Assembly (NCBI RefSeq): GCF_007741535.1
Contig: NZ_CP036525.1
Span: 3,472,001 to 3,536,000, forward strand
DNA length: 64,000 bases
Source of the DNA: Rubripirellula lacrimiformis
GTDB taxonomy: Bacteria > Planctomycetota > Planctomycetia > Pirellulales > Pirellulaceae
Direction of reading: 5' to 3'
Shown here: positions 1-64,000 of the stretch, piece after piece
Position numbering within the stretch: position 1 is the stretch's first letter
Layout: every line of letters begins with the position of its first letter
The notes under the pieces: model-generated
The model's database searches: none
Told to the model about the DNA's origin: nothing
The model's input: only the letters and a program-made list of their open reading frames with translations
Translations under genes and position numbers: made by a program

Positions 1-9
1 ATCAATCAT
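1..9 (-). CDS. Start of a further operon gene, cut by the window edge
   Basis: The stop codon of the 556-residue gene (TGA, bases 8-6 on the minus strand) sits inside an ATGA, so an ATG at 9-7 opens a new frame reading Met-Ile-Asp before the window ends. A four-base ATGA overlap is the classic sign of translational coupling in an operon. Only three codons are visible, so the product is unknown. If the operon is MADS-like, an ATP-binding protein would be the natural guess, but that is inference. Confidence 0.4.
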
Positions 10-1676
10 GCGGTGGTGCCCTCAGCTGCTTTCCTGCCTAGAGAAACGGTGAGGTTCTGGACGTTGAAATCGTCAGACAGCCCTCGGAAGAATCCGGTTT
101 GACGCAGCCGACGCTTGAAGGCGTTAAAGTTTTCGGCCGTCGCCGCACGGCTGCTCGTCGACTCCATCTCTCTGGGAGGCCGATCAATCAGAATGCCAAA
201 TCGCTGATGCATCCAAGTCAGGAATTCATCTAGTCGGATGCTGCCGACTGGCTGAGCCTCATTAATATTGGTCCGGTGACGATCGACAGCATTCAGATAC
301 ACGAGCGTGCGCAACAACTCGTCCGTCAAAACATATCGCCAATTTCGGGGGCCCTGAGTGTTGCCGAGCAACAGACCATAGGGGCGGTTGAGGCCGCCAA
401 CTCCCTTGTACCATTGCGTGTAAGCTTGCACACCTTTGGTTCGTTGTGAGTTGCAAAGAATCGCGTTCAGCGCAGAGATCGGTCCGTCACGCGAGATGAG
501 TTCCTGTAGATCAACTCTTGCTTGCTCGCGTTCAGCCTCTCCGGACAAATCGCTTTGGGTCTCGATCAAGATTGACTCCAACTCGATCTCTGCTCGGCCT
601 TGAATGTCACTCGACTGTTCTGCTGCTAGAAGTGCCTCGAGATACTGCGAAACGGGTGTTTCGGCGTCGTGCGGAATCAACTGCTTAAGAGTATCTGAAC
701 GTTCTCGCATCCGATGCAGCGTAAACAGCCGAAGATTGTCGCGAAAGAACCTTCCCGTCGACTCTAGGTCACGTTCTACACACGACCGGGCGAGTGAATC
801 ACTTTGGCTGGTTCGATCCCCCGTCACATCGACATAAACTTCGGGGTAATATTCATCGCCTTCTGGCATCTTGCCTGTCTGGCAAAGGGAAGACACATTC
901 CCCATCAAGCGAAGGCTATAGGTGAGCAAATCCAAATTGATCGTTGCCATCAGCATTCGGCTTACGAATGCTGGGGGCAAAAGTTGACGATATCCACGTA
1001 AAATCAATGCAATGTTTTGGCCAGCCTGTTTCGCTTGGTCCGGCAAACAGGGCCTGGGTTCACCCAATTCCTGATTGCTAATCGCCCCCGTTTCAAATTC
1101 TTCTAATACGCGAAGCGTTAGCAGGGTGTGGATATCTACTTCCGTGACGTCATCATAGTGGCCTTCGTAAGGAGGCGTGTCTTGCATCTGCAGCCCCGCG
1201 CCAAAAACGTCTTTTAGCCACTGTTGCAGATTCAATCGCCGCTCGTTCAGGGTTCCGCCGAGCCCGCAATTGCACATTGACGAGTACAGAAAACGTGGCA
1301 CATTTCGCTGTCGACTGGAGGGTTTCGGCATTCCCGTTTTGTAGGTGAGCAGAGTGTTGGGACTTACGAACTCTAGTTTTTCCCGGGTCTTTCCTCGTCC
1401 GGCTCGGCCCACTGTCAATGACACCGCGCGAACCCATTGCTCCAAGAGTGCTTTGTCGTCGCCTGAAAACCCCTCGATGCTTGAATTCTTAGCTAGTCCG
1501 TCAACGTAGCTGGCGATCGACCGGCTTTCGTTTTTCCCAGACGTTCGGTTTCGGCCGCGTGTGACCACAAGATTGAAAAGCGTGGGCAGAAGTCGTTCGA
1601 CATCAAAGTCATTCATCTCAATCGACAATAACAGGTCAAACTTCGTTCTCCGAAGCTGTTTTGGAATTTTAAACAT
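6..1676 (-). CDS. Unknown 556-aa protein of candidate defence operon
   Basis: I do not recognise a catalytic domain. The protein is soluble and basic at its N-terminus, with no signal peptide or membrane segment. Residues near 130-140 hold closely spaced cysteines (SSMCNCGLGG), and the C-terminal 60 residues are rich in Arg and Phe. Its ATG overlaps the end of the upstream kinase gene by eight bases (ATGTTTAA), so the two are probably translated together and may act in one complex. In MADS defence operons a protein of similar size (MAD7) follows the kinase. Position and length fit that, but the assignment is from memory and unproven. Expression should follow the helicase promoter near 7.3 kb. 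Confidence 0.85.
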   Translation of the reverse strand: MFKIPKQLRRTKFDLLLSIEMNDFDVERLLPTLFNLVVTRGRNRTSGKNESRSIASYVDGLAKNSSIEGFSGDDKALLEQWVRAVSLTVGRAGRGKTREKLEFVSPNTLLTYKTGMPKPSSRQRNVPRFLYSSMCNCGLGGTLNERRLNLQQWLKDVFGAGLQMQDTPPYEGHYDDVTEVDIHTLLTLRVLEEFETGAISNQELGEPRPCLPDQAKQAGQNIALILRGYRQLLPPAFVSRMLMATINLDLLTYSLRLMGNVSSLCQTGKMPEGDEYYPEVYVDVTGDRTSQSDSLARSCVERDLESTGRFFRDNLRLFTLHRMRERSDTLKQLIPHDAETPVSQYLEALLAAEQSSDIQGRAEIELESILIETQSDLSGEAEREQARVDLQELISRDGPISALNAILCNSQRTKGVQAYTQWYKGVGGLNRPYGLLLGNTQGPRNWRYVLTDELLRTLVYLNAVDRHRTNINEAQPVGSIRLDEFLTWMHQRFGILIDRPPREMESTSSRAATAENFNAFKRRLRQTGFFRGLSDDFNVQNLTVSLGRKAAEGTTA

Positions 1677-4600
1677 GGCTGATGATCGCCTCCTCCTGAC
1701 GCATGATCTTGCCTTCGCAAGACGTTACCAGACTCCGATCACCACCCGACGTCACCAGAACGACCTGGTGGGTTGGCGATGTCAACAGTTGTGCACGCAA
1801 CCTTTGGAAATCCATCAACAGAGATTGGTGTTCCGCCGCATCGGGCGTGGTCCCATCCGCTGCACGCATAAGCAGTTCAAACATTTGTAAACCGATAGTC
1901 ATCTCAGGCCAACCACTCACATGTCGGAGAATGAAGTGATCCGGGAGGTAATTCAAAAAGCGATTTGACGTTGTAGGTTGAATGAGTTCAAAAGCGTCCG
2001 CAGGCCATTGCCGGATCACGATCAGGGACTCATCACTTGAATCAAGCCGCAGAGCAAGTCCTTCCGCCGCTGCGTGTTTCGGGACTCGGTCTAAACGCCG
2101 AAGTCCAGTTAGAAGCCGGTCTTTCACGAGGGCAGGGTGCGTTTGACCCGACACGATGTCTCGAAACAGATGTAGAGATCGTGACGGAATCAACGTGCTC
2201 GGATCCGGCAGGCCACCCAGAACATCACGAGTGAGCTCGAAAAAGTAGCGACGCTTCAATTGATGCAATGCTTCGCGATCCTGGTCTTCGCCGATCGGAT
2301 ACTGGATGCCCGAAAGTGTGAATAGCGAATCCACATTTGGACGCGTTAAGCGACGCTCTAAAGCGGGATTAGAAACGCTGCCTGGATCAAGGCCCTTAAA
2401 TGCATCTAGAACAAGGTCTTCACCAGATTGTGGATCGAATGCGAGGTTGTAATAGCGTCGGTGGGCCAATTCGCTCGTAGCAGTGCTTGCGTGGATGTCC
2501 GAACAACCACGATCCCCCGTGATCATCCAAGCCATTGCACTCCGTAGGTCACGAATCGTAGGACGCCGTTCGGCAAGAAAGTAGACACCGGCCAGTAGAT
2601 CGACAAGCTTTTCGCGGGGCTGCGGATGTCGAAGCACTTGGGCGTTATGTCGGATTGGACATTCGTCGAATGCAGAGCAGCATCGGCAAACCTCGAAATT
2701 GTCCGGACGGACGAACGCGTCGAGTAACCCAAGGAACAGGGATTTCTGTTTGGGATCAGCCGAGATAGGGGCTCGATGCTTCAAATCGATCAGCAAGACT
2801 TCTTCCCCAGACACTTCGCCGTCCATTTGCTTTCGAAGAGCATCGCAAAGCCAACGAAAAGATAGTCGTTTCTTGGTGGTCAAATCTTTCAGCTTTCCGT
2901 CATTGATTGCCAACAACGCGGTGAACTGAATCTGGGGAGCTTTCCGTCCACTCAGCGGTTCAATCGCAGCCGTCAGCAATTCGTCCGACGAGAGATCTTC
3001 ATGAGACTCCGAGGCATCGAAGACAGAGCAAAAGACGTGTTCTTCGAGCTGAATTCTCCAACCTGCCGGATTGCGTTCCAACTCCCGTGCCCCCTTAGCC
3101 AGAAGTGCGCGCCGAACCTCTTCCAAAAAGGCCGTCTTGCCATCTCCTGGATTGCCACTGAGAGCAATGCACTTCCATCTGCCATCCAGGATTTCTGGCA
3201 GTAGGCGATCGTCGAGTTCCGTTGGAACGTAGGTGTCGCGACTGAAACCATTGTCCATCCCGCGGTTGTTCGCGTTTCCGAGCGTGCTATTGCGAAAAAC
3301 CTGTCGCAATTCCGTCACAAAGTCATTCGTTTCTTCTGACCTGTCCTGCGGTTCTGGAGCGATGGAGGCATTCCGCATTTGATCATCAGTTGGCTGATCG
3401 ACCTCCGGTACATGCAGTTCCACTTCCTCTTGCTTTTGGCGGCGGTAGGATTCGTTATAGACATCGAAAATAGCCTTCCGCATCGTACCCGCGTTTTCAA
3501 ACCGCCGCGATGGTTCAGGGCAACACGCTTTTTCGATCATCAGGCGGCACACCGATGATGTGATTGAATCTTCATCCGTCGAAAATGGGATCAGATCTGT
3601 CTTGTGCCTCTGGTTCCCTTCGACTCGGTAAGGCAAGCTACCCGAAAGCAATTCGAAGAGCACAACCCCCAGGCCATAGAGGTCGCAGGCTGGTGACCAC
3701 ACCGGAGATGGATGCTCGATCTCGGGGGCAAGGTAAAGCGGGGTGCCGACCCGACTGACGGCATCGGCTTGGTGTGAAGCGAGTCCTAGATCGATTAGCA
3801 AAACACGGGCGTCGTCATCCTCCGGCAACAGGATATTACCAGGCGTCACATCACGATGCAGCGTGTTTTGTTGATGCAAGTATTCCAACGCATCCAACAC
3901 GTCACCCGCGATCCTTCGAGCGAGTTTTTCAAGGATCTCCGGAGTTTGGCCACGCAGGCTTCGCCAAGCGTCTTTCAGTGACTGGCCCTCTACATACTCG
4001 AACTTCAGATGGTAGGGATCGTTCGGGCCGTAGACATCAATCAATTTTGGCAAGCAAGGATGCGTCAAGCGTCTAAGTGCTTGGAATTCAGCGTCGGCAA
4101 GGTACCCATGAATATCCGGTCGAATGATACGTTTCAAAACGACCAGTTCGTTACGCACTAAGTCGCGAGCAAGGAAAGCTTCGGCCGTCCCGCCCTTGCC
4201 CAGTTTTTCCATGACCTCGTACCGAACATCCGTGGGCCGCGACTCATCTGTGGACGAGGATTCCGACGAGGCTTGCGTCGCCTTTTCGATACTGGATTGA
4301 TAATCTCTAAGCGATGACGCAATCTCTGCCGCGGTGGGACGCCCGTTTGGTTCCAGTTCCAGTCCTTTATACACGGTCGATTCAATCACCGACGCGATGC
4401 TTTCGCCGATGTCTTTCCGCAAATCAATCAATGGTCCTGGTGCCCAGGTATCATCGCCTGGAGGTTCAGTCCCAGTGATCCAGTTCAATAGTACCGTCGC
4501 CAAGCTGTAGACGTCGCTTTTCGGAGATGCCGCCGATAGGTCGATACGACATTCTGCGGCGCGATAGGGATGGTCAACGTCGAAAAGGTGGGCGGTACCA

Positions 4601-5640
4601 ACGATGGTCTCCACCCCATCGATGTGTGCGATGACAAAATCAGAAAATTGAACCGTGTTGGACTTGGAATCCCACCAAACACGATCGGGGCGAAGACTGC
4701 GGTGCACTACGCCGCTAGCGTGGACCTTTGACAAAGTCTCAAAGGCACAGATTGCCATCGGGACAATCTGTTCTGGGCTCGGACCGCTGATAGCCATTTT
4801 GCTGAATGACACTCCACGGGGAGATTCGAATGGAATCACCAGAGCCCGACCATCATCCCAGGTAAAATAGGGCGACACCGATGGACAGAGATCCGCGCGG
4901 GAAAGTCTTTTCTGAGCGTCATATTGTCGCCGCACCGAAGAATCGTCCGCCGGTGCTTCGGACAAAGCGTCTTGACCGTAGAAGACCTTAAGAATTCGTT
5001 TGCTTCCGTCTTCATGCTGGGCTCTGAAGACTTTGCAGCCGAGTTGTTCGTCTAGCGCTTCCAGAAGTTTGTACTGTGCGATTGACGCCCATTCTTTGGG
5101 ACGCTGCGGAAGACGCGTCAGTGATTGAACAATTTCGTCTTTAAGTGCTCCAAATGCCGGATAGGTGCGTTGCTGATCGATTTCTTGCAATTTGCCAGCG
5201 GCATTTGATAGCGTAACGACACGTTGACGGGCTCTCGGATCCGAAAGATTGAGCGTCGCCGACGGCGAAGACATCAGAACGACCGCTTTGACTAATTCCG
5301 CACGATAGGCCGCCAGTTTTTGCGGCCAACGATTCTTCAGTACACCGGCGAGAACTTTAGCGCACATTTCGCTTTGGTTGATAGGGTTGCCGCGAATCTC
5401 ACCACGCACAAGCCAACCGTTTTCGGTTCCACGAATAGCGCCCGACCAACCTTTTTCTTCGATAGTAAAAACAGTTCTCTTGGCGACACAGATAAAATCA
5501 ATTTCACGACTGAGTGTGCCTGACGAGATTTGCTTGTTGCAAATCAACGTCCAGTCAGTCGGCAATTCCGCTGCCAGTTGTTCTGCAACGGCACGTTCGT
5601 TCGGTCCGGAGAAGTCGTCAAAGGAATGGATTTGTGCCAT
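1669..5640 (-). CDS. NERD nuclease-pseudokinase-Ser/Thr kinase-ATPase (PglW/MAD6-like)
   Basis: A 1323-residue multidomain protein. Residues about 10-130 form a NERD nuclease-related domain with Asp48 and the EEK triplet at 61-63. Residues about 195-450 form a kinase fold with Lys218, but the catalytic loop reads HRSLRP (313-318, Asp replaced by Ser) and the metal motif is DFV (334-336), so it is probably a pseudokinase. Residues about 474-735 form a second kinase with glycine loop GKGGTAEAF (481-489), Lys503, HRD (595-597), DLG (617-619) and APE (638-640), apparently active. The C-terminal third is a P-loop ATPase with GNPGDGKT (829-836) and a cysteine cluster (985, 987, 988, 994) that may bind zinc. 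NERD plus kinase is the known layout of PglW in BREX type 2 and of the MADS kinase. It lies 32 bases downstream of the helicase gene. A phage-sensing or signalling role is inferred. Confidence 0.9.
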   Translation of the reverse strand: MAQIHSFDDFSGPNERAVAEQLAAELPTDWTLICNKQISSGTLSREIDFICVAKRTVFTIEEKGWSGAIRGTENGWLVRGEIRGNPINQSEMCAKVLAGVLKNRWPQKLAAYRAELVKAVVLMSSPSATLNLSDPRARQRVVTLSNAAGKLQEIDQQRTYPAFGALKDEIVQSLTRLPQRPKEWASIAQYKLLEALDEQLGCKVFRAQHEDGSKRILKVFYGQDALSEAPADDSSVRRQYDAQKRLSRADLCPSVSPYFTWDDGRALVIPFESPRGVSFSKMAISGPSPEQIVPMAICAFETLSKVHASGVVHRSLRPDRVWWDSKSNTVQFSDFVIAHIDGVETIVGTAHLFDVDHPYRAAECRIDLSAASPKSDVYSLATVLLNWITGTEPPGDDTWAPGPLIDLRKDIGESIASVIESTVYKGLELEPNGRPTAAEIASSLRDYQSSIEKATQASSESSSTDESRPTDVRYEVMEKLGKGGTAEAFLARDLVRNELVVLKRIIRPDIHGYLADAEFQALRRLTHPCLPKLIDVYGPNDPYHLKFEYVEGQSLKDAWRSLRGQTPEILEKLARRIAGDVLDALEYLHQQNTLHRDVTPGNILLPEDDDARVLLIDLGLASHQADAVSRVGTPLYLAPEIEHPSPVWSPACDLYGLGVVLFELLSGSLPYRVEGNQRHKTDLIPFSTDEDSITSSVCRLMIEKACCPEPSRRFENAGTMRKAIFDVYNESYRRQKQEEVELHVPEVDQPTDDQMRNASIAPEPQDRSEETNDFVTELRQVFRNSTLGNANNRGMDNGFSRDTYVPTELDDRLLPEILDGRWKCIALSGNPGDGKTAFLEEVRRALLAKGARELERNPAGWRIQLEEHVFCSVFDASESHEDLSSDELLTAAIEPLSGRKAPQIQFTALLAINDGKLKDLTTKKRLSFRWLCDALRKQMDGEVSGEEVLLIDLKHRAPISADPKQKSLFLGLLDAFVRPDNFEVCRCCSAFDECPIRHNAQVLRHPQPREKLVDLLAGVYFLAERRPTIRDLRSAMAWMITGDRGCSDIHASTATSELAHRRYYNLAFDPQSGEDLVLDAFKGLDPGSVSNPALERRLTRPNVDSLFTLSGIQYPIGEDQDREALHQLKRRYFFELTRDVLGGLPDPSTLIPSRSLHLFRDIVSGQTHPALVKDRLLTGLRRLDRVPKHAAAEGLALRLDSSDESLIVIRQWPADAFELIQPTTSNRFLNYLPDHFILRHVSGWPEMTIGLQMFELLMRAADGTTPDAAEHQSLLMDFQRLRAQLLTSPTHQVVLVTSGGDRSLVTSCEGKIMRQEEAIISHV

Positions 5641-5672
5641 ATTGTTTAAGTCGCTTATGACGTTCTGGTGAT

Positions 5673-7295
5673 TTATTGGTTTGTTGTGACGGCCTGGAAG
5701 TCATCCGGCCACAGTTGTTTGACAACTTGCGTTCCCTGCAGAATCTCCGCAGGAATCTTTTGCGAGCTATAGACAAGGTACAAAATGTCCGCCGCACGAC
5801 TGCTTGCGACGTAACGGCGACAGGCATGCTCGGGAGTGTCCATCAAGTCTGCCTGATCCCAGCCCAACACGAATACACAACTCGCTTCGTGTCCCTTGGC
5901 GACTTCAGGTGAGGCGACCTGGATACCAGCTGCCGCAGCGGCATTCAATCGCCCCGGCGTTTGAGTGTTGAAACCTCGATCAGCAAGGGCATTAATCAAT
6001 TGCCGACGTCCTGGCGTGGAAAAACAGACCGCCATGATTTCTGTCGGCATCAAATTGACCTCAGAGATCAGCCGGGCCATCTCGGTGACAACCATTTCCA
6101 CACACTCGTGCGGATTTTCAGCCCAAACAAGCCGAACGGGCTCGGCGTCATCGTTCTCTTTGATCTCGAAATGTCTGCTCGGTCGACATCCGAAGAAGTC
6201 TGAAAAGCCCTGGATCACGTCAGTGGATCGGTAGCTCCGATTGAGCCGCTCGAATTGAACGGGTTGCCGCCGGGCCGAATAGTCGATTGCAGGGCGGACT
6301 CGAATATTCTGGCTCGGATCGAGGGAAAGCGTCAGTCCGCCACGCCCGGGCCGAACCAATTGTTCGACCAACTCAATCAGAACGCCGCCAAAGTCTTGGG
6401 CCTCGTCGATCAGAATCGCATCGTACTGGGGCTCGAGGGGCAATCGCCTTAGCAAGTCTCGGCAGCGATGGTCCGCATCGCTGGGATCCGCCAACGACAA
6501 GTCGACGCCATGGCGAGATAGCACATCGGCAAAAACCAGAGTCTGGATATTGTCGCCGCTAAATTTCTGCTTTGGACCGCTCAATTTTGCCAGCCAACTC
6601 GAAAGTGCATCAGCGAGCGAGCGATTCCAAGTGATCAACAAGACGTTTGCGTTCTCGATTGCTTCGGATAGCCAAAGGGCACGTGCGACAAGTACTAGTG
6701 ATTTACCTGATCCCGGGCCGCCTTCGATAATCGTCGTCCCCGGATTTATGCGGCTTGTGACTTCGTTCTGCAAGCGGTCCAGTGTTGCCCGACGTTCAAC
6801 TCGAGCCATCCTCCCCTGATCCCGAACAAGTTCCACTCGCTTCCATTCTCGTTTCGGAAAAAGAAGACTTGAGAGCGTCGCGTAGTCAACGTCAGAAAGC
6901 GCTTCGAAATCTGGCGCAGTATTTGGAAAGTCAGCCAAATTATTTCGGAATTGGGTCTGATCGATCGGCAACAGACCCTTAAGCGATTCTGAATCTGTCG
7001 AGTCGACGCCAGGCAGCAGTACAAAGGCATCCAATTCGGCGTCCACGCCGGTTGAACCAATCAGCGTTTCCAGCTCGTCCAACGAATCGGCTAGCATCGA
7101 CTCAATCTGCGTACCAAATGCGCCGCATTGCTCGATCACATTCGGAATCGAACCATCCAAAATCAGCAGAATGCGAATGTGGTGATCGCGGTCAAGCGAA
7201 ACGAACAACTGGCTGCACTGGTGCCGAAGGGCTGGCTGCCCAGTTTCACCAGCATGCTGGAAACGTCGGATCGTTTCGGAAATACCGTCGGTCAT
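5673..7295 (-). CDS. SF1 (UvrD/PcrA-like) DNA helicase of candidate defence operon
   Basis: A 540-residue superfamily 1 helicase. After a unique N-terminal domain of about 165 residues come Walker A GGPGSGKS (192-199), Walker B DEAQD (297-301), motif III around SLDPSQ (324-329), motif IV LNRSYRS (351-357), motif V SPEVAKGHEA (462-471) and motif VI YVASSRA (495-501). The length is shorter than full UvrD (about 720), so the 1B/2B subdomains are reduced, as in helicases attached to defence and repair modules. It is the first gene of the leftward operon, and its promoter should lie in 7296-7410. The N-terminal 165 residues have no motif I recognise and may be the contact to the partner proteins. 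Confidence 0.92.
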   Translation of the reverse strand: MTDGISETIRRFQHAGETGQPALRHQCSQLFVSLDRDHHIRILLILDGSIPNVIEQCGAFGTQIESMLADSLDELETLIGSTGVDAELDAFVLLPGVDSTDSESLKGLLPIDQTQFRNNLADFPNTAPDFEALSDVDYATLSSLLFPKREWKRVELVRDQGRMARVERRATLDRLQNEVTSRINPGTTIIEGGPGSGKSLVLVARALWLSEAIENANVLLITWNRSLADALSSWLAKLSGPKQKFSGDNIQTLVFADVLSRHGVDLSLADPSDADHRCRDLLRRLPLEPQYDAILIDEAQDFGGVLIELVEQLVRPGRGGLTLSLDPSQNIRVRPAIDYSARRQPVQFERLNRSYRSTDVIQGFSDFFGCRPSRHFEIKENDDAEPVRLVWAENPHECVEMVVTEMARLISEVNLMPTEIMAVCFSTPGRRQLINALADRGFNTQTPGRLNAAAAAGIQVASPEVAKGHEASCVFVLGWDQADLMDTPEHACRRYVASSRAADILYLVYSSQKIPAEILQGTQVVKQLWPDDFQAVTTNQ

Positions 7296-7832
7296 TTGTA
7301 TCGATTGTTCGAGTCTGTGATTTGATCAACACCTAGGCAAATCGCAGACGCCTCGTTTTTAAAGATGAAATTCATTCGTTGTCATGGAAAGCCTAGCAGA
7401 CCCCCTTGTGTCAGACGCGATGAGACGACATCCAGTACGCAGCGAATCTAAAATGATCGACGTGCCATTCCTTCTTTCCGGGATGCGCATCTATTGACGA
7501 TGCGATATTCCTATTGATATCCCGGCTAAAACACAATGCGAAGCAGGCATGTGCATGAACAAGGACAATGAAGCTGCGACGATTTGTCGAGGGCAAATGT
7601 CGAGTGAAGTTTTCTCTTAGATGCCATGATTCGTTCCTGGTGTTTCTGCTTGCCATCAGAGCCATGGCTGTGGGGGCAGCGATTCCCGCTGAGCCATACG
7701 GTCGCTGTAGCATTCGAGTAGAGGGGACGCGCAGAAGTTGTTCTCCATCCAGGCCAACGGGTGTCGGAGAGTACATCGCCCGGATCTCGACTTCAGCGGG
7801 GATGTCGCAGTTCGAAGTGATTCGTCGAAGAA

Positions 7833-8003
7833 GTGAAAATGAAGTCTCTCTATTTTTCAGCTGGTCCAGAACTCCAATCCCGTATGCAGGGTCAAGAAAC
7901 CGTGGTGTCGCAGATTCGACACTGTAGGTTCTCGGTACATCAAGATCCTGTGAGAAGCTGAGATCGCGTCGGTGGGGCAGGAAAGGCAGATTGGCAGCGA
8001 CGC
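7833..8003 (+). repeat. Diverged direct repeat, copy 1
   Basis: This segment matches 8530-8712 with gaps. The best-preserved part starts gtgaaaatgaagtct in both copies and continues through a shared ggtccaga core to gaaacc.tggtgtcg. The last part shares ttggcagcga. The offset is about 697 bases. Identity is roughly three quarters by eye in the first 78 bases and lower afterwards. Confidence 0.6.
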
Positions 8004-8529
8004 CACTCGACCAAAGTTTGAGCATTTCTTAACCCGTCAACACTCGCGGCGAGCTTGCACCGAAACGACACGGCCAGGAGAGGTGTAGGTTGGATCCTCT
8101 CTTTCCTCCCGCCTGTGCCAGGATTCCCGATCCAACTTTTCGATGCAAAGAATCGCAGTGTCGCAAAACCGACAGCGAGAGCACGCGATCTCTCCAGAAC
8201 CTATCAGGAACTGATTACACCTCGGCGGCGTACGAACTCAGGGGTGCAGCGACCGTTCACGTCCTGGCCGCGGCAACTCCGCTCACTGATGGGGTAGGAA
8301 CGATGTCGAGATAAACAGGCGGCTGATCCTCCGTCGGAAAACTGGTTTCCCAACTGACGGAACGGGTAATCACGAGTGGTCGGTGGATTCCCGCCTACCG
8401 CTACAACAATCGAGTAGATATGAACGCCGGAAGTTTTGTCCATCGTGTCCGACCGACGAGGGAGAGATCATTTCACGTACCTCAAACAGCGTTGGGGAGG
8501 TTGCAGCGAAACGTGATTGATGGGGGGAG

Positions 8530-8712
8530 GTGAAAATGAAGTCTCGCTATTTTTTGACTCGGTCCAGAATTTCAATCCGGCATTTTGGGCAAAGAAACCA
8601 TGGTGTCGGTTGGGGCCCCAGAATCGTCGGTGTACGAACTGAGAATAACCAGGTACCCGGTGGAACTGAAATCGCCTCGGCGGGTCAAAAAACCAGGTTG
8701 GCAGCGATCCTT
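8530..8712 (+). repeat. Diverged direct repeat, copy 2
   Basis: Second copy of the element at 7833-8003, same orientation. It ends in ttggcagcgatcc, matching ttggcagcgacgcc of the first copy. Neither copy keeps an open frame in common, so the element is non-coding or dead. Confidence 0.6.
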
Positions 8713-9024
8713 GCACATCGGTCCATTCTTGATCCCTGTGTGTCACCGCCATCTGCTACCACGCTGTGCCATGCTCCTCCCCCTGCCCCATTGCTCTGAC
8801 CACTACACGGCCTCGTCAGCTGTTGGGAACCATCGAACGCACGTTGGTCGTGTGCGTGTTTTGGCGGGACTGGCACGACCAAGGGGGCGACTGTAGGCCG
8901 AGCGCGGCGGAAATCTGGTGGGTCCGCGGTAACTGTCGTGGAAGCGTGGATGGGGCACGTTGGATCTAGATCACGTCGTCCTCGCATTCCTTTGGGTGTG
9001 CGATCTGGCTTCCATGCCCGACTG

Positions 9025-9624
9025 CTAGGCCCGTTGATCGATGATTCGATAGACAGTCGGCCTGCTGACGCTTGTCGCTCTCGCGATCGCGGACTTGCTC
9101 TTTCCTTCGCCGTGCAGTCTTAGGATCATCTCGACCTGGTCTTGAGTGACTGACAGGAGGCGCCCCTTCTCGGATCCTCCCCACGTCTTGCCGTCCGCCT
9201 TTGCCCTGGCCTGGCCGGCGAGCACCCTTTCGGCCCGGACTTCGGTTTCGAACTGGGCTACCGATGCCAGCACGTTGGCCATCAGCCGTCCTGCCGCTGT
9301 TCCGAGATCCAATCCATCCTTGATCGACACCAGACGCACCTTCCACTTCGGTAGGTCGTCGAAAAGGGCTGTTAATCCCTTTGCGGTTCGACCTAGGCGG
9401 TCCAGACGCCAGCAGATCAACTTCGATACGCGTCCCGCCTGCATGGCCGCTTCCAGCTTTGACCATCCTGGACGATCCATCACCTTGCCGGTGAACTTGT
9501 CCCGGTACCACTGAACCGGTTCGTCGCCAACGTGGGCTTGAACCCATTTCTTGAGATCCGCTTCCTGCGAGGCGGTGTCTTGGGCTTTGGTGCTGACGCG
9601 AACGTAAATGGCGATGTGTCTCAT
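9025..9624 (-). CDS. Small serine recombinase (resolvase/invertase family)
   Basis: A 199-residue resolvase. The catalytic serine is Ser11 in YVRVSTKAQD, with Arg9 beside it, and the helper arginines are Arg73 and Arg76 in CWRLDRLGR. The C-terminal 50 residues form a helix-turn-helix of the resolvase type (KSKSAIARATSVSRPTVYRI). The length is normal for Tn3-type resolvases and DNA invertases. No transposase gene lies next to it, so it is either the remnant of a transposon or a stand-alone resolvase of the island. A perfect 28-bp palindrome 41 bases upstream of its start may be its own binding site. Start chosen at ATG 9624, preceded by AAGG. Confidence 0.95.
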   Translation of the reverse strand: MRHIAIYVRVSTKAQDTASQEADLKKWVQAHVGDEPVQWYRDKFTGKVMDRPGWSKLEAAMQAGRVSKLICWRLDRLGRTAKGLTALFDDLPKWKVRLVSIKDGLDLGTAAGRLMANVLASVAQFETEVRAERVLAGQARAKADGKTWGGSEKGRLLSVTQDQVEMILRLHGEGKSKSAIARATSVSRPTVYRIIDQRA

Positions 9625-9651
9625 GCCCTTAGAATAATCGGCGAAGTGTCC

Positions 9652-9852
9652 ATGTCAACTATAGAACACGCGATACATCCCGGTCGCGTGTTAAGCGACC
9701 TGAAACCATTGCATTTTGACCCTGAATCCGTCGAGACTGACGCTTTACAGTTTCCGTCGACGGTTCTGCCATCGATTGGACATCGAAGTGACATCAGCGT
9801 GCGTCTGAAATCGATGTGTTCTTCCAAGGCGATCGGAAGAGGCGTCATCTAG
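9652..9852 (+). pseudogene. Possible decayed HigA-like antitoxin reading frame
   Basis: A 66-codon frame starting MSTIEHAIHPGRVLSDLKPL. The HPGxxL opening and a later SIGHRSDISVRL segment faintly resemble the start and the end of the helix-turn-helix of HigA-type antitoxins, but the middle is too diverged and the frame is short. No partner toxin is present. It may be chance. Confidence 0.2.
9665..9692. promoter_or_regulatory. Perfect 9-bp inverted repeat upstream of resolvase
   Basis: AACACGCGA (9665-9673) and its exact complement TCGCGTGTT (9684-9692) are separated by ten bases. The total length of 28 bp equals that of a classic resolvase crossover subsite, and the site lies where self-regulating resolvases bind. 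It could equally be the operator of a small regulator. Confidence 0.45.
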
Positions 9853-9873
9853 CGTTCGAAGTGAGCTGCCTAT

Positions 9874-10269
9874 TCATGCCGCGTAGGCATAGCCCCATCC
9901 CTGGCTGAAAATGTCGTCGAAATCGATGTCCCACCATCCAGGTGAGTAGGCATCGAGTATTCGCTTGACGACCCGCTCAACCGACTCACGATGCTCATAC
10001 GCCAATGGCCCCGTCTGTGTGAACTCGATCCACGCGACGTTGCGATCGAAGGCTGTGCCGTGATCATTCAACTTCGGTGAGATGCAAAGTTCACCGAAAC
10101 TCCAATCAGCAATCTCGATACCACGAGCGTGCATGTGCCGCTGCCAAGCATTCGCCCATTGGTCGTCTGGAACATTCGCCCAATCATCGTCGCTATCGAT
10201 GGAATTCCAAACATCGAGTTCCCGTAAACTGGCAAGTGCGTCCGCCATTTCGTCAATCATAAGTTGCAT
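9874..10269 (-). CDS. Hypothetical acidic 131-aa protein
   Basis: No family recognised. The protein is acidic and rich in tryptophan (DDDWANVPDDQWANAWQ near residues 26-42, and GWWDIDFDD near the C-terminus), soluble, without signal peptide. AGAGGA lies about ten bases before the ATG at 10269, which supports the start and makes it likely that the gene is real. It stands alone, leftward, between the resolvase and a rightward small gene. Such short acidic proteins are common as cassette or immunity-type genes, but no function can be read from it. Confidence 0.7.
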   Translation of the reverse strand: MQLMIDEMADALASLRELDVWNSIDSDDDWANVPDDQWANAWQRHMHARGIEIADWSFGELCISPKLNDHGTAFDRNVAWIEFTQTGPLAYEHRESVERVVKRILDAYSPGWWDIDFDDIFSQGWGYAYAA

Positions 10270-10680
10270 ACTCTCGTTCCTCTGTGGGGTTACCGAGTCC
10301 CGTGCCGCCTCGCTTTCTGTCCGCCGTTACGCGACTCGTAATCGTAAAATCAACATCGTGTGTCGATCAGTTGATAACCCAAATTCGGCGCCCTCGCAAA
10401 GCAAAAGACGCTCAGTCCACTGGAGTCATGTTGAGCATATTCCTGCAAACTTACCGCTGGAATCGTTCGGTGAAGTGCATTTTGCGTGGTGGTCTGCTCA
10501 GCCACGCGATTCTTTCGGGTTTGGCAACGATTGCGGGCGTGGGCCAGCGATGGGATTGGCCACTGAGGAAGGGGGCTGCGCCGACTGGGCAGCGCGCCGT
10601 GTCCGATCGATCGCCGGAACCGCTGTTGCCGTGCACCGCCAAAATCGCAACAACATTGTTTTGCTTTACGGAGGTTGCAA
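10270..10680. other. 410-base intergenic region, no feature recognised
   Basis: Overlapping frames on both strands cross this stretch but lack a ribosome-binding site or recognisable motif. The last 20 bases hold the ggagg Shine-Dalgarno sequence of the next gene. Nothing else is visible. Confidence 0.5.
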
Positions 10681-10905
10681 ATGAAAACGAACATCGAAAT
10701 GCGGGCACTGAAGTCGCTCGTGAGCTGGAAATCGCTCTTTGCCGAGGAAGTGACCGCGGAAGCGAAGTTGCTTGCGTCACAGGGTGCTGCTCCTGAAACG
10801 GTGACGTTGGACGATTACCAGCGAGCGGCTCCCATTGCTGCAGCGACCTTGCTCGAACGAATTGCTTCCGAAACGACCGCGAGTGCTGATTCAAAAGACG
10901 TTTAG
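10681..10905 (+). CDS. Hypothetical small protein (74 aa)
   Basis: A short, helical, mostly polar protein beginning MKTNIEMRALKSL and containing an alanine-rich second half. ATG 10681 is chosen because GGAGG at 10670-10674 lies six bases before it. A frame could also begin at TTG 10675, but that would overlap the ribosome-binding site. No family is recognised. It faces the convergent acyltransferase gene, whose stop is 47 bases away. Confidence 0.55.
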   Translation: MKTNIEMRALKSLVSWKSLFAEEVTAEAKLLASQGAAPETVTLDDYQRAAPIAAATLLERIASETTASADSKDV

Positions 10906-10952
10906 TCCATCCATCCAACCTCAGATGGAAACCGTTTCGGAAGGGCAGCATC

Positions 10953-12140
10953 TCACACACGCAGGAAAATGCGACGTCGGTACAAAAAGAACAGTAGGCA
11001 CCATTTGACGATCAAAACGCCGACCAAAAGAACCAGTTTTTGATAGTCACCCGATACCCGGGCCACACCACCGAAAAAGAACTCTGCGATCTGGCGGAAG
11101 TCGACGAATTCCTGAGCGATGTAAATCGTAATTGCGTTGCTTCCGATCACCACCCAAAACAACGCCGCCCTTTGCCATTGCCAAACATCAATGACTAGGT
11201 AGAAAATCGCCAACAGCAGCAGGCTCCACCCGCCCGCGACCAATACAAAACTGCTGGTCCACAGATTCTTGATCACCGGGAAGCTTGCACCCCATCCGTA
11301 TCCGATCACGAGACACCCGATTCCGGCTGCGGCTAGCGACAACACCTTGCGGTACGGGGTCAAGGTTGATCGCAATAGCGTTCCTGCCAGCACCCCGAGC
11401 AAGGCGGTTGCTATCGCGGGGATGGTTGAAAGAATGCCCTCGTTGTCACCATAGCCGTAGTATTTCTCTAGAATCTTTCCGGGCAACACGCTGCGGTCGA
11501 TGTAGCCAGCCAAATTGCCCTCCATCGAGTAATCGCCTGCCACGCCACCGGGCGGCGGGATGAACGCGAAGATCGCCCAATACCCGAGCAGGATTGCCGC
11601 AGTGATCACCAACTGCATTCGCCAACGGGTGTGCAGGAAAATCAGTCCGGCAGCGACATAGCCGATGCCGATCCGTTGCAGCACCTGCATGTATCGCATG
11701 TTAGCGAAGTCAAATTGCAGGATACCGTTGTATAGCAGCCCCAATAAAACCAAGGCCACGCCGCGCCGAAACAATCGACCGTAGACGGCTCGTGGCGTCT
11801 CCGCATACTTTGCTAGCGAATACGGCAACACGCAGCCCGCCAGGAACAAAAACAATGGAAAGACTAGGTCGTAGAGGCGGAAACCTTCCCACGCGACGTG
11901 ATAAAACTGTGACTCCAGACGTCCGCGAAACGAATCGGTATCGCTGCCAGCAAGGATCTCTCGCGCAATCGCGCTGCCACCGATGATCCACAACATGTCA
12001 AAACCACGCAGCGCGTCAATTGACACGATTCGTGGCTGAATCGTCGTTGACGATGCCGATCTTGAGTCATCGGAATGCTCTAGTGGGGATTCAGTGTTCA
12101 AAAACTTATCCCGTTCAAAACAAGTCGATGAGATCGCCAC
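10953..12140 (-). CDS. HGSNAT/DUF5009-like membrane acyltransferase
   Basis: An integral membrane protein of up to 395 residues with about ten hydrophobic segments. The opening IVSIDALRGFDMLWI is the signature of the family that includes heparan-alpha-glucosaminide N-acetyltransferase and the bacterial DUF5009/DUF1624 proteins, which move an acetyl group from cytoplasmic acetyl-CoA to an extracytoplasmic sugar. In planctomycetes these genes often accompany sulfated-polysaccharide degradation. The start is uncertain: the GTG at 12140 gives a 40-residue polar leader and overlaps the GNAT fragment, and a TTG about 13 codons later is also possible. Substrate unknown. Confidence 0.88.
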   Translation of the reverse strand: MAISSTCFERDKFLNTESPLEHSDDSRSASSTTIQPRIVSIDALRGFDMLWIIGGSAIAREILAGSDTDSFRGRLESQFYHVAWEGFRLYDLVFPLFLFLAGCVLPYSLAKYAETPRAVYGRLFRRGVALVLLGLLYNGILQFDFANMRYMQVLQRIGIGYVAAGLIFLHTRWRMQLVITAAILLGYWAIFAFIPPPGGVAGDYSMEGNLAGYIDRSVLPGKILEKYYGYGDNEGILSTIPAIATALLGVLAGTLLRSTLTPYRKVLSLAAAGIGCLVIGYGWGASFPVIKNLWTSSFVLVAGGWSLLLLAIFYLVIDVWQWQRAALFWVVIGSNAITIYIAQEFVDFRQIAEFFFGGVARVSGDYQKLVLLVGVLIVKWCLLFFLYRRRIFLRV

Positions 12141-12149
12141 GCATCAAGC

Positions 12150-12316
12150 AGCGAGGGGCGAGTAGCGGCAACGACACTGGAGGCATTGCGTAGCATCTTC
12201 GCAATCCGTTCAACGTCCCGAACCGGTCGACGCTCGGCTAGCGTCGACCGCACAAGCAGGTCGATGAACTCAGGAGCGGTCAGGTCTGGCTCAATCAAGA
12301 TTGTGATGTCGTTCAA
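12150..12316 (-). pseudogene. N-terminal fragment of a GNAT acetyltransferase
   Basis: The frame reads MNDITILIEPDLTAPEF and then IDLLVRSTLAERRPV, the typical opening of a family of small bacterial GNAT N-acetyltransferases. The match stops after about 50 residues (SSVVAAT), before the acetyl-CoA-binding motif, and the frame then ends inside the start of the neighbouring acyltransferase gene. It begins 41 bases past an attC-like site, so it is probably a cassette broken at the left end of the array. Confidence 0.6.
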
Positions 12317-12351
12317 TTTTGGGGCACGCGGAGACTAGGTGTAAGTTCAGT

Positions 12352-12443
12352 CGGTTAACGGCAGCCGTCACCGGGCACGGCGAGTCGATTTTCCATTGGT
12401 AAAAACATGATGCCGTCCTTTGTGTCCACGGCATTGTTATCCG
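12352..12443 (-). repeat. attC-like site, subfamily A, copy 1
   Basis: An imperfect inverted repeat bounded on the plus strand by cggttAAC (AAC 12357-12359) and GTTatccg (GTT 12436-12438), 82 bp from AAC to GTT. Inner arms pair ...gccgtcaccgggcacggcg... and ...atgccgt...cacggcat... It aligns along nearly its whole length with 14266-14357, including a shared gattttc.att.gtaaaa loop. It lies between two leftward genes. Confidence 0.7.
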
Positions 12444-12509
12444 CAGCGATTGCGTCACAGCGGAGACCAGCAAAGGTAAACCGGGGTCAGATGACAAGCA
12501 ATCCATTGT

Positions 12510-12971
12510 TCATTCTTCTGGAAGATCCGGACGAGATTCATTTGGCGAAAATACCAAGCGAACCCCATGTGCGACCATGAATACGAATCCAACGATGACC
12601 CCTCCAAGATATCCCCAGAAAGCGCCAAAGACCGAGTTAAGCACGATCATTGAGGGCAGTTCGTCAGGCGTCGGGCCGTATGGACCTACCAGGGAATAGG
12701 CAATCAGCACGATGACAAAGAAGGCCGAACCAACTAACGCCGACGCCCTGCGAGGATGTTTGGCCCCGAAGAGAATTGCTTGCCCCAATGCGACCGATGT
12801 AAAGAATGCGGCCACGATGAGTGTTGCCATCGCGGGAAAGTTGATCGCGCGCAGCAACGCAAAAACGGCGGCATATGCAGTCGTCACGACAAGCATTGTG
12901 GACAGGTCGAACTTACGGGGTGCCGAGAAGAGGCCGGCACTATCGGTTGGCGTTGCGGTGTTCGCCATCAC
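12510..12971 (-). CDS. Small four-helix membrane protein (cassette gene)
   Basis: A 153-residue protein with four hydrophobic segments (about residues 25-43, 46-70, 78-95 and 107-135) and short charged ends. No family recognised. The ATG at 12971 lies 14 bases from the core AAC of the attC-like site upstream, and another attC-like site follows its stop, the layout of an integron gene cassette. Such cassettes often carry small membrane proteins of unknown function. Expression would depend on read-through from an upstream promoter. Confidence 0.75.
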   Translation of the reverse strand: MMANTATPTDSAGLFSAPRKFDLSTMLVVTTAYAAVFALLRAINFPAMATLIVAAFFTSVALGQAILFGAKHPRRASALVGSAFFVIVLIAYSLVGPYGPTPDELPSMIVLNSVFGAFWGYLGGVIVGFVFMVAHGVRLVFSPNESRPDLPEE

Positions 12972-12979
12972 TTGTCAGT

Positions 12980-13068
12980 CGGATAACGGTGCGGTTCAGC
13001 GGGCGGCGGCGAACGTCTCAACCATTGCCAGAACAGCGTCCACCGCCGCTTTGTTGCAACCGATGGTT
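12980..13068 (-). repeat. attC-like site, subfamily B, copy 1
   Basis: Bounded on the plus strand by tcggatAAC (AAC 12985-12987) and GTTgcaacc (GTT 13053-13055), 71 bp between. Inner arms gcgggcggcgg and ccaccgccgc can pair. It aligns with 13456-13550, sharing aacggtg.ggttcagcgg, cggcgaacg and gatggtt blocks. Confidence 0.7.
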
Positions 13069-13074
13069 TCCTGC

Positions 13075-13437
13075 CTATTTTACGGTTTTCTGCCGACGAC
13101 ATCGAGCCTGTCCAACGCAGCCAGCAGTGATCGCCCAGGGCAAAGTGATTCCAGTCAACGCCGTCCCGATCGCACCGAACCAAGCATACGCGGATTCCAC
13201 TGACGATAGTTGAATGACACTCGATGTGCCGTTCGTTGGATTGGGCTGGATGCGTCGAGCCATTGTCATTTCGCCGTAGAACGCCGGAGCAGTCGGTACC
13301 ACGAGTAGCAGTGACCAAAGCGTGCCATTGCGGAAACCGCTTTTAAATCCTTGCCATCTTGTTGGGTGTGTCGGCAGCGCAGATTCAGCCTCGGCGACAG
13401 TTGGAGGCTCATACGGATTGGAAGACGTTGTAGCCAA
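13075..13437 (-). CDS. Small membrane protein with NPYEPP N-terminal motif (cassette gene)
   Basis: The N-terminus carries SNPYEPPTVAEAES. NPYxPP at the start of small membrane proteins is common in planctomycetes. Two hydrophobic segments follow: one before the MARRIQ segment and one near the C-terminus (AYAWFGAIGTALTGITLPWA). The frame is open up to an ATG at 13536, but that would place the first 25 residues inside the attC-like site, so I prefer TTG at 13437, 24 bases from the site's core AAC, as in the neighbouring cassettes. The start is uncertain. Function unknown. Confidence 0.65.
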   Translation of the reverse strand: MATTSSNPYEPPTVAEAESALPTHPTRWQGFKSGFRNGTLWSLLLVVPTAPAFYGEMTMARRIQPNPTNGTSSVIQLSSVESAYAWFGAIGTALTGITLPWAITAGCVGQARCRRQKTVK

Positions 13438-13455
13438 GGCGGCATCGGTTTCAGT

Positions 13456-13550
13456 CGGGGAACGGTGGTGTTCAGCGGGGACGGGCGAACGACTTGCAAG
13501 CAGACGAGAAAACGGACCACCCGTCCTCCGTTGCATAACATGGTTACCCG
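13456..13550 (-). repeat. attC-like site, subfamily B, copy 2
   Basis: Plus-strand boundaries are tcggggAAC (AAC 13461-13463) and GTTgcat (GTT 13530-13532), 72 bp apart. Inner arms ggacgggcg and ccacccgtcc can pair. It aligns with 12980-13068. The stop codon of the GNAT gene lies inside its outer edge, as is usual for cassettes. Confidence 0.7.
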
Positions 13551-14254
13551 ATTCTTACTGATCGTACACGAATCCATGGTGAATCGAAATCCAAACCATT
13601 GTCTCGCAAGTATTTCGCTTTGTCGCAGTATAGTTCAGTGCCATCTAATACGATCTTGAGTAGGGTATCGTAGTAGTGAGCATTGTAGAACGAAAAATCG
13701 CGGGCAAGTTGGATTAAACCATCCTCGATCACGCCCTGAGTCTCGAATGGGTCAGACCAGTCTTTCGAATTTGACGAACAAGATATCACGACGTCACTTT
13801 TAGGGGCATTCGGAAGTTCGTTGTCATGTGGCAGTGGCAGCGCCACCCAGTTAAGGTTGTCAATACGGCGTGGCGATTGAACAGGTGTAAATCCAAGAGA
13901 CAACCAAAATGGCTTGGACGTAATCGGTGCACACTCGACGTAAAGTCCAATCAAATCACGAGACAACGCGTGGTCAATCGCATGCTTTGCAAGATATCGC
14001 CCAAAGCCCTGACGACGCATCCGGTGGTGGACTGCAAGAATATCAACGTTCCCATCACCGAGAGAAAACGCCACTGGAAGACTATCTGAATCGCGGACCA
14101 ACGCAAAAAGTGATCCGTTAGTCTGGCCAGATCCGATCAACGCGAAGTTGCAGAGAAATGACGCACCATCGTTTGCCTCATGCTCCTCGGTAAGCCATTC
14201 GTGGATTCTTGCAAGGTCGTCTTGCGTTGCGGCGCGTATTGTGAATCCGTTCAT
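13544..14254 (-). CDS. GNAT-family N-acetyltransferase (cassette gene)
   Basis: A 236-residue protein whose first 145 residues form a GNAT fold: IRAATQDDLARIHEWL opens the domain, VDILAVHHRMRRQGFGRYLA carries the acetyl-CoA pyrophosphate-binding motif (R/QxxGxG form), and KPFWLSLGFTPV is the typical last strand. The remaining 90 residues are not part of the fold and are unrecognised. The acceptor is unknown. The ATG lies 17 bases from the upstream attC-like core and the stop touches the next site. Acetyltransferases are among the commonest integron cassette genes. Confidence 0.85.
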   Translation of the reverse strand: MNGFTIRAATQDDLARIHEWLTEEHEANDGASFLCNFALIGSGQTNGSLFALVRDSDSLPVAFSLGDGNVDILAVHHRMRRQGFGRYLAKHAIDHALSRDLIGLYVECAPITSKPFWLSLGFTPVQSPRRIDNLNWVALPLPHDNELPNAPKSDVVISCSSNSKDWSDPFETQGVIEDGLIQLARDFSFYNAHYYDTLLKIVLDGTELYCDKAKYLRDNGLDFDSPWIRVRSVRIG

Positions 14255-14265
14255 GCTTTGCCTGT

Positions 14266-14357
14266 CGGGTAACGACCGCCATCACCGAGTACGGCGGTCT
14301 GATTTTCTATTCGTAAAACCCCGATGCCGTACTTCGGTGCATGGCATGGTTCGCCGC
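14266..14357 (-). repeat. attC-like site, subfamily A, copy 2
   Basis: Plus-strand boundaries are tcgggtAAC (AAC 14271-14273) and GTTcgccgc (GTT 14349-14351), 81 bp apart. It contains two nested hairpins, gaccgcc...ggcggtc and atgcc...ggcat, whose loops (caccgagtac and gtacttcggtg) are complementary to each other, so the whole site can fold as one long imperfect hairpin. It aligns with 12352-12443. Confidence 0.72.
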
Positions 14358-14366
14358 GTTCAAGTT

Positions 14367-15269
14367 TCACTCGCCGAGTGAGACGACACCCTTTGGGGTG
14401 ATCGTCATTGTGCTCAAGTCTGGCCGCTGTGAAACATTAAACAATTCTGCCTTAAAGGTCTGTTGCTGTCCGGCCTTAAGATCAAGAACAATTAGCGACT
14501 CAACGTCGCTCAGCTCGCCAGCGACATGGAAGTTTAAATGATATGTACCCATTTGAACATCACGCTGCCCTGCGTTTGCAACTTTGCCAAGGAGCCGAAA
14601 CCGGTCGCCAACGGCTTGTAGTTTTAGATCGGAGAATTGAACATTGCCAACGCGAACGCCATTTGCATCGTTAGCCGGCCGAGGATTGTCTTTGCCAAAG
14701 TTTGAAACGCGTTTCTCGTCGAGCCAGCCTGCGGCTTTGGTCGTAATCGCAACGATCTGACTCAATTTCATTTTGGACGGATCGAACGACGGGTCGCTGT
14801 CCTTCGCTCCCATCACTGAGATTTCGATCTGCGCGTAAAGTTCCAAGGCCAGCGGATTAAGATCATTCGCGTTCTGAACAGCATCGCTAAGCTTCCTTGA
14901 GGCAAGTCCATTTCTTATCAAGCCAAACACCCACGTACCAGTAAGCGCTATCTTCTCCTCGTCTGTTGCTGACTGCCACTCCGCATAGGTGGGGTCGCTC
15001 ATCGTATTCTTTAGTGTGAACTGAGGATCACCACCCTTCTGCGAATTTTCAACGAGGATTCGTGATGATTCGTCGAGCCGATCCAACGGAATTGTCTTGG
15101 GAACGAGAAGCGTGATTGTGCCAGCGTCCTTATCGAAGCTGTGAAGCATCGCTTTTGATTCGTGCCCATCTGTTGTCTTCCAGGTTTCAAGTGTCGGCGG
15201 ATCTTTACCGACTACCGTTGACCCAACAGCGATCAATGCGAGTACGCAAATTGCCCCGTGTCTAATCAT
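14367..15269 (-). CDS. Secreted protein with SHD1-like N-terminal domain (cassette gene)
   Basis: About 300 residues. A signal peptide (MIRHGAICVLALIAVGSTVV) is followed by a domain around TWKTTDGHESKAMLHSFD and IPLDRLDESSR that resembles the SHD1 (Sla1 homology) domain widespread in planctomycete secreted proteins. The remainder is unrecognised but ends in a beta-rich segment (LLGKVANAGQRDVQMGTYHL), perhaps an Ig-like fold. An upstream in-frame start would put 17 residues before the signal peptide, so ATG 15269 is preferred. It lies 38 bases from a TCGGATAAC boundary and 16 bases from an attC-like site, so it looks like a cassette of unusual length. Confidence 0.75.
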   Translation of the reverse strand: MIRHGAICVLALIAVGSTVVGKDPPTLETWKTTDGHESKAMLHSFDKDAGTITLLVPKTIPLDRLDESSRILVENSQKGGDPQFTLKNTMSDPTYAEWQSATDEEKIALTGTWVFGLIRNGLASRKLSDAVQNANDLNPLALELYAQIEISVMGAKDSDPSFDPSKMKLSQIVAITTKAAGWLDEKRVSNFGKDNPRPANDANGVRVGNVQFSDLKLQAVGDRFRLLGKVANAGQRDVQMGTYHLNFHVAGELSDVESLIVLDLKAGQQQTFKAELFNVSQRPDLSTMTITPKGVVSLGE

Positions 15270-15660
15270 TCCGTGTTGCTTCCGTTGAAAAAATAGTGTG
15301 TCGGATAACTTGTATCTCACCGGACGGACCGGATGAGAATAGGGGTTTCTGAGTGGTTCTCATCGGTTCCCATCCCAACGGAACCTATTCTCTTTGCTGC
15401 CGAGGGTCAGGGCAAGGTTTAACCCGCCCTCTTTGCTGGCGATTAAAGGCCGATCAATCACGTTTTTGATTGCCATCCTGCTTTACGTCCTACGAAGTCG
15501 GTTGTGCGATGCAAAATTGCCTGCGTTGGGGATGCCGTTGCTGCACAACACTCGGTCGACCCGCCGAGCCTTTGACCAGGTTCCCGTGTCTGCCACATGA
15601 GTCGCTGTTCATGCGGGCTCAGGATCCTATTGGAACGAAGACGCATGCTAGGTTGCTTGA
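15270..15660. other. Gap with a possible fifth cassette boundary
   Basis: At 15301-15309 the plus strand reads tcggatAAC, the same edge as the four attC-like sites. It is followed by overlapping hairpins: ggatgagaa (15331-15339) faces ttctcat (15357-15363), and gagaatagg faces cctattctc. A GTT at 15366-15368 would give a 62-bp site. The sequence does not align with the other two subfamilies. The rest of the gap, to 15660, shows nothing recognisable. Confidence 0.4.
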
Positions 15661-16134
15661 TCAACCAGGCATTCCGCTGCGTAGCCGGAAGACCATGTTC
15701 CACAGTCGGTCGATTTCGCCGCGTTCGATCACTTCCAGTGGCTTCAGGCCATCGAGTGCATCGTTGGGGGTCTGGAACCACAGGCCCAGCGATTCGGGAT
15801 CGACTACTTCGCTGAGTGCTTGCCACAAACGATAGACCTCGTTGTAGGGGCGCTTCAGCTTGTCGGCGTTATCGCTACTGGATTCGACTTTGGCGATCGT
15901 TCGCTCCGACACGTTCACGATCCGGCCGAACATGGTTCGCGGCATCGCCAATCGGTCACGCAGTTCCAGCTTGGATTCGCGTCCAAACTGAATCAGGCCC
16001 TGGCCTTTGAGTCCTACGATTCGCTTGGAGACAATCGCGGAACGACCCGCGCCCGCTGGGGACACCTTCTTCGCCCGTGCTCTCAAGGGCGATTTCGAGC
16101 GGGATTTGGCAGTCGGCTTGGTTTTAGCTGTCAT
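15661..16134 (-). CDS. Xre/MbcA/ParS-type antitoxin of a RES toxin pair
   Basis: A 157-residue protein with a basic N-terminus of about 40 residues, a helix-turn-helix-like middle (LAMPRTMFGRIVNVSERTIAK) and a C-terminal MbcA/ParS (DUF2384) toxin-binding domain (VYRLWQALSEVVDPESLGLWF then QTPNDALDGLKPLEVI). Antitoxins of this family neutralise RES-domain toxins and repress their own promoter. Its neighbour is a RES gene, so the pair is assigned with good confidence. AGGAGG lies about nine bases before the ATG. The gene sits downstream of the toxin, the reverse of the usual xre-res order, with 113 bases between. Confidence 0.88.
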   Translation of the reverse strand: MTAKTKPTAKSRSKSPLRARAKKVSPAGAGRSAIVSKRIVGLKGQGLIQFGRESKLELRDRLAMPRTMFGRIVNVSERTIAKVESSSDNADKLKRPYNEVYRLWQALSEVVDPESLGLWFQTPNDALDGLKPLEVIERGEIDRLWNMVFRLRSGMPG

Positions 16135-16155
16135 TTCGGAAGGTCCTCCTCATGA

Positions 16156-16186
16156 ACTGTATCGACATGCCAGCACAAAAGCAAGT
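16156..16186 (-). promoter_or_regulatory. Possible antitoxin promoter
   Basis: On the minus strand, TTGCTT and TACAGT are separated by 17 bases, upstream of the antitoxin ribosome-binding site. This would let the antitoxin be expressed separately from the toxin. Hexamer matches are partial. Confidence 0.35.
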
Positions 16187-16193
16187 ATTCTTT

Positions 16194-16209
16194 CCTGCAA
16201 ATGTGCAGG
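16194..16209. promoter_or_regulatory. Palindrome between toxin and antitoxin genes
   Basis: CCTGCA, four bases, TGCAGG: a perfect 6-bp inverted repeat just upstream of the proposed antitoxin promoter. It is a good candidate for the operator bound by the antitoxin or the toxin-antitoxin complex. Confidence 0.4.
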
Positions 16210-16247
16210 ATGCGAGGCCGGTGGACGCGTTTAACCGGTGGCCACGT

Positions 16248-16850
16248 CTAGCGGGGCAATTGGTCTGCGCCTAACACGCGGATTTCGCTGCTATTTGCCA
16301 GTTTTTCCGGGAAGATCACGATGTTCTTACCGCCCGGGTGCTGGGCCGACGGAACGATGATTCCCTCGAACCCGGCGATGCAGCATCCGCGTCCAATCGC
16401 CTGGGTCCATGATTCTTCTCCGCCGGATTGGATCGCCTGCCAGTCTTCGCCCGCCAGGTCAGCGAGTGAAAAGCCAATCGCGCCGAGCACTTCGCCGTCG
16501 GTCAAATCCAGAACCTTGCCGAGCGACACCTTGGCACCGGCGGTCACGCGAGGCTGGATCGCCGTCATCGGAAACCCGAACGCGACGAAGTTCTGGTAGG
16601 CCTCGTGAGTCGCTGTGATCACGTCCAGTGAAGCATAGATCGCGGGCAGCCCAACTCGATTCCACCGACCACCCGATCTCGCTGCTCCGGCGCCCGAGAA
16701 GAAGTCGTTCTCGTTGGCGTACTTGATTCCCACCGAGCGTACCATCACTCCGCCGAAGCCATTGGCATCGGCAAGCCGCGACGCAATCGCTTCGAAGAGT
16801 TCGATCACCTCAGGCAGATCGACCGGCGGTGCGGATTTCCTCTTACTCAC
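16248..16850 (-). CDS. RES-domain toxin (NAD+-degrading family)
   Basis: About 200 residues from the preferred GTG at 16850, which reads VSKRKSAPPVDLPEV. The RES core is clear: an Arg-containing first strand (GGVMVRSVGIKYA), GGRWNRVGLPAIYAS with the conserved Arg and Tyr, and a following helix with Glu (ATHEAYQNF). Known RES toxins degrade NAD+ and arrest growth. The frame stays open upstream to 17108, but that extension has the composition of non-coding sequence. The partner antitoxin follows downstream. The last 60 residues (GRGCCIAGFEGIIVPSAQHP) are also typical of the family. Confidence 0.85.
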   Translation of the reverse strand: MSKRKSAPPVDLPEVIELFEAIASRLADANGFGGVMVRSVGIKYANENDFFSGAGAARSGGRWNRVGLPAIYASLDVITATHEAYQNFVAFGFPMTAIQPRVTAGAKVSLGKVLDLTDGEVLGAIGFSLADLAGEDWQAIQSGGEESWTQAIGRGCCIAGFEGIIVPSAQHPGGKNIVIFPEKLANSSEIRVLGADQLPR

Positions 16851-17065
16851 GAAATTCCATCGCGGGGAAAAGTCGTTCGGACATACGGGATCCACTCGTC
16901 GGTGTTGAGAGTCTGATGATGGTCGGGCGTTGCCAGGGCGCCCAGGTGCAAGACGCAGTCGTGTCGTTTTCGCGAGGCCGACCCCATGGTAACGCCGCTG
17001 GTGCAGCCGCGATAAGAAGGCCAGTACGCAGTGCCGCGAAGCTGCCTCGAAATACGGCGTCGAAA

Positions 17066-17248
17066 CTACTGACCGTCCGTGTTGTGTTTGGATGCGAGTT
17101 TCGCCCACGATTCTCTGGAACGCGTGAGCAAAGCGTCAATCAATCGATCGATTTCGGTCAGGTTCAGGGCGTCTGCCAAGGCATCCGCCACCAGCGAAAT
17201 ACCTTCGTTTTCGCCCGCAGCGATTCTCGGGTGCAACCATTGGTGCAA
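17066..17248 (-). CDS. Possible remnant of an unknown gene at the island edge
   Basis: The frame has protein-like composition (GISLVADALADALNLTEIDR, then LIDALLTRSRESWAKL) and stays open upstream through 17300, but only a TTG start (17248) and no ribosome-binding site are visible. It abuts the tRNA-like fragment at 17309, so it may be a gene cut by integration or decay. No family recognised. Confidence 0.25.
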   Translation of the reverse strand: MHQWLHPRIAAGENEGISLVADALADALNLTEIDRLIDALLTRSRESWAKLASKHNTDGQ

Positions 17249-17308
17249 CCAGTCGCGGTCGTCGCGCTGCGTCTTGTTGTAAGCCGCGTTCGCGTCGTTG
17301 GTGGAGGC

Positions 17309-17363
17309 GGTTGAGGGCCTAGTGGGAGTTCATCCCGTGGAGGTTCCGCTCCTCTCGGCCGCA
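17309..17363 (+). repeat. tRNA-Leu(GAG) 3' half, probable island attachment site
   Basis: The sequence reads like the second half of a leucine tRNA: anticodon loop TTGAGGG (17311-17317, anticodon GAG), 3' anticodon stem CCTAG, a class II variable arm around TGGGAGTTCATCCC, a T arm GGAGG-TTCCGCT-CCTCT (17339-17355), then acceptor strand CGGCCGC (17356-17362) and A. No matching 5' half is present: the 5' anticodon stem (GGCGG) pairs only partly and there is no GCGGCCG acceptor strand. The T loop lacks the usual RA after TTC, which suggests decay. A 3' tRNA half beside a terminator is what tRNA-targeting integration leaves at one end. Confidence 0.5.
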
Positions 17364-17370
17364 TCCGATA

Positions 17371-17396
17371 AACCCCGTGATTCACGGGGTTTTTTA
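17371..17396 (+). terminator. Rho-independent terminator behind the tRNA fragment
   Basis: AACCCCGT and ACGGGGTT form an 8-bp stem around GATTC, followed by a run of T (17390-17395). This is the normal position of a tRNA gene terminator and supports the reading of 17309-17363. Confidence 0.75.
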
Positions 17397-18263
17397 TGGC
17401 CGGCCGGAATTCCTCGATGTCGGGAAATTTGTTAGGCGAAGGTCGCTGGGTAGCGAACCGCTGCAAGGGTGTCGATTGAATCGAACTTTTAGCGGCGATG
17501 GTGAGCCGCTGGTCGTCAGGCCACGGGCATAGGAGGGGGGGATTCCCGGCCGCTCACGCGTCGCGGCGCACGAAATCGGCGAACCGCTGCATTTGGTTCG
17601 ATCGCAACGTCGGCATTTCAATATGTAGCGGAAAGACGCCCGCCCTCCGGTGACGCAATCGGCAGCTGTCGCCGCTGGCATAAGCTGGACTTGCCGCCAG
17701 ACGCCTCGTTCGCCAATTGGTTGCCTTTCGAAAATTCAATCTCCCAACTTCATCTGTCTTCGCCTCGCCTGTCGCAGCATTTACATAGCGCATGAAGTGA
17801 ACAGAGTTTCGAGGAAGTGGGGCAAGGCGAACGCTCATCACCACGGATCGACGCTCATCAAAAGCGGATACCTGATGCACGTGAATGATGAGTGTGTGGT
17901 TCGCGAAGATGAGTGTTCCCTTCTTTCGGCTCCAGTCCGACTGCGTCCATATTCTTCCGTGCCGACATTTCACGATTCACTCTTTCCGCTTCGAGCAGCC
18001 CATTGGAATTCTTCCCCCGCTCTCTAACTCTCTCCCCCGCAATCCGCGGCGCGGCGGGGGGGAGATGAATTGAATCGCGACACTGATTGATCGCTCATTG
18101 TTAAAATGTCGGCTGTGCAAACGACGGCGTCCGCCAGTGACGCTGGCGTGCTGGTTCGCCGTCAAGATTGGCTGCCAGGCACGACGGACGGTCGCCACCG
18201 AATCCTTTTTTAAATTCAAAGCAATCCTCAACGAGCATCCTTCACGAGTCGTGGTGATCCATC
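17397..18263. other. 870-base intergenic region with one dispersed repeat
   Basis: Frames crossing this stretch show no recognisable motif. The only structured element is the dispersed repeat at 18020-18104. The promoter of the methyltransferase gene should lie in the last 150 bases. Confidence 0.5.
18020..18104 (+). repeat. Dispersed intergenic repeat, copy 1
   Basis: It aligns with 29050-29136 over about 85 bases: a pyrimidine-rich ctctct..ctctccccc start, a GC hairpin (ccgcggcgcgg versus ccgctgcgcgg), then gagatga.ttgaatcg and gacactgattgatcgctc. Both copies lie between genes. Confidence 0.8.
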
Positions 18264-18878
18264 ATGGGATTTTATTCAAGAGTCGTCTTTCCTGCCTTCT
18301 ACGATTGTGTGATTGACAAGCCGTATTGGGACGAGCATCGAAAGCGACAATTGGCGGATGTGAGCGGCGAGATACTGGAGATCGGTGTTGGCACAGGACT
18401 GAATCTTCCGCACTACCCTGATCACGTTCGCAGGATTACCACCGTCGATCCGAATCCGGGCATGAATCGCAAACTGGCCAAGCGGATTGCTGCGTCCGAA
18501 ATCGAAGTCGATCGACGAATGCTGTCCAGCGAAGAACTTCCGTTCGATGACGAGACGTTTGACTGTGTGGTCAGCACCATCACAATGTGCAGCATCGTCA
18601 ACGTCGATCAGGCTCTGGGCGAACTTTTCAGAGTGCTGACGCCCGGCGGCCGATTCCAGTTCTTTGAGCACGGAGTCTGTCCCGACCCTGCGGTCCAGAG
18701 GCGGCAAGTGCGGTGGAACTGGCTTCAGGGAATGATCGGCGATGGTTGTCGGCTTGATCTGGACCTTGCTGCATTGCTGGCGAATCAATCCTTCACCACC
18801 GTAGAGATCGACAACTTCTACATGCCGCAGACGCCTCGCACGCACGGCTACATGTATCGCGGCATCGCAACGAAATGA
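18264..18878 (+). CDS. Class I SAM-dependent methyltransferase
   Basis: A 204-residue methyltransferase of the Methyltransf_11 type. The SAM-binding motif I is ILEIGVGTGLNLPHY (about residues 37-51), motif II ends in TVDPNPGM, the acidic segment is LPFDDETFDCVVSTITMCSI, and post-motif ELFRVLTPGGRFQFFEH is typical of small-molecule methyltransferases. The opening FYSRVVFPAFYDCVI, followed later by a C-terminal region around the MQGMIGDGCRLD-like segment, resembles METTL7-like and phospholipid methyltransferases. The substrate is not known. It stands alone, rightward, just outside the proposed island end. Confidence 0.9.
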   Translation: MGFYSRVVFPAFYDCVIDKPYWDEHRKRQLADVSGEILEIGVGTGLNLPHYPDHVRRITTVDPNPGMNRKLAKRIAASEIEVDRRMLSSEELPFDDETFDCVVSTITMCSIVNVDQALGELFRVLTPGGRFQFFEHGVCPDPAVQRRQVRWNWLQGMIGDGCRLDLDLAALLANQSFTTVEIDNFYMPQTPRTHGYMYRGIATK

Positions 18879-19302
18879 AGGCTCCGCCCCCAAGGACCGT
18901 TCCATGCCGTCGCTTCCACCAGTCCAATGTGCCGTTATCTAAAACGCAACTCGGCCAAGGCGTTCTTTGCGAACATACTTAGCGGCCAAGCGAATCGATT
19001 CCTCTGTTCTTTCTCGTGCGGATCGCCTCAGGCGTTCTAGACGCGATGCTTCTCGTAACCGCGACTGTCGGATCGGCCTTGGGGAAGCAATTCCCCTTTA
19101 CATTGGACGAGGCCGATTCGCTTGTCGTAAGGCATGCTTCCTGAAGAGCTGGCCGATCCAGTTGTCGAGCCGCAAAATGAACGCAACCACAGCGATCGGG
19201 ATTGCTGTTTGAGTTTACAATGGGCGAAACAATTCTTGGATCCGGGACGTTGCGAATTGAGTGCTCTTGGTTACTTGGGATCGATGACTTAGGTTGTTCG
19301 GC
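18879..19302. other. 420-base intergenic region, nothing recognised
   Basis: No coding or structured element is convincing here. It should hold the promoter of the ion-channel gene. Confidence 0.5.
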
Positions 19303-19998
19303 ATGAAGATGAAGCAAATCGTCGAAGGGGCGGACACATTGGCAGGTCGTGCATTCGACTTGTCAATTCAAGCGATGATCGTAGTCTCGATCGTTGCGTT
19401 CAGTGTTGAAACGCTTCCGAACCTTGAACCGAAGACTCAGTCGGTGCTGGCGGCGATTGAGCTGATTTGCGTCGCTATCTTTACGGTCGAGTACATCCTG
19501 AGGTTCGCTGTAGCGGACGATCGGGTTCAGTTCGTCACCAGCTTCTTCGGAGTGATCGACCTGTTAGCAGTCTTGCCGTTCTACCTAAGCCTCGGCATCG
19601 ACTTGCGATCCGTTCGCGCTTTCAGACTTCTTCGGCTGTTCCGGATCCTCAAGCTCGCACGATACAACAAAGCTGTCCAGCGGTTTCATCGAGCCATGGT
19701 GATCGCCCGTGAAGAACTCATCTTGTTTGGCGCCGTGGCGCTCATCCTTCTGTATTTGTCGTCGGTTGGCATCTATTACTTCGAGAGGGACGCTCAGCCG
19801 GAGGCGTTCCAAAGCGTCTTTCATTCGATGTGGTGGGCTGTGGCGACTCTGACCACGGTTGGTTATGGGGACATCTATCCGGTGACCGTCGGTGGGCGGT
19901 GCTTCACATTCTTTGTGTTGCTGGTGGGCCTCGGAATCGTATCGGTGCCCGCTGGCTTAGTGGCCTCTGCACTCAGCAAAGCACGAGAAGATGATTGA
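19303..19998 (+). CDS. Voltage-gated potassium channel (Kv-type, six transmembrane segments)
   Basis: A 231-residue inner-membrane channel. Segments S1 (about 20-40) and S2 (51-72) are followed by S3 (FFGVIDLLAVLPFYLSLGI), an S4 sensor with regularly spaced arginines (LRSVRAFRLLRLFRILKLAR), S5 (ILFGAVALILLYLSSVGIYY), the pore helix and the selectivity filter TTVGYGD, and S6 (FVLLVGLGIVSVPAGLVASAL). All elements of the family are present, with no cytoplasmic regulatory domain. ATG 19303 is chosen over the in-frame TTG at 19294. Array A follows 100 bases downstream. Confidence 0.95.
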   Translation: MKMKQIVEGADTLAGRAFDLSIQAMIVVSIVAFSVETLPNLEPKTQSVLAAIELICVAIFTVEYILRFAVADDRVQFVTSFFGVIDLLAVLPFYLSLGIDLRSVRAFRLLRLFRILKLARYNKAVQRFHRAMVIAREELILFGAVALILLYLSSVGIYYFERDAQPEAFQSVFHSMWWAVATLTTVGYGDIYPVTVGGRCFTFFVLLVGLGIVSVPAGLVASALSKAREDD

Positions 19999-20099
19999 TG
20001 ACGATCTGTCTGTTGGTCCTGGTTGTGTGAACATAGCAGCCGACTCTGGGGTCGCGATGACTCGCTGACACTGACGTTGGTGGTGCCGCAGCGATTATC

Positions 20100-21560
20100 A
20101 TGGATCAAGAACGTGCTTGGTCTCGATTCCGCCTAAAGGCGGTACTGCGAACGGTGGGTTGGTGGTGTGGTTGCCGGATCGGCGTCGCTTCGCTCCTTGA
20201 TCCGGCCTACTTTTGGTGCGGTGCTTGGTGCCGATTCCGCCTGAAGGCGGTACTACGAACGGAGGGGTGGCGGTGTGGATGCCGGATCGGCGTCGCTTCG
20301 CTCCTTGATCCGGCCTACTTTTGCTGCGGTGCTTGGTGCCTGTTCCGCCTGAAGAGTGCGTTTCGCTGACGACAGCCTCGGAGAGGCGAAAGCGTTGTGC
20401 CGGTGGCCTCGGCCACCGGATTTGACATCGACCAATGATTTTCTTGTCCGGGCCGCCGGAGCGCGGCCCGGCCGAGAAGATCAGGATTGCGACAGTCATC
20501 GGTTACCGTGGGGCCTGCCCCACGGCAAATAGCTGCCGCCGCTCCGCGGCTAGGTTGGACGCTCTCTGAAGGCGGTACTGCGAACGGTGCTTGGTGCCTG
20601 TTCCGCCTGAAGAGTGCGTTTCGCTGACGACAGCCTCGGAGAGGCGAAAGCGTTGTGCCGGTGGCCTCGGCCACCGGATTTGCCATCGACCAATGATTTT
20701 CTTGGCCGGGCCGCCGGAGGGCGGCCCGGCCGAGAAGATCAGGATTGCGACAGTCATCGGTTACCGTGGGGCCTGCCCCACGGCAAATAGCTGCCGCCGC
20801 TCCGCGGCTAGGTTGGACGCTCTCTAAAGGCGGTACTACGAACGGTGGGGTGGTGGTGTGGTTGCCGGATCGGCGTCGCTTCGCTCCTTGATCCGGCCTA
20901 CATTTGGTGCGGTGCTTGGTGCCTGTTCCGCCTGAAGCGTGCGTTTCGCTGACAACAGCCTCGGAGAGGCGAAAGCGTTGTGCCGGTTGCCTCGGCCACC
21001 GGATTTGACATCGACCAATGATTTTCTTGGCCGGGCCGCCGGAGCGCGGCCCGGCCGAGAAGATCAGGATTGCGACAGTCATCGGTTACTGTGGGGCCTG
21101 CCCCACGGCAAATAGCTGCCGCCGCTCCGCGGCTAGGTTGGACGCTCTCTGAAGGCGGTGCTACGAACGGTGGGGTGGTGGCGTGATTGCCGGATCGGCG
21201 TCGCTTCGCTCCTTGTTCCGGCCTACTTTTGCTGCGTTGCTTGGTGCCGATTCCGCCTGAAGCGTGCGTTTCACTTACAACAGCCTCGGAGAGGCGAAAG
21301 CATTGTGCCGGTGGCCTCGGCCACCGGATTTGACATCGACCAATGATTTTCTCGGCCGGGCCGCCGGAGGGCGGCCCGGCCGAGAAGATTAGGATTGCGA
21401 CAGTCATCGGTTACCGTGGGGCCTGCCCCACGGCAAATAGCTGCCGCCGCTCCGCGGCTAGGTTGGACGCTCTCTGAAGGCGGTACTGCGAACGGTGGGG
21501 TGGTGGTGTGGTTGCCGGATCGGCGTCGCTTCGCTCCTTGATCCGGCCTACATGCTACAT
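20100..21560 (+). repeat. Tandem array A of hairpin modules (units 260-325 bp)
   Basis: The marker cagtcatcggtta recurs at 20491, 20751, 21076 and 21401, giving spacings of 260, 325 and 325. Each unit strings together short perfect hairpins: CCGCCTgaAGGCGG type, GCCTCggaGAGGC, CCGGTGGCC-tc-GGCCACCGG, GGGCCGCC...GGCGGCCC, CCGTGGGGC-GCCCCACGG and GCCGC-tcc-GCGGC. The 65-base difference is a module with GGATC...GATCC arms (ccggatcggcgtcgcttcg...ttgatccgg). Unit lengths are not multiples of three and the frames crossing it are broken, so it is non-coding. It lies between two rightward genes. Confidence 0.9.
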
Positions 21561-21694
21561 GCCTCGTCCTATGTCGCAGCATCCATGGATGGAGGTTGTT
21601 GGGCATCGCTGCTGGGGAAAAACATACATGGCGATTGGTGTGTCCGTTAGGATCGACGGGGTTCTCGTTTCTTGACGATTGGCGGAGATTGCAA

Positions 21695-24595
21695 ATGTTG
21701 ATTCGTAGGTTGGTTGCGATCGTGGTGGTTGCTGGCGTGTATCTGTCCGGCACTGGCTCTGTTTTGCATGCTGAAACACCTGCCAAGGATTGGATTCGGG
21801 GAACGTTGGATCAATTGCAGGTTTGTTTGCGAGGCGAGGTCTTTCTTCCGGATGGTCAGCCAGCACAGGACATGGTTCTTGGAGGTGGCATCAACTCCGT
21901 CCTGGCGTCTCAGTCGCTGAATGCCGTCGTCGATGGCAATTGCTTCGAGATGTGGATCCCGGTGAACCAACAACGGTGGCATTCGATGTGGCTGCGAGTT
22001 GCGTCGAAGGACGGCGCACTGGTCGGTTATCAACGTGTCCGCATGCATCAGATTCGTCAGGCCGCGATTGACGGCATCAAGATGACGCTGCAGCGTCCGA
22101 CGCGAGAATTGAAAGTGAGAGTCACGCATCAAGGCCAGGTGATTCCCGCTGCGGCTGTCAAAGTCGATCTAGGGTTCGGGATCGAACTACACGAGCGAAC
22201 GGGGGCCGACGGGATCGCGGTTTTTCGACTTCTCTCCACTCAAAAGCCGTATCGGATGACGGTGTGGACCGACGACTATCGCGTTGGCGGATTTAGTTTT
22301 AATCGAAAACCAACGCGTGACCCATCCGCAGATCAGCATGATGTGGAACTGAGCCAATGTCGCGATCAAACACTTCGGTTGGTGGATCAGGATGGGGCAC
22401 CCGTGCCTGACATCCCCTTCGTGCTGCAGATGGCAAAGATGCCCTACAACAACTACATCGGAACCAACGAAAACTCGCAGTTGACAACCGATAAGAATGG
22501 CGAAGTCCACTATCAGTGGTTTCCCGATTGGGATCGGCACCATTTCTATCCCGAACTGCAAACCAGCAACTGGGTGCGGGATGGCGAGGTGGAGATGGTC
22601 GGTGGCGTTGCCGTTTGGAAGTTGAGAAAAGGGACCGTTCGAAAACGAATCATCGGCCGAACGGTGTTGCAAGGATCTTCCGAAAACAAAGGTTTCTTTG
22701 TGACTCTGCGATCGTTCCAGGGAGAACAAGAAAACCATTCGGACTTGCTAACCGTGTTCGCCGACACAAAGGGCGAGTTCGCTTTGGATGTGCTACCCAA
22801 TGCAACCTACTGTGCTTGGACGCTGGATTCCCAATGGGTCGGTGAACTGAGTCACTTGATTCCTTATCAGTCAGAGAGCGATCAAGTGACGGCGCCCAAG
22901 CTTGTCGTGAAGCGAGGTCAAATGGTGAAGGTGATCGCAAGATCGGGCGAGACCGAAAGGCCATACGCGGACTTGGCGATTGGCTTTCAACGAGAGCATC
23001 GATATACGTGGCAGGAGGACGGGGAAGAACGCAGTGGCGTGGGGGGACCCCAATGGTTTGAGCCAACGAATGCCGAGGGTGTCGCCACGACGTTCACACT
23101 TCCCGGAGTGTTGCGAACTCGAGTCAGCACGCCCTTGTGGCGGACGGCAACCGAGGTCGAAGTTGCTGAAAGCACCGATCCGACGGTCATCCGATTGCAT
23201 CGCGAGGTTGACAAGAAACGGACCGTGACGGGCAAACTGGTGCTCAGCGAAGCTGTTCGATCGAGTTTGGAAGGTGCTGAAATCAAGATCGGTTCCATCG
23301 ATGGAGAGAATGCCGACGAGCAAGCGTTCGTCGTCAATCAGGACGGAGCGTTTTCCTTCGAGACTCGTTCAACCAAGATCGGAATCTTCGCCAGCACGCG
23401 GGATGGCAAAGCTGCGGTTGCGGAAGTGATCGAAAAGTTTGATTCACCCATCGAGTTGCGATTGCAGCCGACGGTCGACTATCACGGGCAGTTGTTGGGC
23501 GACGCCGATCAGCCACTGGCGTGGCACAAAGTCTGGGCGAGCGTCCAGATTGTGGGCGAGGTGGATTTCACCAGACGCAATTTCTTCTCCACACGTTTCT
23601 ACGTAAAGCAAATCGAGACAATGACCGACTCATTCGGCAACTATACGCTCGCGAATCTGCCTAGCGAAGTGACGATTGGTCTCCGTACGGACGCGATCGA
23701 CGGCTCGGCTGCAACGCGTTATCTGGACGACCTGTATCTAGAGCGCGGAGAGACCCGTCCGCTCGCCGTCAGCCACTTGGGCAAAAAAAGTGGCTCGGCG
23801 AAAGCTCCATTGGGACGTCGGTATGCAGCGACACTTCGAGACTGTTCCTTGATGGGATTTCGCATGATGCTGATCACGTCGGCTGGTGACAAACCGTCGA
23901 CTGAGTTCATCGGCAAGAACTTGATGAACTATCGAAACAACCAAGATGTAACTTCGTTCATGCAGCTGGTCGTGGAGGGCAGCCCGCACGACCTGCCGCC
24001 GTCGGATATCGTATTCCTGAAGGAACAAGATTTTCCGTTGCCCGATGCTGGCAGTGTGATGGCATTCGCAATCGACTCGCGAGGCAACGAACTGGGGCGT
24101 TTGGCATTGGACGTGGCCGAGGACGGGGCAGCCGAAAAGGCCGCTGATTTCGTCCATCGGCATTTGCCGGACCAGGTCGATGCGGAGACGAAGTGGGACG
24201 AGGCGTTCGATGAAGCCAAGACGTCGCGGCGAAAGGTCTGGGCCCGCATCAGCCAACGCTATTGTGGTCCCTGTTTCCGGATGGCCCGTTGGTTAGACGA
24301 CAACCAAGATCTGCTGGCCAAAGACTATGTGATGCTAAAGATCGATAATGTGCGGGACAAGAACGGAGTTTCGGTTGCCGATCGGCTGACCCGTGGTGGT
24401 CAGCACGGCGTCCCGTTCCACGCGATCTTCGATGTCGATCAGGATCTGTTGGTGGACAGTGAAGGACCGCTCGGCAATATCGGCCATCCCAGTGGTTTCG
24501 AGGGCAAAAAGTACTTGCGGACGATGCTGATGCAGACTCGTCAACGTTTGGCGGACGCAGAGGTCGACATCATCGTTGCCAGCCTAAGTGATTGA
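21695..24595 (+). CDS. Large secreted carboxypeptidase-regulatory-like/thioredoxin-like protein
   Basis: A 966-residue exported protein. Signal peptide MLIRRLVAIVVVAGVYLSG ends near SVLHAE. Several beta-rich repeats follow (for example REVFLPDGQPAQDM-type and GQVIPAAAVKVDLGF segments) that look like carboxypeptidase-regulatory or bacterial Ig-like folds. Near the C-terminus a thioredoxin-like domain keeps the CxxC motif (RISQRYCGPCFRMARWLDD) and continues to GVPFHAIFDVDQDLL. It probably acts outside the inner membrane in thiol-disulfide chemistry on a carbohydrate- or protein-binding scaffold. ATG 21695 is chosen because GGAG lies eight bases before it and the signal peptide begins there. The frame is open for 33 codons further upstream. 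Confidence 0.88.
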   Translation: MLIRRLVAIVVVAGVYLSGTGSVLHAETPAKDWIRGTLDQLQVCLRGEVFLPDGQPAQDMVLGGGINSVLASQSLNAVVDGNCFEMWIPVNQQRWHSMWLRVASKDGALVGYQRVRMHQIRQAAIDGIKMTLQRPTRELKVRVTHQGQVIPAAAVKVDLGFGIELHERTGADGIAVFRLLSTQKPYRMTVWTDDYRVGGFSFNRKPTRDPSADQHDVELSQCRDQTLRLVDQDGAPVPDIPFVLQMAKMPYNNYIGTNENSQLTTDKNGEVHYQWFPDWDRHHFYPELQTSNWVRDGEVEMVGGVAVWKLRKGTVRKRIIGRTVLQGSSENKGFFVTLRSFQGEQENHSDLLTVFADTKGEFALDVLPNATYCAWTLDSQWVGELSHLIPYQSESDQVTAPKLVVKRGQMVKVIARSGETERPYADLAIGFQREHRYTWQEDGEERSGVGGPQWFEPTNAEGVATTFTLPGVLRTRVSTPLWRTATEVEVAESTDPTVIRLHREVDKKRTVTGKLVLSEAVRSSLEGAEIKIGSIDGENADEQAFVVNQDGAFSFETRSTKIGIFASTRDGKAAVAEVIEKFDSPIELRLQPTVDYHGQLLGDADQPLAWHKVWASVQIVGEVDFTRRNFFSTRFYVKQIETMTDSFGNYTLANLPSEVTIGLRTDAIDGSAATRYLDDLYLERGETRPLAVSHLGKKSGSAKAPLGRRYAATLRDCSLMGFRMMLITSAGDKPSTEFIGKNLMNYRNNQDVTSFMQLVVEGSPHDLPPSDIVFLKEQDFPLPDAGSVMAFAIDSRGNELGRLALDVAEDGAAEKAADFVHRHLPDQVDAETKWDEAFDEAKTSRRKVWARISQRYCGPCFRMARWLDDNQDLLAKDYVMLKIDNVRDKNGVSVADRLTRGGQHGVPFHAIFDVDQDLLVDSEGPLGNIGHPSGFEGKKYLRTMLMQTRQRLADAEVDIIVASLSD

Positions 24596-24689
24596 GCATT
24601 TCGCCAGGAGAGATTGGGGGGGATGCCGTCGATCGAGATCGCGTCGTCGACGAATTCCATGGGTTGGTCTTTCACGCTAAACTGATCGA

Positions 24690-24995
24690 ATGAATGCACC
24701 GCAACCCAATAATCCGCTCCACGGGATCACGCTGGAGGCGATCCTGAACTACTTGGTCGCCGAGTATGGATGGGAGGAATTGGGGGACCGCATCCAGGTC
24801 CATTGTTTCAATTTCGACCCGAGCGTGAAGAGCAGTTTGAAGTTTCTGCGGAAGACGGCTTGGGCACGAGCGAAGGTGGAACGGTTGTATCTGGATTCGA
24901 TCAGCTACGAACAGCGGCACGGTAAACGGCCCTCCGCACCGGAAGTCGGCGAGAGCATTCCCGACAATGTCTGGGATCGCGGGCGGTCGAAGTAG
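24690..24995 (+). CDS. VF530 family (DUF2132) DNA-binding protein
   Basis: A 101-residue protein. The segment [20 protein letters not shown], then GWEELGDRI and [18 protein letters not shown] is the diagnostic core of the VF530/DUF2132 family, a small helical fold for which DNA binding has been proposed. The last 25 residues ([20 protein letters not shown]) are a variable tail. It is a stand-alone gene. Function in the cell is not established for the family. Confidence 0.93.
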
Positions 24996-25225
24996 TCGCC
25001 ACCGACGCAGGCAGCGGCAGAAAAACGAACGCCGCCAAACCGATCATCCACGAGTCGACATTACATTCGGATCGTCCGGTTGGGTTCTCGATTGAATGCT
25101 ACGGTCAAATGCTTTGGGCGAAGCTTGCTGCGTTGCTGCTGCTTTTGATTTCGAGTCCAATGGTCCGTGAGGATCGCGGCGCATGATCCACCATGGCATG
25201 AACTCCAGAACAAAGTGCGAATCGC

Positions 25226-26386
25226 ATGAGAACACTGACTGTCGCGATGCACGGTGTGACCGGGAGGATGGGGACCAACCAACACTTCATCCGATCCATT
25301 CTGGCGATCATGCGTCAGGGCGGCGTGACGACAAGTGGTGGCGAGACCATCGGTATCAAACCAATTCTTTTGGGACGCGATGCTGCGAAGCTAAAACACT
25401 TGGCTGAATCGGTTGCGAATGAACAGATCGGCCATCATGTCGACTGGTCGACGGATGTTGACAGCGTCATTTCCGACGCCAGCGTCGATATCGTGTTTGA
25501 TTCGTCGAGCACACAGATGCGTGCGTCGATGGTGCGGAAGGCGGCTGAACATGGCAAAGCGGTCTACTGCGAAAAACCGATTGCGATCGATACGGACGAA
25601 GCAATCGCGCTAGCCGAAACGTGTGAATCGGCTGGCATCCGAAACGGCGTTGTCCAAGACAAGCTATGGTTGCCCGGTGTCCGGAAATTGCGAATGCTTC
25701 GCGACCAAGGTTTCTTTGGCGACATTCTTAGCGTACGCGGCGAATTTGGTTACTGGGTTTTTACCGGCCACGATCCCGATCAACCGCCTCAGCGTCCGTC
25801 GTGGAACTATCGCAGCGAAGACGGCGGCGGGATGATGATCGACATGTTCTGTCACTGGCAGTACCTGATCGGTGACCTGTTCGGTCCGATCGATCGAGTG
25901 CTTGCGCATGCCGCGGTCGACATCCCCGAACGGATTGACGAATCGGGCAAGCCGTATCCATGCACCGCCGACGATTCGGCGTACGCCATCTTTGTGACCA
26001 AGAGCGGCGTGACCTGCCAGTTCAATAGTTCATGGACCACTCGGGTGCGACGCGATGACTTGCTGACGATCCAGGTTGATGGGACCAAGGGGTCGGCGGT
26101 GGCCGGGCTTCGTGAGTGTTTGGTGCAGGACATGGAATCGACGCCGCGGCCAACCTGGAACCCCGACATTCCACAACCAATCGATTTCTACAGCGGTTGG
26201 GAACAACTGTCGGATCAGACGAATTACGACAATGCCTTCAAGATCCAGTGGGAACTGTTTCTGCGGCATGTTGCCGGTGATGGTGAATTCCCATGGTCGC
26301 TTCGCAGCGGTGCCCACGGCGTCGCGTTGGCCAACGCGGGCGAGACATCGTGGCGGCAACAGCGTTGGGTGTCGATCGAGTCATGA
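25226..26386 (+). CDS. Gfo/Idh/MocA-family NAD(P)-dependent oxidoreductase
   Basis: A 386-residue cytoplasmic oxidoreductase. The N-terminal Rossmann domain begins [13 protein letters not shown] and includes the family's EKP motif ([18 protein letters not shown]). The C-terminal domain carries the [21 protein letters not shown] segment where MocA-type enzymes place the catalytic Asp/His. Such enzymes oxidise or epimerise sugars and inositols. Its stop overlaps the start of the next gene (ATGA), so the two are coupled and probably act in one sugar-degradation step. The substrate is not evident. Confidence 0.93.
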
Positions 26387-27228
26387 ATGAAACGAACCCA
26401 CACCAAACGACATCACCCGAACTCAGTCGTTTAGCCGTGCATACGATCACGACCAAACCCTGGTCATTTGCCGAAGCGGCAGATCAGTATTCGCGGCAAG
26501 GAATCGGTGGGATCAGCGTTTGGGTGGAAGCGATCGATGGGATCCAACCAACCACCGCACGGCAGATCGTAGACGACGCCGGGTTGAAAGTTCCGGCATT
26601 GGTGCGAGGCGGGTTCTTTTGCGCGGGCGACCAACGCCAGCGAGATGGACGAATCGATCACAACCTGCGGTTGCTAGAAACCGCTGCCGAACTGGGCGCC
26701 GAAATGTTGGTGCTGGTCGTCGGTGCGACGCCAGGCGTGGCTCTTGAAACCCAACGCGGTTGGGTGCGCGAAGGCATCGAACAAATTCTTCCGCAAGCTT
26801 CCTCGCTGAACGTGCGGCTGGCCATCGAACCGCTGCATCCGATGTACGCGGCCGACAAGAGTTGCATCAACCGAATCACGGAAGCTCGTCAAATTTGTGA
26901 AGCGATCGACGATCCCGTTCTAGGCGTCGCAGTGGACGTCTATCACGTTTGGTGGGACCCGGATCTGGCGATCGAGATCGAGTTGATAGGGGCGCAGAAC
27001 CGCATCTTCGGCTTTCACATCTGTGATTGGCGTGTTCCGACCCGAGACATGCTGAACGATCGCGCGCTGATGGGCGAAGGCTGCATCGACATCCGGTCCA
27101 TTCGCGCCATGGTCGAAGCCGCTGGGTTTGACGGCTGGAACGAAGTCGAAATTTTCTCGGAAGAACACTGGCGCGGGGACCAGAAGCAGTTTCTAAAGCG
27201 GATCGTCGAAAGCTACTGCGATTGCTGA
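26383..27228 (+). CDS. Sugar phosphate isomerase/epimerase-type TIM barrel
   Basis: About 281 residues from the ATG at 26383, which overlaps the previous stop. The protein has the xylose-isomerase-like fold: strands at [38 protein letters not shown] (metal-ligand Glu), [12 protein letters not shown] (Asp/His), and [12 protein letters not shown], ending in [11 protein letters not shown]. The Glu-Asp-His-Glu metal-site pattern is complete. It forms an operon with the oxidoreductase, a pairing common in inositol- or keto-sugar catabolism. The frame is open for 30 codons upstream, inside the preceding gene, and those are not used. Confidence 0.92.
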
Positions 27229-27280
27229 TCTCCCGCGCGAATGGGTTCGCAGGGAACACGGCAAAGTGCGTCTATTGCGA

Positions 27281-28711
27281 TTACCGTTTGGAATCTTTCG
27301 CTCGATGTTGACGGAAGTGCAGGTGCAGTTCGGTCACCTTCTCTGGAAACTTGCTAGCCAAGTCGGTCATTTCCCGGGGATCGTCTTTCAGGTGGAACAG
27401 TTGCCAATCGGCTTCCGTTTTGGGGGCGCCCCGACCGTATTTGACGATCTTCCAATCTGCCAGCCGAATGGCCCAGCGATTGGTGCTGTGGTTCCATGTC
27501 CAGTACAGAGACCGAGTCGGCAACGATTGGTCATCAAATAGGACACCGGAAATGTCGACACCATCCCAAGCGGTTGACTGGGCTGGTCGATAGCCGATCA
27601 AGTTCGCAAGCGTTGGAAACCAGTCGACGATGTGCATCGGATCCGAGACCTCTTTCGCATCGATTCGCCCCGGCCAATTCGCGAACGCGGGGACATGGAT
27701 ACCGCCTTCCCATACATCTAGCTTTTTGCCACGCATCGGCAGCGGCTGATTGAAATCGGTCAGATGCAGGTCGTCGGGGTACGCGTTGCCTTTCCAATTG
27801 CCCTGAGGTCCGTTATCGGACGAAAACAAGATCAGCGTATTCCGTCGCTGTCCGCTGCGGTCGAGTGCAGTGACCACATCGCCGATCGCGTTGTCCAAGT
27901 GATACGCTGCCGCAAGCAGGAGTCGTTTTTCGGCGTCGGGTTCACTTTGGATCTTTCCGTCGGGATCGTTGAACCATTCGATATGGTCCTCGTTCAACCA
28001 TCGATCGGGCGAATCGGGGTCTAGCTGAGTCGGGCGTTGGACAAACGTGCCTCGTTCATCCAGCGGTGTGTGGACCGAATGAAAAGGGATATACAAAAAG
28101 AACGGTTTGTCTGCGGTGCGATCACGCTGGATGATGCGGACCGCTTCGCCAGAAACAAGGTCAGTGGCATGCTGGCCGTTTTCCCATCCATCGATCAATT
28201 TGCCATTACGATGCCAGGTTTCGTAGAACTCACCTTCCCGATAGCGATGGTCGTACATGCCGACCGCACCAGCCAGCGATCCGTAGGTTTCGTCGAATCC
28301 GAAATGGTTCGGTCCGTGTTCGGGTTGGGTGCCGAGATGCCATTTTCCGCATAGATAGGTTTCATAGCCACTTTGCTGGAACATGCTGGCGATGGTCGGC
28401 GTGCCGATGGGGAATGCCGCTTCGTTGCTGGCCTGCATCGCTGGCCCACCAAACCGTCCTGGATACCGCCCCGTCATCAGTGCAACTCGAGTCGGGGTGC
28501 ACTGCGGCATCACGTAATGTTGGATGAACTTTGCACCGGTGTTGGCCAGTTCGTCCAAGTTGGGGGTGTAAACGTTCGGATTGTTGTACCCAATATCCGC
28601 CCATCCCTGATCGTCGCTGATGATCACGACGACATTGGGTTTCGGTTCGGCGGCGACGAGGACCGAAGGAAGTGCCAGCAGCAATACGGGCAGGATGCGA
28701 AATGGATTCAT
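27281..28711 (-). CDS. Secreted sulfatase of the formylglycine type (arylsulfatase)
   Basis: A 476-residue exported enzyme. Signal peptide MNPFRILPVLLLALPSVLVAA. The metal-binding start is VVVIISDDQGWADIGYNNPN, and the sulfatase signature CTPTR (in PQCTPTRVALMTGRYPGRFG) has the Cys that is oxidised to formylglycine. GKWHLGT and the later SDNGP and HIVDWFPTLANLIG motifs complete the family. It hydrolyses sulfate esters of extracellular polysaccharides. The genome must encode a maturase elsewhere. It stands convergent to the epimerase gene and is well in keeping with a marine planctomycete. Confidence 0.96.
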   Translation of the reverse strand: MNPFRILPVLLLALPSVLVAAEPKPNVVVIISDDQGWADIGYNNPNVYTPNLDELANTGAKFIQHYVMPQCTPTRVALMTGRYPGRFGGPAMQASNEAAFPIGTPTIASMFQQSGYETYLCGKWHLGTQPEHGPNHFGFDETYGSLAGAVGMYDHRYREGEFYETWHRNGKLIDGWENGQHATDLVSGEAVRIIQRDRTADKPFFLYIPFHSVHTPLDERGTFVQRPTQLDPDSPDRWLNEDHIEWFNDPDGKIQSEPDAEKRLLLAAAYHLDNAIGDVVTALDRSGQRRNTLILFSSDNGPQGNWKGNAYPDDLHLTDFNQPLPMRGKKLDVWEGGIHVPAFANWPGRIDAKEVSDPMHIVDWFPTLANLIGYRPAQSTAWDGVDISGVLFDDQSLPTRSLYWTWNHSTNRWAIRLADWKIVKYGRGAPKTEADWQLFHLKDDPREMTDLASKFPEKVTELHLHFRQHRAKDSKR

Positions 28712-29132
28712 GACGGCAGTGGGTTCGCGGAACGATTCGGACGGACTGACAAGTCGACTGCTTGGCGGCCGGATTTCGTGATGCGAACGAGTCGTCGCAG
28801 AGGATCGTTCGTCGTGTCGACCGAAGCAATGATTGACCGCCTAGAACCCGTCGCGGCCTGATTGTAGAACGATCCGCCGCGGCATGGTAATCCGCGATCC
28901 CGTGGCTCCGATTCGCAGGCAATGAATCCGACGCGCGGCAATGACGCGGTTGACGCATTGTCGCCCGGGAGCTTGACGCAAATGACCGTCAAGGCGATCG
29001 CGTGATGCTAAGCAACGAGCGATCACTAAGTTTCGTTTCTCTCTTCCGCCTCTCTCTACTCTCCCCCCCCGCAAACCGCTGCGCGGCGGAGGCGAGATGA
29101 CTTGAATCGTGACACTGATTGATCGCTCGTTG
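28712..29132. other. 420-base intergenic region with a dispersed repeat
   Basis: The sulfatase promoter should lie near 28712-28850 (the gene runs leftward). The right third is the second copy of the 86-base repeat at 29050-29136. No coding frame is convincing. Confidence 0.5.
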
Positions 29133-29136
29133 CTAA
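29050..29136 (+). repeat. Dispersed intergenic repeat, copy 2
   Basis: Aligns with 18020-18104 in the same orientation, most strongly through gacactgattgatcgctcgtt. Its right end reaches the stop codon of the FxsA gene, so it may serve as that gene's 3' end structure. Confidence 0.8.
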
Positions 29137-29693
29137 GGCGATTTCCGTTCTACCGCTTCGGCGTCAATGGTGTAGCCGCGCGGGTTTCGGTGCAGCTTTT
29201 CTCCGGATTGCGGCCCATTCAGCGGAGATCCATTCAGCGGAGATCCGTCGAGCGGGGATCCGCTGATTGGGGAACCACTTGACCACGTGTAGCTTTGGGT
29301 TTGGTGGCCGGTGGCGCTGGTCGACGAGGTTTGGAACTTGGCCGAAAACCGTGACAGGAACAGTTTGCGGAACACGTTTCGTCCGGCCGGCAATAGCAGC
29401 ATGAAGCCCACTGCGTCGGTGATGATGCCGGGGGTCAGCAGCAGTGCGGCCGCAAACACGATCATCAATCCGTCCTGGATTTCGCGACTGGGCATCCGCC
29501 CTTCGGCCATCGCCGATTGGAAACGGAACCAAGCCATCGCGCCTTCGCGGCGAGCCAAGAAACTGCCGAACACGCCGGTGACGATCACGATCAATAGGGT
29601 GGTCGCTAGGGACGTCGCTTCGGCGAGCTGTAGCAGCAGATACAGCTCGATCAGCGGAATCAGGACGAAAAGGACAAATAGGCGAATTAGCAT
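29133..29693 (-). CDS. fxsA: FxsA family membrane protein
   Basis: About 186 residues. The opening MLIRLFVLFVLIPLIELYLL and the following GVFGSFLARREGAMAWFRF, then LLLTPGIITDAVGFMLLLP are the FxsA (suppressor of F exclusion of phage T7) family hallmarks, with three membrane segments. ATG 29693 is chosen because the family begins there. A further 20 codons are open upstream. The C-terminal 45 residues are low-complexity with repeated GSPLNGSP, encoded by near-identical 15-base blocks (29215-29275). FxsA affects phage T7 exclusion in E. coli; its role in this lineage is unknown. Confidence 0.92.
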   Translation of the reverse strand: MLIRLFVLFVLIPLIELYLLLQLAEATSLATTLLIVIVTGVFGSFLARREGAMAWFRFQSAMAEGRMPSREIQDGLMIVFAAALLLTPGIITDAVGFMLLLPAGRNVFRKLFLSRFSAKFQTSSTSATGHQTQSYTWSSGSPISGSPLDGSPLNGSPLNGPQSGEKLHRNPRGYTIDAEAVERKSP

Positions 29694-29865
29694 GGCATGG
29701 GCCGTCAACGTGGCAGGTGCTTCAGACTTCCACCACAATGACGCACCTTCCATGCCGAAACGCCATTTTTACGGCTGAATTCGGCTCGTTGGATAGTCAA
29801 ACGCTTCGCCAGGACCTATTTTGACGGCTGTCCAGAGAACCATTCATCCGATAGGGACGCACTTC

Positions 29866-30651
29866 ATGTCAGCTTCGATTCGCACTTTATTTGCCGCCGC
29901 CCTCGTGTTGGTCGCGACCGGGTTGGTTGATGCCCAGGACGAAAAGTCACCTGCGCAGACGGCCGCCAAGCCGATTCGAGCTCTGATGGTCACCGGAGGT
30001 TGCTGTCACGATTACGAAAACCAAAAGCAACTGATCAGCGAAGGTTTGTCGGCAAGCATTGGCGATATCGAGTGGACCATTTGCGACTATGACGACAAAC
30101 GCGAAACGAAGGCAGCGATCTACGAAGAGGACGACTGGATTTCGCGTTTCGACATCGTGATTCACAACGAATGTTACGGCGCCGTGGAAGACGGTGACTT
30201 TGTGCAAAGCATCGTGGATGCCCATGTTCGTTCGGGCGTTCCGGCAATGGTGATCCACTGCTCGATGCACTCGTACCGCGCCGCGCCGACCGCGAATTCT
30301 TGGCGTGGGTTGCTGGGCGTGACCAGCCGCCGGCACGAAAAGGTCAAGCGAAGTTTGAAGGTGGTGCCGACTGCCGAGGGCAAATCGGATCCGATCACCG
30401 CAGCACTGGGTGATGGTTGGTCGACACCCAATGGCGAACTGTACATCATCGAAAACGTGTGGCCCAACACCAACGTTTTGGCCACCGCGCACAGCGACGA
30501 AACCGGCAATGACGAACCGGTGGTGTGGACCAACGAATACCAAGGGGTGCGATTGTTCGGGACCACGCTAGGGCATCACAACGAAACCATTCAAACCGAA
30601 CAGTGGCAATCGATGGTCGCCGGTGGATGGCGTTGGGTGTTGGAAAAGTAA
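29866..30651 (+). CDS. Secreted ThuA-domain protein
   Basis: About 261 residues. A signal peptide (MSASIRTLFAAALVLVATGLV) precedes a ThuA-like glutamine-amidotransferase fold: IRALMVTGGCCHDYENQ, RFDIVIHNECYGAVED, GVPAMVIHCSMHSYR and a long HHNETIQTEQWQ end. The ThuA family is associated with sugar utilisation (trehalose in rhizobia), and exported versions are abundant in planctomycetes. Here the nucleophile-position Cys-Ser (HCSMHS) lacks the classic triad arrangement, so enzymatic activity is uncertain. ATG 29866 is preferred to an earlier start, for the signal peptide. Confidence 0.9.
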   Translation: MSASIRTLFAAALVLVATGLVDAQDEKSPAQTAAKPIRALMVTGGCCHDYENQKQLISEGLSASIGDIEWTICDYDDKRETKAAIYEEDDWISRFDIVIHNECYGAVEDGDFVQSIVDAHVRSGVPAMVIHCSMHSYRAAPTANSWRGLLGVTSRRHEKVKRSLKVVPTAEGKSDPITAALGDGWSTPNGELYIIENVWPNTNVLATAHSDETGNDEPVVWTNEYQGVRLFGTTLGHHNETIQTEQWQSMVAGGWRWVLEK

Positions 30652-30701
30652 TCGCCGACGGCGCAACCTACATCGGACCTGTTCCCCCGCAGACGTCTAG
30701 C

Positions 30702-31583
30702 ATGGATGGCACTGGATTGATCCCGGAAAAGATTGCGGAAAAGATTCCAACGGGCCGTGACAGACGGCTGCGCGGCTATTTCTGGCATCCCGATTCAGAA
30801 GTTCGCGGCGTCCTGGTTTTCGTGCACGGGTTGGGGGATCACGCCGCACGATGGGGTGATTTTGCGAGCGGTGTGTGCGCAAGTGGTTGGGCTGTTCTGG
30901 GGTTTGATTTGCCCGGCCACGGTCGCTCCCCCGGCAAGCCGGGCCGCGTGGATTCGTTCGATGGTTTGCTGGCGGATATCGCGACCGCGGTCGAATCGGC
31001 CCGGGCCCGCTATCCGCAATTGCCGATCGTGTTGATGGGACACAGCATGGGCGGCAATCTGGCATTGAACTTTGCGCTGCGGCAGACGGGCACCGATGCG
31101 ATTGATGCGGACGCTTTGCCGCTTGCCGGGTTGGTGCTGGCCGCCCCCATGATCCAGCCGCCGCAGTCGTTGCCACGTCCCATCATCATGGCGGCCTGGC
31201 TTACCGGGCACCTGTTTCCGTGGCTGCGATTTCGGCGACCAATCGATGTTAGCGAGTTGACAGGGGACGAAGCCGAAGCGGCCGCGATCCGGGCGGACCC
31301 CGAAATGCATTCGGAGATCTCGATGTATCTGGCCACTCAATTGGTGTCGCAAGGTCGCTGGGCTTTGGACCATGCTCGCGATTGCAAGACTGCGACGCTG
31401 GTGATGTACGGTGAAGACGACACGTTGATCGACAAGACGGCGTGCGACCACTTGGCGATCCGTATGGGCGAATCGGCCACGCTGGTGAAGTGGCCGGAAA
31501 CCAGGCATGCTCTATTTCACGAACGCAGTCGCCCCGCCGTTTTGGATCGACTGACCAAGTGGTTGAACCAAAGGGCCATGTGA
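30702..31583 (+). CDS. Alpha/beta hydrolase, monoacylglycerol-lipase-like
   Basis: A 293-residue cytoplasmic hydrolase. VLVFVHGLGDHAARW has the oxyanion-hole HG, VLMGHSMGGNLAL the serine nucleophile (GHSMGG), VMYGEDDTLID the catalytic Asp and TRHALFHE the His. These features and the FDLPGHGRSPGKPG segment are typical of monoglyceride lipases and lysophospholipases. The long region ALPLAGLVLAAPMIQPPQSL is the cap. ATG 30702 is chosen: the frame upstream lies within the ThuA gene. Start codon to preceding stop is 50 bases, so the pair may be co-transcribed. Confidence 0.92.
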   Translation: MDGTGLIPEKIAEKIPTGRDRRLRGYFWHPDSEVRGVLVFVHGLGDHAARWGDFASGVCASGWAVLGFDLPGHGRSPGKPGRVDSFDGLLADIATAVESARARYPQLPIVLMGHSMGGNLALNFALRQTGTDAIDADALPLAGLVLAAPMIQPPQSLPRPIIMAAWLTGHLFPWLRFRRPIDVSELTGDEAEAAAIRADPEMHSEISMYLATQLVSQGRWALDHARDCKTATLVMYGEDDTLIDKTACDHLAIRMGESATLVKWPETRHALFHERSRPAVLDRLTKWLNQRAM

Positions 31584-31635
31584 AAACCGCCGACACGCCG
31601 GTTCGGGGGGGGGCGAAGTGATGGATCGGCCCACG

Positions 31636-32907
31636 CTATTCGGCGTTTCGGAATTCACCGTTGGATTGTTCCGCCAACGTTTTTAGAAACTGTTCGGTTT
31701 CACCAGCGATCGCGATCCCGATCGTATTGAACTTCACATTTCGCAGACGGTTCCGGCCGATGATGTCAGCAACGATCTGTTGCGGGTGCGTGATCCGTCC
31801 CATCGTGGGGCGTCCGTCGGAAAGCAGGAACACGACTTCCAATTCGTCGTCGAACTGCAGCGAATCGTACAGGGCGCCATAGGTGTTGGTGCGTTGTCCA
31901 TATCCCAACCGATGAACGAACTTCATCGCCGCATCCTTGTTCTGCTGCGTGGCGGGAAGCAACTGGTCTTTCCATTTTCGCACGGATTCTTCGAAGAAGA
32001 TAATTCCGAACTCGCTGTCGCTTGGCAGGGCTTGGACCGCTTTGGCCAGTTCGATCTTGGCCCGTTCCAATCGAGTCATCCCACCAGAATACTCCTGCAT
32101 GCTTCCCGATCGATCGATCAGAAACAGCATGCGTTTAGCGTGTATATCGATGTCATAGTACTTCTGCGGCTTTCCAAAATTCATCCGCGAAGTCGATTGG
32201 GAACCAAAGCTGGCGCGTTGGATGACGACTTTGGGTTGACGGGACGCCTTCCAACGCAGGTACCTGTCTTGGTCATCCAGAAAGTGCTTTTCAGTGACCT
32301 CGGCCAACAGCGTTTCGACCTCAAAACGCAGTTGCCCTTTCAGATTGGCTTCCAAACTGGTCAGGAATTCAACCGCATCGGGATGCCGCATCAACGCCAG
32401 TGCACGGACCAAGTTGAACCGGAACCCATAGTTGGATTGGAAGATCGGGCGATCGACCTGTTTCTTTAAAAATTCGATCGTGTCTCGGCGGCGATTTTGC
32501 CCCAGCGAATCTGCTGCGATCATGGCGATCGCGTAGCTTGGATGATCCAGCATTTCGACCAGCAAACCCTCGGCGTCCGATTCGCGGATCGTTCCAATCA
32601 AATGCAACAATCGATCCAGGCTGAATGGGACAGTCCCGTCGGCGTCGACTTTATCCGCCTGGATTTTGACCGCATCGATCAAGGTGGGCAGAGCACTGCG
32701 AGCCATCTCGGGCTGCCCGCTGAACCGCATCAACGCCTGCTGTCGAACTGATTCGTTTCGCGCCGTCAATTGACGGATCAGCACTTCGCTTTGGCGGTCG
32801 CTGTCCTGTGCAGTGCTCGGCTGCACGATGATCAGCGAAGCCGCGATGATCCATCCGGTGACCAGCAATCCGTTTCGTAGCGAAGCGGCAATGGATTCAT
32901 GCAGCAT
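31636..32907 (-). CDS. Secreted HEAT-repeat/VWA-domain protein
   Basis: About 423 residues from ATG 32907. A hydrophobic segment near the N-terminus (LLVTGWIIAASLIIVQPSTA) is a signal peptide or anchor. The middle consists of helical HEAT-like repeats (ARSALPTLIDAVKI, EGLLVEMLDHPSYAIAMIAADSLG, RHPDAVEFLTSLE). The C-terminal half is a von Willebrand A domain with the metal-dependent adhesion site in MLFLIDRSGSMQEYSGG, and FLLSDGRPTMGRI near its end. It probably binds a protein ligand outside the inner membrane. An ATG at 33003 would add 32 residues with another hydrophobic stretch; the choice is not certain. Confidence 0.85.
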   Translation of the reverse strand: MLHESIAASLRNGLLVTGWIIAASLIIVQPSTAQDSDRQSEVLIRQLTARNESVRQQALMRFSGQPEMARSALPTLIDAVKIQADKVDADGTVPFSLDRLLHLIGTIRESDAEGLLVEMLDHPSYAIAMIAADSLGQNRRRDTIEFLKKQVDRPIFQSNYGFRFNLVRALALMRHPDAVEFLTSLEANLKGQLRFEVETLLAEVTEKHFLDDQDRYLRWKASRQPKVVIQRASFGSQSTSRMNFGKPQKYYDIDIHAKRMLFLIDRSGSMQEYSGGMTRLERAKIELAKAVQALPSDSEFGIIFFEESVRKWKDQLLPATQQNKDAAMKFVHRLGYGQRTNTYGALYDSLQFDDELEVVFLLSDGRPTMGRITHPQQIVADIIGRNRLRNVKFNTIGIAIAGETEQFLKTLAEQSNGEFRNAE

Positions 32908-33083
32908 GACGATGCCGCCAAGACAGACGCCTAGAACACGCGTCCAGGCCAATCCGAAGGACGCCGCCAGATACTGGAATGCAAAAACGCAGGACCGAAG
33001 CATCGTCGACCGTGACCTCCATCGAGTTTCAAGACGTTGATGTGATCAATCCTAGCGACTATCGACGGACTGGCAAAACGCTT

Positions 33084-34328
33084 TTACGAGTTCATCGCAG
33101 TCATCTTGGCTCTTTCGATCGATGCGTCTAGGTCATCGAACATATTGCCCGCGTCCTCGTGAAAGACGCGTCCGATCAGCAGGTCAGTCACGTTTCCACG
33201 GTGCTCGGGGTGTTCCTTCATGAACCGTCCGATGCTGAATTCGCTGGTATAGAACGCTTGCACCAGTTTGCGGACCCAATTGGCGCCCTTGGCGTACGAT
33301 TCGTTCCATTTTCCTAGCTGCTGACCGCTGAGATCGTCGATTTGAAACCCTTCGATGATCGCATCGCCGGCCCGGATCCCCATCTCCAACGCAAAATAGA
33401 CTCCCGAGGAATAGACCGGGTCGATGAACCCGAAGGCATCCCCCACGAGGGTCCAACCGTCGCCCGCACTTTGGGTGGTCGAGTACGAAAATTCTTTCGC
33501 AGTCCGAATTTCGCCTAGCTGGGTGGCGTTTTCGAGCCGCCGCGTTAGGCCGGGGCACTGCATCAATTCATCTTGATAGACCTGTTCGGGTTTCCCCCGC
33601 CCTTTCAGCAGATAGTCGTTGTCGGCAACGCAACCGATGCTGGTGATCCCACGCGAAAGTGGAATGAACCAAAACCAGGAATTGCGACTCTCGGTGTGCA
33701 TGATGATGGTGGCACCATCGTTGTCGCCTTCGCCACGGACGGCGCCGCTGAAGTAAGTCCAGATCGCAGCCTTCTTGAGGTTTGGATTGACTTCCTTGAC
33801 CCCCAGTTTGTTGGCGATGAAAGATTGTTGGCCCGAACCGTCCACCACCACGCGGCATGAAATGTCGTGTTGTTTTCCATCGCGATCGCGAACGGAAACG
33901 CCGGTTGCTTTCCCGTCGGAATCGAAATGAACGTCTAGCACACGCGATTGATCGTGGCATTCGGCGCCTAGTTCGGCCGCTCGGTCGAACAGCATCTTGT
34001 CGAATTCGCTGCGTTCGACTTGCCAGGTGGTGCTGCATTCCCGGGTGTCGTGATCGCGAAAGAAGAACGGTTCAGATTCGCGTCCGTTACCGGAAACGAA
34101 CTGGACGCTCTGTTTGGCTTGCCAACCGGCTTGCTGGATCCGGTCGGTTAGCCCAAGCCGTTTCAGTGGCCAATAGGTCTCTGGCATCAGCGATTCGCCG
34201 ATGTGGAACCGAGGCATCGCTTCGCGTTCCACCAACAGGGTGTCCAATCCAGCGCCGGCGACAGTGGCAGCTGCCGAGCTACCGCCTGGGCCGCCACCGA
34301 TCACCACAACGTCGTAACTCGATTTCAT
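33084..34328 (-). CDS. Flavin-dependent halogenase/geranylgeranyl reductase-like oxidoreductase
   Basis: A 414-residue flavoprotein. The FAD-binding start is YDVVVIGGGPGGSSAAATVA and the second site is TLVGDAFGFIDPVYSSGVYFA, with the ADP-ribose motif VERE between. The FHIGESLMPETYWPLKRLGL segment is typical of the tryptophan-halogenase and related branch. Signature GWxWxIP of true tryptophan halogenases is replaced here by NSWFWFIPLSRG, so halogenation of a free small molecule is possible but not certain. The family also includes polyketide and lipid oxidoreductases. The gene is leftward; its promoter is not clear. Confidence 0.88.
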   Translation of the reverse strand: MKSSYDVVVIGGGPGGSSAAATVAGAGLDTLLVEREAMPRFHIGESLMPETYWPLKRLGLTDRIQQAGWQAKQSVQFVSGNGRESEPFFFRDHDTRECSTTWQVERSEFDKMLFDRAAELGAECHDQSRVLDVHFDSDGKATGVSVRDRDGKQHDISCRVVVDGSGQQSFIANKLGVKEVNPNLKKAAIWTYFSGAVRGEGDNDGATIIMHTESRNSWFWFIPLSRGITSIGCVADNDYLLKGRGKPEQVYQDELMQCPGLTRRLENATQLGEIRTAKEFSYSTTQSAGDGWTLVGDAFGFIDPVYSSGVYFALEMGIRAGDAIIEGFQIDDLSGQQLGKWNESYAKGANWVRKLVQAFYTSEFSIGRFMKEHPEHRGNVTDLLIGRVFHEDAGNMFDDLDASIERAKMTAMNS

Positions 34329-34404
34329 CTACGCTCGTCCTCTAGTACCACAGAATGCATTGGGAAGCTCATTTCAAAGGCCTGACACTGTATCGGTTCG
34401 TGAA

Positions 34405-34426
34405 CCCCCCACGGTCGAGCGGGGGG
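34405..34426. repeat. CCCCCC/GGGGGG inverted repeat between two leftward genes
   Basis: CCCCCC (34405-34410) and GGGGGG (34421-34426) face each other across ten bases, in the 117-base gap between the esterase and the halogenase genes. No T-run follows on either strand, so a terminator role is unproven. Confidence 0.4.
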
Positions 34427-34445
34427 CGTTGGGCCCGGACCGATA

Positions 34446-35345
34446 TCAGCGGCCACGCAAATGGCGATCGAAAAACTGAGTGGTTTCGTCGATTGTGCGG
34501 TCCAAATCGGGGCCCCCCCAGCCGTGCCCGGCGTCGATCAAAAATTCGACTCGGCCCGGCACATCGGCGTCCGTCATCGCTTCGACCATGACCATGGCCT
34601 GGGTATAGGGTACCAACGGATCGTCGGTTCCTTGGAACAGCAGCATAGGGGCATCGCCTTTGGTGACATAGTTCCGTGGGGATGCGTCATGGAAGGCCTG
34701 TGGCCGCTCGTCCGCTGTGCCGCCCAAGAAATCGTGCACCAGCGGAGCCGTCCGCGGGTTCAAATCATGGGCCGTGAAAAGTGTTGGTCCATAGAACGAA
34801 ACCACCGCCTGGACCTTGCTGGACTGGTCCGGGTTTCCGCCGTCGCCCTCCATCGCGTCCTCGGCATCCATGGTCCCCAGCATCATCGCGAGATGGCCGC
34901 CAGCCGAGAAGCCGACTGCACCGATTTGCGTCGGGTCAACGCCATACTTTGCTGCGTTGGCCCGGATGTAGCGGACGGCGCACTTCACGTCTTCGACCTG
35001 AGCCGGAAAGGGGAACTGCGGACAGAATCGGTATTGAACGGTCGCCGATACGTAACCCTGCTGGGCAAAGCGACGAATCTGGGTGATGTGAGACGACTTG
35101 TCGCCCTGACGCCAAGCACCACCGTGGATCACGATGATGCAAGGTACCGGTTGGGATGCCTCGGCCGGCGTCGCGATGTCCATGTGCAGTTCGACATCGC
35201 CGCCCATTCCGTAAACAACGTCACGCTGGATGGAGACATCGTCGGTACCCTTGGCTTGGCCGTTTGCCAGGGGGCCCGTGAACAGCGTCGTGGCCAGGCC
35301 GATGGCGGTGCAGAAGACGGGAGCGAAACGATTCATTGATACCAT
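34446..35345 (-). CDS. Secreted alpha/beta hydrolase (esterase/lipase, BD-FAE type)
   Basis: A 299-residue exported esterase. Signal peptide through FAPVFCTAIGLATTLFTGPLANG. The oxyanion-hole motif is CIIVIHGGAWRQGDKSSH, the nucleophile lies in IGAVGFSAGGHLAMM (GFSAGG), the acid is in LFQGTDDPLVPY and the His in IDAGHGWGGP. These motifs match the BD-FAE esterases that cleave acetyl or feruloyl groups from plant or algal polysaccharides. An alternative ATG nine bases downstream (35336) is equally possible. The substrate is not evident. Confidence 0.92.
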   Translation of the reverse strand: MVSMNRFAPVFCTAIGLATTLFTGPLANGQAKGTDDVSIQRDVVYGMGGDVELHMDIATPAEASQPVPCIIVIHGGAWRQGDKSSHITQIRRFAQQGYVSATVQYRFCPQFPFPAQVEDVKCAVRYIRANAAKYGVDPTQIGAVGFSAGGHLAMMLGTMDAEDAMEGDGGNPDQSSKVQAVVSFYGPTLFTAHDLNPRTAPLVHDFLGGTADERPQAFHDASPRNYVTKGDAPMLLFQGTDDPLVPYTQAMVMVEAMTDADVPGRVEFLIDAGHGWGGPDLDRTIDETTQFFDRHLRGR

Positions 35346-35377
35346 GGCAGCGAAGTTAGAATGGCAGCGAAGTTAGA
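35344..35377 (+). repeat. 17-base perfect direct duplication at the esterase start
   Basis: atggcagcgaagttaga occurs twice in succession. The first copy overlaps the esterase start codon on the opposite strand. Probably a recent replication slip. Confidence 0.8.
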
Positions 35378-35509
35378 ATGGGGCAGTTTCGAAAGACTTG
35401 GGGCGCAGCAATCGCCGTTGGGCTGGCCGCGAACGACGTGGGGCGGCGTCGGACCGATTTGGATCGGGAGGGATTGTCCAGATCGGGGCGGGGTTGAAGA
35501 GGGGGGGAC

Positions 35510-35575
35510 GAGTTCGAGTTCGAGTTCGAGTTCGAGTTCGAGTTCGAGTTCAAGTTCAAGTTCAAGTTCAAGTTC
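35510..35575 (+). repeat. Hexanucleotide microsatellite (GAGTTC)7(AAGTTC)4
   Basis: Seven perfect GAGTTC units followed by four AAGTTC units, in the 320-base gap between two leftward genes. The transition from one variant to the other is abrupt. The rest of the gap shows only a run of G and an inverted repeat (cgggctcg...cgagcccg type) near 35580-35630. Confidence 0.95.
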
Positions 35576-35665
35576 AAGAACGGGGCTCGGGGGCTACGAG
35601 GCCCGTTTTCTTGGACGGGCTCGTAGCCTTGGCTGATCCTCGACTACTCTGCTGCGGGTCGGATG

Positions 35666-37843
35666 CTACTCGACGGGGAAACCGCGTTTTCTTAGCAGTG
35701 CGCCGGTGTCGACGTCGCGTCCGCGGAAGCGGCGAAATCCTTCGGCGGGATCGATCGTATCTCCGACGCTCATGACATTCTGGTACAGGCTCTTGGCGAC
35801 TTCCTCGTCATAGAAGCTGCCCGCTTCGACAAATCGTTCGGCCGCGTCGGCGGTCAACGCGTCGGCCCACAGATAGCTGTAGTAACCGGCCGAGTAGCTG
35901 TCGCTGCTGAAGATGTGCGCAAAGTGGGGCGTTCGGTGACGCATCGGCAGTTCGGATGGCATCCCCATCTGGGCCAACGTTTCCCGTTCGAACTTGTCGG
36001 GATCGATGTCGGCGTCACCGGCCAGGTGCAGTTTCATGTCCATCAGGGCACTGGCCAAATACTCCACCGTGTCGAATCCCTTGTTGAACGTGGATGCCTT
36101 TTTGATTTTGTCGATCAATTCTTGAGGCAATGGTTCGCCGGTTTTGTAGTGGACTGCAAACTGGTTCAACACTTCGGGAGTGTCCAACCAGTGTTCGTTG
36201 ACCTGTGACGGGAATTCGACATAGTCACGCGCAACATTCGTACCGGCTTGGGATCGGTATTTGACGTCCGACAATAGGCTGTGCAAGGCATGTCCAAATT
36301 CGTGGAACAGCGTGACTGCGTCGTCCCACGAGATCAGGGTGGCGCCGTCACCGGATTTCACAAAGTTCGAATTGTTAGAAACGATCGGCCGGATCTCGGA
36401 CGTCACGTTCTGCTGTTCGCGGTAGTCGGTCATCCAAGCACCGCTACGTTTTCCTTCGCGGGCGAATGGATCTAGGTACCACAGGCCTGCCAATGAACCG
36501 TCGGCTTTGCTGACTTCCCAAACCGTGACATCGGGATGGAACACGGGCAGCCCCGAAACTTGCTTGAACTGCAATCCGTACAAACGTCCGGCCGCCCACA
36601 TCATGGCTTCGCGAAGTTTATCCAACTGCATGTACGGTTTGACTTCGTTCAGGTCCAAGTCGTACTTGTCCTTGCGAACTTTTTCGGCGTAATAGCGATA
36701 GTCCCAGGGTTCGATCTTGATCGATTGTCCGGCCGTCGTTTCGGCGTCTGCGATCGTCTGCATATCGGCGACTTCTTCTTTGACTCGCGCGACCGCCTTG
36801 GGCCAAACCTTCATCATCAGGTCCATCGCCGCCTGCGGATCCTTGGCCATCGTTGGTTCCATTCGCCAATGGGCGTGCGTGGGGTAGCCCAGCAATTTGG
36901 CTCGCGCCGCACGCAGTTTCAGGATCTCGGAAATGATCGCGTTGTTGTCGTGTTCATCGCCATTGTCGCCGCGGTTGTAATAGTTGCGCCAAACAACTTC
37001 ACGAAGCCCGCGGTCATCGGCGTAGGTCAACACGGGATCCATCGACGAGCGAGTGTTGGTGACTGCCCACTGGCCGTTGAGATTGGATCGTTCCTTGGCG
37101 GCCGAGGCCATTGCGTCGACGACACTGTCGGGCAAACCGGTCAGTTTCGCTTCGTCGTCAATCCAGGTGACGTACCCTTTTTCATCTTCCAGCACATTCT
37201 GGCTGAATTCCGTGAACAAACGAGCCAGTCGCGTGTTGATCTGAGACAGTCTTGCCTTGTCCGAATTGCTAAGCCGGGCACCTTTGCGGATGAACGTCTT
37301 GAACAAATCATCGACCAGACGTTGTTGGGCCAAGGTGAAGGTCTTGTCCTTCATGGCGTCGCTATCGTGCACTGCGCTGATTCGTTCGAACAGCTTTTGG
37401 TTTTGGTAGATACTGTCTTCGTGAACCGACAATTTCGGCACCACGCTCTTTTCGATATCAGGAATCGGTCCCACGTTCAGGTTGGATGCATGAACAAAGA
37501 ACATCGATTCCAGACGACGTAGATCCTGGCCCGCATTCTCCAGTGCCAGGATGGTGTTTTCGAACGTCGCCGGTTGCGGGTTATCGGCGATCGCGTTGAT
37601 TTCTTGATCAGCCCGCTCGATCGCGATATCGAATGCCGGAATGAACTCTTCGGTACGAACCGACGTCCATGGCGGCACACCGTCATAGGGGCCTGTCCAT
37701 GGTTTTAGTAGCGGCGTGTCGAGATCCATCGTGGCGGTCTTTCCTTTCGAAAGCGATTTTTGCGGGGCCGGATCGTCATCCGAAAATGAGACGGCCGGAG
37801 TCAGCAAAATCAAAATCGCGGGCATCAGGTACGGGCGTAACAT
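35666..37843 (-). CDS. M3 family metallopeptidase (oligopeptidase A/Dcp-like), exported
   Basis: About 725 residues. An N-terminal signal-like segment (LRPYLMPAILILLTPAVSF) precedes a full M3 peptidase. The zinc site is HEFGHALHSLLSD, with the third ligand Glu in DYVEFPSQVNEHWL about 25 residues on. RYYAEKVRKDKYDLD and the later PSELPMRHRTPHFAHIFSS, SAGYYSYLWADALTADAAE are family blocks. Dcp and OpdA cleave short peptides. The signal suggests periplasmic action on peptides. ATG at 37843 is preferred to the adjacent GTG at 37846. Confidence 0.95.
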   Translation of the reverse strand: MLRPYLMPAILILLTPAVSFSDDDPAPQKSLSKGKTATMDLDTPLLKPWTGPYDGVPPWTSVRTEEFIPAFDIAIERADQEINAIADNPQPATFENTILALENAGQDLRRLESMFFVHASNLNVGPIPDIEKSVVPKLSVHEDSIYQNQKLFERISAVHDSDAMKDKTFTLAQQRLVDDLFKTFIRKGARLSNSDKARLSQINTRLARLFTEFSQNVLEDEKGYVTWIDDEAKLTGLPDSVVDAMASAAKERSNLNGQWAVTNTRSSMDPVLTYADDRGLREVVWRNYYNRGDNGDEHDNNAIISEILKLRAARAKLLGYPTHAHWRMEPTMAKDPQAAMDLMMKVWPKAVARVKEEVADMQTIADAETTAGQSIKIEPWDYRYYAEKVRKDKYDLDLNEVKPYMQLDKLREAMMWAAGRLYGLQFKQVSGLPVFHPDVTVWEVSKADGSLAGLWYLDPFAREGKRSGAWMTDYREQQNVTSEIRPIVSNNSNFVKSGDGATLISWDDAVTLFHEFGHALHSLLSDVKYRSQAGTNVARDYVEFPSQVNEHWLDTPEVLNQFAVHYKTGEPLPQELIDKIKKASTFNKGFDTVEYLASALMDMKLHLAGDADIDPDKFERETLAQMGMPSELPMRHRTPHFAHIFSSDSYSAGYYSYLWADALTADAAERFVEAGSFYDEEVAKSLYQNVMSVGDTIDPAEGFRRFRGRDVDTGALLRKRGFPVE

Positions 37844-37958
37844 CACGAAATCGGCGTCCTATGTGTCGGTGGAAGTAAAAGCGCGAAATAGTGAATGCGC
37901 GAAATCGAGCGAACCGAAGTTTAGCATCTGTTGGCAACTGTGTTGGGGACCACCGGAA

Positions 37959-39197
37959 TCAGAACTCGGGTTGCGATTCCGCTTCGGGGGCCACCGCGGG
38001 CGGGGCCAAATGTTCTGGGAAATAGGCCTGAACCGAGTTTGCGAACGGATAGATCCGGTCCGGCATTGGTGCCATCGCAGGCACGTGCAGCGACAGACAG
38101 TGCAGTTCACCCTGCAACTGCTTCATGCTGGTCATGTCGATCGTTTCCACCGTATGGTTGGGCAGCAGGCGTCGGTAGGCCGCCACTGCGGACTGAATCA
38201 TGTTCGGTGGGTCACTGTTGAAGATCGGCATCAGCACGAGGTCGCCCGAGATTACGATGTTGGTGTACGCGCTCCACGACGTGCCTTCGCGAACCGGAAT
38301 GTCGATCCGGTGAACTCGCATCGGTTGCTGGCCGACAACCAGTTTGGACAATCGAGCCGCATTTCGGTCCAAGATCGCTGCGTTGATCGGGTCGGCGTGC
38401 CGGTCCAGTTGGGCCACCAAGACATCCGCTGCCGACAGGAACGTGGCGAACATGTCGACGTGCTGGGTCGATTCGGACTGCAACGGTTCCAGCACGGCCA
38501 GTTGGTTCAGGTTACAGAACTTGACGAATTGGTCGACGACCATTTTGCGGCGTTCGAACTGGACGTTCATCTGCGGCAACGGACTGGGAAAGGTGATGTG
38601 GTTGTCTTCAAAGATCCGGTTGGTCGTCAACCCGATTCCTTGACCGTTGCTGATCAAGTTACCGCCCTGCAGCGTCCACGGGACCTCGACATACTGGATC
38701 CCCGTCCGGCGGGCCCAAACCAGAGGCAGTCCATCGTCTTTGGGGCGTGTCCCCTCGTAGTAGAAGTCCAGTGCTTGGATACCCGTGGCGGTCTGCGCAA
38801 ACATCGGGCCAAAGTCGCGCAGCCAAACCGTGTCTAGCGGTATCTCACAAAAATACACATGCGGAAAGTCGTTGCCCGATTCCAGCAACCAAGCGGTGGT
38901 GTCTTTGATCTGCCAGGTGTCGTTGCACAACACCATCACATTGGCATGACCGGCGGTCTTGTGGGCCACTTCGATCAGGATTTCGCGGTGGTGGGGTTGC
39001 CAGTCAGCGACGCCGAACATCAGCAACCGAGTCGGTTCGAACTCGGCCGCCAGCCGCGGATAGGGACTGGCAGCGGGCCGTACGACATGGGCCCCGCCGG
39101 CTTGATCCAGCGTCATCGTTACCGGTACATCGGCCCACCCGAATGAATGCCACAACAACATTGCGGCCATAACGCCGACGAGAAACGATTGTTTCAA
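37959..39197 (-). CDS. Secreted agmatine deiminase/peptidylarginine-deiminase family protein
   Basis: A 412-residue protein. TTG start at 39197 preceded by AGGTG; signal peptide through MLLWHSFGWADV. The PAD-type fold is recognised by DTVWLRDFGPMFA (catalytic Asp and guanidinium-binding residues), ESTQHVDMFATFLS (His-x-Asp) and LHCLSLHVPAMAP (catalytic Cys). These match agmatine deiminases, but the exported location and the longer N-terminus are unusual for a polyamine enzyme, and QHVD in place of GHID suggests an altered substrate. Confidence 0.85.
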   Translation of the reverse strand: MKQSFLVGVMAAMLLWHSFGWADVPVTMTLDQAGGAHVVRPAASPYPRLAAEFEPTRLLMFGVADWQPHHREILIEVAHKTAGHANVMVLCNDTWQIKDTTAWLLESGNDFPHVYFCEIPLDTVWLRDFGPMFAQTATGIQALDFYYEGTRPKDDGLPLVWARRTGIQYVEVPWTLQGGNLISNGQGIGLTTNRIFEDNHITFPSPLPQMNVQFERRKMVVDQFVKFCNLNQLAVLEPLQSESTQHVDMFATFLSAADVLVAQLDRHADPINAAILDRNAARLSKLVVGQQPMRVHRIDIPVREGTSWSAYTNIVISGDLVLMPIFNSDPPNMIQSAVAAYRRLLPNHTVETIDMTSMKQLQGELHCLSLHVPAMAPMPDRIYPFANSVQAYFPEHLAPPAVAPEAESQPEF

Positions 39198-39224
39198 TCA
39201 AGCACCTGGATGTGGCAATGGACG

Positions 39225-39328
39225 TTGGGTGGTCAGGGACGTTGGGTGGTCAGGGACGGTGGGTGGTCAGGGACGGTGGGGGACAGGAACGGTGGGGGAC
39301 AGGAACGGTGGGGGATAGGGACAGTGGG
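39225..39328 (+). repeat. Minisatellite of 16-17-base units
   Basis: Three copies of ttgggtggtcagggacg-type units (17 bases; the first base of later copies is g) are followed by two to three of gtgggggacaggaacg (16 bases). It fills part of the gap between two leftward genes. Non-coding. Confidence 0.85.
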
Positions 39329-39435
39329 AACCCATGGGAAGGTTGCCCGTTTCGGCGCCAACAGACTTCGCCGCGAATGCCGTCCCGAAGCGATGGGGCC
39401 AACGGGGATGGCCGGTCGCTAGGCCGGGTGGGATG

Positions 39436-41001
39436 TCACAGTTCTCTGTTTTCGGCGTGGTATCGAACGCCGTACAAATCCAGTCGACGGTCGTTCCAGT
39501 TCAGAACGCTGCCCTGGACGCGGTGTCGACGAAGCAATTCTAGATCGACATCGTGAATGATCACCATCTCAATATTCGTATTCGCTTCGGCTCCGATGGC
39601 ATCGCGGGCAAAGGTGACGTCCGACGGGGTGAAAATCGCGGATTGGGCATAGTGAATGTCGGCGTTTTCGACGGCGGGCAGGTTCCCGGTACATCCCGCG
39701 ATCGCCGTGTAGACATGATTTTCGATACAGCGGGCCTGAGCGCAGGCGCGGACACGCAGATAACCATCGCGAGTGTCCGTGTTGAACGGGACGAAGATGA
39801 TGTTGGCACCCTTGGCTGCCGCGATCCGGGAAAGTTCGGGGAATTCGCAGTCGTAGCAGACCTGGATGGCGATCTTGCCACAATCGGTATCGAAGACTTC
39901 GACCGCGTCGCCGCCCGACACACCCCACCACCGTTTTTCGCTGGGCGTGATGTGCAGCTTGTATTGTTTTTCGATGCTGCCGTCGCGTCGGAACAGATAC
40001 GAAATGTTGTAAAGCGTTTCGTCTTCGACAACAAAATGTGATCCACCGATGATGTTGGTGTTGAACGCGACCGCCATTTCGGTGAACAGTTCCAAGTACT
40101 GTGGCGTGAACTCGGACAACGCACGCGCCGCGCTTCCGGGACGTTGCGGTGGCAAACACGAAAGCAACTGAGTGGTGAACAGTTCAGGGAACAGCAAGAA
40201 GTCGCACTTGTAGTCCCCGGCCACGTCGACAAAGTATCGCGCGTATTTGGCGAAGTCGTCAAAGTCGGTGACGCTGCGCATCTGGTACTGAACGGCGCCG
40301 ATGCGCACCAGGTCGACGTTGCGACGAAAACGCCTGCCTGTCGATTTGCGTTTCAGGTCGATGTTTTTCCACTCTAGAAATGTCGCATAGCCACAGCTTT
40401 GATGGTCCGATGGAAGGTAGTCTTCGATCAGGCCTTGGACCGAAAATCCATTGGCAATCTGTGCGGTCAAAACAGGATCGAAAATCGACTTTTCGACGAC
40501 GCGCTCGATGTATTCCCGTGCGCTCATTTGGTCGGCATGTTGATGGTAGCCGGGAATCCGACCACCGATGATCATGCGAGCGATGTTGCGTTGCCGACAC
40601 AGTTCCTTTCGCGCGTCGTAGAGTCGGCGGGACAGTCGATTGCCACGGTACGCCGGGTCGACCATGATTTCGATGCCGTACATCGTGTCGCCGGAATCCC
40701 TGTGATTGCGGATGGATCCGTTGTCCGAGGTTTTTTTCCAATCGTGCCATTCCAGGTCGTCGTCGTAATCCAGCAACAGGCTGCTGGAGGACGCGACAAG
40801 TTTCCCGTCGCATTCGATACAGATCTGGCCTTCTGGGAAATTCTTGATCTGGCTTTTGATCTGATCTTCGGTCCACAGTTCCATACCGGGAAAGCACTTC
40901 GCCTGCATTTCCACCAGTGCAGCATGATCGTCGACTCGCATATTGCGAACGATCAGGTTCCATTCGTATTTGGACAGGTCCAGTTCAGCTTGGTCAGACA
41001 T
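39436..41001 (-). CDS. GNAT acetyltransferase-carbon-nitrogen hydrolase fusion
   Basis: A 521-residue fusion. Residues about 15-215 are a GNAT domain ([24 protein letters not shown] holds the acetyl-CoA motif). Residues about 230-510 are a nitrilase-family hydrolase with the triad Glu in [10 protein letters not shown], Lys in [11 protein letters not shown] and Cys in [13 protein letters not shown]. The same order occurs in B. subtilis YhcX and relatives. The nitrilase part probably hydrolyses an amide after the GNAT part acetylates an amine, but the substrate is unknown. Leftward; the 240-base gap to the divergent MoxR gene should contain both promoters. Confidence 0.95.
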
Positions 41002-41240
41002 CGATCAATTCGTGTGGCGATAAATGAATACGGGAGGGACTGCCAGGCGTGCGGTGGACGCCGGTGGCTGCCGCCCAGCAGAATAGGTCAGCCCATGCGA
41101 AATCACCAGCGGCGGTCCATCGCGGTACCAATCGTCCCCGATAGAATCTGGGTGATTTGCTGGATATGATATCTTGTCGCCCGGCGGCCCGATGGAATCG
41201 CAGATCGAGCGCGGCGCCGCTGATCGAAGACACTTTTCAC

Positions 41241-42203
41241 ATGCACGAGAAATTCATGCCGATGTCGCAGGAAGCGTACGAGACCTCACGTTCACTGCGT
41301 CAGAACATTGAACGCGTGGTACTGGGAAAGCCCGACGTGGTGCAGATGTTGACGGTTGCCCTGTTGGCGGGCGAACATGTTCTGTTGGAAGACGTTCCGG
41401 GGGTCGGCAAGACCTTGGCAGCGAAGGCGCTTGCGCAGAGCATCCATGGCAGTTTTTCGCGTTTGCAGTTCACGCCCGACCTGCTGCCCAGCGACATTAC
41501 CGGCAGCATGATCTATCGATCCGATACGCGTGAGTTCGAATTTAGCCCGGGCCCGATTTTTGCCAACGTCATTTTGGCGGACGAAATCAACCGGGCTCCG
41601 CCGCGGACGCAGTCGGCGTTGTTGGAAGCGATGAGCGAAGGCCAGGTTTCGATCGACGGAAAAACGCACCCGCTGCCCAAGCCGTTCATCGTCGTGGCGA
41701 CTCAGAACCCGTTCGAGTTCGAGGGAACCTACGCGTTGCCGGAAAGTCAGCTGGATCGATTCCTGCTGCGTACTTCGATTGGATACCCCAGCCGCGAAAC
41801 TGAACAACAGGTGATGTTGACTCACCGGATGGGCGAACCGGTCGATTCTTTGGACGCCGTGATCGGTGTCGAGGGAATCATGACTGCCCAGCGTTTGGTG
41901 CGCGAGATTCGCTTTGACGAAACACTGGTGGACTATTTGCTAGACATCGTCGAAGCGACTCGGAACCATGATGGATTTCAAGTGGGCGTCAGCACTCGTG
42001 GAGCACTCAGTTTCTATCGCGGATGCCAGGCGCGGGCGCTGACGGAGAACCGGGACTTTGTGACCCCGGACGACATCAAGGCTTTGGCGGTTCCGTCGCT
42101 ATCGCACCGCGTGTTGCCAGAGGGGATTTTCCAAGGCGCCAGTCGCGAGGCGGTCGAGACCCAATTGGCGGATCTGTTGCAACAGGTGCCCGTCCCGGTT
42201 TAG
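41241..42203 (+). CDS. MoxR family AAA+ ATPase
   Basis: About 320 residues from ATG 41241. Walker A GVGKTLAAKALAQ, Walker B LADEINRAPPRTQSALLEAMSEG and sensor 1 IVVATQNPFEFEGTYALPESQ are all present, as is the arginine finger segment QLDRFLLRT. MoxR ATPases act as chaperones for insertion of metal or cofactor, often with VWA proteins. It is the first gene of a rightward operon MoxR-DUF58-transglutaminase. An upstream frame from 41157 has no ribosome-binding site and is not used. Confidence 0.96.
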   Translation: MHEKFMPMSQEAYETSRSLRQNIERVVLGKPDVVQMLTVALLAGEHVLLEDVPGVGKTLAAKALAQSIHGSFSRLQFTPDLLPSDITGSMIYRSDTREFEFSPGPIFANVILADEINRAPPRTQSALLEAMSEGQVSIDGKTHPLPKPFIVVATQNPFEFEGTYALPESQLDRFLLRTSIGYPSRETEQQVMLTHRMGEPVDSLDAVIGVEGIMTAQRLVREIRFDETLVDYLLDIVEATRNHDGFQVGVSTRGALSFYRGCQARALTENRDFVTPDDIKALAVPSLSHRVLPEGIFQGASREAVETQLADLLQQVPVPV

Positions 42204-42318
42204 CGGACCAAAGATCAACAAGCCGCCGGCTGCGTGGCATACGGGACGTTGGCGTGGGTGTTAGGATGGAAACGCTGGCCAGTGTCGCACTTTTGTCTTC
42301 TTCGGGGATGTCTGTCAC

Positions 42319-43677
42319 GTGAAATCGACTCGCCGATCTGAACCAAGACGAAAGCACCGTCTGACCCGGTTGGGATTCCATTTTCTGTTTGTCAGTTCGT
42401 TCGCCGTTTTGGGTGGCGCACTGCGCGGGTTCAATCTGTTGCTCGTGCTGGCTGGATTGTTGGTCGGTGCATTGATCATGCAGTGGCGATGGTCCAAGCG
42501 GTCGGTGGAATCGGTGTCCGTGACGCGGCGTCTGCCGACCGAAGCGTTCGCCGGGAAGTCGTTTCGGATTCGATACCTGCTTCGCAATCACAGCCGGTGG
42601 ATGCCGGTTTGGATGATGCGAGTCGAAGATCGAATCGAATCGGTCGATAAGGTCGATCAAGCTGCTGCGGTGTGCGCGGCGGGCGTGATTTCGCCGAATC
42701 AAACGGTTCAACCCTACTGTGATTGTGTGGTTCGTCGACGTGGACGCTACCGATTTGGGCCGATCCAGCTGATGACGACGTTTCCGTTTTCGTTGTTTCG
42801 ATCGTTAGAAATCAATGATGACTTTGAACCGTTGCATGTGTTTCCCGAACTGTTGACGCTGCGGGGGGATTGGCGGGCGCGTTTGATCAGCCGTTCGGGC
42901 GGGATGGCAACGACGGGACAACGCAGCGGGCCAAGCGAGGGTGATTTTTTTGGGCTGCGAGAATGGCAGACCGGCGATAGCCCCAAGTGGATCCATTGGC
43001 GGACCACCGCGCGGATCGGCGAGCCCATCGTTCGCCAATTCGAACAGCAACGTCGGTTCGATGTCTGTATTTTGGTGGATGCTTTTCAGGACGCCCCGAC
43101 GACCGCTGGATCCACCGGTTGGCTCAGCAAAGATCCGCGATCCAAGGAACACGATCCACTGGATCCTGATCCGTCTGCGGATGTTGAAATGGCGATCAGT
43201 TTGGCGGCCACGATCATGGTGCACCTGATCAATTCGCCGTCGAATCGAGTGGTCTTGGCCATCGCCGCCGATGAATCCGAAGCGATCATCGGATCGGGAT
43301 CGGTCGTCGGCAAGCGACGAATGCTTGAATTGTTGGCGGACGTTGTCCCCAGCGCCCTGCCCAGCGTTCACGAGGCTGCCCGCCGCACGTTGCGGATCGT
43401 CGGCAATACACAGGATTTGATCGTCATCAGCCCACGATCGATGGCGGAAGCCAAGCGTTCGGATCCGAAGTTGGCCGAGGCGATCGCGCCGTGGACCCGG
43501 CGCGGTTCGTTCCGGTGGTTGGATGTTAGCAATCGTGAACTGGACCGCTGGGTCGCCCGAGACGCCAACTACAGCAAGGTGGCGGATGAAGATCGAACCG
43601 AAACCGGGACAGGGAAACCAGGTTTTGGTCGGGCCCCGTCCACCCCATCGAAATCGGGTTCGGAGGTATCGGCATGA
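42319..43677 (+). CDS. DUF58 domain membrane protein
   Basis: A 452-residue protein with two hydrophobic segments near the N-terminus (FHFLFVSSFAVLGGALRG, LLLVLAGLLVGALIM). The DUF58 core is in RSGPSEGDFFGLREWQTGD, then SPKWIHWRTTARI, followed by a VWA-like fold (FDVCILVDAFQ). These proteins usually work with a MoxR ATPase and a transglutaminase, as here. GTG start (42319) 115 bases after the MoxR stop. Its stop overlaps the next start (ATGA). A role in cell-envelope assembly is likely. Confidence 0.93.
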   Translation: MKSTRRSEPRRKHRLTRLGFHFLFVSSFAVLGGALRGFNLLLVLAGLLVGALIMQWRWSKRSVESVSVTRRLPTEAFAGKSFRIRYLLRNHSRWMPVWMMRVEDRIESVDKVDQAAAVCAAGVISPNQTVQPYCDCVVRRRGRYRFGPIQLMTTFPFSLFRSLEINDDFEPLHVFPELLTLRGDWRARLISRSGGMATTGQRSGPSEGDFFGLREWQTGDSPKWIHWRTTARIGEPIVRQFEQQRRFDVCILVDAFQDAPTTAGSTGWLSKDPRSKEHDPLDPDPSADVEMAISLAATIMVHLINSPSNRVVLAIAADESEAIIGSGSVVGKRRMLELLADVVPSALPSVHEAARRTLRIVGNTQDLIVISPRSMAEAKRSDPKLAEAIAPWTRRGSFRWLDVSNRELDRWVARDANYSKVADEDRTETGTGKPGFGRAPSTPSKSGSEVSA

Positions 43678-46349
43678 GCGATCAGACCGCAAAGACGGAT
43701 CAAGATTCACGCCGAATTGGGGCCCGTTTAAAATTCTATTTCGCAGTCCTTTCGTGTTTGGGCGGATTGGTGCTGACGTCCGGCACATCGATGGAATCGG
43801 TCACCGCGATCGCTGTTTTTCTAGCCGTGTTTGGTTATGTGTTTGTCGATTGGCTGGAACTGTTCGCGTTGCCGCCGATCGCTGCCTATGCCGCGATGGG
43901 TTTAGCGGCACTGTACTGTGTCAGCGATTTTGCGGACTTCGACGCCGCGGGCAATCATCAGATGGAGGCTGTTGCTCAACTGTTGGTGTTTGTGCAGGGG
44001 ATCCTGATGCTGCAGCGGAAGACGCGCCGGATCTTGGAACAGTTGGGCGTGTTCTGCATGTTGGAACTAGTCGTCGCTGCCGTGTTTAACAACGCGATCA
44101 ACTTTGGTTTGTTGCTGATTCCAATCGGCATCGTCGCCGCTTGGGCGCTGAGTTCGTTATCGGCCGTGTCAGCCTCGGACGGGTTGTTGGCCGATACAGG
44201 GCTGGACGACGACGATGATGACGGGGTGGGGCCTAGCCGCCGTAGCAAGACACGACCCAATATCCAGGTTTCGGCGCCCGATTCGGTGGCTGGCTTGTTC
44301 CGTACTGCGACGCGGTTGCCGCGAATCGCCATGTTCGCCGTCGCACCATCGGTGTTGATCGTGGGGGCCATCTTTTTCTATGCGTTGCCGCGAACAACCC
44401 AAGCGGCCAGAGGTATCAGCCGAGGCAACGCCCTGGTCGGCTTTAGTGACAAGCTAAGGCTAGAACAGATCGGCCAGATGATGCAAAGTTCGGCCATCGC
44501 GATGCGGGTGAAGCTGACCGACCGTGCCACGGGGACTCCGTACAAGGTCAACGATGGTTTCTACCTTCGTGGTCGGGTGATGGAGCGATACACGCCTCAG
44601 TTTAGTGGCCGGAAAACATCAGCAACTTGGAGCGAGCTGGGCATTGCGGCCGTTTTGACATCCAATCGATTGCCGCGGGAGTTCATCACGCGGCGCAGCA
44701 CCGACGAAAACTTCTTTGATGCCGTCAATGTCTCGGTGGTTTGCGAGTCGTCGCGCAGCAGTGCCTTGTTTGCGGTTGCTCCCTATTTCCATGCCAAAAA
44801 GGATTCCGATATCGATCACTGTTGGGATCGTTGGACGCTCCAACGCAGCGATGGCAATGGCATGTCGTTTCCTCGCATGACCTACAATTTTGGCACTCAC
44901 GCGTTCAACCGTGGCAACCAGAGCGATCTAACGGCCTATCAGGTGGCTGATGTTCCATTGGCTGGCCGAACTGCGGGGGCTTCAGAGACGACCCCGTCAT
45001 CCGGGACGACCCAGTCATCGAATTTGAATAGGAATAGGCAGGGCCGGCAGTTGGGCGACCGGCGTGACGCGCTGGATCAGGCCGAGCGTCGCCGTGCCCA
45101 AGTCAACGAGCAACAGAGGATCGAAGGGTACATCAGCGATCTGTTGCAATTCGATCGCGAATCGATACCGACCGCAGAATCATTAGCCACGCGGCTGGCG
45201 AGGTCGGTCGACGGCAACCCCGTCACAGACTACCGGGCCGCGCGGAACATGGAACGATATTTCGCGTCCAGCGGCGAGTTTCAGTACACGCTAAATCTGG
45301 ATGCTGAAACGTATCCGGGGATGGATCCAATCGAGCAATTTTTGTTGATCGATAAACGCGGGCATTGCCAGTATTTTTCGTCGGCTTTGGTGATGATGTT
45401 GCGAAGTCAGAACATTCCCGCTCGCGTCGTCGTTGGCTATCACACCGATGAATACAACGAAATCGGATCTCACTACGTTGCCCGACAACTGCATGCTCAC
45501 GCGTGGGTCGAGGCGCTGATCGATCGTGACCAACTGGATGACAATCGAACGGTCTACGGGCAGCCCGAGTCGGAAAAATACTGGCTCCGTTTGGATCCGA
45601 CTCCCGGAACCGGACGTACTCGCACGGAAGCGGGCGGTGTCGGGCAGGTGTTCGACATGGCGCAAAGCATGTGGGACGACTACGTGGTGGACATGGACGG
45701 CAGCCGACAAGAACAGGCATTCCTGGGCAGTCCAGCGGTCAATCCATTGCACCGATCGTACGCCCAGTTTGTGGAACGATTAAGCACCGTGGTGGGGCGA
45801 GTTCGGGCCGGTGAATTGGGCGGCGGATCGCTGGCAAGTGGCAATCTGTTTTCTTGGCCGGCGGCGGTGTTGGGATTTGGGTTGGCACTGTTGGCGGTCA
45901 TCTTGTTCCGGTTGCCGACACCGGCTTGGGTGCGACGACGGATGGGACAATTGGAATCCAATCCCGTTGCCCGCCCGTCCATCGATTTTTATCGTCAGAC
46001 TTTGGATCAACTGGAACGCATCGGTATCTATCGAAAAAGTGCCCAGACACCTAACGAATTGGCGGTCGATGCGACCGAGCGATTTCGGGAATCCGATGCA
46101 CCATCGGACGATGAACCGCTATCCATTTTGACCGATGCGTTCTATCGACTTCGCTTTGGACGCCCCGGCAATCGCGACAGCCAGGCGACCTTGGAGGGGC
46201 CAACGGCGAGTGGGCACCTTGATGGATCAGCGGGCTTCAAGCATGATCCGGGCCAGGAAACCGATAAAGTCCAATTAGCCCTGGCTGCACTAACGCAGCG
46301 TGTTGACCGCATGGTGATCAGTCAGGAAACCGCGGAGCAGAATAAGTGA
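43674..46349 (+). CDS. Membrane transglutaminase-like protein (DUF3488/TgpA type)
   Basis: An 891-residue membrane protein. About five to seven hydrophobic segments in the first 240 residues, an extracytoplasmic region, then a transglutaminase-like core: RGHCQYFSSALVMMLRSQNI (Cys), RQLHAHAWVEALID (His) and YWLRLDPTPGTGR (Asp). A last segment near 720-740 anchors the C-terminus, followed by a DUF4129-like tail (ARPSIDFYRQTLDQLERIG). The N- and C-terminal regions contain a 55-residue Ser/Asn/Arg-rich linker (PSSGTTQSSNLNRNRQ). TgpA-type proteins are essential for the envelope in some bacteria. It overlaps the DUF58 and cmk genes by four bases each. Confidence 0.94.
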   Translation: MSDQTAKTDQDSRRIGARLKFYFAVLSCLGGLVLTSGTSMESVTAIAVFLAVFGYVFVDWLELFALPPIAAYAAMGLAALYCVSDFADFDAAGNHQMEAVAQLLVFVQGILMLQRKTRRILEQLGVFCMLELVVAAVFNNAINFGLLLIPIGIVAAWALSSLSAVSASDGLLADTGLDDDDDDGVGPSRRSKTRPNIQVSAPDSVAGLFRTATRLPRIAMFAVAPSVLIVGAIFFYALPRTTQAARGISRGNALVGFSDKLRLEQIGQMMQSSAIAMRVKLTDRATGTPYKVNDGFYLRGRVMERYTPQFSGRKTSATWSELGIAAVLTSNRLPREFITRRSTDENFFDAVNVSVVCESSRSSALFAVAPYFHAKKDSDIDHCWDRWTLQRSDGNGMSFPRMTYNFGTHAFNRGNQSDLTAYQVADVPLAGRTAGASETTPSSGTTQSSNLNRNRQGRQLGDRRDALDQAERRRAQVNEQQRIEGYISDLLQFDRESIPTAESLATRLARSVDGNPVTDYRAARNMERYFASSGEFQYTLNLDAETYPGMDPIEQFLLIDKRGHCQYFSSALVMMLRSQNIPARVVVGYHTDEYNEIGSHYVARQLHAHAWVEALIDRDQLDDNRTVYGQPESEKYWLRLDPTPGTGRTRTEAGGVGQVFDMAQSMWDDYVVDMDGSRQEQAFLGSPAVNPLHRSYAQFVERLSTVVGRVRAGELGGGSLASGNLFSWPAAVLGFGLALLAVILFRLPTPAWVRRRMGQLESNPVARPSIDFYRQTLDQLERIGIYRKSAQTPNELAVDATERFRESDAPSDDEPLSILTDAFYRLRFGRPGNRDSQATLEGPTASGHLDGSAGFKHDPGQETDKVQLALAALTQRVDRMVISQETAEQNK

Positions 46350-47020
46350 TCGTGACAATCGATGGTCCCGCCGGGGCTGGGAAAAGCAGCATTGCTCGCC
46401 AGGTCGCTGACCGATTGGGTTTCGAGTTCCTGGACACCGGGGCGATGTACCGTGCCGTCACGCTGGGGGCGATCCGAGCTCAAATCGAATTTTCGGACGT
46501 CGACGCACTGGTTGCTTTCGCCGGTACCGCGGATTTGAAGTGGAAGGGGTGTCGGATCTCGTTGAACGGGGTCGACGTCACCGAAGAAATTCGCACTCCG
46601 ACAGTCACCGGGGCGATCCGCTACTTGGCTGATCTGCCGGACGTTCGTCGGCAATTGACGCTGCAACAACGCCGCATCGCCGCCGGCCGAAGCATCGTGA
46701 CCGAAGGACGCGATCAGGGAACCGATGTGTTTCCGGACGCCGATTGCAAAATCTTTCTGACCGCGTCACCGCACGAACGCGCGCTGCGTCGCCACCAACA
46801 ATTGGCCGATGCAGGACGACACATGGCGATCGAGGATGTGATCGCAGCCCAGGATCGACGGGATGCCGAGGACCGTTGTCGCCCAGTGGGTGCGCTGCGA
46901 CCGGCTGACGATGCCGTCACGCTGGACACCGACGGAATGAGTCCGGATGAAGTCTTGGACAGAACCTTGCAGATCATCGAATCCGCGGTCCAGCGGGATC
47001 AGGTCAAAGATTGCTCGTGA
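46346..47020 (+). CDS. cmk: Cytidylate kinase (CMP/dCMP kinase)
   Basis: A 224-residue cytoplasmic kinase converting CMP and dCMP to the diphosphates. P-loop IDGPAGAGKSSIARQVA, then FEFLDTGAMYRAVTLGA, RSIVTEGRDQGTDVFPDADCKIFLTA and the lid ERALRRHQQL are all the Cmk signatures. GTG start overlapping the previous stop (GTGA) means translational coupling to the transglutaminase gene, an unusual partner: cmk is more often next to rpsA or lysophospholipid acyltransferase. Its own C-terminal stretch is normal. Confidence 0.96.
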   Translation: MIVTIDGPAGAGKSSIARQVADRLGFEFLDTGAMYRAVTLGAIRAQIEFSDVDALVAFAGTADLKWKGCRISLNGVDVTEEIRTPTVTGAIRYLADLPDVRRQLTLQQRRIAAGRSIVTEGRDQGTDVFPDADCKIFLTASPHERALRRHQQLADAGRHMAIEDVIAAQDRRDAEDRCRPVGALRPADDAVTLDTDGMSPDEVLDRTLQIIESAVQRDQVKDCS

Positions 47021-47082
47021 CCTGAACCGGCGACTCGGTGCAGCGGCGATGCCTTGGTGTGCCGTTTGGGGCAACCGGGCGG

Positions 47083-47607
47083 TTACAGGAATTGATTCAA
47101 CGTTTGATTCAATTCCGCCAAAATCCACTGGAACGCGGTTTGGATGCGAGTGGACGTTCCCAACCGGTCACCGAGACCAGGCAAAGCCATCAGGGTGAAC
47201 AGGAATAGCACGAATCCGCCAAAGGCAGCGGCTGAGTAGCTGGGGTCGTCGTATTGGCGGCCACCGTAGCGGGAAAGAATCGATTTCTTTCGTTTCGGCG
47301 GTGGGGTCAGGTCTCGCAGACGACGCAGTCCAAGTTGGACATGTCCGTCGGGTGAATTGAACATCCATTGAGGGTGGACTTCAATCTTTGCACCCTCGTA
47401 ATGCAGGACCCAACGCTGGCTGATCTTCAGCATCGCGGCGTAGTTCGGTGCGACTAGAACCGTGAAACCGTCGATCGAAGTCTCTTGGACTTCAGCTTTC
47501 GTTTTCTTTCGTCCAACATGGATAGTGGCCTGACGGTGATCCGACGCGATGGGGCATCGGAAGAAACCTTCGGACTGTTGCGAATCGGTAGCGGGGGCAT
47601 GATTCAT
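47083..47607 (-). CDS. Hypothetical protein with PilZ-like part and C-terminal anchor
   Basis: About 174 residues from ATG 47607. The first 110 residues (EGFFRCPIASDHRQATIHVG, TSIDGFTVLVAPNYA) have the look of planctomycete PilZ-like small domains, although the RxxxR and DxSxxG motifs are only partial. A basic stretch (TPPPKRKKSILSRYGG) is followed by a single hydrophobic segment (AAAFGGFVLFLFTLMALPGLG). I cannot assign a function. The frame stays open upstream for 48 codons that have poor composition. Confidence 0.7.
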   Translation of the reverse strand: MNHAPATDSQQSEGFFRCPIASDHRQATIHVGRKKTKAEVQETSIDGFTVLVAPNYAAMLKISQRWVLHYEGAKIEVHPQWMFNSPDGHVQLGLRRLRDLTPPPKRKKSILSRYGGRQYDDPSYSAAAFGGFVLFLFTLMALPGLGDRLGTSTRIQTAFQWILAELNQTLNQFL

Positions 47608-48057
47608 TTTGGCGTTACTCCGCAAATTCATCGATTGAATTGCGTCGAAGCGATGAGGAAAAGACAAGGATGCGTGGCCCTCGATCCCCCGATGTGGCCA
47701 GCAACTGAAACATACCCGGCAAATCTTGCTTAGGTCGGAAAGTTTCAGCAATCCGGATTGTTTGACAGTTTCTTGCAGGTTTTTGGAGGCGGTTGTAACG
47801 ATTGCGCCAGCCGCGCAGATCGCCCACCTTGCTGGCAGGCCTCTATCGATCGACGTTTGCTAGGTCACCGGCGTCGCGAGTTTGACAGGCCGGACGCTCG
47901 GTTTGCAGGGGCGTCAGGATGGGTGGTCGGCAAAACGACGTCGGCGGTTGGCGCGGATCAGATTGACGTCGACTTTTCAGCGGCTTTTGTGGTATCAAAA
48001 TGCTGCTCAATCGTCGCGAGCGGCCGTCTTTTGCAAGTCCACCGACAGGTAGCTGGA
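47608..48057. other. 450-base gap between divergent genes
   Basis: Both promoters should lie here. Rightward frames that extend the next gene upstream lack motifs and are not used. The last 20 bases contain aggtagctgga, a modest ribosome-binding site. Confidence 0.5.
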
Positions 48058-49890
48058 ATGATGTTTTCCTACGAATCACCAAATGCTAGGCCCCCAGCGA
48101 AGGCGACCGCAGCGTGGTGGCTGCCGCTGGCCGTCGTCTGGATTAGCGTCTTGGTGGGGTGCAGCAACGCAGAAGAATCAGCCCAGCAGCGGCCGCCGAG
48201 TTCGCAAACCATCCCGGAAACCGGCCCCGCAGATCACATGTCGGCAGACCACATGGCGGCGACCGAATCGGGTGGATCGGGCCAAGCCGGATCTGGCCAA
48301 GCCGTTAAAATTCAAGAACGGCCGCCGGTCTTCCAGCTGGACAATCCGCCGGTTATCCGCGACGCGACGGCGACCGAAATGTCGCCGCCACCGATGATCA
48401 CAGGATCGTCGCGGTTCGAATCATTGTCCGCACGATCAGCGGCTCCGAAATCAGCGGCTCCGAAATCAACGGCTCCGAAATCAACGGCTCCGAAATCACC
48501 CGGTTCGCAGCCTGTCCTGCAGCATGCAATCGAGCAGCCCAGAGTCGAAGCGTTGGCGATGCAGGCACCACCGTCCTCCGCGTCCGCGCCAGCACCGATG
48601 CCCAGCGCTCCGGACGGCTTCGACGAACCCATGTCCAGTTTGCCGGCTGGATCGACTCGGAACGATGAGGGTGGGTACGCGACGATCGAAGTTTTTTATG
48701 CCACGGATCGATCGCGATCGACTCTGCCACTTTCGGCCTATGAAGTGACTGGTCAGAAGCGGCTGTTCATGTCGATCTGTTTGGTTGCGTTGATGACCTT
48801 CGGATTCGCACTGTTCAACTGGTTTCGTGGTCGATCGAAATTGGCGATGGGGTCGGCCTTGATCGGAATTGCCGCCGGCTGTTTTGCCACAGCGGTCGTC
48901 ACGATGGGCCAAACGAATATTGAAAAGCACGGCGTCACGTACAACGCCGATCGCGGAGTTTTGACGCGCGGGATTTGTGAAGTGACGGTCCCGAATTCAC
49001 ATCAACGTGGACAGGTCGAACGGCCAAGCTTGTTGCGTTTCGAGTTTCGCGAAGACCAAAGCGAGCACATGGTTTTGACTTCGGCGGTCGAGCTTGGCCA
49101 GGCCGATTTTGGCAAGCGTATGGCGGAGCGTGTGGGGCAGTCGCCTCGTCGTGATCTGCTGTTGTTCATCCATGGGTACAACGTCGATTTTCAGTCCGCG
49201 GTGCAACGGACCGCTCAGATGGCAGTCGACTTGCCGTTTGAAGGTGTGCCGGTTTGCTATTCCTGGCCGAGCCAGGGGACATTGATTGGGTATCCGATCG
49301 ATGAAAACAATTCCGAATGGACGACCACGCATCTGCGAGAGTTCTTGTTGGAACTGGCGAATGAAAGCGGTGCCGAGTCGATCAATGTCGTTGCCCACAG
49401 CATGGGGAACCGAGCGATGGTGGCAGCGATGCAGCAGATCAGTTGGCAATTGCCCGAGCAGTCACCACCGCCGTTCGATCGCATCGTGATGGCAGCCCCG
49501 GACGTAGACGCCGATCGCTTTCGTCGTGACTTGGCGGGACCTCTGACCAAGGTCGCCAATCATGTCACGCTCTACGCATCCTCGGACGATCAAGCCTTGA
49601 TCGCATCGAAACAGGTCCACGGCTATCCGCGGGCGGGTGAAAGCGGTGACAACATCGTGGTGGTGGCGGGTGTCGAAACGGTGGATGTCAGCGGGATCGA
49701 TCTCAGCCTGCTGGGGCATAGCTATTACGGCGACAATGAATCGATGCTTCGCGAGTTGTACGATGTAGTGCGTGGTCGATTGCCGGCCAGACAACGACCC
49801 GCGTTGATCACCCGCCGCGATGGCGAACTGGTGTATTGGCAATTGGCATCTCAATCAGACGTCAACGGATCCGATGTACCACTGCGCTGA
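48058..49890 (+). CDS. DUF900 alpha/beta hydrolase, lipoprotein
   Basis: About 610 residues. A lipoprotein signal (WLPLAVVWISVLVGCSNAEE) has the lipobox LVGC. A Ser/Pro/Ala-rich linker follows, with a 15-base repeat coding for SAAPK/STAPK (48435-48500). A short central region with two membrane segments precedes a DUF900 hydrolase: LLLFIHGYNVDFQSAVQ, SINVVAHSMGNRAMVAAM (GHSMG-type nucleophile) and the DVDADRFRRDL segment. Substrate unknown. Start ATG 48058 or the next ATG (48061). Array B follows 50 bases downstream. Confidence 0.9.
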   Translation: MMFSYESPNARPPAKATAAWWLPLAVVWISVLVGCSNAEESAQQRPPSSQTIPETGPADHMSADHMAATESGGSGQAGSGQAVKIQERPPVFQLDNPPVIRDATATEMSPPPMITGSSRFESLSARSAAPKSAAPKSTAPKSTAPKSPGSQPVLQHAIEQPRVEALAMQAPPSSASAPAPMPSAPDGFDEPMSSLPAGSTRNDEGGYATIEVFYATDRSRSTLPLSAYEVTGQKRLFMSICLVALMTFGFALFNWFRGRSKLAMGSALIGIAAGCFATAVVTMGQTNIEKHGVTYNADRGVLTRGICEVTVPNSHQRGQVERPSLLRFEFREDQSEHMVLTSAVELGQADFGKRMAERVGQSPRRDLLLFIHGYNVDFQSAVQRTAQMAVDLPFEGVPVCYSWPSQGTLIGYPIDENNSEWTTTHLREFLLELANESGAESINVVAHSMGNRAMVAAMQQISWQLPEQSPPPFDRIVMAAPDVDADRFRRDLAGPLTKVANHVTLYASSDDQALIASKQVHGYPRAGESGDNIVVVAGVETVDVSGIDLSLLGHSYYGDNESMLRELYDVVRGRLPARQRPALITRRDGELVYWQLASQSDVNGSDVPLR

Positions 49891-49940
49891 TCGTTTGGGA
49901 CAAATCGTCCGCAGCAATGACAAGCCAGTTCCGTCCACCA

Positions 49941-51240
49941 GTCACCGTTCGTAGTACCGGCTTCATAGCGCGTCCAACTTCTGACAGCCTCGGAGAGGCG
50001 AAAGCATCATGCCGGTGGCCTCTGGCCACCGGATATGGCGTCCCCCCAATGATCTTTCTCGGTCGGGCCGCCTGCGGGCGGCCCGGCCGAGAACATCAAG
50101 ATTGTGTTAGCCATCGCTAACCGTGGGGCAAGCCCCACGGCAAATATCTGCCGCCGCTCCGCGGCTAAGCTGGGCGCCCTCTTCAGCCGGAATATGCCGG
50201 CTCTGGAAACCGACGCCGATTCCGCCTAAAGGCGGTACTACAAACAAAGGCATACCGCTCGGTCATCCACCAGTCACCGTTCGTAGTACCGGCTTCATAG
50301 CGCGTTCAGCTTCTGACAGCCTCGGAGAGGCGAAAGCATCATGCCGGTGGCCTCTGGCCACCGGATATGGCGTTCCCCCAATGATCTTTCTCGGCCGGGC
50401 CGCCTGCGAGCGGCCCGGCCGAGAACATCAAGATTGTGTTAGCCATCGCTAACCGTGGGGCAAGCCCCACGGCAAATATCTGCCGCCGCTCCGCGGCTAA
50501 GCTGGGCGCCCTCTTCAGCCGGAATATGCCGGCTCTGGAAACCGACGCCGATTCCGCCTAAAGGCGGTACTACGAACAAAGGCATGCCGCTCGGTTATCC
50601 ACCAGTCACCGTTCGTAGTACCGGCTTCATAGCGCGTCCAGCTTCTGACAGCCTCGGAGAGGCGAAAGCATCATGCCGGTGGCCTTTGGCCACCGGATAT
50701 GGCGTCCCACCAATGATCTTTCTCGGCCGGGCCGCCCGCAGGCGGCCCGGCCGAGAACATCAAGATTGTGTTAGCCATCGCGAACCGTGGGGCAAGCCCC
50801 ACGGCAAATATCTGCCGCCGCTCCGCGGCTAAGCTGGGCGCCCTCTTCAGCCGGAATTTGCCGCTCTGGAAACCGACGCCGATTCCGCCTAAAGGCGGTA
50901 CTACAAACAAAGGCATACCGCTCGGTCATCCACCAGTCACCGTTCGTAGTACCGGCTTCATAGCGCGTTCAGCTTCTGACAGCCGCGGAGAGGCGAAAGC
51001 ATCATGCCGGTGGCCTTTGGCCACCGGATATGGCGTCCCACCAATGATCTTTCTCGGCCGGGCCGCCCGCAGGCGGCCCGGCCGAGAACATCAAGATTGT
51101 GTTAGCCATCGCTAACCGTGGGGCAAGCCCCACGGCAAATATCTGCCGCCGCTCCGCGGCTAAGCTGGGCGCCCTCTTCAGCCGGAATTTGCCGCTCTGG
51201 AAACCGACGCCGATTCCGCCTAAAGGCGGTACTACGAACA
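49941..51240 (+). repeat. Tandem array B of hairpin modules (four units of 331-332 bp)
   Basis: The start gtcaccgttcgtagtaccgg recurs at about 49941, 50273, 50605 and 50936. The units are nearly identical and contain, in order: a GCCTCggaGAGGC hairpin, CCGGTGGCC-GGCCACCGG, GGGCCGCC-GGCGGCCC, CCGTGGGGC-GCCCCACGG, GCCGC-GCGGC, AGCCGG-CCGGCT (lost in units 3 and 4) and CCGCC-GGCGG. Each unit contains a stop in the rightward frame and 332 is not a multiple of three, so it is non-coding. The module order matches array A. Confidence 0.95.
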
Positions 51241-51377
51241 AAGACGCGTCGTTTTTTAGTGGCTTGGCGATGCTGACGGAGGGCGCGTTTTGGTTGCGAT
51301 CGAAATTAGCATTCAGTCAGCAACGCGGCTGATTCCGGGGGAGGTCAGTGGATTCTATGGTCATCCCGCTGGGGCTG

Positions 51378-51383
51378 TATAAT
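51378..51383 (+). promoter_or_regulatory. Possible -10 box
   Basis: TATAAT preceded directly by TG, 38 bases before the next ATG. The -35 position (ctatgg) is poor, so this is weak evidence. Confidence 0.3.
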
Positions 51384-51420
51384 CTGGCTCACTCTCCCAG
51401 CCGCCTTTGTCGATCGGACA

Positions 51421-54400
51421 ATGGATCGGCAGCTGGTTTTTCTTGCTTTTGCCTTGGCCGCCCACGTGACCCACGATCCCTTTTCTGAACAATCGGCTGT
51501 TCGATTCGAATCATCCCAGCCTGCCGGTCGTGTTCCGCGAACCAGTTTATGGGTGACCGGCGGAATCATCACCGCGTTCCTCTTTTGCCTTTGCGCGGGA
51601 TTGGGCACCGCCGTTTGGTTCTTTGCAGGACAGTGGGACAGTTCGACGCCGCTAGCCGATTTACCGCCTCGTGAGGACTCGGTTTCTTCGTCGTTCGGGT
51701 CGGATGCGGAAGTGTTCAATCAAGGGTTGCTGGAATCGATCTCGCAATCGGAGGCTGAAAGAGCGGATCAACACTTTGCCGCCGACGATGCGGAATTGCC
51801 GAACCTGGCTGCTGCTTCGGATCGCGATCTGCAGGTGCGAAAATTTATTCAGCACGCGGCCCGATCGGCGAACGAAGGTGGTCCGATCCCGTTCCACCGT
51901 GACATGTTCATCGCCGCGATCGCGCAGAGTCCTGAAACGGTTGGCAGCCTTCACTGGGCTGATCGGTTTGCGATCAAGGGTTGGCTTGATGATTACGAAC
52001 CGGTGCCTGACGAAACGGACCAGTACATCCGAATCGTCAATATCCACTGGGATGACAACCCGATCTTGGCGACGGTCGACGTGATTTTCTATTCGGACGA
52101 AAACCAAGCCGATTCACAGCGATGGTTCTTGGTGCACGATGACGGGAAGTGGCAGGTCTATGATTGGCTTTCGCTTGAATATGGTCGCCGGATGTCTGAC
52201 GAGTACGCGGTGTACGTGGCGGGCGAGACTCGGTTGGCCGAAGGGTTGGATTTGATCATCAATCAACTGGGCGACGCTCAAACCGCCTGGGATGCCGGCC
52301 GCGAGGACGTGGCGTTGGCGGCTGTCAAAAACTGCGAGACGACGCCGACGATGCCCCAGGATCGTTCGATCGTGTTGCTGCGAATCGCCTACACGTGGAT
52401 GTATTTCGGTAGGTACGGCGATGCTTTGAAATCTCTGCAGAAGATCACCGACCCGGACCGACGCTGGGGTGTTTGGCCGATGGTGGCCCTATGCCATCTG
52501 AACATGGGACGTGACGAGATGGCACTTCAGGCAGCCAACAAGGTGCTCGATCAGTCGCCGAATCACCCTCGCAGTCACTGGTTGCTATCGATCGTTCATC
52601 AACAAATGGATCGGATGGACTTGGCCGCCGACGAGGCTGTGTTGGCGTTGGCGGGATGTCCTCGCGACCAATCGTTGGTGGATTCATTGATGAGCTATCA
52701 GCGCCAGCAGGACATTCCTGCGCTGTTGGACGCGATGCGGCATTCTACGAGCGGAACCTGGACCGGACTGGCCGATTGGGCGGCCTACGATCGATCCTGG
52801 GCAGACGCATTGGTCCAAGCGGTGGATAGCCGAACGGACCTCGACATGCCCGATGGGATCCGAGTCATGATCGATGCAAACCAGGCGTGGTCGAAACAGG
52901 AATTTGGCCGGGCAGCCGAGTTGTTTCTGCAAGTTCGTTCGGAGGCGACTGATCGCGATATTCGCCGCGTCGCATCCCAAGATCACGCGGACGCAAGGGT
53001 CGAAACCAGCCAGTTCGAAGAACTGTTTCGCGAGTCCGAAGATCCCACCGCTACGTTTTCGATGCTGGTTCATTGGTGCTTCGAAGGGGACTTCTATGGG
53101 GACCCCGAGAAACTATTCTCTGCGATCGCGGCTTGGGACGAATCCGCATCTTCATCCGATGAAGATGAACGCTGGTTGACCGGGCTGCGCGGATGGTGTC
53201 ACTGGCAGTTGATCGATGCGGTGACGACCAAGTTCAGTGACGATCCGAATCCCGATCTGGCTGCCGTGCACGCCGTCGCCGCGCTGGAGGATCTGTCTGC
53301 GTTCGGTCAATGGCGACAATCGGTGGTTGAATCGCAAGCCGAGGCCGACGGCATGGATGGCGAAGACGACGACGGCGACAGTGACGAATCACTGATTTCC
53401 GCGGTCGATCGTTCGATCGCATCGGTAAGGCTTTCGCAGGGCCAGTGGGCGGAAGTCTTGGATCAGTTTCCCGACGATGTCCTGATTCAAGACCGGTTGC
53501 TTCATGGATTGCGTTTGGGTGGCGCCGAGGCGATGCAGTCGGCATTGGATTCCAGCGATGATGAATCGGGACCAGAAATTGAATTTTTCCGAAATCGTTT
53601 GCGAGCCGAACTCGCTTCGCAATCAGGTGAAATGGAGGCCGCGGATCGTTGGTTCGGGAAAGCGACGGAGGCCGTGCAGGATCTAGATCCGGAGGGATAC
53701 TACGGGTTGCACCCGAGTGTTTTGGAGCAGCGTGCGGATGGTCTGGTCGTGCACCGCATGCTGCCGAGCGAAGTCAAGATCGATGAGGGTGGCTTCGCTG
53801 ACCTGGTTACCAGGGTTGTGCGAAGGGCCGCGCGGTGGGGGGATTCTCGATCGGTCCAGGCGTGGTCGGGGCGGGCCGTGCCGGACTCGTTCGACGCCGA
53901 GCAATTGGCAGAAATTCGTGTGCGTGTCGCTGAAACGCGATTTGCCAACGGTGATTTTGAAACGGCAGCATCGGGTCTGGGCGGCGACCCATCGTCGGAC
54001 AGTCGCTGGTCACAACGGATCCATCGTTTGCGATTGCAGGCCTTGCTGGAAGCAGACGACTTCGATGCCGCATCGGAGCTGGTCAAACAGACGGTCAATC
54101 AGGCAGGGGATGCTATGCCCCAATCCGATTCTGCCGACCACCGCACACCACCGCGTGAAATGGCGCTGATCGCACTGGCCCGCCAGGATACGGTGGAACT
54201 GCAGCGATTGTTGGCGGAGTTTCCAAGCGACGTAGTGGCCGAGTGGATGGAGGGCAGTCTGCAGCGTCGATGGTTGGTGCGGATGGCGTCTAAGCCAGAG
54301 TTGCTTCCCATCTTGAATGAGTACAGCTACACGGTGGGTTCGGTGATGTCCGAATCAACGGGGCGGTTGTTCATGCCCCAAGATCACGAATTTTCAGAGC

Positions 54401-55068
54401 GTTCAATTTCCGCCGCCCTGCAGTCGGCTACCGCAGAAACGTTTCGGATGACAGCGTTGAAACCGTCGGATGATTCCGGCGACACGGCATGGATGGCCGA
54501 TTCACCCAGCGGTCAACGGTTTCTGATCATGAACTCGACAAACAATGTGTGGACGACACCCCAGATGAGTTCCGGTTCCGGTGATGCCGTGATGATCGCG
54601 GTGTTGGACCAGATGCCACAGGCCAACCGGCGTCTGTTCCAGGTCGCCGCAGCGATGGCGGGCGATGAAGCGGTCGCGTTTTCTTGGCTCGACGAGGGGC
54701 TGAGCTGGTGGGAGGGCGATTTGCGTGATCGCATCCAGTGGGATGATCGTGTGCCGGTCGATCCAAAGGTTCTTCATCAATCCATTCAAACCAGAAAAAG
54801 ATCGCCTGAGTCCGCAGAACAGGGGAGCGCGGCGGCCGAAGGTTCGGATCAGATCGCGAAGCTCCCAAGTGGCAGCGTGGTTGATTTGGTCGAAACGTGT
54901 ATGGGGGCAACCAACCGCATTTCAGCGGATTTGATCGGTGTGGATCTCGATCAGGGGCGTGTGATGGTTCGCCCCCACGCAGACGGCGTGATCGATCCGT
55001 TGATTCGAAAGGACGTCGACTACTACACCCGAATCGGGCTTGTTCAACTGGCAACCCCCGATCCATAA
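51421..55068 (+). CDS. Large membrane-anchored TPR-like protein of unknown function
   Basis: A 1215-residue acidic protein. One membrane segment near residues 45-67 (WVTGGIITAFLFCLCAGLGTAVWF) is followed by a soluble region with TPR-like helical pairs (MALQAANKVLDQSPNHPRSH, AADEAVLALAGCPRDQSLV, and many more such segments). There is no recognisable catalytic motif. The GTG codon 16 of this frame (51466) would also give a good start with the membrane segment near the N-terminus. It is likely an anchored scaffold at the periplasmic face. Confidence 0.85.
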   Translation: MDRQLVFLAFALAAHVTHDPFSEQSAVRFESSQPAGRVPRTSLWVTGGIITAFLFCLCAGLGTAVWFFAGQWDSSTPLADLPPREDSVSSSFGSDAEVFNQGLLESISQSEAERADQHFAADDAELPNLAAASDRDLQVRKFIQHAARSANEGGPIPFHRDMFIAAIAQSPETVGSLHWADRFAIKGWLDDYEPVPDETDQYIRIVNIHWDDNPILATVDVIFYSDENQADSQRWFLVHDDGKWQVYDWLSLEYGRRMSDEYAVYVAGETRLAEGLDLIINQLGDAQTAWDAGREDVALAAVKNCETTPTMPQDRSIVLLRIAYTWMYFGRYGDALKSLQKITDPDRRWGVWPMVALCHLNMGRDEMALQAANKVLDQSPNHPRSHWLLSIVHQQMDRMDLAADEAVLALAGCPRDQSLVDSLMSYQRQQDIPALLDAMRHSTSGTWTGLADWAAYDRSWADALVQAVDSRTDLDMPDGIRVMIDANQAWSKQEFGRAAELFLQVRSEATDRDIRRVASQDHADARVETSQFEELFRESEDPTATFSMLVHWCFEGDFYGDPEKLFSAIAAWDESASSSDEDERWLTGLRGWCHWQLIDAVTTKFSDDPNPDLAAVHAVAALEDLSAFGQWRQSVVESQAEADGMDGEDDDGDSDESLISAVDRSIASVRLSQGQWAEVLDQFPDDVLIQDRLLHGLRLGGAEAMQSALDSSDDESGPEIEFFRNRLRAELASQSGEMEAADRWFGKATEAVQDLDPEGYYGLHPSVLEQRADGLVVHRMLPSEVKIDEGGFADLVTRVVRRAARWGDSRSVQAWSGRAVPDSFDAEQLAEIRVRVAETRFANGDFETAASGLGGDPSSDSRWSQRIHRLRLQALLEADDFDAASELVKQTVNQAGDAMPQSDSADHRTPPREMALIALARQDTVELQRLLAEFPSDVVAEWMEGSLQRRWLVRMASKPELLPILNEYSYTVGSVMSESTGRLFMPQDHEFSERSISAALQSATAETFRMTALKPSDDSGDTAWMADSPSGQRFLIMNSTNNVWTTPQMSSGSGDAVMIAVLDQMPQANRRLFQVAAAMAGDEAVAFSWLDEGLSWWEGDLRDRIQWDDRVPVDPKVLHQSIQTRKRSPESAEQGSAAAEGSDQIAKLPSGSVVDLVETCMGATNRISADLIGVDLDQGRVMVRPHADGVIDPLIRKDVDYYTRIGLVQLATPDP

Positions 55069-55123
55069 GTATCGCAGTGGATGTCGCGGTCAAGGCCAGC
55101 GGTCATCGACGACTAGCGTACAG

Positions 55124-56167
55124 GTTGGATCGCCCGCACCGCTCGGGCAACGCCCAGCGCGCCTGTACGGTTGAAACGCGCGGCCCGTTGGGCACGCGGT
55201 TAAACGATGGTGTGGGCGCGCGCTAGCTCGTTTAACCGCTTGGGCAACGCCCAGCGCGCCTGTACGGTTAAAACGCGCGGCCCGCTGGGCACGCGGTTAA
55301 ACGATGGTGGGTGTGCGCGCTGGATCGTTTAACCGCTCGGGCAACGCCCAGCGCGCCTGTACGGTTGAAACGCGCGGCCCGCTGGGCACGCGGTTAAACG
55401 ATGGTGTGCGCGCTGGATCGTTTAACCGCTTGGGCAACGCCCAGCGCGCCTGTGCGGTTGAAACGCGCGGCCCGTTGGGCACGCGGTTAAACGATGGTGT
55501 GGGGGCGCGCTAGCTCGTTTAACCGCTTGGGCAACGCCCAGCGCGCCTGTGTAGGTGAAACGCGCGGCCCGTTGGGCACGCGGTGAAACGATGGTGGGTG
55601 TGCGCGCTGGATCGTTTAACCGCTTGGGCAACGCCCAGCGCGCCTGTACGGTTGAAACGCGCGGCCCGCTGGGCACGCGGTTAAACGATGGTGTGGGGGC
55701 GCGCTAGCTCGTTTAACCGCTTGGGCAACGCCCAGCGCGCCTGTGCAGTTGAAACGCGCGGCCCGCTGGGCGCGCGGTGAAACGATGGTGGGTGTGCGCG
55801 CTGGATCGTTTAACCGCTCGGGCAACGCCCAGCGCGCCTGTGTAGGTGAAACGCGCGGCCCGCTGGGCACGCGGTTAAACGATGGTGTGCGCGCTGGATC
55901 GTTTAACCGCTTGGGCAACGCCCAGCGCGCCTGTGCAGCTGAAACGCGCGGCCCGCTGGGCAGGCGGTTAAACGATGGTGTGGGGGCGCGCTAGCTCGCC
56001 CGCACCGCTTGGGCAACGCCCAGCGCGCCTGTACGGTTGCAACGCGCGGCCCGTTGGGCACGCGGTTAAACGATGGTGGGCGCGCTGGATCGCCCGCACC
56101 GCTTGGGCAACGCCCAGCGCGCCTGTGCGGTTGCAACGCGCGGCCCGCTGGGCACGCGGTTAAACGA
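55124..56167. repeat. Tandem array C: eleven units of 93-98 bp
   Basis: The motif gcaacgcccagcgcgcc recurs at 55147, 55244, 55341, 55434, 55531, 55628, 55725, 55822, 55915, 56013 and 56107. Each unit has inverted arms GCCCAGCGCG and CGCGCGG...TGGGC around a variable loop (cctgtacggttgaaa). Unit ends alternate between ggatcgtttaacc and ctcgtttaacc forms; the first and the last two units have cccgcacc instead. It lies between convergent genes (stops at 55068 and 56209). Confidence 0.95.
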
Positions 56168-56208
56168 CGATGGTGTTTGCGGGGGCGGTGACTTTGGGTC
56201 GCGTTCCG

Positions 56209-57036
56209 CTATGGCTTTAGGTATCGTTGGACGCCTTCTAGGACGCCGCTGGTGGCTTTCTGTTTGGCGATGTACAGGCGGTCGGCCCAGCCTTGATTGT
56301 CGTGGACTGCGGCGACGCGATTCACTAGAGATGGGTCCGCGTTGCCTACGATGATGCTGCGGAAGCCGGCCGTCAGGGCGGCGAAGTCGTTGCCCGAATC
56401 GCCCGAAAATACGATTGAATCACGAGCGTGATTGTAGGCGTGGGCCCACCAGTCCAGTGCGCTGGCTTTGGACGTGTTTTCCGGCAATAGATCAATCAAT
56501 CCATCGCCGTTGAATGGATCGACACTGGCGATCATCGTGTACGGTGCAGCCCGCTTGTGTAACAGGGACTGGACCTCGGTGGTCAGCCGCTGCAGTTGTG
56601 GTTGGTCGACGTAGAAACTTAGCTTGAATGGCCCCTGTTTGAACGGTTCCTGCAAACGCAGTCCGTCGATCGTGGACAGGTGATCGCGAAGCGTTGCGAT
56701 AGGCAACGGGTGGATGATCTGGCGAAGAAAATCTGCGTAGCCGCCGATGGGTGAACAGTCGCCGTTGGCATCCACCGAAACGATCGAAGTGCCGACGTCA
56801 CAGATGATCCATTTGGGACGCGGCAGTTTGCCGGATTGGAAGAGATCGCAAGCCGATTCCAAATGTCGGCCTGTGACGAACACCAGGTCCATGTCGCGGT
56901 CGGCTAAAAGCTGGTTCAGGATCGGCAAGTCGCGGTGGTTGTCGCTGTCGCCATCGAGCGGCAGAAAGGTGCCATCCAGATCCGTCGCCAGGATACGTGG
57001 CAACGATAGTGAAGCGGTCAAAGGCGAGACATCCAT
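56209..57036 (-). CDS. Sucrose-phosphate phosphatase-like HAD hydrolase
   Basis: A 275-residue HAD-IIB enzyme. Motif I RILATDLDGTFLPLDGD (DxDGT), motif II VFVTGRHLES, and motif IV VFSGDSGNDFAALTAG are complete, with the cap between (IASVDPFNGDGLIDLLP). The family includes SPP, which releases sucrose from sucrose-6-phosphate. It follows the sucrose-phosphate synthase and amylosucrase genes (57-base gap), so sucrose phosphate is the likely substrate. Confidence 0.9.
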   Translation of the reverse strand: MDVSPLTASLSLPRILATDLDGTFLPLDGDSDNHRDLPILNQLLADRDMDLVFVTGRHLESACDLFQSGKLPRPKWIICDVGTSIVSVDANGDCSPIGGYADFLRQIIHPLPIATLRDHLSTIDGLRLQEPFKQGPFKLSFYVDQPQLQRLTTEVQSLLHKRAAPYTMIASVDPFNGDGLIDLLPENTSKASALDWWAHAYNHARDSIVFSGDSGNDFAALTAGFRSIIVGNADPSLVNRVAAVHDNQGWADRLYIAKQKATSGVLEGVQRYLKP

Positions 57037-57093
57037 GTTGGTCGTCGTATCAAGGGGAAACGGTACGGTTGGCAGTCCATTCTCTACGGAGAA

Positions 57094-59100
57094 TCAAACG
57101 CGATTGAGCCACAGGACTTGATAGGGTTCCAGGATCAGATCGCTGCTGGTGGCGAACGTCGATCCGGCCAACGCATCTTCGAAAAATCTTCCGTAGCCAG
57201 CTGTTCGCAATTTATTGCCGGATACCGATTGGGGTGTTTCGGAAAAATTGGCCAGGATGGTCAATCGGTGGCCATCGTGGGAACGCACAAAGCTAAGCAA
57301 ATGTGGGTTGCCGGTTGAAATCAGTTCCATTTTCTGGCCGGCCAATGCGGGCAGCATCTTGCGCACCGTGATCAAACGCTGCAGGGAACGAAAGATTCTA
57401 AGACGCAGCGACGTGCCGCCGGAGGTCATTTGATCGTCCAGCTCTTCTAAGAATTCCCATTTCATACGCGGGCGGTGAACCCACCTTGTGTCACCAGCTT
57501 TGGCCGGGTCTTTGACAAAGTCGTAATCGTTCAGCATCCCCCACTCTTCGCCCAGATACAGCAGCGGGATTCCACCGATGCTTAGCGAGATGCTGTGCAA
57601 CAACAGGATTCGGCGAATCGCCATCTCGATCTCGTGTTCCGATTCATTTTCGATCGCCAGTTCTAGGCCTGCAAGCGAGGCTAGCGTGCCAGCGATTCGC
57701 ATGTCGCCCGTAGCTACGTTTTCTTGGAACGGGATTCCCCGCGCAAAGGAACCTTCAAACTGTCCCGTGTAGAAATGGTTTAGAAAGCGGCGATGGTCAT
57801 AGGCATTGATCCCGACTTGCGATGCGTCTTTGTCGTCAAACGTCCAGCCGACATCGTCATGGCAGCGCAGATAGTTGACCCACGCGGTGTTTTCGGGCAG
57901 TTGGTGTCGGTGGCTTAACGATTGCGATAACAGCCGGGTTTGACGGGTCGCCAGCGATTCCCATAGCAACGCCATCAGTGTCGGGTTGTACGAAATCTGA
58001 CACTCGTCTTCGCCGATGTACTTCACCACGTCATCGGGGTGTACGATCGCTTCGGACTTGAACAGCAATCCGGGGGTCGCGATCCGAGCCAGCACGTTGA
58101 AGGCTTGAATCAACGTGTGCGCCTGCGGAAGGTTTTCGCAGTTCGTTCCCAGTTGTTTCCAAATGAAAGCGACCGCATCAAGTCGAAGCATGTCGACGCC
58201 GGTGCTGGCGATGAAGAACATCTCCTCCAACATAGCGCGAAAGACGGCGGGATTGTGGTAATTCAGATCCCATTGGAAGTTATTGAAAGTCGTCCAAACC
58301 CATTTGGCCATCCCGTCGTGCCAAGTGAAATTGCCGCGCCGCACCGTCGGGAAGATTTCTCGTAGCGTGGCCTCGTAGCGGTCGGGCATCTCTCGGTCAG
58401 GAAAGATGTTGTAGAACTGCTGGTACTCGCGATCGCCGGACTGTGCTTTCTTGGCCCACAGATGTTCGTCCGAGGTGTGATTGAAGACAAAGTCCAATAC
58501 CAGCGTGATGCCCGCGGCGCGCAGGTCGTCGGCCAATAGACGCAGGTCTTCGATGGTGCCCAGTCGGGGATCAACCGATCGGTAATTGCTGATTGCGTAC
58601 CCGCCATCGCTGTTGCCTGGACGTACAGCGAACAGTGGCATCAGGTGCAGGTAGGTCAGCCCCAGTTGTTTGAAGTAACCGATGTGCTCGCGCAGTCGAC
58701 CCAGATTTTCGCTGAACAGATCGACGTACAACGCTCCGCCGACGACCTGTTCCGATTCGAACCAGTTCGGTTCGATCACGCGGTGCCGATCGACTTCTCG
58801 CAAGCATTCGGGACGTTCGGCCCAAGCGGTGGCCGCCGTCAACAGAATCTGTTCCAAGTGATAGAAAAAGTCGTACCGATTGCCGTACAGTTCGTGCAGC
58901 AACCGAAACAACTTATCCCATTGTTGCAGCAAGCGTGATTCGAATTCTTCGCGCACCGATGCCGAGACATCGGCCGATTGCCACACGGTTTCCAGACGCG
59001 GCAGCAGACGTTCTAGCGTCAGCTGGCCTTCGAATGACAGATCCGAAATCGGTTGGTCGGCTTGATGGCTCGCGAAGCCGTTGTTATTCGTTCCGATCAT
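57094..59100 (-). CDS. Amylosucrase (GH13)
   Basis: A 668-residue GH13 enzyme. Family blocks: [36 protein letters not shown], the nucleophile Asp in [14 protein letters not shown], the acid/base Glu in [14 protein letters not shown], and the third carboxylate in [12 protein letters not shown]. The length and motif set fit amylosucrase, which makes alpha-1,4-glucan from sucrose or splits it. Its start overlaps the SPS stop by 17 bases, so translation is coupled. No signal peptide. Confidence 0.93.
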
Positions 59101-61348
59101 TCGGGATGACGATGTTGCCTAAGAATTGGTAATAGTTGATGCCTTCTAGGATGCCTCGTGCATTGCAGCCTTCGGCAAAGTAGACGCGAGGTCGGCCACG
59201 AAGGACTTCCAGTTCCTTGCCGTGGTTGCCAACGACAACCCCCAGCGTTCGGCCAAGCAGCATCCCCTCGTCGTTGCCCGAATCGCCGACGACCAGGACG
59301 TTTTCGGGGGAAAAGCCCCATTTCCACAGCACATGACGCATCGACAGCTCGCTGCCCCCGCGGACGGGGATCACGTCCAGGTAGACGCCCAGCGACAAGA
59401 TAACCTTAGCTCGCACACCGGCTTCGCGAAGGAGTTTTTTCAGATGAGCCACACTGGGGGCTTTCTCCTGGTCCAACTGGTAACAGACCTTGAACTCGCT
59501 TTGATGACGTTCCTCTTGCACGTGGACGCCCGGCAAAGAATCCAACACCGCATGAACCTCGTCCGGTTTCCACGCAAAGCCGATCTGTTTTCGCCAGCTT
59601 TGGTCGGGCGTCAAAGCGGGCCCGTAGTGCAACTGAGTGCCCGAATCGGTTTCGATCAGATCGGGCTGAGGCAGGTCCAGTTCCTGGATCATCCGCATCG
59701 CCGAATCGAGCTTTCGCCCGGTCGCGATCCCGAATCCAATCTGCGTGTTTTCTTGGATCAGCGATTTGAATTCGGCGAGCGCTTCATCGTCACCGGTCAG
59801 GGTGTTGTCCAAATCCGTGATGATGATTCGGTCGAATTCCGGTAGGCGACGGACGCGCGGACTACGCACCAATTCGGGGGTTGCCGAACCCTTCATGATG
59901 TCGGCCAGGTCCCGCACATAACGGCGTGCATGGTTGGCCCATGAATAGTGTTTTCGCGTTCCCTTGATTCCAGCCTCGGACCATTTTTCCCATTGATCCG
60001 GTTCGGTCAAAGTTCGCAGCAGAGCCTTTTCGATCGCATCGCTGTCCATCGGATCGATCAACAGGCCGTTCCCACAATTCCCAATGATGTCGCGTGGTCC
60101 ACCGTCATTGGTGGCGACGATCGGCAGCCCCGTGGCGCCGGCTTCCAGTAGGGTTAAACCGAACGGTTCGGTCAGGGCCGGATTGATGAACACGCCCTTC
60201 AACCGCGTCGCCCATCGGTAAAGTTTGGGGACGTCGCTGGGGATGTGCGTCTTGGGATAGGCAACCTTGCCGTACAAGTCGTACTTGTCGATCAGATTGA
60301 AAACGTTCTTGATGATCTGTTGCTGACTCTTGGGCAATTCGGCCAGGTCATCTCGCGTGCCCATGATCATGACCAGGTTCGCAGCCTCCTGAAGCTGCTT
60401 GCTTTGACCGTACACCTCGACCAGTTTTTCAAGGTTCTTGCGTTCGTCGGGACGGGCCATCGTCAGGATGACGGGCTTGTCGGGTTCTTGTAAAAATCGT
60501 TCGATGTCACGGGTGATCGCGGGCTTCTGGTTAGACTCGTCTTCGTCGACAACACCCGTGCCTGACGAATCGTGATTGGGCGACGCGTCGTCCGATGACT
60601 CCGTGTCGATGGGCGGCGAAAACAGGCTTAGGTCGACGCCCGGCGGAATCACTTCCATCCGATCGGGTTGGTAGTGATCGTACAGTTCGTACTGCTGTTG
60701 GATCTCTTGGTTGGTGCTGGTGACGACCATTGACGCGGTTTCCAAAGCGATCTCTTCCGCTTCGGTACGCGTCGTGAATTTGTACTTTCGTTCCAGCCCA
60801 TCGACGCTCTTCCGACCCACCGACAAACGTTGCAATTTCACGCGGCCCAACGAGTGTCCGGTGAAGACGTAGGGGACGTGCAGCAAACGAGCTAGTTCGG
60901 CGCCAGCGCGTCCGGCATCGGCATAGTGACCGTGGATGACGTCCGGAATCCCGTGGCGACGGAAGTGGACCAGCGTTTGGTCGACGAACATTTCCAGGTA
61001 GGGCCAAAGTGCTTCTTTCTTGAGGTAGCGTTTCGGCCCAAACGGGATGCGGATGATTTTGGCGTTTTCCGATATCTGTTCTTCGACTTGGGCGTAGCTG
61101 TCGTCGATCTTCGGGTCGATGATCTGACGCGTCAGAAGTTCAACGCTGCCGATCTCTGGCTGCAGGGCAAGTTCGTTGGCAAGTTCCAACACGTACTTGA
61201 TTTGACCGCCGGTGTCCGCGTCACGTCCAAGTTCGCAGTCCTTGGCTCGGATCAGCCCATGCAAACTGATCAACGTGATTTTCAGCGGTCGGTCTTTATG
61301 GGGGAAAGTGACATGGGGCGTGGGCATCTGCAGGTTGGGTTGGGTCAT
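59084..61348 (-). CDS. Sucrose-phosphate synthase with C-terminal phosphatase-like domain
   Basis: About 755 residues. The N-terminal glycosyltransferase-B domain includes [53 protein letters not shown] and the C-terminal [20 protein letters not shown] segment ([20 protein letters not shown]) that binds UDP-glucose. Residues about 500-755 are an HAD domain with [31 protein letters not shown] and [11 protein letters not shown], so the phosphatase part looks catalytically complete. An acidic insert (residues about 265-290) is not conserved. It leads the leftward sucrose operon and its ATG (61348) is chosen for the MTQPNLQ start. It makes sucrose 6-phosphate from UDP-glucose and fructose 6-phosphate, and perhaps removes the phosphate as well. 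Confidence 0.94.
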
Positions 61349-61897
61349 TGATTTTTTCGTCCCGTTGGACCAGACGCACGACCCATGGCGGGTCACGTTT
61401 GCCGGTCAACGGAAATACGTGGGAATCAAAATGTCTTGCGACGTGTCTTCAGTGCTAAGCTCGAATCGACGACTTTCGATCCAGACGGCTCGGCATCAAG
61501 GCTGTGCATGAACCTAGAAGCTTTGGCCACAAAAGTCACGCGCCGGACGCAAATTAGCGGTTTGGAAGACCTAATACGCAAACCCTATGCCAGAGCGTTT
61601 TAGGGAAGATTCTGTCTCATTAGCGTCAACCGTTGGCACGCGAGACGACGCCGCAGCGAATTCGTCTTTCTTCGGCTACTGCGAATGGTTGCGGATCAGT
61701 CGGGCTGGTCGGTTTCTAACCAGCGGTCGCAGTCAGTGGCCTGCTGAATGAGTCGTTGTCGAGATAGCAGCGTTGCAATCAGAACCCGGCGCGTCGGCGA
61801 GTGGATCCGTCGAATCCCTCGCTCACCGGCGTGTTACCAAATCAGCAGGCCGTCAGCGACGGTTGTTTGAGGCACGGTTCGGGTTCCCTGAGGCGAT
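61349..61897. other. 550-base intergenic region, no feature recognised
   Basis: It should hold the promoter of the sucrose operon on its left side. No coding frame or inverted repeat stood out. Confidence 0.5.
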
Positions 61898-62974
61898 TCA
61901 GATGCCTAGATTCGAATCCAATTCATCATCATCGTCGTCGTCATCGAGGTCCTGATCGCCTAGCAGGTCGTCGCCTAGCAGGTCATCGGGACCGAACAGA
62001 TCCTCGTCGTAGTCCGGTTCTTCGCCGCGTTCCAACAGGTCGTCGGGAGGCACCGATCCGTCTTGGGGAACCCAGCGGATCGTTTCTCTTGGTGGATCGG
62101 ACAGTGCGTCGTGGCATTCCATGGCCGCCCAGGTCACGTCGCCGGGCCCGTCGGCTGTATCGCCGTCTTCGACGTCCTCGTCATGCTGCATCATGTACAG
62201 CGATGCCGTCCGCAGGAACGCTTCGACGTCGCTGGGGTCAAACTTTTCGGAATCGTAGATCGCTTCCAGGTCGGGCAGATCAAGTTGGGCGTTGCCCACG
62301 GTGTCAATCAACGTCCACTTATCGGTGGCGTGAAATAATCGCACGTTCGTCCACATATCTAGCGGCGGCATTTCGTGGCTCCATGCGTAATTCAAGCCGC
62401 GCCGCAGTGAGTTTTCGTCTCGCAATACTTCGCCACCGGGATTGAAATAGCAGATCGCGTCGTCGTCTTCCAACAGCGTGGTGACCGCGCGGGTGATGAA
62501 GTTCAATTCGTCCAACGGGTCATAGTCGTCGGGGATCAGCGGCAAATCGTCTTCTTCGTCGGTGGGGTCTTCGGCACCAAGGACGTAACTGATCAACAGG
62601 CGTACGTGAGCGGTGTGGCTCTTGGATTCTTCCTCGCCCTCTTCCCATCCCCAGCACTGTTCCGAAGCCCGTCGCAGACAACCGGGGAACGCCAGCGGTC
62701 CGAACTGACCCAAAGACCATGCCACAAATCGTTCGGGCGATTCATCGGGGTCGCCCATGTCGTCTGGCCAGGGCGAATCCGACGGCGTGACCAACAGGTG
62801 GCCGCCAACTTCGGATCGGTAATCGAATACCAGCGTTTGGGGGGCGCTATCGTCGTCGATCGAATCGTGGCGACCGACCAACTTGAATCCCTTCAACCGC
62901 TCCTCCAGGGTCGCAATGGCGATCGGGCGACGCAGCAGCACGCACATTCCCTGCGTGAACAGACCTTTCGCCAT
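61898..62974 (-). CDS. DUF4261-like acidic protein
   Basis: About 358 residues from ATG 62974, chosen for the MAKGLFTQGMCVLLRRP start and the preceding gaggat. The core (ATLEERLKGFKLVG, then HTAHVRLLISYVLG and NFITRAVTTLLEDDDAICYFNPGGEVL) resembles the DUF4261 family, whose role is unknown. The C-terminal 45 residues are almost all Asp, Leu and Gly (DDLLGDQDLDDDDDDDEL). Cytoplasmic. The open frame upstream of the chosen start is not used. Confidence 0.85.
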   Translation of the reverse strand: MAKGLFTQGMCVLLRRPIAIATLEERLKGFKLVGRHDSIDDDSAPQTLVFDYRSEVGGHLLVTPSDSPWPDDMGDPDESPERFVAWSLGQFGPLAFPGCLRRASEQCWGWEEGEEESKSHTAHVRLLISYVLGAEDPTDEEDDLPLIPDDYDPLDELNFITRAVTTLLEDDDAICYFNPGGEVLRDENSLRRGLNYAWSHEMPPLDMWTNVRLFHATDKWTLIDTVGNAQLDLPDLEAIYDSEKFDPSDVEAFLRTASLYMMQHDEDVEDGDTADGPGDVTWAAMECHDALSDPPRETIRWVPQDGSVPPDDLLERGEEPDYDEDLFGPDDLLGDDLLGDQDLDDDDDDDELDSNLGI

Positions 62975-63114
62975 CAATATCCTCACCAAACCCTTCGAAC
63001 TACGATTAATCCATCGTTTTAACGAAACATTCGTCGCAGAACGAGGGGCACCGATTCTGGCCGCAGGCAAACCGGTGCATCAGGTCGCAACAAGCACTCG
63101 CGGCGGATCGCATG

Positions 63115-64000
63115 CTATGCGGCGCGTCGGGGAGGAATGTTCTGACTCCGGCGGATCGGCAGACCGACGCCTGAACCATGCCCCGGGGCGGCGGTGGAGT
63201 CGTCCGAATTTGTCGAGTCGGGATCCATCGCCCCCGATTCTTGGGTGCCAGGATTCAGGCTGCCGCGTCCCCAGGGGATCGAAATCGTAGCGTCCGATTC
63301 ATCTTCATCGCGGCGAATCGTCGGTGAGTTTTCGATTTCCGATTCAGCAAGCTGCTGGCCCGTCGCGGCGTCGGATCGTTCGCTAGGCAGCGAGTATTGG
63401 AACCCCAGAATCTTTCCCAGCCGGGTTCGTCGCACGAGTCCTTCGTAGGTGGCGATCGAAAACGCCACGCTGATGGTGGCCGCGAATATCATTTTCGCCA
63501 CCGGGCTGAATCCGGTGGCGAACCACTTCAAATCGATATGGGCCAGGCCCAAAATTGGGTGGTGAACCAGATAGATCCAAAACGATGCTGCGGCGACGTA
63601 CTTCACGGCGGTGGAGACCGATAAAACGTGTCGCATCGCCAACCCCATGATCACCAGCGTGGCCAGGACGGCGGTGGTCGCGGTCATCACTGCCGTGATG
63701 GCGTGGGACAAGTTGGATCGGAACAGGTATTCGCCTTCGATCTGCATCGAAACCATCTGCGACGACAGATCGACGGAAATCGGTGATGGATCGACGGCCA
63801 GCAATTGCCATTGGCCCAGACGGATCGTGGCAAATCCCATCATCAATGTGGGGATGGCCAGCCGGGGTGCCCAGCGTTTTAGGCCGTCGAGTTGCGGATC
63901 GTTCCAGGCCAACGAGACACCCAGTGCGAAGAAGATCGCGTGGTAGGTCCATTTGCTGGCCACGGGCAGAAACGCGTGCTGGAACCCCCAAACCACTTCC
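63115..64000 (-). CDS. Membrane acyltransferase, 5' end beyond the window
   Basis: The visible 295 codons encode about six hydrophobic segments typical of the acyltransferase 3 / OpgC family (AIFFALGVSLAWNDPQLD, VKYVAAASFWIYLVHHPIL). The C-terminal 90 residues are polar and low-complexity. The start lies to the right of the window end, so the catalytic His near the N-terminus cannot be seen. Such enzymes acylate envelope polysaccharides. Confidence 0.85.
   Translation of the reverse strand, partial: EVVWGFQHAFLPVASKWTYHAIFFALGVSLAWNDPQLDGLKRWAPRLAIPTLMMGFATIRLGQWQLLAVDPSPISVDLSSQMVSMQIEGEYLFRSNLSHAITAVMTATTAVLATLVIMGLAMRHVLSVSTAVKYVAAASFWIYLVHHPILGLAHIDLKWFATGFSPVAKMIFAATISVAFSIATYEGLVRRTRLGKILGFQYSLPSERSDAATGQQLAESEIENSPTIRRDEDESDATISIPWGRGSLNPGTQESGAMDPDSTNSDDSTAAPGHGSGVGLPIRRSQNIPPRRAA

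Follow-up and report, generated by a model that had tools for sequence, protein, structure and literature searches.

The window, a 64,000-nucleotide stretch of Rubripirellula lacrimiformis DNA (C1:3472001-3536000 of a genome that forms a single contig of 8.54 Mb), holds one end of a leftward operon of eight genes. The operon spans about 22.6 kb including an IS66 element, from the cnuD-like gene at C1:3456743 to the helicase gene at C1:3479295. Three coupled leftward reading frames had been described in a first-pass annotation of the sequence, and ORF reading confirmed their places, sizes, gap and overlaps. Gene 1 (5673..7295, minus strand) encodes a UvrD-like SF1 helicase of 540 aa and is separated by a 32-base gap from gene 2 (1669..5640, minus strand), a MAD6/DndF-type gene of 1323 aa, which overlaps gene 3 by 8 bases. 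Gene 3 (6..1676, minus strand) encodes MAD7/DndG, a predicted DNA-binding subunit of 556 aa, and overlaps gene 4 (MAD8/DndH) by 4 bases, the MAD8 start lying at window base 9. The annotation had expected at least one more gene; extension by 20 kb to the left revealed five, namely a split MAD8 and four CoCoNuT-like genes. The 5′ part of MAD8 (C1:3471577-3472009, minus strand), whose first bases occupy window positions 1..9, is followed by the IS66 element (C1:3468980-3471576, equivalent to L003:6980-9576) and then by the rest of the gene (C1:3464158-3468979). Only 9 bases separate this 3′ part from the cnuA-like gene (C1:3462952-3464148), which is followed by the cnuB-like (C1:3460940-3462955), cnuC-like (C1:3459270-3460943) and cnuD-like (C1:3456743-3459280) genes, with successive overlaps of 4, 4 and 11 bases. 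Upstream of the operon lies a resolvase-type recombinase gene (199 aa, 3e-35, window 9025-9624).

The identification of the leading gene as a helicase was supported by Pfam (UvrD-helicase, 2.1e-11; AAA_19, 4.8e-7) and by 16 close relatives with 47-71% identity in the protein database; comparison with PDB sequences yielded weak HelD matches only. The NERD-pseudokinase-kinase-ATPase make-up proposed for gene 2, including the kinase Asp597, was borne out by Pfam and motif alignment. Pfam matched a NERD domain (1.6e-14; aa 14-108, 5317..5601, minus strand), in which the D..EEK motif is retained, and a protein kinase in two stretches (8.8e-49). The first kinase copy has HRS in place of HRD, and the second (aa 474-715, 3496..4221, minus strand) is an active-type Ser/Thr kinase domain with HRD Asp597 and DLG. 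Beyond the kinases, the P-loop ATPase core (GNPGDGKT at aa 829) resembles SspF (9.2e-25; best stretch aa 805-1093, 2362..3228, minus strand). In an alignment of 17 MAD6 proteins, comprising that of the window, those of 14 of the 22 loci described below and two from plasmids, 17/17 retained the D..[ED]xK motif of the NERD domain, a catalytic Asp in the second kinase, and the P-loop. The first kinase lacked the catalytic Asp in 16/17, the exception being L031.

The 556-aa product of gene 3, formerly called unknown, proved to be MAD7 with a DndG fold. The DndG match of its model came from re-examination of Foldseek candidates; Foldseek alone gave no significant match, and PDB sequence searches with MAD7 and CnuD profiles returned nothing convincing. 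MAD8 carries a D..EVK nuclease motif and a C-terminal DndH-like HerA domain. An alignment of 17 MAD8 proteins (that of the window, 14 from loci and two from plasmids) showed D..E[VI]K, a PD-(D/E)xK nuclease motif, in 17/17, and the HerA P-loop in all 15 rows that reach that far. The presence of this motif makes the H subunit a predicted nuclease.

To place these proteins among known systems, we used the profile searches suggested by the first-pass annotation. Genes 2 and 3 were related to MAD6 and MAD7 by PADLOC and NCBIfam, yet both remained below the NCBIfam equivalog cut-offs (gene 2 versus MADS6, 1.2e-127, 427.1 bits against 460; gene 3 versus MADS7, 372.6 bits against 410), and MAD8, queried as the piece cut by IS66, reached 44.2 bits against 175. 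The other half of the suggestion, a relationship to BREX type 2, did not hold for gene 2 as a PglW. PglW profiles did match its NERD-tandem kinase part (155.3 and 162.7 bits), but the better score is far below the cut-off of 990, the C-terminal half is SspF-like rather than PglW-like, and neither PglX nor PglZ nor any further BREX protein is encoded in the operon. PglW was thus rejected as an assignment, and we regard a variant of BREX type 2 (Pgl) as very improbable. The kinship to MADS was sustained: the three proteins have the order and approximately the size of those in the MADS of a Piscinibacter plasmid (1391, 557 and 1858 aa), where mad2 to mad8 form one complete row. A full MADS was nevertheless rejected, since the cut-offs were not reached and neither the MAD2 methylase nor the MAD5 specificity subunit was found in the operon, which lacks adjoining mad2-mad5 (the family libraries and plasmid L030 served as reference for MADS gene content). 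As regards DndFGH/SspFGH, MAD7 has the DndG fold, the MAD6 core resembles SspF, and MAD8 combines a HerA end with the D..EVK motif; the genes stand in F-G-H order, F having a P-loop and the large H a terminal HerA/FtsK domain, with H split by IS66 in this strain. Unlike Dnd and Ssp systems, no phosphorothioation gene was found in the genome.

This raises the question of DNA modification. The earlier remark that no methyltransferase or PglX/PglZ partner is visible held for all proteins of the operon in Pfam, PADLOC and NCBIfam searches. Elsewhere in the genome, three N6_Mtase places were found, all >1.2 Mb distant, and the highest MAD2 score among them was 53 bits, the cut-off being 720. No DndC/SspD-type sulfur transferase was detected, the two PF01507 genes being CysD and CysH. 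An unlinked modification mark may exist elsewhere in the genome, the methylase search having covered the N6_Mtase family. According to the available part of PMC8092258, unmodified DNA is the target of SspFGH and DndFGH, and the host is harmed if the mark is missing.

To see how MAD6-7-8 occurs in other organisms, we examined 22 loci with MAD7 relatives obtained by a pattern scan of a species-genome collection. By the titles of their records, they come from Chloroflexota, Frankia, Armatimonadetes, Planctomycetaceae, Gemmatimonadetes, Blastocatellia and Gracilibacteria. A MAD6-like gene lies directly upstream of MAD7 in 21/22, MAD8 lies directly downstream in 21/22, and the complete trio was seen in 20/22 (in L019 and L027 the available sequence stops within MAD7, and MAD7 of L017 was taken from the pattern scan). 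In L018 and L021, MAD6 is divided between two frames. MAD8 forms a single frame of 1675-2101 aa in 15/22 loci; in the remaining ones it is cut by the contig end (L007, L008, L011 and L018), split (L010), a fragment (L020) or missing (L019).

Neighbouring genes were scanned for 73 of 84 ORFs, from 16 of the 22 loci. Among the best 25 of 73 matched families, an Eco57I methylase accounted for 3 of the 73 neighbouring proteins, two of them in L021 and L022; further methylase families may be present outside these 25. A phmmer search of all loci with two MADS methylases found only L021 besides the source plasmids and missed L022. A Hymenobacter locus combines a methylase and a specificity subunit with MAD6-7-8, and in Ktedonobacter sp. 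SOSP1-85 a BrxL gene (L013:3633-5678) lies upstream of the cassette. Because L013 has BrxL, and L021 and L022 an Eco57I methylase, the partner of MAD6-7-8 varies. It is not unusual for a cassette to lack a MADS methylase, which fits the published view, in the part of PMC10853773 available to us, that DndFGH often stands alone. The same source describes DndF proteins that carry NERD and tandem inactive and active kinases. The suggestion of a new kinase-signalling variant is therefore retained in so far as this is a candidate defence operon, and its novelty is not, as kinase-bearing DndF and standalone DndFGH had already been published.

In 21/21 same-genus genomes (completeness 66 to 99%) no MAD7 match was found, in agreement with the proposed accessory status of the region. 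When the MAD7 family was compared with 60 genomes (its own plus 59 relatives, of which 21 belong to the same genus), there was only one other match, a weak one of 43 bits in the same order; this match, in a 515-aa frame at G045:C79:11082-11366 (L006), may be a distant DndG/SspG. A phylum-wide search recovered MAD7 from its own genome only (1/392). The helicase was matched in 4/392 genomes of the phylum at E 1e-10, that is, its own and three at 27-31%. In the order-wide search 99/396 genomes matched, all except its own at <=44.2 bits, which we read as ordinary SF1 helicases. Viral contigs scanned with the MAD7 and CnuD alignments contained no relative.

The IS66 element within MAD8 is 2597 bases long, has terminal repeats and a transposase recognized by Pfam, and is flanked by an 8-base target duplication; the MAD8 parts on its two sides are in the same reading frame. 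An identical twin (100% over all 2597 bases) lies 160 kb away at C1:3629630-3632226, so the insertion looks recent. Since it splits MAD8, this subunit is probably inactive and the MAD6-7-8 engine probably off in this strain, and the element may affect the downstream genes. To the left of the cnuD-like gene there is a further IS66, of a different type that occurs in eight copies. The MAD8 of Thermogemmatispora tikiterensis (L010:11722-19685) is also split, into 297 aa, other ORFs and then 1454 aa, so such disruption probably occurred more than once. One could take the operon for a dead remnant, a decaying MADS-like system without mad1-mad5; the insertion with its target duplication and identical twin, and the low MAD2 score of the best of the three N6 methylases, agree with this. 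The seven other genes, however, have uninterrupted reading frames, and those catalytic motifs that were examined are kept, so decay would be at most recent, and relatives with a single long MAD8 frame and no detected methylase occur in several phyla. We consider such a remnant unlikely.

The four genes downstream of MAD8 resemble a CoCoNuT of Type III-B, which in the available part of PMC11090510 consists of CnuH-Vsr, CnuA, CnuB, CnuC and CnuD, has as its output a fusion of a UPF1-like helicase with a Vsr nuclease, and is reported primarily from Alphaproteobacteria. CnuA-, CnuB-, CnuC- and CnuD-type genes are present in matching order. The cnuB-like product is a McrB-type GTPase with the NxD motif (NED in 5/5 aligned rows) and a long coiled-coil stretch in 5/5 by a crude heptad score, which gave 32, 0 and 0 residues in controls. 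The cnuC-like product is McrC-like (DUF2357, 5e-8) and lacks ExK at the aligned nuclease site in 5/5 rows. The cnuD-like product is a separate Hsp70-like CnuD type with helical repeats, as in Type III-B. Unlike Type III-B, the operon has no UPF1-like CnuH helicase fused to a Vsr-like nuclease; its sole helicase is UvrD-like, without Vsr, and MAD6-7-8 and this helicase stand upstream instead. Three comparators that we scanned carry AAA_11/AAA_12 plus MTES_1575, unlike the 540-aa helicase of the operon. Type III-B-like CoCoNuTs were also observed in other genomes of the same phylum (L043, L044, L046 and L048), with CnuD lying within a 1502-aa frame in L043. Plasmid searches gave no match with CnuD and 265 records with CnuB, the best 12 of which had 37-44% identity over 57-68% of the length.

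To determine if the combination recurs, as the proposal to look for the same gene order elsewhere required, we compared contig sizes in protein records. The MAD6-7-8 order did recur, in the loci described above, and the whole eight-gene operon was seen in one genome only. Relatives of MAD7 (73%), the helicase (49%) and CnuD (51%) lie on a 36,224-base contig, and further relatives of MAD7 (73%) and the helicase (52%) on one of 23,791 bases; co-location was read from equal sizes in these records, the middle genes of the 36,224-base contig being unseen. When sizes were drawn randomly over a wide range, 1 of 20,000 trials produced a shared triple by chance. A 3763-base size common to a MAD7 match and a 28% helicase match was left out of this evidence. 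Recurrence of the combination on this second contig is likely. Linkage is not strict, because the closest helicase relative (71%) is on a 53,020-base contig, other helicases lie on contigs of 45,316 and 115,063 bases and a CnuD relative on one of 54,432 bases, and no MAD7 match of any of these sizes was found.

Two systems that stand side by side and share a transcript, a standalone DndFGH-type MAD6-7-8 with the helicase and a CoCoNuT-like remnant without CnuH, would also give this arrangement. No helicase or CoCoNuT gene was found near MAD7 in 22/22 loci within the stretches examined, and no MAD6-7-8 near CnuD in the seven CnuD loci examined, several of which end at contig ends. A thiamine-pyrophosphate enzyme lies near 4/5 Thermogemmatispora cassettes, whose other neighbours are probably sugar-metabolism genes rather than modification genes, which is also consistent with two systems, and CoCoNuTs are described in superoperons with other restriction systems in the available text of PMC11090510. 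On the other hand, the CoCoNuT part has no recognized nuclease of its own, the MAD8-cnuA junction measures 9 bases, and the likely second contig argues against mere adjacency. We judge two separate systems to be a serious possibility, distinctly short of even.

That all eight genes form one predicted composite defence system is the reading we favour, at about even odds, and it draws on gene order and coupling, domain identities, catalytic motifs kept or lost and two predicted folds. Its more specific form, in which a CoCoNuT core devoid of its own helicase-nuclease drives a kinase-bearing DndFGH/MADS engine devoid of dedicated self-marking, self and foreign DNA being told apart by infection sensing, is put forward tentatively, as a reading a little below even. 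From what is established for DndFGH, McrBC and CoCoNuTs, MAD7 would bind DNA and MAD8 would pump it through its HerA/FtsK-type domain and cut it with its PD-(D/E)xK motif. The P-loop core of MAD6 would sense nucleotides, and its NERD nuclease and kinase, with the pseudokinase, would serve as a regulator or back-up effector that signals by phosphorylation. CnuA and CnuB are predicted to be a membrane-tethered coiled-coil pair that includes the NxD GTPase, CnuC may be a McrC-like activator without nuclease motif, and CnuD may be an Hsp70-like infection sensor, so that CnuABCD would be a membrane-near GTPase complex to which infection is signalled through CnuD. Because of the gene order and the missing CnuH, we infer that MAD6-7-8 is activated by CnuABCD; the output role of CnuH-Vsr would have passed to MAD6-7-8 together with the UvrD-like helicase. 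The joint action of the two halves, the nature of what is sensed and the gating of the nuclease by the kinase are likewise parts of the model.

Each half is already known, and the unusual part is the junction of MAD6-7-8 with the CoCoNuT core, which lies outside the window. No report of this combination was found in the literature searched, including the available parts of PMC12458937 and PMC12707154. A DndFGH-type engine in a genome in which no matching modification was found is a puzzle, and the junction suggests gating of the engine by a separate infection sensor. If this is true, the Type III core of CoCoNuTs, presented in the accessible portion of PMC11090510 as a prediction from sequence only, would gain a visible output.
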